Positions 1 through 34,211 of a stretch of 34,211 nucleotides of DNA are shown piece by piece. The translations under genes were made by a program, and so were the position numbers. The stretch covers positions 1 to 34,211 of IMG/VR virus record IMGVR_UViG_3300011013_000046; one strand, 5' to 3'. This DNA comes from a virus. How positions within the stretch are numbered: the stretch's first letter is position 1; every line of letters starts with the position of its first letter. Below the pieces are notes generated by a model. It ran no database searches, was not told the origin of the DNA, and was given only the letters and a program-made list of their open reading frames with translations.

Positions 1-531
1 GAATTCACCGTCTGTACCAGAACCAAGACGAACAGAGTCAGCTATATCTCCCGCGTTAGGGAAGTTATCTAAGTGACTGATTTGGACTTCTAGAGAGGCA
101 TCAATTACGGTCTCTTTAATCCTTACAGGGAACGGGTTCTCTTCATTATATTTGTCGCCAAGATCATCTACAAGAATAGTTCTCCAAGCAACGACCGGCT
201 CTTCTTCATACGTAAATCTAGGAATCTCAAGTACTGGGATTTCAGATCTTTTTTGCTCATTAGCTTGAACATAAGATCCAACTATAGTAGTAAATGCAGA
301 TAAATCTACGTAGCCCTTAATGTTGCCACCCTTAGGGCCAAGTTGCATTTGAGTTTGGGATAATACGTCTTTGACTTCAAGGAGTAAGGGATTAATAGAT
401 AAAGTTGAGGATACGGTTACGACTTGCTTTACCTTAAAAAGGCGGGTATCAGGTATGGTTACAATACCAGTATCTGTAGCATCTGCAGTAAATAACTGCT
501 GAGCCACGCGCTTAAAGCGTTTTTCAAACAT
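1..531 (-). CDS. Virion structural protein, N-terminal part (runs off the window)
   Basis: The frame is open from an ATG at 531 to the window edge, giving the first 177 residues; the C-terminus is missing. A Shine-Dalgarno TGAGGA lies just upstream. The protein begins MFEKRFKRVAQQLF and is then rich in beta-prone, V/T/I-rich sequence with few cysteines. Around residues 125-140 it has a segment D-D-L-G-D-K-Y-N-E-E-N-P-F-P-V, which resembles the D-x-x-G-x-x-Y-x-x-x-N-P-L-P-V element recalled from phage tail-fibre and other virion proteins. The gene has its own promoter-like box at 582-590 and follows a run of virion-type genes, so a structural role is likely. Exact identity is not recognised. 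Confidence 0.6.
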   Translation of the reverse strand, partial: MFEKRFKRVAQQLFTADATDTGIVTIPDTRLFKVKQVVTVSSTLSINPLLLEVKDVLSQTQMQLGPKGGNIKGYVDLSAFTTIVGSYVQANEQKRSEIPVLEIPRFTYEEEPVVAWRTILVDDLGDKYNEENPFPVRIKETVIDASLEVQISHLDNFPNAGDIADSVRLGSGTDGEF

Positions 532-581
532 CGTTTTCCTCAACCAAACATCTACAACCTTATGTAGACTATCGTATTCTT

Positions 582-590
582 ATTATATCA
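582..590 (-). promoter_or_regulatory. Extended -10 promoter for the gene starting at 531
   Basis: On the minus strand this reads TGATATAAT, a perfect extended -10 (TGnTATAAT). It sits in the 61-base gap between two genes and is followed by a leader of about 45 bases with a good ribosome site. No convincing -35 box is seen. The TGRTATANT form recurs before other transcription units in this window. Confidence 0.5.
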
Positions 591-592
591 GT

Positions 593-1021
593 TTAACCGA
601 TATGCTTATTTCTTTTCTCTAGTTCCTCGGGAGCTAAAGAATCATTAAAAGACTTTCCGCTTCCCCATTCAGCATTATCTACGGAATCCTGTTTTTCTAA
701 GGGTTTAGCAGCTTCTTTATAAAAACCGTTAAGTTGGTTGTTCCAATCATCTTCAGCCTTCTGAAGTTGTTCTTCTGAAACCACTAGTCCTCCAAATAGT
801 TCTTGATCAGTAGCTTGTCTGAAACCGTTTTCTTTCGAGCCACTTAATATAGACTTAGCCAGATCATTGAAGAACTGTTTAGCCTCTTCACTATCTGGAT
901 CTACTTTTTTCTTTTCGATCACTGGGCCTTTTCCAGAGTGTCGTTTTTCCCCTGTTTTAAATAAAAGGGTATCTTCACTACCAGTTATAGTCCACTGACC
1001 ACCCTGATTAAACTTAGCCAT
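593..1021 (-). CDS. Small hydrophilic protein with N-terminal GQW motif
   Basis: 142 residues, lysine- and glutamate-rich, with no membrane segment or signal peptide. It starts with MAKFNQGGQWTI; the G-Q-W-[ST]-[LI] motif is also found inside the upstream neighbour (1021-1704) and at the very end of the 95-residue protein at 32518-32805. A second shared element with the neighbour is E-W-[GA]-S-G (here near residue 118). The ATG overlaps the stop of the upstream gene as TAATG, so translation is probably coupled. Its place downstream of the connector and other virion-like genes suggests a virion-associated protein. Function unknown. Confidence 0.65.
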   Translation of the reverse strand: MAKFNQGGQWTITGSEDTLLFKTGEKRHSGKGPVIEKKKVDPDSEEAKQFFNDLAKSILSGSKENGFRQATDQELFGGLVVSEEQLQKAEDDWNNQLNGFYKEAAKPLEKQDSVDNAEWGSGKSFNDSLAPEELEKRNKHIG

Positions 1022-1704
1022 TATATTACGGATCCGTCATCATTTTCATTACCACCCGTATCTGGACCATTCAAGTCCGCCTTTTTGGCCTGATCTGCAT
1101 CATATTTTGCTTGGAAAGCTTTTTTCTCTTCATCGGAGAAAACCTTAACAGGGCTCGCAGCACTCTTTGCTTGATCAATCTTAGCCTGACGCGCCACCTG
1201 ATCTTTAGTGCTATCACGTCCCCCGCTTGCCCATTCTTTCTGTGCTCTATTCCCACCTGCACCCTCAACTTCCACGCCAGTACGGTTTGACTTTCTTTTT
1301 ATATTATCTTTCTGACTATATAACTTCATGTCTTTAGGGCCATAATTACTCTTCTCAAGAGACCATTGACCCTGTTTATCGAACTTAATTAATTCAGTCT
1401 GAAGAAGAGGTTTCTCTTTCGGTTGTTGGGCTATTTTGTTTCCATGATCCCTATCTATAATATGTCGGGTAGCATCTGCCTCACCAAAACCCTTTTCATC
1501 CATCTTTGCCTTAAGCTTAGCTTTAATCTTATCATCTAGCTCATCTTTAGCAAATGGACGACCACATTCATCGTGAGTAACAGGCTTACGCTTATTGTCT
1601 AATCCTTTAGGTTTCTCAGGAGATGCCATATCTGGAGCAGGTTCTCCTTTTACTAGAAGATCCTTATATCCTTTAAGCTTCTTGTATAGTTTATCTAAAT
1701 CCAT
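1021..1704 (-). CDS. Lysine-rich protein with amphipathic N-terminus and GQWSL motif
   Basis: 227 residues, very hydrophilic. It opens with an amphipathic helix, MDLDKLYKKLKGYKDLLVK, followed by a proline/lysine-rich linker. It carries the motif F-D-K-Q-G-Q-W-S-L near residue 113 and ends in a long charged, alanine-rich helix. The layout (basic amphipathic helix, P/K linker, GQWSL) is repeated in the 95-residue protein at 32518-32805, which suggests paralogues. Stop and start overlap by one base with both neighbours (TAATG). I infer a packaged internal head protein whose N-terminal helix may act like the T4 capsid-targeting sequence; this is not shown directly. Confidence 0.6.
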   Translation of the reverse strand: MDLDKLYKKLKGYKDLLVKGEPAPDMASPEKPKGLDNKRKPVTHDECGRPFAKDELDDKIKAKLKAKMDEKGFGEADATRHIIDRDHGNKIAQQPKEKPLLQTELIKFDKQGQWSLEKSNYGPKDMKLYSQKDNIKRKSNRTGVEVEGAGGNRAQKEWASGGRDSTKDQVARQAKIDQAKSAASPVKVFSDEEKKAFQAKYDADQAKKADLNGPDTGGNENDDGSVI

Positions 1705-2663
1705 TACTTACCGGCCTTCTCTTTCTTAGATGTTTTAGCAGCATCTTGGGATCTACTCTTAGCAGCGTCAGCTTTCTTAGCAGCTTGTGATTCCTCTTTA
1801 TGCTTAAGTTTTTGTTCAAGTTCTTTCTTCTTGAATTCAAGTTCAAGCTCTTTCTCTTTCTTAGCAGATTCATACTCTAAGTCCAGCATGCGCTGCTTAT
1901 GATCTTTATCTAACCCATTGACACCCTGCTCTTGTTGTGCAGTCTCGTACTCAAGATCATTCATTCTATCTTGGTGCTCGTGCTTCTGCTGAATTTGAGC
2001 TGATTCACCTTCCATTTTAGTATCATCGATATTAGGAGTAGGTAAGTTGTGGCCATGGACTATGTGGGCGATTTCAGCCTCTGAATACCCCGCTTCTTGC
2101 AGAGCTTCAACGACTTGCTGTTGATCATCCTCCGGATCTCCATCGAGTTCCCCGGAATCAGCACCGTCGTCTGCAAGCATATCTTGCTCATCCCCCGATT
2201 CAGCTTCAGCTCCCTCATCACTTGACTCAGGCTCTCCGTTATCTGCTCGCTCATCGGTATCTCCATCGGACCCCGCATCTTCATCTTGATCGGTCTCTTG
2301 TTCATCGTCTTCCTCATCAGGGTTATATTCTTGACCAGCAATCTCCATAATAGCCTCGTCACTATCAACAACAGCTTTTTTGAGTTTACTCCATTTTTTA
2401 TCTAATTCTTCTTTACCATAATCAAATTCTTTTTTACCATCAGCTTCTTCGTCTACGCGATCCCACTTATGGATATCTTTGAGTTTATCATAGTAGTTCT
2501 CATCTTCAGTTAGGTGATCCATAGCAATTTCACGTGCAACACTCTTATTATTAGTGTGCTCCATTTCTACTCGGATACCTTGAGCTAACCTCTTAGAATC
2601 GAAATCCCTTGAAGACTTACCGTCCGCTAATCCACCTGGTATTTTGTCTTTTTCTTTTATCAT
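1704..2663 (-). CDS. DUF5661-family protein with acidic middle and coiled-coil C-terminus
   Basis: 319 residues from the ATG at 2663, which is preceded by AGGT; a TTG at 2684 would overlap the upstream gene and is less likely. Residues about 1-55 match the DUF5661 pattern I recall: I-P-G-G-L-A-D-G-K near the start, then V-E-M-E-H-T and A-R-E-I-A-M-D-H-L-T-E-D, then a Y-Y-x-K-L stretch. The middle (about 95-190) is strongly acidic, rich in D, E, S and Q. The last 100 residues form a long charged coiled coil with K/E heptads. DUF5661 has no known activity but recurs in phage virion gene clusters. Neighbours are the connector (11 bases upstream) and the GQWSL proteins. Confidence 0.7.
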   Translation of the reverse strand: MIKEKDKIPGGLADGKSSRDFDSKRLAQGIRVEMEHTNNKSVAREIAMDHLTEDENYYDKLKDIHKWDRVDEEADGKKEFDYGKEELDKKWSKLKKAVVDSDEAIMEIAGQEYNPDEEDDEQETDQDEDAGSDGDTDERADNGEPESSDEGAEAESGDEQDMLADDGADSGELDGDPEDDQQQVVEALQEAGYSEAEIAHIVHGHNLPTPNIDDTKMEGESAQIQQKHEHQDRMNDLEYETAQQEQGVNGLDKDHKQRMLDLEYESAKKEKELELEFKKKELEQKLKHKEESQAAKKADAAKSRSQDAAKTSKKEKAGK

Positions 2664-2674
2664 ACTAATACCTA

Positions 2675-3505
2675 TTATAACCAATCTACGAGGAAGTTTC
2701 TCTGATAGTACCCGGAAAGAGCTTTCATTACACGCTCGCGTTCTTGCTCAAGTTGCACCAATCTATCGTTCAGGTGTTTAGGTCCAAATGTACCGACACT
2801 CTGACTAGTTCCATCGATACCGATAGAAGAAGAAGTCTGAGGAAATAGTACTGGTCCTAAAGCTGAAAGAACGTTAATAGCAGCCATTATCTCTATAGCT
2901 TGACATATAAGATATGGTACTTTATCTGGTGCGAAACCAGCGGTGTACTCTACTCTTATTCCCCCCGGAAAATCTGTAACCCCAATTGCACGAAGCGCAT
3001 GGAACTGTGTACCACTAAAGGCAGACAGTAGGAATCCAGATAGAGATGTACCAAAAGCAGGAACAAGCTGTAATGTACCTTCTTGAGGTTTAACATATAC
3101 AAACTCATTAGGGAATTGAACAAACCCATCAGCTTCTTGGTTATTACTAAATGAAAGTTCCACCTTATGAACATGTAAGATGTTCGGGTGATCTAGTTTC
3201 ATGTAGTTATAACTCCATGTAAAAGACTGACTTCTATAGTCATGTGTCTCACGGAATCTCACAGGTGTTATGTGTAAATCCATAGTATGTTCTAGCTCAG
3301 ATATACCTGAGTTAATATAGAACTCTAATGTATCGTCATCCATCTCTTGACCAGTTAACGAAGAACATAAAGGAATACCAAACAATGTTGTTTTCTTTAA
3401 GTGTGCCGCCGTGGGTAATACACAGAACCTATCTACCTTCGGTAGTATCTCTTCGGTGTGTCGAAGCGGAAACGGTTGCTGTAGTGGTGTTTTACTGTCC
3501 GCCAT
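2675..3505 (-). CDS. Putative head-tail connector / head completion adaptor
   Basis: 276 residues. The ATG at 3505 follows GAAGGAAAAAAG. Near residues 55-85 there is D-D-D-T-L-E-F-Y-I-N-S-G-I-S-E-L-E followed by H-I-T-P-V-R-F-R-E, the helix-then-strand start typical of phage head completion (gp6/gp15-type) adaptors. The middle is beta-rich and hydrophobic; a helical C-terminal part (C-Q-A-I-E-I-M-A-A-I-N-V-L) ends in a charged helix and an aromatic tail. The family assignment is inferred from this arrangement and from its position among virion genes, not from a decisive motif. The gene overlaps the end of the upstream gene by 14 bases. Confidence 0.6.
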   Translation of the reverse strand: MADSKTPLQQPFPLRHTEEILPKVDRFCVLPTAAHLKKTTLFGIPLCSSLTGQEMDDDTLEFYINSGISELEHTMDLHITPVRFRETHDYRSQSFTWSYNYMKLDHPNILHVHKVELSFSNNQEADGFVQFPNEFVYVKPQEGTLQLVPAFGTSLSGFLLSAFSGTQFHALRAIGVTDFPGGIRVEYTAGFAPDKVPYLICQAIEIMAAINVLSALGPVLFPQTSSSIGIDGTSQSVGTFGPKHLNDRLVQLEQERERVMKALSGYYQRNFLVDWL

Positions 3506-4472
3506 CTTTTTTCCTTCTTATAACAATGCGTTGTTTTGGTTTCTCTGCGGCAGCTTCCGGTACACGTTCTTTACCGTGAGTAGCTGCTGCACTACCAATT
3601 CTATCAAATCGCTCTTTTTGTTCATCAGATAGCATGCTCACTAATTTCTGATTACCTCCTGCAAATGCAGACATTGGATCTCTAGCAACTTTTCCAGTTG
3701 CCGCTTCACCCTCTCTGCCAAGACTGATTCCTGCGTGTTGGGCACCAGCTTCTGCATCATGTGTTTCATCAGGGGAAAAACCCCCTGAAATAATATTTGA
3801 AAGTTTATCTTGTAAACTCTGCTTACCAGTTTGTCTAGCTTCTCCAACACTTTGTTGTGATTGAGAAACGTTAGCTATTTTATCACTGTGATCCGGATTC
3901 TCTTCTCTATACTGTTTTTTCCATTCTTTCACGGCCTTATGTCTATCTCGACCAGATAATTCTTTAACATCATCTGAACCTAAGAAGTCATTATAAGCTT
4001 TCTTGTAATCACCCATGTGCTCTTCATGAGCAGCAAGCATTTTACCAGAAGCATGTTTCATTGGATTCTTTTCAATATTGGCATTAAGCTTCTCATGCTT
4101 ATCAGCATTACCTAACCACTCTTTAGCTAACCCCTTCATCTTATCGATCATCTTATCTGACATCATAGATGGGTTCGTGTGTGACTTGAGCGCTTGCTGA
4201 AAATCACCCTCTTCTTTATATGCACCGGCGTGGCGGTGAGCTTCTCGTTCAGAGTACCCATCTTCCATATGTGCTGCAATTTCTTCTTTCTGCTTATCAG
4301 TTAAATCCTCAGATGCTTTCCAATCAGAGTTCTGTGACTTAGTTTTTTTAGCTTTCTCAAGAACAGATGTGCTTTCACTAGCCTCATATAATGACTTTAG
4401 AAACTCATTACCTTTTTCAGGATCAACTGTATAGATTGCTGCGATTTTATCTAGTAAATCTCTACTTCCCAC
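3492..4472 (-). CDS. Hydrophilic virion-like protein
   Basis: 326 residues beginning at a GTG (4472) with GAGG seven bases upstream; the ribosome site lies inside the end of the upstream gene. The N-terminal helix (R-D-L-L-D-K-I-A-A-I-Y) resembles that of the next gene. The middle contains D-G-Y-S-E-R-E-A-H-R-H-A-G, and many K, E, H and Q residues follow; the last 20 residues are strongly basic (R-I-V-I-R-R-K-K-D). No membrane segment, signal peptide or enzyme motif is visible. F-L-K-S and L-E-K-A near residues 25-40 resemble the processing sites proposed for the capsid protein. Likely a virion or internal head protein; identity unknown. Confidence 0.6.
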   Translation of the reverse strand: MGSRDLLDKIAAIYTVDPEKGNEFLKSLYEASESTSVLEKAKKTKSQNSDWKASEDLTDKQKEEIAAHMEDGYSEREAHRHAGAYKEEGDFQQALKSHTNPSMMSDKMIDKMKGLAKEWLGNADKHEKLNANIEKNPMKHASGKMLAAHEEHMGDYKKAYNDFLGSDDVKELSGRDRHKAVKEWKKQYREENPDHSDKIANVSQSQQSVGEARQTGKQSLQDKLSNIISGGFSPDETHDAEAGAQHAGISLGREGEAATGKVARDPMSAFAGGNQKLVSMLSDEQKERFDRIGSAAATHGKERVPEAAAEKPKQRIVIRRKKDGGQ

Positions 4473-5523
4473 TGTTTAACCTCGCTAATATAGATGCCTT
4501 AATATCATCAGGAATATCGGAGTCGCTTATATGTGAAGAGAAATCCTCTTCTGACATCTTAGCTTTCTCTTTCTTAACCTTGGTTTTTTCTTTTGGGATT
4601 TTTTCTTTTGCTGCTTCTTCCCTTGTTGTATCTAATGAGTTACCGGTTTCTTTATGCACTGGATCAGAAGCCTTAGATCCTCTTGCTGCATAACCCTCAG
4701 GGTCAGCTTCCTGCATTGCATCTTGGCGATCAAAGTACTTGTCCATATGAGGCGAATCATCGTATGCCATGGTCTCAGAATCATATCTAGCATCATCCTC
4801 TGGAGATCTTTTCCCCGCATGTTGCTTTCCATGTTCCATAATTGGATGATGATCAAACTCATGTTTTTCATGACCGTTTAATTCACTTGGATCCATATCA
4901 TCAACAGTAATATATTTACCATTAATACGTGTCTCTTCCATGGGATAAGCATCATTGTGCCCATGTCTACGGATTTCTTTCATATAGGATTCATGTGGAG
5001 GATCTTGGAGGAAACTATGATCTTTGCCTGAGTATGACCACCCTTTAGTATCAGTTACAAAATCACCAGGAGATCTTTTCCCTGCAGCAACCATGGGGTG
5101 ATCAGAATCATATTGATTTGTTTTTGAGTTACGCTCCCACGCATGGGGAGATACCGCATCTACATCTAATTTACCATCTGAATGCTTTTGGACTTTTTTT
5201 GCTGTATTAACTAAATTAAAAAATTGTTTTGCATGAGAATCAGCTAGATCTTTACGATCTCCAGCTAGTGCTGCTTTATATCTAGTTGCATGATGACCCA
5301 AGGCATCTCTTATCATATCTGGGTGCGTTTCGGGATCCATCTCTGAACCAAAGTTTCTTAATGCAACATTGGCAGTATCACCTTTATGTTTCGCATCGGC
5401 CATTTTTTCTAATGACTCAAACACTAAATCAGTTAAAAGATCCTCTCTAGCAAACTGGATTAAATTTTTAAGGGAACTATCTTCACATTTTTTAAGAAGT
5501 AGGTCCCTGAAGTTATCCAACAT
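4462..5523 (-). CDS. Histidine-rich virion-like protein
   Basis: 353 residues. The ATG at 5523 is preceded by AAGGGGGA, which lies inside the reading frame of the HNH endonuclease immediately upstream. The N-terminus is helical (M-L-D-N-F-R-D-L-L-L-K-K). The centre is rich in H, D, Y and P and holds two copies of G-K-R-S-P-[GE]-D, plus H-A-W-E-R-N and P-P-H-E-S-Y. The C-terminus is a charged K/E helix. I recall similar histidine-rich proteins near portal and connector genes of other large phages, but know no function. It precedes the 326-residue protein with an 11-base overlap. Probably a structural or internal virion protein. Confidence 0.6.
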   Translation of the reverse strand: MLDNFRDLLLKKCEDSSLKNLIQFAREDLLTDLVFESLEKMADAKHKGDTANVALRNFGSEMDPETHPDMIRDALGHHATRYKAALAGDRKDLADSHAKQFFNLVNTAKKVQKHSDGKLDVDAVSPHAWERNSKTNQYDSDHPMVAAGKRSPGDFVTDTKGWSYSGKDHSFLQDPPHESYMKEIRRHGHNDAYPMEETRINGKYITVDDMDPSELNGHEKHEFDHHPIMEHGKQHAGKRSPEDDARYDSETMAYDDSPHMDKYFDRQDAMQEADPEGYAARGSKASDPVHKETGNSLDTTREEAAKEKIPKEKTKVKKEKAKMSEEDFSSHISDSDIPDDIKASILARLNSGK

Positions 5524-6199
5524 ACTTATCCCCCTTACTTAAATTATCTTCGGCCCACAGCGGCTGTAAATTACTATAATGACAAGCTTTAAGTAATTCT
5601 TCTCTATTCTCTAAATTAAAACTAGCTAAAGGTTTAATATGATCCATGTGCCATTCACCGTGATTTTCCCAATTCATACCTTCTGTAAACTTAGATTCTA
5701 AGTGGGTTTTCAAGAATTCAACGGAACAACCTAGATCTCTAACTGCAGAACCCGACTTCTGGTTATTCTTAAGAGCCTCATTCAATCTAGCACGTAATAT
5801 CGCTTTAATCTTAAAGAGATTGTTAGTATTGTATTTTTCTCGTAAATACTTATTTCTATTATTACGCCGACGCTGTTTTTCAGCATCAGATATATTCAGC
5901 ATCATCTTATGATATGAATTTCGTTTGTATTCCTTGTAATGACGTAGTTCCTCTTCTGACATATTATCTTTTCTTCTAGCATATGCTCTTCTCTTCAGTG
6001 CTCGCTCTTTATTTCTATCAGATTCCGTGAACTCTTTACGCTTATCTCTGCGCTTCTGATTATATAGATCTTTTTGTGCTTGTGGGATATTAGCGTGACG
6101 ATTACGAGTATATTGCTTAACACACTCTTTACACCTTGATTCTGAGGAATAATAGTCTGTCTGATTCTTATCTTGACCGCACTTATTGCAGGTTTTCAT
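5513..6199 (-). CDS. Free-standing HNH homing endonuclease
   Basis: 228 residues. The ATG at 6199 has AAAGG upstream. Residues 4-26 form a zinc ribbon with C4, C7, C23 and C26. The middle is highly basic (R/K-rich, DNA-binding). The C-terminal HNH core carries W-H-M-D-H-I-K-P-L (about 183-191) followed by N-L-Q-P-L-W-A and N-L-S-K-G, the usual layout of phage HNH homing enzymes that cut at a DNA site and copy themselves into it. The last codons overlap the next gene by 11 bases and supply its ribosome site. The same family appears intact at 23942-24553 and broken at 14045-14280, so it has spread within this genome or its relatives. Confidence 0.85.
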   Translation of the reverse strand: MKTCNKCGQDKNQTDYYSSESRCKECVKQYTRNRHANIPQAQKDLYNQKRRDKRKEFTESDRNKERALKRRAYARRKDNMSEEELRHYKEYKRNSYHKMMLNISDAEKQRRRNNRNKYLREKYNTNNLFKIKAILRARLNEALKNNQKSGSAVRDLGCSVEFLKTHLESKFTEGMNWENHGEWHMDHIKPLASFNLENREELLKACHYSNLQPLWAEDNLSKGDKYVG

Positions 6200-6211
6200 T
6201 GAATACCTTTC

Positions 6212-6526
6212 TTATCGAGTGCGTCGACCTGTTTCTTCTTCTTTTGCTAGTTGTACGTTGGCAGTACCAGTAATAATAACTTCTACTGTTGAACGCTTAT
6301 CATCAGCCTTACCAGTACCAACATTGATACGTTCAGTCTCACCCGCTTCGAGCGTAATAGATGGTGCCCCATCTAGTGTAACCGTGGTTTGAGCAATAGC
6401 ATGAATTCTTACTGTTGATTGGAATTTAGCTCTAAAGGTTGTTGAACCCCCGGCTACTTTTTCTTCCCAAACTAAACCAACTTCAGAATCTCTCTGTGAT
6501 CCAGCGGGTATATTTGCAGCTTTCAT
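6212..6526 (-). CDS. Small beta-rich protein, possibly virion-associated
   Basis: 104 residues from the ATG at 6526, chosen because AAGGAG sits just upstream; an in-frame ATG at 6553 overlaps the promoter box and has no ribosome site. The sequence is almost all short beta-prone stretches with T, V, A and G, and single acidic residues (for example T-V-T-L-D-G-A-P-S-I-T-L-E-A-G-E-T-E-R-I). No cysteines, membrane segments or enzyme motifs. It is the first gene after a promoter matching the 26-base motif shared with the capsid and terminase units. A decoration or fibre-related role is plausible but only inferred. Confidence 0.55.
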   Translation of the reverse strand: MKAANIPAGSQRDSEVGLVWEEKVAGGSTTFRAKFQSTVRIHAIAQTTVTLDGAPSITLEAGETERINVGTGKADDKRSTVEVIITGTANVQLAKEEETGRRTR

Positions 6527-6556
6527 TAACTCTCCTTTTTGCGATATTACCATTAT

Positions 6557-6582
6557 AGTATATCACAAAAGGGGACTTAAAC
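6557..6582 (-). promoter_or_regulatory. Promoter-like motif GTTTAAG-N10-TGATATACT
   Basis: Minus strand: GTTTAAG at 6582-6576, ten bases, then TGATATACT at 6565-6557. The same layout with identical spacing is found at 12484-12509 and 21085-21110, each in the gap before a new transcription unit. Transcription would start near 6550, giving a short leader to the ATG at 6526. A second TATAAT-like box (CTATAAT) overlaps just downstream. Confidence 0.55.
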
Positions 6583-6608
6583 CGACTGTCGCAGTGTCGG
6601 TGTATCGG

Positions 6609-7163
6609 TTACTTTTGGAATATTTCGAATAGACTTTTACGAAGGCGGTGTTGAGGAGTAATACCAATTGGCTCTAACATCTTCTCATATTTAACTATTT
6701 CTTCCCAGGCTTCTTCCTCTGATTCCCATTCTAGGTCCTCATCGGCTTCAATCTCGATAAAGCGGCGCTGTTCTTTCAGCTCCATATCATAGACTACGTA
6801 GTAGACCAGATCGACTTTTCCAGTCCAGAAGATATTACACGTCTTATATATTCCAAAGTTAGGGTTATATCCAAGCAGCTCGAGGAATGCGGAAACAGTT
6901 TTGACATTGTCACCATCAGTTGGTAGGTTAACTTCAACTCGTTCAGTGTTAGAGTTGGCAGCAAGCTTTCGCTTGATTGTGAGCTCCCCTCTATCTGTAT
7001 GGTGTCTGTATCTGACAAAATTACCACCTTTATCTGTAAAGTACTCATCATAGGAAGAAACCATTAATTTCTTCCTAATAGGAAGCGTTTCTATGATAGT
7101 CAGAAAATCTGACATCTTGATATTATTGGCATCGTACTTGGTCTCTATTTCCTTAAAGTGCAT
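6609..7163 (-). CDS. CYTH-domain (triphosphate tunnel metalloenzyme) protein
   Basis: 184 residues, the usual size for a single CYTH domain. The N-terminal signature E-x-E-x-K is present as E-I-E-T-K (residues 6-10). It is followed by Y-D-E-Y-F, the R-Y-R strand, E-L-T-I-K-R-K and R-V-E-V; later comes F-I-E-I-E, the acidic metal-binding strand. The family builds an eight-stranded barrel that binds metal and a triphosphate; members hydrolyse inorganic or thiamine triphosphate or make cAMP. The substrate here is unknown. The ATG has AAAGGA upstream. It is the last gene of a probable operon with dTMP kinase and the A1-like protein, which hints at a nucleotide-related or host-takeover role. Confidence 0.75.
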   Translation of the reverse strand: MHFKEIETKYDANNIKMSDFLTIIETLPIRKKLMVSSYDEYFTDKGGNFVRYRHHTDRGELTIKRKLAANSNTERVEVNLPTDGDNVKTVSAFLELLGYNPNFGIYKTCNIFWTGKVDLVYYVVYDMELKEQRRFIEIEADEDLEWESEEEAWEEIVKYEKMLEPIGITPQHRLRKSLFEIFQK

Positions 7164-7178
7164 CGCATGTTCCTTTAG

Positions 7179-8954
7179 TTACGCGGCTTCTAAGAACAGA
7201 TCCTCTTCCAGTCTCCATTCGCCATTGATAGCATTTATCATTTGACGTGATCCATCTGGATACACAAGACAGCTTGAATGCATCCAAGAACTTGGGCCAC
7301 GATTATAACTGAGTTTTAGGAGACTAGTAGTTCCAACTTGCCAAGCGCCACGAAGAATTTCAGGAGTATGGCTATGTCCGGTGACAGAGAGTCCGTATGC
7401 CGCTTCAATACTCTTGATACCGCCTCGAGATCCATTCGCCCCAAGATCTCCATGAGCTCCAAGTTGGATACCCGCGATTTTGTAGTCTTCATCTCTATCT
7501 AACCACCTAACTTTATCTGGCGTATTTAATCCGATATCATTTACAGCCCATTGTAGAGGATCATTACCGTCGATCGCCTCTCTTGCAAGATCTAGCGCAT
7601 AGCGATGATTCTGTGGATCCTGTATGTAATAGCCAGACATTAGATATCTATCTAAAAACTCATCATGATTAGATTTAACAATAACAACTTCATCGACAAG
7701 TTCAGTAAGACTATTTATATCATTAACCAAGAAGTGTATCTCACTTCTAAGATCATGTTTCTGCTCTGCAACTTTTTTAGCTCTAGATATTACATTGTTT
7801 CGCTCATGGTGATTAATAGCTTCACCATCAAACAGGTCGTGCATAATTAAACGGTTAACACCTGTTAATTTAGCTACCTCAAAAAATGCATCTCTTGCTA
7901 ATGGGTCCGTCGAACCAGAATGCCAATCACCTAATACGAATGCCTCTGGTGCAATCTTAGTGGCTGATCCGTCTGCATGATATTGCACACCAAGATCGAT
8001 AAACGCGCCATCCTCGTCAATCTGGACCTGCCTGAAATGGTATCTATCATCATCAACAACCTCAACAACCAATCCACCGATAACGTGATCGTGCTCAGCA
8101 ATGAATGCAGTTCTTCCACTCATATAGTTATCTGTTGAATAGTCTGGGACAGTGACTGCACCTGTGGTCATTACAAAGTGTGGAAACTTTTGATTAGATA
8201 CTGGTACAGCTTTACACCTTTGTTTAGGTGAAGCAAAGATAAATGTACCATTCTTTGAAGCAATACGTGTCATGCTCGTGGCAGGATCAACATGTTTAGC
8301 ACTTAGTTTAACTGTACTAATGCAGAGATTTGTATTCAATGCAATATCCGATACTACAATAGAGATATCGGGGTCGTTAGCCAATTGTGCATCAACTGTT
8401 CCGTAATCGGCTCCAGGTGAGAACTTATTATGTGCAGGATCTGATGCTACGAGAATCAAAGCATGCGCCTTATTCTTTGCGCAGAAATTCTTAATCGATG
8501 CAATAAACTCATCGTTTGCCTTACAACCTGTTACAGCCGTAGTTACAAAGAATCGCTTATGGTTTGAAACAGCAGTCTGCATCTTATGGAGATTTTCTGG
8601 TGTAAGTAGTTCGTTAAGGTAGATATCAAAGAAACTATCCGGATGTGCCTCACGAGCTGCCTTATTGAGACGCGCCAGGTTACGAAAGTAATACGTAACA
8701 GTATCCTTCGAGTATCCAGTATCGACCATGTCATTCATACTGACATAACCCTTCTCTTCGGCTATTTCGGCATAAGCATCAATGAGCTCGATTTCTTTCT
8801 CTTTACGCTCTTGCTCTTCCTGAAGTTTCTCAGCTTCTTTCTTGAGCTTCTCTTCTTCTTTGCGCTTTTGCTCTTGAAGCTTTTCCTGCTCTTTACGAAG
8901 CTTCTCTGCTTCCTTAAGCTTTTTAGCTTCTTCTTTTGATATCTCTTCTGTCAT
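7179..8954 (-). CDS. T5 A1-like metallophosphatase (putative DNase) with coiled-coil N-terminus
   Basis: 591 residues. The first 60 form an uninterrupted K/E/Q coiled coil. Residues about 65-90 look like a helix-turn-helix. A large middle domain of unknown fold follows. The C-terminal half has the calcineurin-like phosphoesterase motifs in order: L-G-D-W-H-S (340), D-L-F-D-G-E (371), S-N-H-D-E (427), G-A-H-G-D (499) and T-G-H-S-H-T (524), with the expected metal-binding D, N and H. This arrangement matches my memory of phage T5 protein A1, which is needed for host DNA breakdown and completion of DNA entry. Start is ATG three bases after the dTMP kinase stop. The Mre11-type core is clear; the A1 assignment is from recall. 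Confidence 0.7.
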   Translation of the reverse strand: MTEEISKEEAKKLKEAEKLRKEQEKLQEQKRKEEEKLKKEAEKLQEEQERKEKEIELIDAYAEIAEEKGYVSMNDMVDTGYSKDTVTYYFRNLARLNKAAREAHPDSFFDIYLNELLTPENLHKMQTAVSNHKRFFVTTAVTGCKANDEFIASIKNFCAKNKAHALILVASDPAHNKFSPGADYGTVDAQLANDPDISIVVSDIALNTNLCISTVKLSAKHVDPATSMTRIASKNGTFIFASPKQRCKAVPVSNQKFPHFVMTTGAVTVPDYSTDNYMSGRTAFIAEHDHVIGGLVVEVVDDDRYHFRQVQIDEDGAFIDLGVQYHADGSATKIAPEAFVLGDWHSGSTDPLARDAFFEVAKLTGVNRLIMHDLFDGEAINHHERNNVISRAKKVAEQKHDLRSEIHFLVNDINSLTELVDEVVIVKSNHDEFLDRYLMSGYYIQDPQNHRYALDLAREAIDGNDPLQWAVNDIGLNTPDKVRWLDRDEDYKIAGIQLGAHGDLGANGSRGGIKSIEAAYGLSVTGHSHTPEILRGAWQVGTTSLLKLSYNRGPSSWMHSSCLVYPDGSRQMINAINGEWRLEEDLFLEAA

Positions 8955-8956
8955 AA

Positions 8957-9601
8957 TTACCCCAAGTTAAGTGAGATCAAAATCTCCTGAAATACTTCGT
9001 CGATATTTTTACCATCGACACAAATCTTACTAGTATTAAAGTGTTTTGAGAATTCATTCATGTTATCGGCAACCTTCAGCATGAAGGAGTCACCCTTGGC
9101 TTCCATAGCGTCTCCTGCTTCAAATTCTTGTTTAGAATTCTTAGCAATTTCCAACCCCTTAGATACATCTCCAGTTAGGTATATAACACTATCATACATC
9201 TGCGTGTAATTGTCATTTACATGATTAACCTCGCATGCAAGGCTATTCAACCAATCAGAATCATTCCCGCAAGCTGCACCATAAGCAAGACCCGATAGGA
9301 TCCCACGGTCTTGAATAATGAAATCGTACTCATCAAGAGCTGGTTTAACTATATTTTGTAAATGGATTGATCTAATGGCTTGACTAACTAATTCTCGAGC
9401 GGGCACTGTCATTTCGTTTTCATACTGAGCGTCTAACATGATACCTCGTAACTGCATAGTTAAAGGGGAAAGCGGTGTCCCAGGTTCCTTCGTTTGAAGA
9501 ACTTTAAAACCTTTCTCCTCTAGATATTGTACAAGATTTTTGGTCTGTGTTGTTTTTCCAACGCCTTCAGTACCTTCAAGACAAATATATTTAGCTCGCA
9601 T
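8957..9601 (-). CDS. tmk: Thymidylate (dTMP) kinase
   Basis: 214 residues, the normal length for bacterial-type dTMP kinase, which makes dTDP from dTMP and ATP. The P-loop is G-T-E-G-V-G-K-T-T (residues 10-18), followed by the substrate motif K-E-P-G-T (38-42) and the D-R-G motif in I-Q-D-R-G-I-L-S-G-L-A-Y (about 97). The lid region is acidic (F-E-A-G-D) rather than arginine-rich. The ATG has AAAGGGTG upstream and a leader with a TATAAT box at 9644-9649. It heads the unit with the A1-like and CYTH genes. A second, divergent kinase of this superfamily is at 14903-15775. Confidence 0.88.
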   Translation of the reverse strand: MRAKYICLEGTEGVGKTTQTKNLVQYLEEKGFKVLQTKEPGTPLSPLTMQLRGIMLDAQYENEMTVPARELVSQAIRSIHLQNIVKPALDEYDFIIQDRGILSGLAYGAACGNDSDWLNSLACEVNHVNDNYTQMYDSVIYLTGDVSKGLEIAKNSKQEFEAGDAMEAKGDSFMLKVADNMNEFSKHFNTSKICVDGKNIDEVFQEILISLNLG

Positions 9602-9643
9602 GCAGCACCCTTTATTTCATAATTATTAATATCTTAGATCTCT

Positions 9644-9649
9644 ATTATA
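9644..9649 (-). promoter_or_regulatory. Candidate -10 box for the dTMP kinase unit
   Basis: Minus strand TTTG-TATAAT-AGAG in the 136-base gap between the capsid terminator and the dTMP kinase start, about 40 bases before the ATG. A promoter is needed here because the terminator at 9685-9712 closes the capsid unit. No clear -35 is visible. The rest of the gap is AT-rich and holds nothing else recognised. Confidence 0.4.
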
Positions 9650-9684
9650 CAAATAACAAATGGAATTATAGTGCGGCGAGGGAA

Positions 9685-9712
9685 TAAAAAAGGGAGACTT
9701 AAAAGTCTCCCT
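9685..9712 (-). terminator. Rho-independent terminator after the major capsid gene
   Basis: Minus strand: a perfect 10-bp stem AGGGAGACTT / AAGTCTCCCT with a 2-base centre (the loop opens to about four bases), followed by a run of seven T. It lies 26 bases after the capsid stop codon. Confidence 0.9.
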
Positions 9713-9737
9713 AATTTACGTCAAATCATATTTTCTA

Positions 9738-11192
9738 TTACTTACCCATGTTCTTATACACACCGTTAAAACGAGGAGTATAAACAAACAACGCTCCGTA
9801 AAGAACAATCGCGAACTCAAGTGCAGTTGTAACGATTGCGAAGTTGATCTTACTTAGAGGAGCAAGCTGCTTGAAGCGCATGCACTCTGCGTTAAGGTCA
9901 AGCATGAATGCTTCACCGAGACCAGGACTCTTTTCGCCAGCATCTACATAAGCGGCTAGGCCAGCTCTGTAGTTTCCAACGAACTCTTCAGTTCCGGCAG
10001 CGCCGCCATCAGCAGAACGATATACTCGGAAGTACTTCGTTCCAGCCTGAGGAGCTGGCATTGTTAGAACGACTGAGCTGTCATCAGCTGCTACAGTTAC
10101 TGCTGAAGTAATCTGACGCGGTGAGGACTCACCGAAGTCGTTTACTTCAGTAATCTTGTACTGGTATGTACCAGCCGCAAGTTGACCAGTTGCTCCGCCG
10201 CCATCTGCACCTGTTACTGCTGCTGGAAGACCAGGAGCATTAGCATTTACAGCTTTAGCACGAGCGCGCCCACGTGGACGTAAGAACAAGTTAGGCTTAA
10301 GATCCATTGTTCCGGCTGTTGTCTGGACCTTAGATACATCGTAACCAACAGTTTGGTTAGATAGACCTGGTGCAGATCGGAATTGTGGATAGAATTGTCT
10401 AACAAATGAGCTAAGAGCTAGAGGCTCGATGTGAATCTCTGAAGGAGAAGCGAAATTCTCAAGCAAGATCACAGATAATTCTTCAATATCATCTTGGGTC
10501 ATTACTGAACCAGCTTGATCGCGAACGATTGACTGGAATGAGCCGTAACCTTCGAAGTCACCAGACTGCTGCTGAGCATCCTGATCGCCTCTAAGAAGCT
10601 GCTGAAGAAGACCATTCATTGCAAGAGAGTCTTGCGGAATGTCTGAAGTTGAACCAGTTTGAAGACCAAGAGCGTCTGTAAAGTGAGCGTGTGCCCAGTA
10701 CATTTCTCTTTCAACATTCTTAAGAAGATGCATAGTACCTTCTTTAGCTTGCTGTGCTACAACATCACCAACAGTTGTACGGACAAGAGTCATTTGGTGA
10801 GAGACTTTACGTCTTGTACCAAAGAACACAATTCTTTGTCCGTCACGGATGTATGTAGAATCTTCTTCTTGAGGAGCTCCACCTTCACCAATGTAAGGAC
10901 TAGAATCTGAACCGTAACCAGTTAGTCGGTTGTACTGCTCAAATAAGTTGTATGCTTTGTCGATCGAAATCGCAGGCCACAACTTAAGGTTTTTCATGTC
11001 AAAAGTTACACTCTTAAGAGTAGTCTCTAATGACTCCGTTTGGATTACACCACCGTAGGTTAGATCAGTCGGTTTCCCGGCTCCACCATAACCAGCTGTA
11101 ATCGCTTTTTGCAAGTTTTCAACATCGTCAGGAGTAACAAGACCCTGCTCAATGCCCTGCATGATTGAATTTACTGCTTCGTTAAATGCCAT
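9738..11192 (-). CDS. Major capsid protein (HK97 fold, SPO1/A511-like)
   Basis: 484 residues from the ATG at 11192, ten bases after AAGGGAG; a TTG at 11201 is too close to the ribosome site. The first 29 residues look like a removable helical arm ending L-Q-K, then A-I-T-A-G-Y-G-G-A, the presumed mature N-terminus. Around residues 335-420 there is an immunoglobulin-like insertion (G-T-Y-Q-Y-K-I-T-E-V-N-D-F-G-E-S and F-R-V-Y-R-S). The tail F-K-Q-L-A-P-L-S-K-I-N-F-A-I and L-Y-G-A-L-F-V-Y-T-P-R resembles the C-terminus of Twort/K-type capsid proteins as I recall them. Six bases separate it from the scaffold gene, and a strong terminator follows. Confidence 0.85.
   Translation of the reverse strand: MAFNEAVNSIMQGIEQGLVTPDDVENLQKAITAGYGGAGKPTDLTYGGVIQTESLETTLKSVTFDMKNLKLWPAISIDKAYNLFEQYNRLTGYGSDSSPYIGEGGAPQEEDSTYIRDGQRIVFFGTRRKVSHQMTLVRTTVGDVVAQQAKEGTMHLLKNVEREMYWAHAHFTDALGLQTGSTSDIPQDSLAMNGLLQQLLRGDQDAQQQSGDFEGYGSFQSIVRDQAGSVMTQDDIEELSVILLENFASPSEIHIEPLALSSFVRQFYPQFRSAPGLSNQTVGYDVSKVQTTAGTMDLKPNLFLRPRGRARAKAVNANAPGLPAAVTGADGGGATGQLAAGTYQYKITEVNDFGESSPRQITSAVTVAADDSSVVLTMPAPQAGTKYFRVYRSADGGAAGTEEFVGNYRAGLAAYVDAGEKSPGLGEAFMLDLNAECMRFKQLAPLSKINFAIVTTALEFAIVLYGALFVYTPRFNGVYKNMGK
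11025..11105 (-). repeat. Capsid N-arm segment, copy 1 (in the major capsid protein)
   Basis: These 27 codons encode A-I-T-A-G-Y-G-G-A through V-I-Q-T-E-S-L-E. The same stretch, with a few substitutions, is encoded at 12656-12736 inside the prohead protease gene. Confidence 0.85.
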
Positions 11193-11207
11193 TTTGGACA
11201 AACTCCC

Positions 11208-11993
11208 TTATTTAATGTTGTACTTATTAACGATTTTAACAAGCTCGCTAGGATTACCTAGTTCTGCACTTGCAATATCCACTGTTTCTACGCTCTCACC
11301 ACTCTTCTTAAGATCGAATAGTTTTTCAACTATCTGAGACTTATTTAAAGCTTCACCTTCTTCTTCGCCAGCTGACTTAGCAAGTGGTTGTACACTCTTA
11401 TAAGTAGCACCCTTAGAAGGTACTGGTGATTCTGCCAAATCTTGAACAGCTTTAGCAATTGCTTCTAGCTTTCCTTCAAGACCCCCCACTTTGTCATCAA
11501 TGTAAGACTTCATTAAAGTCTCTTGACTCTCCAAAGATTCTGCGACAGACTTAGCCAGTTTATGGTGGCCAGCGTTAGGATCAGCTTCGGAATTTTTTCC
11601 TTCGCCTTTGTCCATATCATCTTTGTCTTTGTCATCATCATCGTCTTTGTCATCATCATCGTCTTTGTCATCATCTGCCTTAACAATTTGATGCTTACCA
11701 GCGTTAGGATCAGCTTCGGAATTTTTTCCTTCGCCTTTGTCCATATCGTCAGCTTTTTCTGCTTTGTCGTCGTCTTTGTCGTCGTCTTTGTCGTCGTCTT
11801 TGTCGTCATCGTCAGCTTTACTAGCTTCTTCTTCTTTGCCTAGAGAACCATTTTTGTCCTTACCTGCTAGACCTTCAGAATCACCCATCTTAACTTCAGA
11901 AGCGGAAAAACGATCAGACTTTTTTAACTCTTCGATTTCAGCTAAGCTTTCATCGATTAGAGAAACAAGACTTTTCATCATCTCTTCATTCAT
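11208..11993 (-). CDS. Acidic head scaffold protein (putative)
   Basis: 261 residues from the ATG at 11993, which has GGAAGGA upstream. The protein is highly acidic and low-complexity in the middle, with runs of D-D-D-K and two copies of D-K-G-E-G-K-N-S-E-A-D-P-N-A-G encoded by a 50-base direct repeat. The ends are helical. Six L-x-K-S motifs (K25, K148, K162, K206, K218 and K230 precede the S) resemble the presumed cleavage site of the capsid protein, as expected for a scaffold digested by the prohead protease. It lies directly upstream of the capsid gene and downstream of the protease gene, the usual scaffold position. No homologue is recognised by sequence. Confidence 0.7.
   Translation of the reverse strand: MNEEMMKSLVSLIDESLAEIEELKKSDRFSASEVKMGDSEGLAGKDKNGSLGKEEEASKADDDDKDDDKDDDKDDDKAEKADDMDKGEGKNSEADPNAGKHQIVKADDDKDDDDDKDDDDDKDKDDMDKGEGKNSEADPNAGHHKLAKSVAESLESQETLMKSYIDDKVGGLEGKLEAIAKAVQDLAESPVPSKGATYKSVQPLAKSAGEEEGEALNKSQIVEKLFDLKKSGESVETVDIASAELGNPSELVKIVNKYNIK
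11569..11618. repeat. 50-bp direct repeat, copy A, within the scaffold gene
   Basis: Identical over 50 bases to 11699-11748 (offset 130). It encodes M-D-K-G-E-G-K-N-S-E-A-D-P-N-A-G. Trinucleotide-like D/K codon arrays lie between the copies and after the second, so the region is prone to length change. Confidence 0.9.
11699..11748. repeat. 50-bp direct repeat, copy B, within the scaffold gene
   Basis: Second copy of the repeat at 11569-11618; the identity at DNA level, including third codon positions, suggests a recent duplication or ongoing conversion. Confidence 0.9.
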
Positions 11994-12024
11994 AGTGTCT
12001 AATCCTTCCAATTAAGAGTTAAGG

Positions 12025-12429
12025 TTACTCGCCTAAGCCAATAACATCAGCTTGTCCACGAATACGAGCAAGTTGATTAGTAGTATCGCCTTCTTCAACT
12101 TCAACATCGTTAGCAAATCCAGAACACTCATGTAGAAGTTCTAATGCATCACTATCGTCAAAAATTGCCGCGATTGAATTTTCACCAGCTGCACCCTTGA
12201 TCAAAATTGATCCGGCTCCAGCGATTCCAATACCAAGGAAAGGTGATATTTGATCACTTACTCCACCCATTGGTGATTGAACACTTTTTTCTTTATATGA
12301 TACAACGAGAACATCCCCTGCACCACCTGCTTTTGTTACTTCGACTGTTTCGCCTACTCTCTCAACAGAAAGACTTCTCTGAGACATGTTTCGGGCAATC
12401 TTGTCTAAGATTTGCTCTTTATTAGCCAT
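12025..12429 (-). CDS. Small head-operon protein of unknown function
   Basis: 134 residues; the ATG at 12429 follows AAGGAG. The first 30 residues are helical and polar (K-E-Q-I-L-D-K-I-A-R-N-M). The rest is glycine- and valine-rich and beta-prone (G-G-A-G-D-V-L-V-V-S-Y; G-I-G-I-A-G-A-G-S-I-L-I-K-G), ending acidic. There are no enzyme motifs. It is the first gene of the scaffold-capsid unit, behind the promoter motif at 12484-12509, and 13 bases precede the scaffold start. The setting suggests a head decoration or assembly protein; this is inference only. Confidence 0.6.
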   Translation of the reverse strand: MANKEQILDKIARNMSQRSLSVERVGETVEVTKAGGAGDVLVVSYKEKSVQSPMGGVSDQISPFLGIGIAGAGSILIKGAAGENSIAAIFDDSDALELLHECSGFANDVEVEEGDTTNQLARIRGQADVIGLGE

Positions 12430-12483
12430 CTAAAACTACTCCTTAATTAAGTTGATTTGCACAAATCGCTTAACGCGTTATTT

Positions 12484-12509
12484 ACTATATCATAAGTGCA
12501 AAGTTAAAC
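12484..12509 (-). promoter_or_regulatory. Promoter-like motif GTTTAAC-N10-TGATATAGT before the head-shell genes
   Basis: Minus strand: GTTTAAC at 12509-12503, ten bases, then TGATATAGT at 12492-12484. Spacing is identical to the motifs at 6557-6582 and 21085-21110. The leader to the ATG at 12429 is about 50 bases. Inverted 7-base repeats (GTGCAAA at 12496-12502, TTTGCAC at 12456-12462) flank the -10 box and could be an operator or RNA stem. Confidence 0.55.
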
Positions 12510-12529
12510 ATACTTGGGTACTACTCGGG

Positions 12530-13570
12530 TTACACCATCATTCGAACTAAGTCTTCAAATGACAAACTCTTCTGACATTCTCGACACTTTACTTGGTTTC
12601 CCATGTGAACTTGTTCATGGCCACACTCTTTACAGGTTATATACTTGAATCCATCTTCTAAGGATTCAGTTTGTATAACAGAACCATCGGTTCTATCAGT
12701 TGGTGCACTAGCACCTCCATAACCAGCAGTCAATGCTTTCTTTAATTTTGCATAAGATTCGAATAGTGTTTTAAAATCTTCATATTGATTCCGATCAGGT
12801 GCTTGATTTACGCCACTGATTATAGAATTGATTTCTTCAATATTTTTTCTTAGTTTATAACGAACTGAATTAGTTATCACATCGTCGACGCCCTTATAGG
12901 GCATCTGAATCTCAATTCCTACAGATGCAGCTAAATCTTGAATTTTACTAAGATTTTCCATTAATTTTTCAGCGGACACTCTACGTGTAATATGGCGGAA
13001 TGACGGGATATCTGTTTTAGCAAGATGCATAACAGACTTGATAAGTACTTGATCCTCTTCCCAGTTAGAGCTCTTAGATAGACTTGTTGGTTCTACTAAG
13101 GTGGCTTGATTGGCAGGAGTGAATGTGAGGGCGACTGAATGAATCTTCGTTCTTGCTAATAAGTTGGTATCAGACACACCTCTTGCTTGAACCCCACCCT
13201 CAACGGATGCTTTCAATCTTAGTGGACAATCTGACTTATGGATATTTCTTAGGATAGCTGATGCTGCTCTGGCGTTGGGGTGGTCACTATCGTCATATAG
13301 TTCACCTTCAACATATATAAAGGGTGATTTGACCTTACCCCAGTAGTATGAGTGACGTTCGGTAGAGCAATCTTCTTTAGAGAAAATTTTCTTGGCCCCA
13401 GTCACCTTACCTATAGAATTGAAAAAACCCTTGCCGTGATTGTCATTTAGACGACCTCGGCCTGCTTGTAATTCAGATATATCAGCACCCTCTACACTAA
13501 GCATTTCACCTTGTGTATCTCGGAGCTGGCTACCAGCAATCATATCAATTTGAAGTGATTTCTTCCCCAT
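12530..13570 (-). CDS. Prohead maturation protease with capsid-arm copy and zinc ribbon
   Basis: 346 residues from the ATG at 13570; a GTG at 13615 is possible but lies in a hairpin without a ribosome site. The catalytic domain (about 1-165) has the phage assemblin layout: His in L-N-D-N-H-G-K (H45), Ser in K-A-S-V-E-G-G (S122) and a later I-H-S-V-A-L-T (H144). A helical linker follows. Residues 279-305 copy the N-terminal arm of the major capsid protein (A-L-T-A-G-Y-G-G-A to V-I-Q-T-E-S-L-E). The tail is a zinc ribbon with C313, C316, C329 and C332. It cleaves scaffold and capsid proteins inside the prohead. It begins the shell cluster, just before the 134-residue gene. Confidence 0.8.
   Translation of the reverse strand: MGKKSLQIDMIAGSQLRDTQGEMLSVEGADISELQAGRGRLNDNHGKGFFNSIGKVTGAKKIFSKEDCSTERHSYYWGKVKSPFIYVEGELYDDSDHPNARAASAILRNIHKSDCPLRLKASVEGGVQARGVSDTNLLARTKIHSVALTFTPANQATLVEPTSLSKSSNWEEDQVLIKSVMHLAKTDIPSFRHITRRVSAEKLMENLSKIQDLAASVGIEIQMPYKGVDDVITNSVRYKLRKNIEEINSIISGVNQAPDRNQYEDFKTLFESYAKLKKALTAGYGGASAPTDRTDGSVIQTESLEDGFKYITCKECGHEQVHMGNQVKCRECQKSLSFEDLVRMMV
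12656..12736 (-). repeat. Capsid N-arm segment, copy 2 (in the protease gene)
   Basis: Encodes A-L-T-A-G-Y-G-G-A-S-A-P-T-D through V-I-Q-T-E-S-L-E, preceded by L-K-K, closely matching the capsid protein at 11025-11105 (preceded by L-Q-K). About 21 of 27 residues are the same. Confidence 0.85.
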
Positions 13571-13577
13571 ATGAATT

Positions 13578-13583
13578 ATTATA
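13578..13583 (-). promoter_or_regulatory. TATAAT box seven bases before the protease ATG
   Basis: Minus strand AG-TATAAT-AATTCAT-ATG. No Shine-Dalgarno sequence is visible before this ATG. If the box is a real -10, the transcript would begin at or next to the start codon, that is, be leaderless. Confidence 0.35.
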
Positions 13584-13607
13584 CTACATAACTCACTGGA
13601 AATTGAA

Positions 13608-13653
13608 GAGTCCACCTAACAAATACCCGAAGGTAGTTTAATTAGGTGGACTC
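13608..13653 (-). terminator. Long hairpin with UUCG cap between the sigma-like gene and the protease gene
   Basis: Minus strand: 12-bp perfect outer stem GAGTCCACCTAA / TTAGGTGGACTC enclosing a second stem TACC-TTCG-GGTA with an ultra-stable UUCG-type loop. Only a weak T-rich tail (TTCAATTT) follows, so it could be a terminator or an RNA-processing/stability element. It lies 36 bases after the stop of the 119-residue gene. Confidence 0.55.
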
Positions 13654-13688
13654 AAGAGGGAACATGCGCTAAATGCATTATACCATTG

Positions 13689-14048
13689 CTACTTATCAGT
13701 CTTAACTATCTCCTCGAAAGATTCGGTCTTACGGATCTTCTCAATAGCTTTCTTTTCACTCTTTTTTATAGTATCTATGCTTACACCGCAGAAATGGGCT
13801 ATTTCCATATCTGATAAATCTTTATTATCTGGCATATTTTCTTTTATTAATTTAAAGAAGCAGTAGTTTGCTAACTGATGTGCGACAGCCCAAGGGCAAC
13901 CAGGTAGGTTCGCTTCTTTCTCTTCTGAAAGATTTCCAGTGTAATTACGAATAGCTTTCAGACGCTGAACAGCTAATGGACACCATTCACTAGGGAAATC
14001 TGTTAATTGCTTGGGGCATCTCGGATCCATAGTATCCTTATCACTCAT
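13689..14048 (-). CDS. Sigma-region-4-like helix-turn-helix protein
   Basis: 119 residues. The ATG at 14048 is preceded by AAAGGAGG, which lies inside a broken HNH gene. The N-terminal half has a cysteine-containing module: C-P-K-Q-L, W-C-P-L-A-V-Q-R-L, G-C-P-W-A-V and N-Y-C-F-F-K. The C-terminal half (about 76-108) is a helix-turn-helix, D-L-S-D-M-E-I-A-H-F-C-G-V-S followed by T-I-K-K-S-E-K-K-A-I-E-K-I-R, which follows the sigma-70 region 4 pattern (E-I-A, G-V-S, V/I-K-x-x-E-x-K-A-x-x-K-I-R). I infer a phage transcription regulator, perhaps for the head genes that follow. A full sigma factor is excluded by size. Confidence 0.65.
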   Translation of the reverse strand: MSDKDTMDPRCPKQLTDFPSEWCPLAVQRLKAIRNYTGNLSEEKEANLPGCPWAVAHQLANYCFFKLIKENMPDNKDLSDMEIAHFCGVSIDTIKKSEKKAIEKIRKTESFEEIVKTDK

Positions 14049-14280
14049 TGCTTGCCTCCTTTACGTAAATTATCCTTAGCCCATAAAGGTTGAAGATTAC
14101 TGTAATGAACCGCTTTCAACAATTCTTCTCTGTTTTATAAATTAAAAGAAGAAAGTGGCTTAATGTGATCTATATACCATTCACCTTGATTTTCCCAAGA
14201 CATATTCCCTGTAAACTTAGATTCTAAATATGACTTTAGGAATTCTATTGAGCAACCTAGATCTCTAACTGCAGAACCCA
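14045..14280 (-). pseudogene. HNH homing endonuclease remnant with premature stop
   Basis: Reading from [10 protein letters not shown] to [14 protein letters not shown] this matches the C-terminal half of the intact HNH protein at 5513-6199 with few changes. A TAA replaces the GAA codon that follows N-L in the intact copy. Beyond the stop the frame continues N-R-E-E-L-L-K-A, Y-S-N-L-Q-P-L-W-A-K-D-N-L-R-K-G-G-K-Q and then ends. The N-terminal zinc ribbon and basic middle are missing, and the first H of W-H-x-D-H has become Y. The frame is open upstream to 14335 but that part is unrelated. The 3' end still provides the ribosome site of the sigma-like gene. Confidence 0.85.
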
Positions 14281-14309
14281 CCCTCACATGCACTACATCG
14301 ATGCCACAA

Positions 14310-14906
14310 TTACACTTTTTGTTCTTCTTGTCCATCTTGTGCCTTTTCTTCTACTACAGGTTCCGGCTTGCAAAGAACCTCTAAAACGGTTACTTCATGC
14401 TTTGTTCCCTGTAAATCGGCCTCGAAAACATCACCAGCTTTCTTAGTAAGAAGGGCTTCGCGAAATTCAGGAAGCGCGATATCACTCAAAGCTAACTTTG
14501 AACGTAGAATACCTTTCCCTTCTTCACCTGTCTTAGTTGTGAAAATAACAACACTCTCATCAACCACTACATCACCAGATGTAAATCCTTGTTCCACATT
14601 TTCTTTATCAGAGGCTTCTGTGAAATCTCTAATCTGCTTATCTTCAGCTAACTGATTGATAATTCCGGCATCAAGCCCTGCAACCTCCTGAACAGCTAGA
14701 AGACGATACTGAATATCTCTCTGGCGATTAGCGATCTCTCTAACATCAGCAGCAAGCTGTGACATTGAGTTACCAATCTGTTGAGCCATCATCTGAGATA
14801 CCCTTGTTGCCATCTCTAATTGCTCAACACGCTTATTTAAATCAACAGTCTGCCCTTGTACCTGCTGTGCTAGCTCATTCTTAGTTGGTGCCCTACGTTG
14901 CTTCAT
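14310..14906 (-). CDS. Coiled-coil protein with FKBP/GreA-C-like tail domain
   Basis: 198 residues; the ATG at 14906 follows AAAAGGAG. Residues about 10-75 form a polar coiled coil rich in Q, M and A. The C-terminal part (about 125-180) reads [23 protein letters not shown] and H-E-V-T-V-L-E-V. That is the K-x-G-D-x-F-x-x-x-L plus V-x-V-L-E-V layout seen in FKBP-like domains of trigger factor, SlyD and GreA. Coiled coil plus FKBP-like domain is also the overall plan of GreA/GreB, but catalytic residues at the coiled-coil tip cannot be assigned. It overlaps the upstream kinase gene by 4 bases. Role unknown; a chaperone or RNA-polymerase-binding factor are both possible. Confidence 0.55.
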
Positions 14907-15775
14907 GCTCTCTCCTTTTGTTTATCTAAAATTCGTTGTGCATATAATTTTAAGACTGTCAATTCGTCTTTAGATAATGCTTCTTCTATATTTGTACCAC
15001 TGAATAGAACTTTAAGTTGACAATTAAGGTAATCCTTAATATCAGATTCAATCAGATCGTATGTTGCACCCTTTTGCTTTATTATTCTTTTCGATAAAAT
15101 GCTGTTGATGGCATTAGCTTTTTCGAGGATGGTTTGCTCTTTGGTTTTACCGTATTTGATCGTAGTAGTTTTTCCAACTTCGACAGCAATAGTAGTTGAG
15201 GAATCGCTAGGAGAAGTGTTGTCTTTTCTCGTATCGATAGGCTGTGGGTCTTCGACTTTTTCGAGAGGAGCAAGATCCTTGCCCTTGTCCGCTGCAATTT
15301 CTGGTTTAAAGTCACTTAATTGCCTTGGCATGAAATTGAAATTATGTGCTAACTTTGTAAATAATCTATTAGCTAAAGTGAATTGTGGACGCGTTAAAGG
15401 TTCATTGTTATCTACACATCTTTGCCAATGAGCTTCAGTTTCAGGATCAACTAGGAGGTTTCTCTCTGCTTGGTTTCTATCTTCAAATTCTCGTAGAATC
15501 TCAAAATCATCATCTGATAACATTACAGCACGACCGTAAACATGTGGCCAAACTAATTCACCATATATTGACCTATCAAATACGACATCTTTATTGTCGT
15601 ACTTCATATACACTTCTAAGATATCATCTAAATAAGAAGGCCCTGAATAACCAGGCTTTTTATACTTCTTATCTGGGGCAGACATATGAATAACATCAAA
15701 TCCCTGCTTTTTATATATATCAGCAACGGTAGATTTACCCGTTCTGTCTAATCCCTCTAATATAATCCAAGCCAA
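14903..15775 (-). CDS. dTMP-kinase-like P-loop kinase with C-terminal extension
   Basis: 290 residues starting at a TTG (15775) chosen because GGAGG lies six bases upstream; an ATG ten codons earlier has no ribosome site. The P-loop is G-L-D-R-T-G-K-S-T (residues 8-16). The catalytic D-R-S motif occurs in V-F-D-R-S-I-Y-G-E-L-V-W-P (about 76-88), as in thymidylate kinases. After about residue 160 there is a low-complexity linker (T, S, D, P) and a 90-residue helical domain absent from ordinary dTMP kinases. It sits between the portal and the FKBP-like gene, away from the canonical dTMP kinase at 8957-9601. It may act on a different nucleotide or have an assembly role; both are inference. Confidence 0.7.
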   Translation of the reverse strand: MAWIILEGLDRTGKSTVADIYKKQGFDVIHMSAPDKKYKKPGYSGPSYLDDILEVYMKYDNKDVVFDRSIYGELVWPHVYGRAVMLSDDDFEILREFEDRNQAERNLLVDPETEAHWQRCVDNNEPLTRPQFTLANRLFTKLAHNFNFMPRQLSDFKPEIAADKGKDLAPLEKVEDPQPIDTRKDNTSPSDSSTTIAVEVGKTTTIKYGKTKEQTILEKANAINSILSKRIIKQKGATYDLIESDIKDYLNCQLKVLFSGTNIEEALSKDELTVLKLYAQRILDKQKERA

Positions 15776-15814
15776 TGTAAGCCTCCAACGAATATTTGAT
15801 ATCAATCAGAGGAT

Positions 15815-15820
15815 ATTATA
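15815..15820 (-). promoter_or_regulatory. Candidate -10 box before the second kinase
   Basis: Minus strand TTAG-TATAAT-ATCC, just after the portal stop codon and about 40 bases before the TTG start. No clear -35. Confidence 0.35.
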
Positions 15821-15826
15821 CTAACC

Positions 15827-17734
15827 TTATTCGTCTGCATCGTCAGAGTTTAGCGGATTACTCGTTGTTTTTCCACCAACATGTAGTGCCTCAGTGGCTG
15901 CACCAGAAGCTTTAGCAGAATCTTTTAGGGATTCATGCTGTACAACCGCTTGTGCTTGTCTAGCCCGTAGATCTTCTTGTTCAGCATCATGCTGTTCTTG
16001 CTCACGGGAGCTTTGTTCTTGCTGCTGTTGCTGTTCCGCTTGCATTTGCTGGGCTTGCATCTTATCTTGCTGCTTAGCTCTATCCATAGTCATAAGCATC
16101 TGCTGCCAACCCATAAACGCTGGATCTCCAGGGAAGTAAGCAAGCTCTCTCTTACCTAAGGCCTTCTTATCACCTAAGAATAATTCTCTTTGTTCAGCTT
16201 TAGTCATCATCTGGTTAACGAGTTCCCAGAAGGTCTGATTAAGAGGAAGATCAAAGATTGGATGTTTTACAGCTTCTTTCTCAGATGCTTTCAATAGATC
16301 GTTCATTGATGAATTAACGGTCATCTCAGCTTGTAGTAGTGCCACGTTTGTCTGGGGAGTCTCATCGGTGTAACCGACAAATTTGAATTCATACTTTTGA
16401 GCAAGACCCTTATCAATTGCGGGTATGATTGACTGATTGATCATGTCTTCAAACACCATCAATAGTGGAATCAACCCTCTTTCACGAGAGTAAACAATTT
16501 TGTCTTGATTATCGCCCTGTGTAGGTGCTCTACCTGTTGCAGTAGTTAAGAAATCAAGTCCTAGTTCGACCGGGTCGATCTGGAATTGAGTACACATTGC
16601 TCTCATCAGATGGTTATTGTAGTTTAGGTATTCCATCTCCCTAGCACTACCAGAAAGACTAACCCATTGAACATCATCAAGTCCAGCAATGATAGGTGTA
16701 CGCCAAGCATTTTGAACACCAGAAATAGTGTTATAGAATTGTCGCCTAAAAGAAGACATCTGTGCTTGAGTAACGGTACCCTTTAGATGAAGAATGCCTC
16801 TAGCTGCATAACCGTGTGTAAAGAAGTTAGCATTATAGTTTTCAACATTAAGATGGTTAGTCACATTGATAATTGCAAGTTCTAATGTAGAATAGCAATA
16901 CCCCATAGAGTCAGCAAAGTTCTGAGGGTTAGCTAATTTCCAAATCATATCCTCATCACCGAATGCCGCTAGTACGCGATTGTCGTATGACATCTGAACA
17001 TATTTGTAATAATCAATATCTGGCTCATTGAACTGTAGATCTGCTTCAGGATTGTTGTCCTTGGCAAATTCTTTAGCCCGTGTCGTAATCCTACGAGCTG
17101 TACTGATTTGTTTCTTAATGATATCTCTACTTGTATCTTTATTAATAAGGTACATAGACTCAGAAGGTATAGGTCTGATTCTATGAAGACCACCACTTCT
17201 AGTCAATATCTTTTCAACAGCAATATGACCGAACGTTAGTGCATCTCTGGCTGAAAGCTTGAGGAATTCAGCGAATAGCATTTCCTCTCCAGCTGGAGTT
17301 CCCTTTTTTCGACCACAATTGAGAATGAAATCCTCAAGATTAGCTATTTCTTCTTTTTCTCCTGCTGATAGGTGCTCGTCGCCATTTTTCTTCTTAATCT
17401 TGAAACCAGTATCGAATTGACGTCTCTGAGGTCTAGCAAATGACAACATGGTGTCTGCACGTCCTTGGATGATAGCGGATACTAGCCAGTCTCTAACAGA
17501 TGTATCTTTAAGAATCTTATTAGATATCCTTGACATCTTGCTTTTAAAAATAAAATGCTGATGTACTTGGTCAAAGAAAGGATCGTCAATAATAGCCTTC
17601 TGGCCAATGCCATCACTCGCTATTGCTTTATCATCATGATCAGGTAGTGCGTCAGCATCTGCCTTCAATAGATCGTCGATATCACCACGTAGTGATTTTC
17701 GTATATTGTCTGTAAGATTATCAAAGAATCCCAT
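15827..17734 (-). CDS. Portal protein
   Basis: 635 residues. The ATG at 17734 follows AGGGGTAATA. The N-terminal part (I-I-Q-G-R-A-D-T-M-L-S-F-A-R-P-Q) and the core with F-G-H-I-A-V-E-K-I and D-P-V-E-L-G-L-D-F, then T-Q-G-D-N-Q-D-K-I-V-Y-S-R-E-R-G-L-I-P-L-L, match the phage portal family of SPO1-like myoviruses as I recall it. Portals form the 12-mer ring through which DNA is packaged. The last 90 residues are a Q/E/A-rich coiled coil (runs such as Q-Q-Q-Q-Q-E-Q), then a polar tail. L-L-K-A near residues 23-26 and again near 483 fit the proposed protease motif. It directly follows the large terminase gene (21-base gap). Confidence 0.88.
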   Translation of the reverse strand: MGFFDNLTDNIRKSLRGDIDDLLKADADALPDHDDKAIASDGIGQKAIIDDPFFDQVHQHFIFKSKMSRISNKILKDTSVRDWLVSAIIQGRADTMLSFARPQRRQFDTGFKIKKKNGDEHLSAGEKEEIANLEDFILNCGRKKGTPAGEEMLFAEFLKLSARDALTFGHIAVEKILTRSGGLHRIRPIPSESMYLINKDTSRDIIKKQISTARRITTRAKEFAKDNNPEADLQFNEPDIDYYKYVQMSYDNRVLAAFGDEDMIWKLANPQNFADSMGYCYSTLELAIINVTNHLNVENYNANFFTHGYAARGILHLKGTVTQAQMSSFRRQFYNTISGVQNAWRTPIIAGLDDVQWVSLSGSAREMEYLNYNNHLMRAMCTQFQIDPVELGLDFLTTATGRAPTQGDNQDKIVYSRERGLIPLLMVFEDMINQSIIPAIDKGLAQKYEFKFVGYTDETPQTNVALLQAEMTVNSSMNDLLKASEKEAVKHPIFDLPLNQTFWELVNQMMTKAEQRELFLGDKKALGKRELAYFPGDPAFMGWQQMLMTMDRAKQQDKMQAQQMQAEQQQQQEQSSREQEQHDAEQEDLRARQAQAVVQHESLKDSAKASGAATEALHVGGKTTSNPLNSDDADE

Positions 17735-17755
17735 TATTACCCCTGAAAGTTATAA

Positions 17756-19681
17756 CTAAAACGACCACAAGAAACTGCCATCGCCACCGATAGCCTCTTC
17801 TTCGTCTTCTAGCTCAGATGCTGTTCCAATTTTACCTAACTTGCTCGTATCTATGTCGGTATTAACCGTAATACCCATTTCTTTAGCAAATTCTTCTGCA
17901 TTTGGCATCCTGGAGAAATTACCAGAACCGTCTACTATTTTATCAGGTGCCATATCTACATTTTCACCGGTTACTAATGTAGTGTTGCTGAAAAGTTCGT
18001 ACATTGCATACCGCAGGGCATCCAGCCAGTGATCGTATTCTTTAGCTGGTTCTTCTGTTATTACACCCGCCGCGTCTGTCTTATAGTGAAACAAGCCAAA
18101 CTCTTTAACAATGGGTTCGCATGTTTCTTTAGCAAAGTACATCTTGGGCACTGGAGATGCAAGACTTCTTAGCCATTTCTTGACAACCTGTATTCCACCC
18201 TCAGTATCCTTAGTCTGCTTACTAGGGCACGGTAGTCCTTCCTGCCTCATGGTTACACCATCACCTGGGTTCGCCTGATCAGGAAAGTAGAGCTGGCAAC
18301 GATACATCTGATGCCACTTGCTTTTTATTGTTTGAGCCCATGTTGGATTATTAGTGTGGGTTTGCCCTTCGCAGCGCACAACAAATACGTTTTCTCTATT
18401 ATCTACAAAGAAATAGACTACAGTACTTGGATTAGACCAACCCCAGTCAATCCCGGCATAGCATGATAACTGCATCTCATGGCATTTTCTAACAAAGATA
18501 TCATGTGTACATTCACCTGGATATTCTTTACCAGTCAGTATGAGCCACATTTCACCCCAATTCTTTACATGCTTTCTCTCTTCAAACTCTTTATAGATAA
18601 TTCCTTCTACAGAAGGCTTCAGATTAAATAACTGAGATATAGCCCAATCAGCACCATTACCCATTGCTTTCTTAATTGGGTCAGTGATTGGCTTAAGCAT
18701 GTCTGATTTACACTCTTGCTTTTTAGCATCACCTAAACACAGTGGGGCAATTGGGCACTTAAGGCATCCAGTGCCAGGAAACTCATTCTCGAAATATTCA
18801 TCTTGTTTTTGTTTTGATTTCTTATCATAGAGATCCTTTGTAATTACCTCCATGTCTTCTTGCATGACATATCCCGTAACCGGATCTGTACCAGATCTAT
18901 CGTCTGAGCAGCGTGCAGTAAATTCAAGTGCGGTCCAGTATTTAACTGTACGGCCCGCGGCCTCAGCACCTTCAATCTGCTTATTCATTAATCCGTATCT
19001 AGATTTACGTGTTGAAATACCTACTCGCAAACCACGACGTTCACCCTTGGAATCAAGCATACCCTCGATATCTTTGAAAGCCCTTAGACCATCACCAGAT
19101 ACGGTATCGATCTCATCTACTACCACCAATGGCACGTGAGGACCGTTAACGGCCTTCAGAGTACATGGTAGGACCTCTAAGGATACCTTTACTAGGTGTT
19201 TAGAGAACTTATCAATTAAATTAAACATAGATTTTTCCATATTTAATTTTTCAAGGATTTTATCACCTGCACGGATTTCTTGTTTTAATATTGGTCTTAA
19301 CTTATCATTGAGCATAAATCCCATCTGATAGTCATAACATCTTTTCGCCTGAGACATAATAGCACCAACGTGTACAACATCTCGCTGATCATGAAGCATA
19401 ACCATTAACTCTGCAATCGCTACTCCAAGGGTCTTACCAGAACCTCGACTTGCAACATATAGAAGTTCTTCAACTTTATCTACGTTGTTCCCATTCGTAC
19501 ATACATCATAAATAGACCAGATGGCATCGAGAGGATTTGTATCTGCATACCTGGATACCGTAAAATCAGGAATATCCATGTGAAGATGGTATTTAATCCA
19601 ATTTTTCATTTGCACCTTTGTCTTACACGGGGTAAGAAGGGCTTTTAATTTCTTCAGGTTTTCTTTCTTAGCATCAGCCAC
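17756..19681 (-). CDS. terL: Large terminase subunit (TerL)
   Basis: 641 residues. The GTG start overlaps the stop of the small-terminase candidate (TAGTG) with GGAG ten bases upstream. The ATPase domain has Walker A A-S-R-G-S-G-K-T (about 78-85) and Walker B L-V-V-V-D-E-I-D (about 185). The nuclease domain begins A-G-I-D-W-G-W-S-N-P (about 405) and ends with D-H-W-L-D-A-L-R-Y-A-M-Y, the usual RNase H-like acidic residues. It drives ATP-dependent DNA packaging and cuts the concatemer. Between the domains (about 300-325) is a cysteine cluster C-x2-C-x5-C-x8-C, likely metal-binding. The portal gene follows. Confidence 0.92.
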   Translation of the reverse strand: MADAKKENLKKLKALLTPCKTKVQMKNWIKYHLHMDIPDFTVSRYADTNPLDAIWSIYDVCTNGNNVDKVEELLYVASRGSGKTLGVAIAELMVMLHDQRDVVHVGAIMSQAKRCYDYQMGFMLNDKLRPILKQEIRAGDKILEKLNMEKSMFNLIDKFSKHLVKVSLEVLPCTLKAVNGPHVPLVVVDEIDTVSGDGLRAFKDIEGMLDSKGERRGLRVGISTRKSRYGLMNKQIEGAEAAGRTVKYWTALEFTARCSDDRSGTDPVTGYVMQEDMEVITKDLYDKKSKQKQDEYFENEFPGTGCLKCPIAPLCLGDAKKQECKSDMLKPITDPIKKAMGNGADWAISQLFNLKPSVEGIIYKEFEERKHVKNWGEMWLILTGKEYPGECTHDIFVRKCHEMQLSCYAGIDWGWSNPSTVVYFFVDNRENVFVVRCEGQTHTNNPTWAQTIKSKWHQMYRCQLYFPDQANPGDGVTMRQEGLPCPSKQTKDTEGGIQVVKKWLRSLASPVPKMYFAKETCEPIVKEFGLFHYKTDAAGVITEEPAKEYDHWLDALRYAMYELFSNTTLVTGENVDMAPDKIVDGSGNFSRMPNAEEFAKEMGITVNTDIDTSKLGKIGTASELEDEEEAIGGDGSFLWSF

Positions 19682-20304
19682 TACTCAGTAATCTCCGCTG
19701 CTATAAAATCGGCTGCATCTAGCGCATCACCACTATCTTCGGTTTTAACTTTAGATTTAGCGGTCGCTTTTGGCTCCAATGAATCAAACATAGCTGAAGA
19801 TTTACTATTCTTCTGGGCACCTGTTGCCCCAGCAACAAGTTTATGAAGTGTCTCAACTACTTCCTTGTATTCTTTTATATTTTGAACCCTAATATCGGGA
19901 GCAGCGTTATTATCTGGATCGATAACAAACTTTTTCATTACCTCCATATGCTCAGCATTAGCCACAGATAACATTGTTGTTAGGAAATCAACTTGCTCGA
20001 TCACGGATTTAACAACTTTAGCTTGAACCCTATCCCTGAGAGAGCCCATCATCTTATCTCTATCTCGAGGCCACCCCCTAAGAGATGCTGTAAGGATTAT
20101 TTGATCTAATGGATGTTGTGTGAATTGTTGGTGGATTTCGTAGAAGCTGCAACCTACCATATACATCTCATAGAGTTTCATTGACTCTATTTCACTGATA
20201 GCGCCGGCTGTTTTATATTTCCTTAGGAATTTCTCACCTAACTTGATTTCTTCCTCAGTGAGTCCATATCGTTCTTGTTCTGTAAATGATCTCTTAAGAG
20301 CCAT
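19681..20304 (-). CDS. Putative small terminase subunit
   Basis: 207 residues ending at the TerL start. Residues about 38-80 suggest a helix-turn-helix (E-S-M-K-L-Y-E-M-Y-M-V-G-C-S-F-Y-E-I-H and following), as in small terminases that recognise packaging DNA. The middle is a long helical stretch suited to ring formation. The tail is K/S/A/D-rich and disordered. The position immediately upstream of TerL with coupled translation supports this role. It overlaps the preceding gene by 67 bases. No sequence homologue is recognised, so the call rests on position and the DNA-binding-like start. Confidence 0.6.
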   Translation of the reverse strand: MALKRSFTEQERYGLTEEEIKLGEKFLRKYKTAGAISEIESMKLYEMYMVGCSFYEIHQQFTQHPLDQIILTASLRGWPRDRDKMMGSLRDRVQAKVVKSVIEQVDFLTTMLSVANAEHMEVMKKFVIDPDNNAAPDIRVQNIKEYKEVVETLHKLVAGATGAQKNSKSSAMFDSLEPKATAKSKVKTEDSGDALDAADFIAAEITE

Positions 20305-20621
20305 AGTTTATCCCATGCTTTTTTACTTCGTATTGATGAAAGTAACTGTTGAACACCTACTAGGCTTATACCCAAGTGTACACAGACTTCACCTATATTA
20401 TAACCTAAAGTAAATAAATACATGACTTCTCGTTCACATTCTGTAAATTTTTCTATGAATTTAGTTGGTGGCGGGTTATAAAGTAGAGCATGTAATGACT
20501 CATCATGCTCAGACTGGGAGTTATATCTTAATTTATGCTGGTATGCTTTAAAAACTAAAGAACTGAGATCTATGCCAGTTAGATAATCTACCCACAAATC
20601 CTGCTTAATATCTTCACTCAT
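20238..20621 (-). CDS. Small LuxR/sigma-4-like helix-turn-helix protein
   Basis: 127 residues from the ATG at 20621, which overlaps the upstream stop (ATGAGTGA); an in-frame ATG at 20678 would extend it by 19 basic residues and cannot be excluded, as neither start has a strong ribosome site. The C-terminal half has F-T-E-C-E-R-E-V-M-Y-L-F-T-L-G-Y followed by I-G-E-V-C-V-H-L-G-I-S and V-Q-Q-L-L-S-S-I-R-S-K, the L-T-x-x-E-x-E-V...G-x-x-x-x-E-I-A-x-x-L-G-I-S layout of LuxR-type and sigma region 4 DNA-binding domains. Next to terminase genes it could be a regulator or a packaging accessory. Confidence 0.55.
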   Translation of the reverse strand: MSEDIKQDLWVDYLTGIDLSSLVFKAYQHKLRYNSQSEHDESLHALLYNPPPTKFIEKFTECEREVMYLFTLGYNIGEVCVHLGISLVGVQQLLSSIRSKKAWDKLWLLRDHLQNKNDMDSLRKKSS

Positions 20622-21066
20622 GGTTAAGCTGTTTATCAGCCGTTCCACTTTCTTTTGTTTTTTCTTCCTCGTATCCATCTTTGTAATCTTTATAGTCCTC
20701 TAGATTTACTGCTACTCGCCACTTAGGGCCACAGTAATCTTTAACAAACTTATCTAGTAAGAACGTAATATTAAGATTCCCTTCTTTTTTTAGTAGTCTC
20801 TTAAACTTCCATAATCCAAAAATACCTTTGGACTTAGATAGTTGTTTATATTTTTCAATTTTACCTAACAAGGAAATACTGCAATATAGTCTATATGTGA
20901 TCAGTTTCCTACTAGGATCGATATCTAGCTCTAAAGCCTGGATATCCTTATGAGCAATTGCCCCGTACATATACAGGTTGTCTTTGTGTAAATCATTAAT
21001 GAAGCCATGTTCTAACAGCCAACGCTGGTGATCCATGTGATCATTTATGCTAAGATTCTCACTCAT
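20614..21066 (-). CDS. Conserved-position protein of unknown function before the terminase genes
   Basis: 150 residues. The ATG at 21066 follows AAGAGGCTCTT, in which the GAGG ribosome site could pair with the adjacent CTCTT. The protein is a mix of polar helices and short hydrophobic strands (L-I-T-Y-R-L-Y-C-S-I-S-L-L-G). A lysine-rich middle and an acidic D/Y/K-rich tail follow. No motif is recognised. It is the first gene behind the promoter motif at 21085-21110 and leads a unit that runs through both terminase subunits and the portal. Confidence 0.55.
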   Translation of the reverse strand: MSENLSINDHMDHQRWLLEHGFINDLHKDNLYMYGAIAHKDIQALELDIDPSRKLITYRLYCSISLLGKIEKYKQLSKSKGIFGLWKFKRLLKKEGNLNITFLLDKFVKDYCGPKWRVAVNLEDYKDYKDGYEEEKTKESGTADKQLNHE

Positions 21067-21084
21067 AAGAGCCTCTTGTGATAG

Positions 21085-21110
21085 AATATACCATAGGTAT
21101 ATAGTTAAAC
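21085..21110 (-). promoter_or_regulatory. Promoter-like motif GTTTAAC-N10-TGGTATATT before the packaging genes
   Basis: Minus strand: GTTTAAC at 21110-21104, ten bases, then TGGTATATT at 21093-21085, with the same spacing as at 6557-6582 and 12484-12509. A perfect inverted repeat ATATACC-ATA-GGTATAT (21086-21102) covers the -10 box and may be an operator. Confidence 0.55.
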
Positions 21111-21111
21111 A

Positions 21112-22110
21112 CTACTTTTCTTCTGTCTTATTGAGTAGTTGTGCCGCTTTATCTTTTAAAACAGACTTCTGGATTGATCCCACATAAATCGTATCTATAT
21201 AATCACTAACGATATCTGTAATATTGAGAGATGAGATCTTTTTCTTTTCTACCCGATTACTATCTGTGAAAGTTGGACGCATTCTAATCGAGTGCTTTTT
21301 CTGTAGGTTAGCGAGCTTCTTAGAATCTAAGTAAGATAAGATTTCAGCCTTAGGCCCATTGATATCTACAACCCAATTATCTTGCCCCTTGTCTACACCG
21401 GTCTTAATAGTGTCATGTATATCGTCAATAGATAGAGAAGCATCTAATTCAAACTTCATACCTTTCCAGCGAGGAAATGGTGAATGAATGTACTCCATTT
21501 TATAAGTATCAGTATCAAATATCATGATTCCTTTTTCTTGATTTATATCATTTAGATCCATTGCATATGGTGTCCCCGGATAGTAAACCTTACCGAAATT
21601 CTGTCGTTTATGTACGTGACCGCTGATTATTATTTCAGCTGAAACCTTGTCAGCATCAACCCCTACATCAGGACGGTAGTAACCGTAATCAGCACCCACA
21701 AAAGTTTGATGAGCAATGCATATTGGTTTTGTTTCTTTTGGGAAGTTTTCAAAATCGTGAATATAAGGGACAAATGTAATGTTTCCTATGTCAGTTGGTT
21801 TGTCAATTACTTGGAAAGCATCTAGATTGAATGGCTGTAATGCGTGGTATGAACTATCATCTGGTTTAAACATATCGTGGTTACCAAGAACGTAAACGTA
21901 CGGCACAGGGCAATCTTCCACATGCTTCTTAAATTCATAAAGAATCTCAGATCTTAGGACGGCATGAGTGTCGAATGTGTCACCCAGATTAACAACCAAG
22001 TCTGGATTAACCTCTTTAATAACTTTTTTTATCCAAGAGAGAAGCTTCTTGGATAAATCAAATCTAGAAATCTTAAGATGAGGATCACCTATTAAAAGTA
22101 TTTTACTCAT
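21112..22110 (-). CDS. SbcD/Mre11-like recombination nuclease subunit (T4 gp47-like)
   Basis: 332 residues. Metallophosphoesterase motifs are complete and in order: I-G-D-P-H-L (about 7-12), L-G-D-T-F-D (about 42-47), L-G-N-H-D-M (about 75-80), A-H-Q-T-F (about 133) and S-G-H-V-H-K (about 163). With its ATPase partner (encoded at 32977 onward) it would form the SbcCD/gp46-47 complex that resects DNA ends for recombination-dependent replication. The length suits phage gp47 rather than bacterial SbcD. The ATG overlaps the end of an HNH remnant, whose codons supply an AAAGGT ribosome site ten bases upstream. Promoter and next unit follow right after the stop. Confidence 0.88.
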   Translation of the reverse strand: MSKILLIGDPHLKISRFDLSKKLLSWIKKVIKEVNPDLVVNLGDTFDTHAVLRSEILYEFKKHVEDCPVPYVYVLGNHDMFKPDDSSYHALQPFNLDAFQVIDKPTDIGNITFVPYIHDFENFPKETKPICIAHQTFVGADYGYYRPDVGVDADKVSAEIIISGHVHKRQNFGKVYYPGTPYAMDLNDINQEKGIMIFDTDTYKMEYIHSPFPRWKGMKFELDASLSIDDIHDTIKTGVDKGQDNWVVDINGPKAEILSYLDSKKLANLQKKHSIRMRPTFTDSNRVEKKKISSLNITDIVSDYIDTIYVGSIQKSVLKDKAAQLLNKTEEK

Positions 22111-22335
22111 ATAGTTTATTACCTTTTTTTAGATTATCTTCTGCTGTTAAAATTTGTAAATTCCAAGGAACATGTAACCACATGAGCAATCACCTTTTAA
22201 CGGCAACACGTGATCTACATGATGTATAATCCCCGTACTATCTGTTAATTGTCTACTTTTTATATAGAGATCCCTTATCTCCTTTAGCTGATCGGCTGTT
22301 AACCAGTGTGGTGTTGCAATTTTTATTCCAAGATC
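22103..22335 (-). pseudogene. HNH endonuclease remnant with frameshift between recA and sbcD
   Basis: One frame reads G-I-K-I-A-T-P-H-W-L-T-A-D-Q-L-K-E-I then T-G-I-I-H-H-V-D-H-V-L-P-L-K-G, a phage HNH core of the H-H-V-D-H-I-x-P-L type, and stops at a TAA soon after. The expected continuation L-H-V-P-W-N-L-Q-I-L and E-D-N-L-K-K-G-N-K-L-Y-E is present in another frame, so a small insertion or deletion near 22165 has broken the gene. The N-terminus is missing: the frame runs into the end of the recA gene. This family differs from the HNH proteins at 5513 and 23942. Its last codons overlap the start of the SbcD-like gene by eight bases. Confidence 0.85.
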
Positions 22336-23471
22336 TTGCTTACTAAATCGTTAGAATAACCAAGGTCCTCATTACGTTGAGCAATGGCCTCGGCACTATC
22401 AACCTCATAACAGGCTTTCTCAATTTCTACTTGAACAGATTCATTATCAAGAACCCACTTAAGCATATTGGCTTCCCCTCTTATAGGATCGTGGTCGGCA
22501 AACTGCCACATTTGAGCATTGGTTTTACCAGTGGCATCATTTATTGGATGATAAATTACCCCCAATGATTTACCTAGATCAAAGATTTCTTGTGCCATAT
22601 TGATTACCCCCTCTGTATATGATAGAGAGAACTGACCTGCTCTAAATGGTGCTCCAACACGGTTCTTCTTACCGCGCACCCTAACGACGTGTCCGATCTG
22701 TTGAGCTCCACCATACATGTTCTTACCGGTTTCTATTCTTCCGGCCTTAGTATCAATCCTCGTGACCTCTAGCATGTAATCTGAGAAATGCTTTAGTGCT
22801 CTTCCATCAGGGACGATGTATGGATTGAGCATCTTCTTCCACTCATCCATTTCCTCATAAACCTGCTGAACAAGAACTGTCGTGATATTGTTATCACGGA
22901 TAACAGGGAGAACCCCTTTAAGTGCAGGAGATAAATAAGAAGCTCCGCCTCCCCCCATAACCATCTTGGTTGATTTATCTTTGATATCTTTTGGATACCG
23001 AATAGACTTAACAGAGTCAATCCCCAATCCAACTATCGGACACCCGTCCTGAATTAGTTCCTGCATCTCGCCTTCGATATAGTCAAAAATTTTAAGTGGA
23101 TCATTTGTTTGTCGAACAATAAGTCTAGATACTATGTCTTCAGCATTAAAGGCTTCCATCGGATCAAGAGAAAAACCTGCTAATTTTCTAAACCAGTCTG
23201 GATTAAACGAATACTCAGCATCGAATAAGATGCATATACCTTCTGGATTATCTCTAAGGAGTTGAACTAAGATGAGCTGCATGATCAGAGATTTACCCCC
23301 GGATTCTGGCCCATATAATGTGATTGCTTTACCTTTTGTTACACCGCCATTACCTACAACCCAATTTAGGGAAGGAGAAGGTAGTTTAACTACATCATCA
23401 GATGGTGATGCCATATCGGCGGCTGCTTTACCGACATCTTTGTTTAATTTAGTCATCCATTTATTACTCAT
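22323..23471 (-). CDS. RecA/UvsX-like recombinase
   Basis: 382 residues; the ATG at 23471 follows AGAAAGGGTGTT. Walker A is G-P-E-S-G-G-K-S (residues 54-61), identical in form to RecA/UvsX. The catalytic E lies in L-F-D-A-E-Y-S-F (about 82-89) and Walker B in I-V-G-L-G-I-D-S-V (about 140-148). The segment K-N-R-V-G-A-P-F-R resembles the RecA-family K-N-R-x-A-P-P-F. Length is close to T4 UvsX (about 390) rather than to bacterial RecA with its longer C-terminal domain. It promotes strand exchange for replication and repair with the SSB-like and gp46/47-like proteins encoded nearby. It overlaps the small upstream gene as ATGA. Confidence 0.9.
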   Translation of the reverse strand: MSNKWMTKLNKDVGKAAADMASPSDDVVKLPSPSLNWVVGNGGVTKGKAITLYGPESGGKSLIMQLILVQLLRDNPEGICILFDAEYSFNPDWFRKLAGFSLDPMEAFNAEDIVSRLIVRQTNDPLKIFDYIEGEMQELIQDGCPIVGLGIDSVKSIRYPKDIKDKSTKMVMGGGGASYLSPALKGVLPVIRDNNITTVLVQQVYEEMDEWKKMLNPYIVPDGRALKHFSDYMLEVTRIDTKAGRIETGKNMYGGAQQIGHVVRVRGKKNRVGAPFRAGQFSLSYTEGVINMAQEIFDLGKSLGVIYHPINDATGKTNAQMWQFADHDPIRGEANMLKWVLDNESVQVEIEKACYEVDSAEAIAQRNEDLGYSNDLVSKILE

Positions 23472-23707
23472 AACACACCCTTTCTGTCCGTGGACTTGTG
23501 CCGTGGCACTATGTTAATTGTTACCAATTTATCATGGAATTGGAATCCAATACTCAAAACCCCTTTACCTATATGTCTCATGGGATCAGGGCTTTGAACA
23601 TGTAATTCTTTGATCCACATTTCAGCAAGAGATGTATTAACACTGCTAGGCTCTTCCATCTCGAAGAGCTTATGACAGGTTCGCCAAAACATCATCGCTT
23701 CATACAT
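23468..23707 (-). CDS. Small protein upstream of the recombinase
   Basis: 79 residues. The ATG at 23707 overlaps the previous stop (TAATG) and the stop overlaps the recA start (ATGA), so it is translationally linked on both sides, which supports a real gene. The sequence is mixed: helical start (M-Y-E-A-M-M-F-W-R-T-C-H-K-L-F), then I-G-F-Q-F-H-D-K-L-V-T-I-N-I-V-P, a beta-prone pair, and a basic tail. It could be part of a partner of the recombinase. No known motif. Confidence 0.5.
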   Translation of the reverse strand: MYEAMMFWRTCHKLFEMEEPSSVNTSLAEMWIKELHVQSPDPMRHIGKGVLSIGFQFHDKLVTINIVPRHKSTDRKGVL

Positions 23708-23964
23708 TATTCTACAACATAAATATTAGATACACTGTAAATGCAAGGACTACCGACTCGGGGATGCACTAATTTAGTTGGAAAAGAATCTGTTGCTAGA
23801 GTCTGACCTGTCCTATTAACTTTAAATACAGCTGTTACGCCTTCGATATCTGCTAAAACCTCTGTCCCTTTAGGAAGGTTATTAGGTAGATCTAACTGAT
23901 TCAATCGAACTGTAACCTTAAATACATCGTGTATAGATGCTTTAGTAAATTTTGCTTCCTTCAT
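23707..23964 (-). CDS. Small beta-rich protein between an HNH gene and the recombinase
   Basis: 85 residues. The ATG at 23964 uses AAAGGGA, which lies inside the end of the HNH gene upstream. The chain is beta-prone throughout (V-F-K-V-T-V-R-L-N; G-V-T-A-V-F-K-V-N-R-T-G-Q-T-L; S-P-C-I-Y-S-V-S-N-I-Y-V-V-E), suggesting a small barrel or sandwich. No motif allows a functional call. Confidence 0.55.
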   Translation of the reverse strand: MKEAKFTKASIHDVFKVTVRLNQLDLPNNLPKGTEVLADIEGVTAVFKVNRTGQTLATDSFPTKLVHPRVGSPCIYSVSNIYVVE

Positions 23965-24553
23965 ATCTATTCCCTTTACTTAAGTTGTCTTTAGCCCACA
24001 GAGGCTGCAGATTGTTTAATGCCCACGACTCTTTAAATCCTTTATCTGCTATATTAGCATAATCAAACCAACTATCAGGTTTAATATGATCTATATGCCA
24101 TTCACCGTAATTTTCCCAACTCATCCCTTCTGTAAACTTAGATTCAAGGTGTGATTTGAGCTCATCTACAGTCCAATTAACATATTTAGGGAATGAATCT
24201 CCTTTGAAAGCACCATGTTTAGCAATACAATCTCTTATTAAATTAGATACAGATTTTCTTAATCGTTTCCTAGGATCTTTCATTCGTAGATTATATAGGT
24301 GTTTTCTATATAACCTGCATTCATATCTAATACGCTCTTTAGCACGTCTCACCAGCCAATACGTATTCGACTTTTCTTTTATAATTGGGTGCTCTTTTTT
24401 ACAGTAATTGCAAAATTTCATACCACTAGAAAAATCTATCTTACTGGAAGTAAATACACCATTGGTGTGCTGAAGTTTTCTCGCACACGAATGACACCTC
24501 TTTGATTTAGTGGTTTTTTTGTCCATGTTACAATTAACGCACGAACTATACAC
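23942..24553 (-). CDS. Free-standing HNH homing endonuclease
   Basis: 203 residues starting at a GTG (24553) that overlaps the stop of the upstream gene (TAGTG); the start is supported because the first zinc-binding pair, C-V-N-C, lies before the first internal ATG. Two cysteine clusters (C-V-N-C...C-H-S-C; F-C-N-Y-C) precede a basic region. The HNH core is W-H-I-D-H-I-K-P (about 145-152), then N-L-Q-P-L-W-A-K-D-N-L-S-K-G-N-R-Y. The stretch L-E-S-K-F-T-E-G-M-S-W-E-N is nearly the same as in the protein at 5513-6199. The element fits without a spare base between the stop of one gene and the start of the next, and supplies the latter's ribosome site. Confidence 0.85.
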   Translation of the reverse strand: MYSSCVNCNMDKKTTKSKRCHSCARKLQHTNGVFTSSKIDFSSGMKFCNYCKKEHPIIKEKSNTYWLVRRAKERIRYECRLYRKHLYNLRMKDPRKRLRKSVSNLIRDCIAKHGAFKGDSFPKYVNWTVDELKSHLESKFTEGMSWENYGEWHIDHIKPDSWFDYANIADKGFKESWALNNLQPLWAKDNLSKGNRYEGSKIY

Positions 24554-25005
24554 TACATTCCTTCATTTTGAGAATTAGCATAATCGCTAGTGTAAGCCAT
24601 TTTCTTCACATCATCGTGCGCCATACGGAATTCATGTAGCTTGTTAATTAACCAAAACTTCATTGCTTCTGTTTTCGCTTTCGCACCATGTGCAGAGATA
24701 ACTTCGGGATCTGTAGGAACATACATCTTCTTAGCTTCTGAACTCACCTTTACACCTTGATCTTTTAAAAAGTCAGGTGCGCGGTCGAAATAGGCTTCTG
24801 CTTCAGCCTGTTTAAGTTTTGCTGCGGCTCGTAGATCGTTCCTAGTTGCTTTTGCTAATAGGTCTGATGTGACATCCATTGCAATAATGAAATCTCTCAT
24901 CATGATGGGAGCCAACATTGAGTTGGCCCCCTCAGCGATCTTTTCTAATTTCTTTGTGTATTCCACAACTCTTTCGAATTGTGAAGATTCTTGTAGATCA
25001 GACAT
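24553..25005 (-). CDS. Helical protein following the SSB gene
   Basis: 150 residues; the ATG at 25005 follows TAAGGGGATAAC. Nearly all-helical, polar, with alanine-rich stretches (R-A-A-A-K-L-K-Q-A-E-A-E-A-Y-F) and a tail K-F-W-L-I-N-K-L-H-E-F-R-M-A-H-D-D-V-K-K. No membrane segment or enzyme motif. Placed between the SSB-like gene and the recombinase, it is in the position where large phages often encode recombination or replication mediators, but the sequence does not show such a function. Confidence 0.55.
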   Translation of the reverse strand: MSDLQESSQFERVVEYTKKLEKIAEGANSMLAPIMMRDFIIAMDVTSDLLAKATRNDLRAAAKLKQAEAEAYFDRAPDFLKDQGVKVSSEAKKMYVPTDPEVISAHGAKAKTEAMKFWLINKLHEFRMAHDDVKKMAYTSDYANSQNEGM

Positions 25006-25014
25006 GTTATCCCC

Positions 25015-26061
25015 TTAGTCGCCCAAGACTGAATCGGCTAGATCCTTGATATCATCCATGTCTAAGTCTGCGGTAACAACTTTTTCAGCAGTTGGTGCTA
25101 CTTTCGCGGCAACCGCTGCTCCTACTTTTGTTCCGCCAGAAAAAGGTACTTCGTCATCATCGTCATCGCTAAGATTCAAGGCTACTTTTTTAGTACCTTG
25201 TGGTTTAACTGCAACTGTTTCTTGCTTTGGAGCTTGTGTAACTGGTGCACCGTCAGGTTCGAATCCAGGAAGTACAGCTTCTGGTAAGTCCTCAGCAATT
25301 AGTGCCAAGTTGTACAAGAGAATGTCACGAAGATCATTATAGTTTTTACGGTAGTAAATAGTACTAAGATCATATGCCTGATCTTCGTAGCCTTCAACAA
25401 CATTAGGTGCAAGGGAAGTTCTATCTTCTACAGAAACTAGACGTCCCTTGTCATCCTTGAAACGCTCGACATTGAAGTCTACGCCATAAGTTGTATCTTT
25501 GCCGACACCTTCTTTTGTAAAGTCAAACCATACACCAGAATCATCTTCTGCTGAACCTAACGAAGTAGGATCTTGACCGTAAAGCTTGATGTATTCAGAC
25601 ATCTTCTTCTTTAGTGCTTTCTGTGCAGTTGATTTGATTTCAAGAAGCCCAACGTTGCCGGATTTGTCGCAAGCATTGTACGCATACAAGTGCTGAACTT
25701 TAACCTGCCATTGGATCTCATAAAGCCCCTTAAGTGCTTCTTTTACTGCTGATTTTGATGCCCCACCTGCTTCCAATGTAGCTTTTTTCTTTTCTACAAA
25801 GGTCTTAAGTGCATCTTGGTACTCTTTTACTGGGCAGTTTTCTTCACCGTCAGATAGAGGGGTCGCAAAAGGACGACGCTTACCTGTTCGTGGATCTACT
25901 AACCAAGCGATAGACCATTTTCTATAAGGGTAATTGTTGTGGGTTTCTACATCACCAAATGGGGGCATGATTCTAAAGATGTTTGAACCATCTTTTACTG
26001 TGTGTCTTTTCCATTCGCGTGAAGTTTTCAGGGAATCCTGATTGATAGTAATCTTACTCAT
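25015..26061 (-). CDS. Single-stranded DNA-binding protein (gp32-like, putative)
   Basis: 348 residues. The N-terminal half has aromatic and basic residues typical of an ssDNA-binding OB-fold core (Y-P-Y-R-K-W-S-I-A-W, R-T-G-K-R-R-P-F, W-Q-V-K-V-Q-H-L-Y-A-Y). C-N residues around E-E-N-C-P-V-K-E-Y-Q and Y-N-A-C-D-K could bind zinc as in gp32-type proteins. The C-terminal 80 residues are low-complexity, contain D-D-D-D-D-E-V-P-F and end in an acidic tail D-L-D-M-D-D-I-K-D-L, the protein-docking tail typical of SSBs. It sits between polymerase and recombinase genes, behind its own promoter box at 26117-26125. Confidence 0.72.
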   Translation of the reverse strand: MSKITINQDSLKTSREWKRHTVKDGSNIFRIMPPFGDVETHNNYPYRKWSIAWLVDPRTGKRRPFATPLSDGEENCPVKEYQDALKTFVEKKKATLEAGGASKSAVKEALKGLYEIQWQVKVQHLYAYNACDKSGNVGLLEIKSTAQKALKKKMSEYIKLYGQDPTSLGSAEDDSGVWFDFTKEGVGKDTTYGVDFNVERFKDDKGRLVSVEDRTSLAPNVVEGYEDQAYDLSTIYYRKNYNDLRDILLYNLALIAEDLPEAVLPGFEPDGAPVTQAPKQETVAVKPQGTKKVALNLSDDDDDEVPFSGGTKVGAAVAAKVAPTAEKVVTADLDMDDIKDLADSVLGD

Positions 26062-26116
26062 AATTTTTTCTCCGTGTCTAAATAGACGTTATCGTTAATT
26101 GCCTTTGGCAGTATAT

Positions 26117-26125
26117 ATTATACCA
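26117..26125 (-). promoter_or_regulatory. Extended -10 promoter for the SSB-like gene
   Basis: Minus strand TGGTATAAT, a perfect extended -10, in the 67-base gap before the SSB-like gene; the leader is about 50 bases and ends with CGGAG before the ATG at 26061. A separate promoter would allow the high SSB levels that replication needs. Confidence 0.55.
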
Positions 26126-26128
26126 GAT

Positions 26129-26644
26129 TTAATCGATTTTTCCAGCTTCTTTAGCAGAAATAGCCGGCTTTCCTACAACTTTTTTAGTCTTTTTACCCAG
26201 ATAAAAATCGACTTCTTTTGGCGGTAAAGAGTCTATCCCATGCTTCAAAAAGGCTGTTGATTGAGCAGGATCACCGACAAAATATATGAGCCTTGTTCCA
26301 TCAGGGCGTAGTTTGATATGATGGTCCAAGTACCTATCAAAAATTTCTGGGTAAGATTTCTTAAAAGCCCTGATAACGATTTGTTCAGTTTGCTCATTAG
26401 TTTCACATGGAACTCCTATGAATGTTGAAACGTTTACGGCCGAAAGTGCATTAAAACCTTCAGGTCCATATTTGAGACCAATTGTAGCAACGATCTCTCT
26501 AAGATAATTCACACTCATAACCTTTGATCTCGGCTTCTTTCTTGCACACTGCTCTATCTCTGTCTTAAAATCAGGTGAACCAATAATAATACAGCCTTTG
26601 TCTATTTTCTCCGGTTGCTTTTTAACCAGAACATACTTTGCCAT
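26129..26644 (-). CDS. Protein of unknown function between polymerase and SSB genes
   Basis: 171 residues. The ATG at 26644 follows AAGGAG. Mixed alpha/beta sequence: an N-terminal K-Y-V-L-V-K-K, G-C-I-I-I-G-S-P-D-F, a helical middle with A-L-S-A-V-N-V-S-T-F-I-G-V-P, and a basic, disordered C-terminal 30 residues (K-K-T-K-K-V-V-G-K). It lies 10 bases after the polymerase stop, so it is probably co-transcribed and replication-related. No motif is recognised. Confidence 0.5.
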   Translation of the reverse strand: MAKYVLVKKQPEKIDKGCIIIGSPDFKTEIEQCARKKPRSKVMSVNYLREIVATIGLKYGPEGFNALSAVNVSTFIGVPCETNEQTEQIVIRAFKKSYPEIFDRYLDHHIKLRPDGTRLIYFVGDPAQSTAFLKHGIDSLPPKEVDFYLGKKTKKVVGKPAISAKEAGKID

Positions 26645-26653
26645 CTTAACTCC

Positions 26654-29600
26654 TTATGTCAATCGTTCTAATTCTTGAATTGTTATACTAACAGGTGTTT
26701 TCCAACCACTTTTCAATTGTCCACGCACGAATACAATGGAGTTCACTGGGAAGTTTAAAGCCTTCTTACGATCCCACCAGACACATTCAGTTGTTGTATA
26801 GCCGTCAGATAGTTCTATTTTTACCATCTGATATGGTTTACCTGTTCTCTTAGAGATTCCCTTTTTAATAGAAGATCCTTCAAATAACATAACCATGCCC
26901 ACAAGCTGGTCATGTTCTTTTTCTACCAATCCTTTCGCAACCATTAAGTTCGCTAATATTGGAACGTTGTGGCGCAATAAAGGAACGCCGTTGCGACCTG
27001 TAGTACTAAATTCAGGATCAGCAGTGACGACACGATTTAAGAGCTTATCATCCTTAAGAAGAGTTTTGTTAAAACATTTATTGGTTTCACGCTCCATTAA
27101 GAATATAGTCATGGGGTCGACATCGTACATCTCTTCTTTAAAAGGTTTACACTTTCTTTTTGCCACATATTCACCCATCAATGCAATTCGTGCATCTGCA
27201 TAATCTAATGTTTTATCCATGAAACAATCTGCCGCACGCCCTTTAATAAGGGAAGAGAAATGACCAATATTAACCTTATTATGTCGCACTCTAGCTATAT
27301 AATCATCAATATCAACAAATGGCCCCTTATTCACCAACTCATCGACACATGATTCACCAATACGTTTTAATACTGAAACCGGCGCTGTAATTGTGTCTTC
27401 ATTGATTTGGAATCCCTTACTCGGATTCTTCACAGACGGGGGACCAACAGTATCACCAAGCAGTGTCATGTACCCTCTCACTTTCTCTTCTTTATCCATT
27501 GAGTTGTTTAATTCAGCTGCCCACCATTCAAGCTTATGATGCTTCTTCAGATACATAGTTATATAACCTGTATCCCCATAACAACGAGAGTGAGAACGAT
27601 TGAAAGAATATCTAGCGAAAGCCTGAACCATATCGCAAACAGTCTTTATCTGTTGATCAGTCCACCCTCTTGCAGAACAGTTGATACGAATCTTATCGAA
27701 AGCTTCCATCATAACTTCTTGCTTCTTCTTCGCAATAGCACCACGGATACGATCTGATTCCTCTAACGTATATCCACCATAATCAACCAAGAATTTCATA
27801 ACCTCTTCTTGATAAACAAAGACACCATTAGATGTGCAAGTTGCAAGATCAGGATGGAGATATGATAATTTTCGTTTACCATTTCTGACATCCATATAGT
27901 ACTGTGCAGCTGATATACCATCCTCTAACGAAATTTCATCATTTGTGAAGGGTGCATCTAACGCACCTGGACGACACAGAGCAGTCATAGCTGAGAGATG
28001 TTCACGTTGAGTTGGCGCAAATTCCTGAATATACCCCTTAATTAGAGATGTGTTAAACTGGAATGACGAATCTGTTCTTTTATTATAGAAGTCTCTATAC
28101 ACAGATTGATCTTCCGGTAAACGATAGATTAATGCAGTTCCATTATCGTCTTCTTCCAGATAATCTATGCCAGTACGTTCTTTAACGAACTTCATACAAT
28201 CTGAGATTGACTGGATCGTCGTAACACCTAGAATATCAGCCTTTACAAGACCCGCATCTTCAACCTTATATGCGTCGCACTGTGTTACGTTGATCATTCT
28301 ATCTAAATGTTTATCGTGCATCTTCATTGTTGGAACGCGCTCGGATAGATCTATCGTGGACACAACATATGCTGAAGCATGACGCCCCCATCCACGCACA
28401 AGACCAACAAGTCTTTTTACCATTCCCTCTACCTGAGAGAATTGCATAAAAAACGCTTCTAATTCCGGGATTGTCTCGATTGCCCCTGGTGTATATTCAC
28501 CCTCTTTGTTTGTAAAGCCATATAGAAAATCATACTCGTTAACACCCTGTGGGGAATCTGGAATCAACCTACAAACAGACTCTACATTGGGGTCTTTTCT
28601 ATTCTTGCCATAGAGAGCCCACATGGCGTCTTTAATAGCATTCTTTGTTTTCATTCTCTGGAATGTACATATCTGTGCGAAACCTACACCGTACCTCTTA
28701 TCCAAGTAGTCGATGATATCTGTTCTATCTCCAAAGTCACAGTCGATATCTGGGAAAGACCCAGCATTAATACGAGCTATAGAAAGGAAACGTTCGAATG
28801 GAAGGTCACACTCAATAGGATCAACATGGATGATTTTTAGATAGTAAGATAGTAGACAACCACCAGCAGAACCACGACCAATTCCCTGTAAGATACCCTG
28901 CGATCTAGCATATGCACAGATATCCTCATACAATAAAAAGTATGGCAAGAAATTCAAAGTACCATTCTGCATGATAACTTTAACTTCTTTTTTGAAACGT
29001 GCTACATATTCTGGATCATCTCTCCATCGACCATGCTGCTTACATAGTTGTATTGTATATAACAATGTCTGCTTGTCGTAGTCATCTGTCTGTTGTTTAA
29101 TTTCCTGTGGGATATCGATTACTGGCATGTGATAACCGTGTTTTGGCTTAATGCCGTGTGCCTGTGTAACAATATCTAATGTGTTATCTATCCAGCCCCT
29201 GAACTGATCTAAATCCAATCGATCACCGAGATGCTTTTTAAGAACCTTGTACATATCTTTACCCATTCGGGCGTGATAAGACTCAATATAGTATTTACCA
29301 CTATCATAAGAGTTCTTTGCTATAACGTCTTGAAGTAATTTATCGTGCTTCTCTATAAAGTGGGCACTACTAGATGGAATAGCACTTACCCCATGCTCTT
29401 CTACCATATCCATCATAAAGTTATTGTATGCCTTACCTAAATCCCCATCAGGGATTAGATCATTCTTACGAATTGGCTGAAACCCGGTCTTAGAAGAATA
29501 ACTTTCTTTAATTGAAACAGGGATGAATTCTGCTCTTAATTGCGAACCGAATATTTGAAGATATTCCTTAAATGATTCGTGTGCTGAATCTCTATTCCCC

Positions 29601-30619
29601 TTTTTAAGATATTCACCAATAGCACCGTAGATATCTCCAGTACCAAATATAACGCCCTCTCTATGATCGTCTATATCTTCAGCCGATATTATTGGCCTGA
29701 TAATACCGTCAACCTCTATCTGATTCTCATATGCTAATGAAGATAGTTTCATTACATTTATATAACCATGTGAGCTAACAGCCCACGCGTTAAAAGGATG
29801 TAGTTGTTCATCTTTCATGAAGAATAAGCCAACACCCGGTACAGCAGTAACATCATTATCGCTTAGTTTAACTGCATCGATCATAGATATAGCGGGACCA
29901 TGATCTACCACACTGAATCCTGGTATTCCTTTTTCTTTACACCATTTAGCCCAATCCTTGGGATCTGGGACGGATTCGACCATCCCATACATAGAATGAA
30001 CATGTAATTGTGCAGGCTCAGGAAGATTGTAATCATCTAGGTTTACTTCTGGGATCGCAACTTGTGCTACTCTCTCTTCTTCACCCATTAATTTACCGAT
30101 CTGCTTATCTACCTCTATAGTAGCGACGATATCAGAATGAGCATCGTGGGCCTTTATCGCAACACCATAATGCTTTGCTAGAGTTTCTAGTTTATGGTTT
30201 TCTGTTTTGATTTGAGTTTTAACTGTTTTCACTCGAGCGTATGTATCATGCACGTTTAATTCAAATAGAGAAAAGAAATCTTCTGGTCGACCACACTTAG
30301 CGAACATATCGGCAACGAATCTCTTATCAAAGCCAACATTATATCCAGCTATAATAAATTTGGTATCGAACTTTTTAAGATATGTGACAAGGTTTTCAAC
30401 AAGTTGTTCCTGTGTTTGGAATGTCTTCATTCGTTCACGGGTAATACCATGGACACGAATAGCACCATCTTCAATAGCTTCCCAATTTTTTGGTTGAGAA
30501 AACTCATTAAAGAAATCCTGTCTAACACCGTCTACAATAGGGATGCAAGCTAACTGGACAACATCATGTTTGTCTGAATATAGACCTGTTGTTTCAACGT
30601 CGATCCATAAAAAGTTCAT
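26654..30619 (-). CDS. DNA polymerase III alpha subunit with fused DEDDh exonuclease
   Basis: 1321 residues. Residues 1-180 are a DEDD exonuclease: W-I-D-V-E-T-T-G (5-12), a second acidic motif with N-V-G-F-D-K-R-F, and H-D-A-H-S-D-I-V-A-T (third motif, H-x(4)-D type). A PHP domain starts with H-V-H-S-M-Y-G (about 205) and V-V-D-H-G-P. The C-family polymerase core carries G-R-G-S-A-G-G (about 580) and P-D-I-D-C-D-F-G-D (about 622) with the catalytic aspartates. The C-terminus has a helix-hairpin-helix region and an OB fold (about 1220-1310). It is the replicative polymerase. Its ATG overlaps the GIY-YIG stop (ATGA), and the ribosome site TAAGGA lies inside that gene. Confidence 0.92.
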   Translation of the reverse strand: MNFLWIDVETTGLYSDKHDVVQLACIPIVDGVRQDFFNEFSQPKNWEAIEDGAIRVHGITRERMKTFQTQEQLVENLVTYLKKFDTKFIIAGYNVGFDKRFVADMFAKCGRPEDFFSLFELNVHDTYARVKTVKTQIKTENHKLETLAKHYGVAIKAHDAHSDIVATIEVDKQIGKLMGEEERVAQVAIPEVNLDDYNLPEPAQLHVHSMYGMVESVPDPKDWAKWCKEKGIPGFSVVDHGPAISMIDAVKLSDNDVTAVPGVGLFFMKDEQLHPFNAWAVSSHGYINVMKLSSLAYENQIEVDGIIRPIISAEDIDDHREGVIFGTGDIYGAIGEYLKKGNRDSAHESFKEYLQIFGSQLRAEFIPVSIKESYSSKTGFQPIRKNDLIPDGDLGKAYNNFMMDMVEEHGVSAIPSSSAHFIEKHDKLLQDVIAKNSYDSGKYYIESYHARMGKDMYKVLKKHLGDRLDLDQFRGWIDNTLDIVTQAHGIKPKHGYHMPVIDIPQEIKQQTDDYDKQTLLYTIQLCKQHGRWRDDPEYVARFKKEVKVIMQNGTLNFLPYFLLYEDICAYARSQGILQGIGRGSAGGCLLSYYLKIIHVDPIECDLPFERFLSIARINAGSFPDIDCDFGDRTDIIDYLDKRYGVGFAQICTFQRMKTKNAIKDAMWALYGKNRKDPNVESVCRLIPDSPQGVNEYDFLYGFTNKEGEYTPGAIETIPELEAFFMQFSQVEGMVKRLVGLVRGWGRHASAYVVSTIDLSERVPTMKMHDKHLDRMINVTQCDAYKVEDAGLVKADILGVTTIQSISDCMKFVKERTGIDYLEEDDNGTALIYRLPEDQSVYRDFYNKRTDSSFQFNTSLIKGYIQEFAPTQREHLSAMTALCRPGALDAPFTNDEISLEDGISAAQYYMDVRNGKRKLSYLHPDLATCTSNGVFVYQEEVMKFLVDYGGYTLEESDRIRGAIAKKKQEVMMEAFDKIRINCSARGWTDQQIKTVCDMVQAFARYSFNRSHSRCYGDTGYITMYLKKHHKLEWWAAELNNSMDKEEKVRGYMTLLGDTVGPPSVKNPSKGFQINEDTITAPVSVLKRIGESCVDELVNKGPFVDIDDYIARVRHNKVNIGHFSSLIKGRAADCFMDKTLDYADARIALMGEYVAKRKCKPFKEEMYDVDPMTIFLMERETNKCFNKTLLKDDKLLNRVVTADPEFSTTGRNGVPLLRHNVPILANLMVAKGLVEKEHDQLVGMVMLFEGSSIKKGISKRTGKPYQMVKIELSDGYTTTECVWWDRKKALNFPVNSIVFVRGQLKSGWKTPVSITIQELERLT

Positions 30620-31260
30620 ATTTTATCCTTACAATTATCAAAATGATATCTAGTCAACCCAGGTTGACCACCAACCTTACCGCAATGAGGGCATTCTACT
30701 ATTTTATATTTTCTTGGTTTTTCTTTATATGTATTTTTTAGAGATTGTGAAATTTTATTTTTTATTAGAGTGGCCTCATCATCTGTCTTTGTATCCCAAA
30801 AAGTCTTACCAAACATGGGATTATTAGATCCTGCATATCTAATACTATGACTAGTTGCCATTTGCTTTAATGCATTACAGGAATTCTTCGTTTTACCTTT
30901 TCGAATTTTAGCAGCTCTAACTACGCCACCTTCTGGATCTTGAGCTTTTATTTTAGCGGCTGCACGGATAGATTCCTTTTTATCTTCAGATAAATTAGAA
31001 AAAGTGTCACCACCAAATCCACCTACTGCAATATTTGCACGTGGTGATAGCGATTTTATTAACTCAATTTCTTTACTAAAAGCGTCTGCTTCAGAATTAA
31101 AAATATGTAATATTTTTACAGTGTAATCGTGTTTATGTACAATATTGTGCCAATATTCATTACGGCTATTTTTCGACCAAGCACGCTTTTTACAACCTTT
31201 TCCTATATAAAAAAGATCACCAGAATCTTTACAATAGTGTCCATATATATAATATTCCAT
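30616..31260 (-). CDS. GIY-YIG homing endonuclease
   Basis: 214 residues from the ATG at 31260; earlier in-frame codons only translate the terminator hairpin. The catalytic module opens Y-Y-I-Y-G-H-Y and continues F-Y-I-G-K-G with the arginine in K-K-R-A-W; the acidic residue falls in K-E-I-E-L-I. The middle is basic with N-N-P-M-F-G-K (NUMOD3-like DNA-binding motif). The tail is a zinc finger C-P-H-C...H-F-D-N-C. No ribosome site precedes the ATG, and a TACAAT box lies six bases before it. It sits immediately upstream of the polymerase gene, a common homing target, and its last codons provide the polymerase ribosome site. Confidence 0.85.
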   Translation of the reverse strand: MEYYIYGHYCKDSGDLFYIGKGCKKRAWSKNSRNEYWHNIVHKHDYTVKILHIFNSEADAFSKEIELIKSLSPRANIAVGGFGGDTFSNLSEDKKESIRAAAKIKAQDPEGGVVRAAKIRKGKTKNSCNALKQMATSHSIRYAGSNNPMFGKTFWDTKTDDEATLIKNKISQSLKNTYKEKPRKYKIVECPHCGKVGGQPGLTRYHFDNCKDKI

Positions 31261-31266
31261 ATATAT

Positions 31267-31272
31267 ATTGTA
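31267..31272 (-). promoter_or_regulatory. TACAAT box six bases before the GIY-YIG ATG
   Basis: Minus strand TTTG-TACAAT-ATATAT-ATG, directly after the T-run of the terminator at 31279-31305. If used, it would give a leaderless transcript for the GIY-YIG gene and the start of the polymerase unit. No -35 is evident. Confidence 0.3.
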
Positions 31273-31278
31273 CAAACG

Positions 31279-31305
31279 AAAAAAGGCGCGACAGTTGTCG
31301 CGCCT
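31279..31305 (-). terminator. Strong rho-independent terminator
   Basis: Minus strand: perfect 10-bp GC-rich stem AGGCGCGACA / TGTCGCGCCT with a two-base centre, followed directly by six T. It lies 20 bases after the stop of the 112-residue gene and separates it from the GIY-YIG/polymerase unit. Confidence 0.93.
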
Positions 31306-31325
31306 CATATTAAATATGGAATTTT

Positions 31326-31664
31326 TTATCCGCAGAAATCGAAATCTAAATCAACACTGGTTGATAGTGTATCGGAAGTATTAAGTTTAATAGTTACTTC
31401 ATTTTGCATGATATCTTCAGAAGTCAAACCCTCAGAGATGCCACTCTGGTATGCTTGCCACAAAGGACCTTCTAATCGAAGATCGGAAGGCTGGAAAGTT
31501 GCAGCATAGGTTAGAGTAAAGACTCTATTTCCCTGAGTAGCAGCTGTTGCCATGCCGGTTTGGATATTTGTTAAGTTATCGACGGTGACCCAGTCGCGCC
31601 CAGCCTGTCTCGCTTGAGCAAGCTTTGCATCCATAGATCCTGTGTAGTCAGTGCGTAAAGACAT
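31326..31664 (-). CDS. Small protein isolated between two terminators
   Basis: 112 residues; the ATG at 31664 follows AGGAG. Sequence: polar helical start (A-K-L-A-Q-A-R-Q-A-G-R-D-W-V-T-V), a T/A-rich middle (T-L-T-Y-A-A-T-F-Q-P-S-D-L), and a beta-prone acidic tail (T-L-S-T-S-V-D-L-D-F-D-F-C-G). No motif is recognised. A hairpin plus T-run sits just before its ribosome site and a strong terminator right after it. This suggests a separately controlled single-gene message, which is unusual in this dense genome. The composition would suit a virion or abundant binding protein, but that is a guess. Confidence 0.55.
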   Translation of the reverse strand: MSLRTDYTGSMDAKLAQARQAGRDWVTVDNLTNIQTGMATAATQGNRVFTLTYAATFQPSDLRLEGPLWQAYQSGISEGLTSEDIMQNEVTIKLNTSDTLSTSVDLDFDFCG

Positions 31665-31674
31665 ATAATTACTC

Positions 31675-31715
31675 CTAAAAAAGAAAACAGGTGGTACTTG
31701 TACATTGTACCACCT
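31675..31715 (-). terminator. Terminator or attenuator before the 112-residue gene
   Basis: Minus strand: 9-bp perfect stem AGGTGGTAC / GTACCACCT with a 9-base loop, then GTTTTCTTTTTT. The T-run is followed at once by the AGGAG ribosome site of the next gene, leaving no room for a promoter in between; the next gene must therefore depend on read-through or on RNA processing here. Confidence 0.8.
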
Positions 31716-31764
31716 ATTGAAGTTAATCTAGACCGTTTATATGCCGAAGCACGTCCTCGCCTAA

Positions 31765-32061
31765 TTAAACACTTGCATCAGGATTGACTTCGCCTTCTTG
31801 TATCTCTTCAATTTTTGCCAATAGGTATTGAATCTTAGCCTGTTCGTACTTTATAGCGCTTTTATATCCAGATTCTAAGTCTTTCTTGACCTGAGATGCT
31901 GCCTGTAACTGTTCATCTTCAGACATCTCATCATTAAGAGCCTTAATTTGTTGCTCTGCTTTCACAATAAGAGATGCAGCGGTATCTTCTGCAATCTCGT
32001 TATTGTCTTCAAGAAATGTCTGACTCAAAATCTTTTTTGCTTTCCCATAATCTAATGCCAT
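31765..32061 (-). CDS. Small acidic helical protein
   Basis: 98 residues; the ATG at 32061 lies eight bases after TAAGGAG, which is formed by the end of the HNH gene upstream. Nearly all helix, rich in E, Q, K and A, with heptad-like spacing (I-V-K-A-E-Q-Q-I-K-A-L; Q-V-K-K-D-L-E-S-G-Y-K-S-A-I-K-Y-E-Q-A-K), so a coiled coil is likely. Followed by a hairpin terminator at 31675-31715. Function unknown. Confidence 0.55.
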   Translation of the reverse strand: MALDYGKAKKILSQTFLEDNNEIAEDTAASLIVKAEQQIKALNDEMSEDEQLQAASQVKKDLESGYKSAIKYEQAKIQYLLAKIEEIQEGEVNPDASV

Positions 32062-32066
32062 GCTCT

Positions 32067-32483
32067 TTACTCCTTAGTTGCTAATTTAGCCAATTTACGA
32101 TAATGTGCTCTAACGGCTTTTTCCTCGTCTGTTTTTACCTTATGACATGGTTTACATAGTGCAGATAAGTTATCCACGCCGCAGAACAGTCGTTCTACAA
32201 AGATATTCCAGTCTTCAAAGCCTTTTTCAGGGTCAATTACTGGAACTATATGGTCAACTTGTATATCTTTTTTCATAAACCATTCATTGCAATTCGAACA
32301 AGAATATTCTACCCGGGGTTTTTTCGCTGGAGTACCATCTTTTTTCAACCACTCTCGTTCGCGGCGAACTTTCTTGAGGGTTTCAATGACATCTGGTGAA
32401 CGTGAGAACATTCGGCGGATTGAGGAACGTATAGCTGAATTTTGATTGAATTTAGGTTTTTTGCGTGGTTTTTTAACTGCCAT
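32067..32483 (-). CDS. HNH nuclease-domain protein
   Basis: 138 residues. Of two adjacent ATGs (32486, 32483) the second is better spaced from AAGGAG. The first 50 residues are very basic (K-K-P-R-K-K-P-K-F; R-R-M-F-S-R). The HNH core has C-S-N-C, then V-D-H-I-V-P-V (about 95), then N-L-S-A-L-C-K-P-C-H-K-V-K-T, the zinc-ribbon HNH layout common in phages. The segment R-L-F-C-G-V-D-N-L-S-A-L-C-K-P-C-H matches a small phage HNH family I recall as widespread and usually not mobile. It is distinct from the homing-type HNH genes elsewhere here. Confidence 0.8.
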   Translation of the reverse strand: MAVKKPRKKPKFNQNSAIRSSIRRMFSRSPDVIETLKKVRREREWLKKDGTPAKKPRVEYSCSNCNEWFMKKDIQVDHIVPVIDPEKGFEDWNIFVERLFCGVDNLSALCKPCHKVKTDEEKAVRAHYRKLAKLATKE

Positions 32484-32517
32484 CATATCTCCTTATTTTA
32501 AGGTTATACGATTTAGG

Positions 32518-32805
32518 TTACGATTTTAGCGACCACTGGCCCTTTGTGCTGACAGTAACGCCTTCTTTTATCTTTTTGGCATTCTTCATGGCTTCATTCT
32601 TATGTCCTGGATCTTTAAGCTGCTCTGCAACTTTAGTTGGATCCTTCTTAGAAGAAGCAGCACTCGCTTTTGGGGCTTCTGGGGCTGGAGCTGGATCTGG
32701 TGCACCTACTTTTGGGGGCTTAGGCGACGATAACTTAGGGAGGGTGGGAGCGGCTGCTTTAGCCATCTCTTTGAGCTCTTGTAATTTTTTGAGTAACTTT
32801 TCCAT
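32518..32805 (-). CDS. Small protein with amphipathic N-terminus and C-terminal GQWSL motif
   Basis: 95 residues. The start M-E-K-L-L-K-K-L-Q-E-L-K-E-M-A-K is an amphipathic basic helix; residues about 20-55 are P/A/K-rich and unstructured; the protein ends K-G-Q-W-S-L-K-S. The same helix-linker-GQWSL plan occurs in the protein at 1021-1704. The ATG at 32805 has no ribosome site; a perfect extended -10 (TGATATAAT) ends six bases before it, so the message may be leaderless. I infer a packaged internal protein or an assembly peptide; the evidence is the shared motif only. Confidence 0.6.
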   Translation of the reverse strand: MEKLLKKLQELKEMAKAAAPTLPKLSSPKPPKVGAPDPAPAPEAPKASAASSKKDPTKVAEQLKDPGHKNEAMKNAKKIKEGVTVSTKGQWSLKS

Positions 32806-32811
32806 ATATCC

Positions 32812-32820
32812 ATTATATCA
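32812..32820 (-). promoter_or_regulatory. Extended -10 box directly before the ATG at 32805
   Basis: Minus strand TGATATAAT, then GGATAT, then ATG. The expected transcription start falls on or next to the A of the ATG. The remaining intergenic sequence up to 32976 (about 155 bases) holds AT-rich boxes including TATAAATA (32965-32972) but no gene. Confidence 0.5.
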
Positions 32821-32976
32821 GAAAGTACCTGTTGCCACAGACCCTTCATCGTTGAGGAACGTTTGTATAGTTTATCTGCAGATTACACTATATAAACAAG
32901 GGATTGCCCGAATATACCTATCCAGAGCGTAGTCAATGGGACTCGTTTTTATCTCCGAACGCAGTATTTATACTTT

Positions 32977-34211
32977 CTAATGGATTATACTAGACACACC
33001 GTTTTTCTTCTCGATGCGCACAGTATCGGTAAACATTGATTTAGCCTCTGATGCGTGGTCAATTATCCATATCTGTCGATCGCTAGATAGCTTCTCTAGC
33101 AGATTTACAACCCTCTCGCGGTTAGATATATCTAACCCATCGAACGGCTCATCTAAGAAGATAGGGGAGATCCGAATACCGAACATAGATTCAACAACAT
33201 CGATTACGGCAAAATCTACAGATATAGATAGGCAACGAAATTCACCACCTGATAGACTACCGATTGAGACATCTCTTCCAGCGATAACTAGTTTATCTGA
33301 AAATTTAGCCTTAACAGATTTATCCTTGTTTTCCTTGAAGGATTGTAACCTATATGAGGCATTAGGCCAAATAAGAGATACATAATCAGATACTTTTTGA
33401 TTAAAGGTGCCTACAATAGAATCTACAATATAAGCAGGAGCCCCTGTAGGAGATAGAATACTAGATACAGTAGAAGATAGCTCAATATCAATATCAACCT
33501 TATCCAATTTCGTTTTAGCTTTAGTTAAGATTGAATCTATTTCAGCTACTTTAGAAATGTATGTTTCTTGTTTCTGTAATTTTTCGGTTAACACTGCTAC
33601 AGAGTTTTGCTGAATAGCTAGTTTAGATTTGATTTCAGATATACGACTAGTAGCCTCACTATATTCTCTTTCCTTCATTTGAATCTTAGTGTTTAATTTC
33701 ACACTTAAGCCTTGAATCTCGGATCTCTTAGCTCTAGTATTACCTGCACCATTTATCGCAACAACTAGTTGAGCTAAATCAGCTTTCTTAACTTCTATCT
33801 TTTGTTTATGTTGTTCTTGTAGTTGATCAATTTTTATCATACCGGACGCGGATGAAATGAAACGCTCGCTACAACTTGGACACTCAATACCGTCTTCACT
33901 AAAGTCGTGAGATTCTAGTTCAGATATTTCCTTCTGTATACAACCATGGAGTATGCGATCCATATCCAACTTGCTATCTATAGCATCTAATTTTCTAAGA
34001 TTGCTATTTATCTTATCTCTAACTTCTTGAAATCTAGAGTAATCGGGTCTTGTGATAGTGCTCGCTTTTTTAAGTTCAGCTACCAGATTGTTATCTGATA
34101 ACGCATCAATCTGCTCTTTCAGAGCTTTAACATCAACTAGTTCACCTGCATATACAGATTTCTTAGATTCACAGTTATTTATAATTTTTTCAATCTCTAA
34201 CTTGTTTTCTA
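32977..34211 (-). CDS. SbcC/Rad50-like recombination ATPase subunit (T4 gp46-like), C-terminal part
   Basis: The frame is open to the right window edge, so the N-terminus (with Walker A) is missing; about 410 residues are seen. They consist of a coiled-coil arm, a zinc hook C-P-S-C in I-E-C-P-S-C-S-E-R-F (near 33890), and a second coiled-coil arm. The C-terminal ATPase lobe has the signature S-L-S-G-G-E-F-R, Walker B I-F-L-D-E-P-F-D-G-L-D and the H-loop I-I-D-H-A-S. This is the standard SbcC/Rad50/gp46 layout. Its nuclease partner is encoded at 21112-22110, about 11 kb downstream. A TTG at 33969 is an internal codon, not the start. Confidence 0.9.
   Translation of the reverse strand, partial: ENKLEIEKIINNCESKKSVYAGELVDVKALKEQIDALSDNNLVAELKKASTITRPDYSRFQEVRDKINSNLRKLDAIDSKLDMDRILHGCIQKEISELESHDFSEDGIECPSCSERFISSASGMIKIDQLQEQHKQKIEVKKADLAQLVVAINGAGNTRAKRSEIQGLSVKLNTKIQMKEREYSEATSRISEIKSKLAIQQNSVAVLTEKLQKQETYISKVAEIDSILTKAKTKLDKVDIDIELSSTVSSILSPTGAPAYIVDSIVGTFNQKVSDYVSLIWPNASYRLQSFKENKDKSVKAKFSDKLVIAGRDVSIGSLSGGEFRCLSISVDFAVIDVVESMFGIRISPIFLDEPFDGLDISNRERVVNLLEKLSSDRQIWIIDHASEAKSMFTDTVRIEKKNGVSSIIH

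Follow-up and report, generated by a model that had tools for sequence, protein, structure and literature searches.

The window, meaning the whole stretch of DNA analyzed here, is a virus record of 34,211 bases whose minus strand carries an SPO1-like head block; there the genes are ordered terminase, portal, protease, scaffold-like open reading frame (ORF) and capsid. The protease ORF is open upstream to a GTG codon (12530-13615, minus strand, 361 aa); homologues place its probable start at the ATG at 13570. The window major capsid protein (MCP) resembles SPO1 gp6.1 (PDB 9vel, E 3.8e-58). The clade of the window is related to the Herelleviridae yet lies outside the classified family, with approximately 30% MCP identity. 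The features of the locus are as follows.

12530..13570, minus strand: gene for the head maturation protease, 346 aa when read from the conserved ATG (phrog_1028, E 2.5e-14)
13436..13438, minus strand: probable catalytic His45 (NDNHGKG), invariant in 35 homologues; role by analogy with assemblin-class proteases
13205..13207, minus strand: probable catalytic Ser122 (SVEG), invariant in 35 homologues; role by the same analogy
12656..12745, minus strand: copy of the capsid arm within the protease tail (LKKALTAGYGGASAPTDRTDGSVIQTESLE), from the tail/arm match, invariant residues and predicted disorder
between 12737 and 12736, minus strand: predicted protease self-cut, the K/A bond after Lys, at the same motif as the capsid cut
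12575..12634, minus strand: C-terminal zinc-ribbon-like motif C-x2-C...C-x2-C, a putative zinc site, with cysteines conserved in the window clade and a confident small fold in the model
11208..12011, minus strand: acidic scaffold-like ORF that separates the protease and capsid genes, so called from position and composition
9738..11201, minus strand: MCP gene (PHROG major head protein, E 6.4e-58)
11106..11201, minus strand: capsid propeptide, the part predicted to be removed, without counterpart in the protease (upstream identity at background, 8%)
between 11106 and 11105, minus strand: predicted capsid cut after Lys, by homology to K24/S25 in PDB 9row
11025..11114, minus strand: N-arm of the capsid (LQKAITAGYGGAGKPTDLTYGGVIQTESLE), the source of the copied sequence, with its cut position from the same homology

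The window carries a Herelleviridae-type head module, that is, an SPO1/K-type MCP with an N-terminal arm together with a protease that bears a copy of the arm. Within the scaffold-like ORF, acidic blocks are duplicated at 11513-11809 (minus strand), where DMDKGEGKNSEADPNAG occurs twice and DDDKDDD runs lie on the flanks. Beside the head genes, at 7179-8954 (minus strand), is the gene for a 591-aa protein that matches phrog_1745 (phage DNA transfer protein; E 1e-91).

The protease stretch from LKKALTAGYGGA to VIQTESLE (12656-12745, minus strand) matches the MCP N-arm at 11025-11114. A search of the window with the protease tail returned the tail itself and the MCP arm (66% identity over 38 aa, E 1.4e-11); these were the only matches, and no arm copy was found in the scaffold-like ORF by this search. 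The 32-residue tail/arm pair scored 110, approximately 15 standard deviations over 20,000 shuffles (mean 10.7, sd 6.7, maximum 49). Outside the copied segment, the protease and the MCP belong to different PHROG families, head maturation protease and major head protein, respectively. Residues K278, A282, G283, Q300 and E302 of the copy are invariant in 35 homologues. The initial annotation of this DNA had claimed a match to the capsid arm, in two proteins otherwise unrelated, that leads into a C-x2-C...C-x2-C ribbon; the E value and shuffles bear out the match, the separate families bear out the lack of other relationship, and the ribbon does come after the copy. Its placement of the segment start was right as to the A-[IL]-T-A-G region, but the similarity begins one residue before, at the lysine.

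When 58 loci of the window clade were aligned at that lysine, tail/arm identity was 8% at P3-P15, 58% at P1'-P30' and 19% beyond. The SPO1-like, K-like, Bastille-like, L081 and Mx1 lineages had similar identity profiles around the lysine. In PDB 9row, the MCP of phage 812/K, the deposited chain has 439 residues that correspond to 25-463 of the 463-aa K precursor, such that the deposited mature K capsid begins at S25, right behind K24. The jump in identity at the lysine and the start of the 9row chain together indicate that the copied piece consists of the scissile lysine and roughly 30 residues from the start of the mature capsid. By 9row and the alignment, what has been copied is the retained N-terminus of the mature capsid, not the removed propeptide; a mimic extending upstream into the propeptide was ruled out, as identity there was at background. 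The claim that the copy sits at the end of the removable arm is therefore supported, since the 9row chain starts behind the homologous lysine.

Because the copy begins at the cleavage lysine of the capsid, the same bond in the protease is the predicted self-cleavage site. A K/A or K/S pair opens both arm and tail in most lineages, and a P1 Lys followed by Ala, Ser, Thr or Met at P1' is retained in 102 of 105 tails. The tails of the Lactobacillus phages LpeD, Lb338-1 and 521B have no P1 lysine and keep the remainder of the copy, so self-cleavage at this position possibly does not occur in every lineage.

The copy is present across the Herelleviridae (SPO1, K, P100, EFP01, Bastille-like and Lactobacillus phages), in Myxococcus phage Mx1 and in approximately 60 uncultured relatives. 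Carriers include SPO1, K, P100, EFP01, Bp8p-C, Eldridge, SBSphiJ, LpeD, Lb338-1, 521B, LysYB2, phiSA_BS1 and EalM-132; among the named Herelleviridae carriers, Lb338-1 and 521B have the weakest copies. Both genes were located in 108 loci; three lineages of the Bacteroidota type, which have no mimic, were left out of the count. The other loci had profile matches in both proteins (105 pairs as tallied), with a profile that was built from the arms and tails of eight lineages and is not independent of those lineages. In the window clade, the copy and then the ribbon were found in every member with a complete tail. Searching ten Herelleviridae genomes for the arm gave exactly two places in each, capsid and protease; a third carrier, such as a scaffold, was not found in any of the ten. 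The K arm matched 1144 places in 589 records of the phage collection. Against the PDB, a phmmer search with the K protease returned only capsid protein (5lii, E 1e-6; 9row, E 7e-5), and the SPO1-like protease profile returned only SPO1 gp6.1 (E 4e-11). The copy is thus general to SPO1/K-type heads rather than confined to the window, and it is testable in model phages.

In Bacteroides DAC23, MT835500 and Chryseobacterium MA9V-3, the related capsids have arms, and the proteases assigned to these phages showed no copy. These proteases indicate that the copy is neither universal nor strictly needed. A search for DAC23-type relatives gave two fragments only, and no further Mx1-type lineages were found among the viral contigs searched. 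The sole relatives of the window protease in the genome collection (L150, L151 and L152) are in metagenome-assembled genomes of Bacteroidota (Saprospiraceae, Flavobacteriaceae and Cytophagales), a placement that hints at the hosts of the window clade, although binning may err.

The tail of each protease resembles the arm of its own capsid. Peculiarities are shared within the pairs of Mx1 (KAMEAGNFNAAPSTLQGGSALQ with KAMEAGNFNAKPSTLVQGSAMQ), SPO1 (EAGYEVDPEKMEGGDVFRKESL with EAGHTVNPLDLEGGGAFRVESL), K (TGHGTSPDTQVDAGALRKE with TGYGITPDTQIDAGALRRE) and L146 (SFTTGSDIVGEGDTGGAAFRKQS with SFTTGTEIVTEGAEGGQAFRRQS). Among 13 lineages, similarity was 0.49 between a tail and its own arm and 0.22 in the remaining pairs (permutation p 1e-5); the tail was joined to its own arm in 75 of 78 quartets. 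With ten lineages chosen by a fixed selection rule (capsids <60% identical), own-arm joining was seen in 44 of 45 quartets. An AU test on ten lineages rejected the tree with all tails in one clade (p 0.0014, log-likelihood lower by 64.5), on segments short enough that most single forks of the tree are unresolved. When 74 closely spaced lineages were used, 1176 of 2701 quartets put the tails together; many of these quartets lie within a clade, and such a result is expected since arms are nearly identical inside a clade. The initial annotation had suggested looking for the segment in homologous proteases and for its co-variation with the capsid: homologues do carry the copy, and it follows their own capsid. 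The contrary outcome, homologues that lack the segment or do not track the capsid, was not what homologues generally showed.

At positions where a tail and its own arm agree in residue, they also used an identical codon in 757 of 1984 cases, compared to 764 expected from codon usage; many of the loci are related, and the 1984 cases are not independent. Codon sharing at the chance rate indicates that selection at the protein level keeps the copy, and recent duplication or gene conversion was rejected by this test. A trace of gene duplication, one of the origins offered in the initial annotation, is for the same reason not supported as the cause of its persistence. A duplication relic, or ongoing conversion between the two genes, would gain from their being close neighbors and from the grouping of tails with their own arms, which is the pattern that conversion would give; but with codons shared at chance and the segment persisting across lineages whose capsids are <45% identical, we regard this origin as very improbable.

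AlphaFold modeling of the window protease with 35 sequences gave a mostly confident body, helices, a disordered stretch at residues 276-305 that covers the arm copy, and a confident ribbon. The model of an SPO1-like protease, of lower quality (mean pLDDT 61.5), was disordered at residues 162-218 and then had a helical end. In Foldseek, the top 8 matches to the window model were herpesvirus proteases (best E 3.3e-3, prob 0.93); the SPO1-like model also matched herpesvirus proteases (best E 4.7e-4, prob 1.00), with T4 gp21 (5jbl) listed as well. The family match, the fold and the conserved His and Ser place the window protease in the assemblin/gp21 class, with catalysis predicted.

The arm copy is the constant part of these tails, and what lies downstream is swapped between lineages. 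The zinc ribbon is specific to the window clade; elsewhere the copy is followed by a helical domain or by a very long extension (approximately 970 residues in Mx1). Before the copy there are approximately 100 to 700 residues beyond the protease body, HEAT repeats included. Large proteases with extra domains before or after the copy were seen in L012, L013, L077 (937 aa), L057 (995 aa), L082, which is Mx1 (1239 aa), and L139 (1439 aa). Pfam identified HEAT/LRV repeats in L012 and L057 and a marginal GNAT match in L050; searches of the insert domains against PHROGs and the PDB gave nothing useful, and a lysozyme-like insert considered for L026 was not supported by the domain searches. One possibility is that the extra domains are cargo that enters the head or accompanies it.

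SPO1 gp3.2 and phage K Pro are direct relatives of the window protease and have the same arm copy, which in gp3.2 matches gp6.1 and in Pro the K MCP; they differ in having a helical domain rather than a zinc ribbon after it. Herpesvirus assemblin (pUL26/pUL80), to which the phage models have fold matches, is a protease joined to a shell-binding C-terminal part, from which it cuts itself free. The herpesvirus tail differs, however, in being scaffold sequence shared via nested genes rather than a copy of the capsid protein. Gp245 of SPN3US, of the phiKZ type, is likewise an assemblin-class head protease with a C-terminal tail that contains the cleavage motif of its substrates. It removes its own 64-residue C-terminal propeptide, and proheads do not take up the truncated active form; its authors concluded that the C-terminal tail packages the protease (PMC7411985, PMC10052503). 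The motif that gp245 shares with its substrates is a short A-X-E, cut after Glu, whereas the window protease copies approximately 30 N-terminal residues of the mature capsid and has Lys as its predicted P1 by 9row and the alignment. T4 gp21 is in the same protease fold group, and the capsid targeting sequences (CTS) of T4 are also cleavable peptides that direct proteins into the prohead. In contrast, the CTS are N-terminal and removed, and T4 cuts after Glu (PMC5694885); no extended capsid mimicry was described for T4 in the literature searched. Self-removed targeting tails are already known in prohead proteases; the new element is a tail that is a copy of the capsid N-terminus and evolves together with it. 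The initial annotation knew of no such tail; we also found no description of capsid mimicry in the literature searched, but the tail is not peculiar to the window phage, as SPO1 and K have it. An earlier notice is possible in work on A511 Cps processing, on the SPO1 gp6.1 (9vel) and phi812 (9row) capsids or on HK97 protease encapsidation.

By analogy with these systems, we infer docking and self-cleavage, both of which the initial annotation had offered as possibilities, and we put at about an even chance that the arm copy is a prohead-docking element combined with an autocleavage site. During prohead assembly, the tail would go where the capsid arms go, on the shell lattice or its assembly partner, and would load the protease onto the inner side of the growing shell. 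The activated protease would then cut the capsid arms after lysine (K/A or K/S) and its own tail at the same motif, and the self-cut would free the protease body and leave a short tail fragment of arm copy and ribbon. The autocleavage motif of the T4, phiKZ and SPN3US proteases is approximately three residues (PMC5694885), whereas approximately 30 prime-side residues are copied here, which argues for a binding surface, most simply an arm-binding site. The exchange of the downstream part by lineage while the copy stays also favors docking with self-cleavage. The protease, whether whole or in part, was detected in virions of the K-type phage fRuSau02 (PMC5618024) and of the P100-like phage CKA15 (PMC12282133). 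On the other side, conservation of the capsid arm could reflect recognition by the protease instead of by the shell, and DAC23, MT835500 and MA9V-3, with capsid arms and no copy in their proteases, indicate that the copy is not strictly needed.

The tail could instead be an autocleavage substrate only, with extended recognition of approximately 30 residues, by which the protease cuts itself for activation or clearance and does not dock to the shell. Such a role would fit the retained P1 Lys and small P1', the start of the copy at the scissile bond, the predicted flexibility of the segment and the precedent of self-cleaving prohead proteases. However, the prime-side match spans 30 residues and co-varies with the capsid, more than is needed for a short motif such as the three or so residues read by characterized relatives (PMC5694885), and the three Lactobacillus-phage tails without P1 Lys keep the remainder; we consider autocleavage alone unlikely. 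It is less likely still that the tail, as a pseudo-substrate, fills the active site and is displaced by real capsid arms only on assembly. A substrate copy is present in cis, and the N-terminus of T4 gp21 blocks that protease until activation (PMC9958956), but the AlphaFold segment was disordered rather than docked in both lineages modeled, and linkers that are long and very variable (approximately 100 to 700 aa) make a fixed cis docking less natural. The bond also appears cleavable by sequence; with the scissile Lys and small P1' kept, a non-cleavable form of the pseudo-substrate offered in the initial annotation is unlikely. Equally improbable is that arm and tail bind the scaffold or portal and not the shell, the tail being a core-targeting signal like the CTS of T4. 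Internal proteins of T4 and SPN3US are targeted to the core by cleavable peptides, and the tail would follow the arm whichever partner binds; against this, core-targeting peptides are removed, but the copied part stays on the mature capsid as its N-terminus.

Docking with self-cleavage has a more specific form, possible but doubtful, in which the protease poses as a capsid arm at the arm site of the shell lattice, frees itself by a cut at the bond that is also cut in the capsid, and leaves the tail fragment, made up of the arm copy with the zinc ribbon or other cargo, on the shell as a minor component of the virion. If true, this would be a capsid-mimic packaging signal of a kind for which no description was found in the literature searched, and it would explain variable cargo domains before or after fixed parts. 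How head proteases enter proheads and choose their substrates is an open question for most phages. The signature described here is common to >500 sequenced phages, including therapeutic phages of the K type and the model phage SPO1, and it names a predicted cleavage bond, a likely packaging signal and a co-evolving pair. The signature could also serve as a portable tag with which to load proteins into heads of the SPO1/K type.

In two records, those of phage 035JT004 (MZ501262, gene 205) and of Enterococcus phage 53 (OQ420427), the protease is annotated as "major capsid protein", a label that may have been transferred through the shared segment. In some genomes of the window clade, one further small protein, the third in number, also has sequence of the capsid N-domain. 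Small ORFs of approximately 75-102 aa lie directly upstream of the protease in L026 (7723-7969), L028 (7705-7969), L043 (7746-7971) and L046 (7658-7964), and further ones were found in G006 (97284-97370) and G004 (161897-161977); their ends resemble capsid residues just past the arm (e.g., LLKSVTFDMKNLVLWPS), with E values of 3e-11 to 3e-5.
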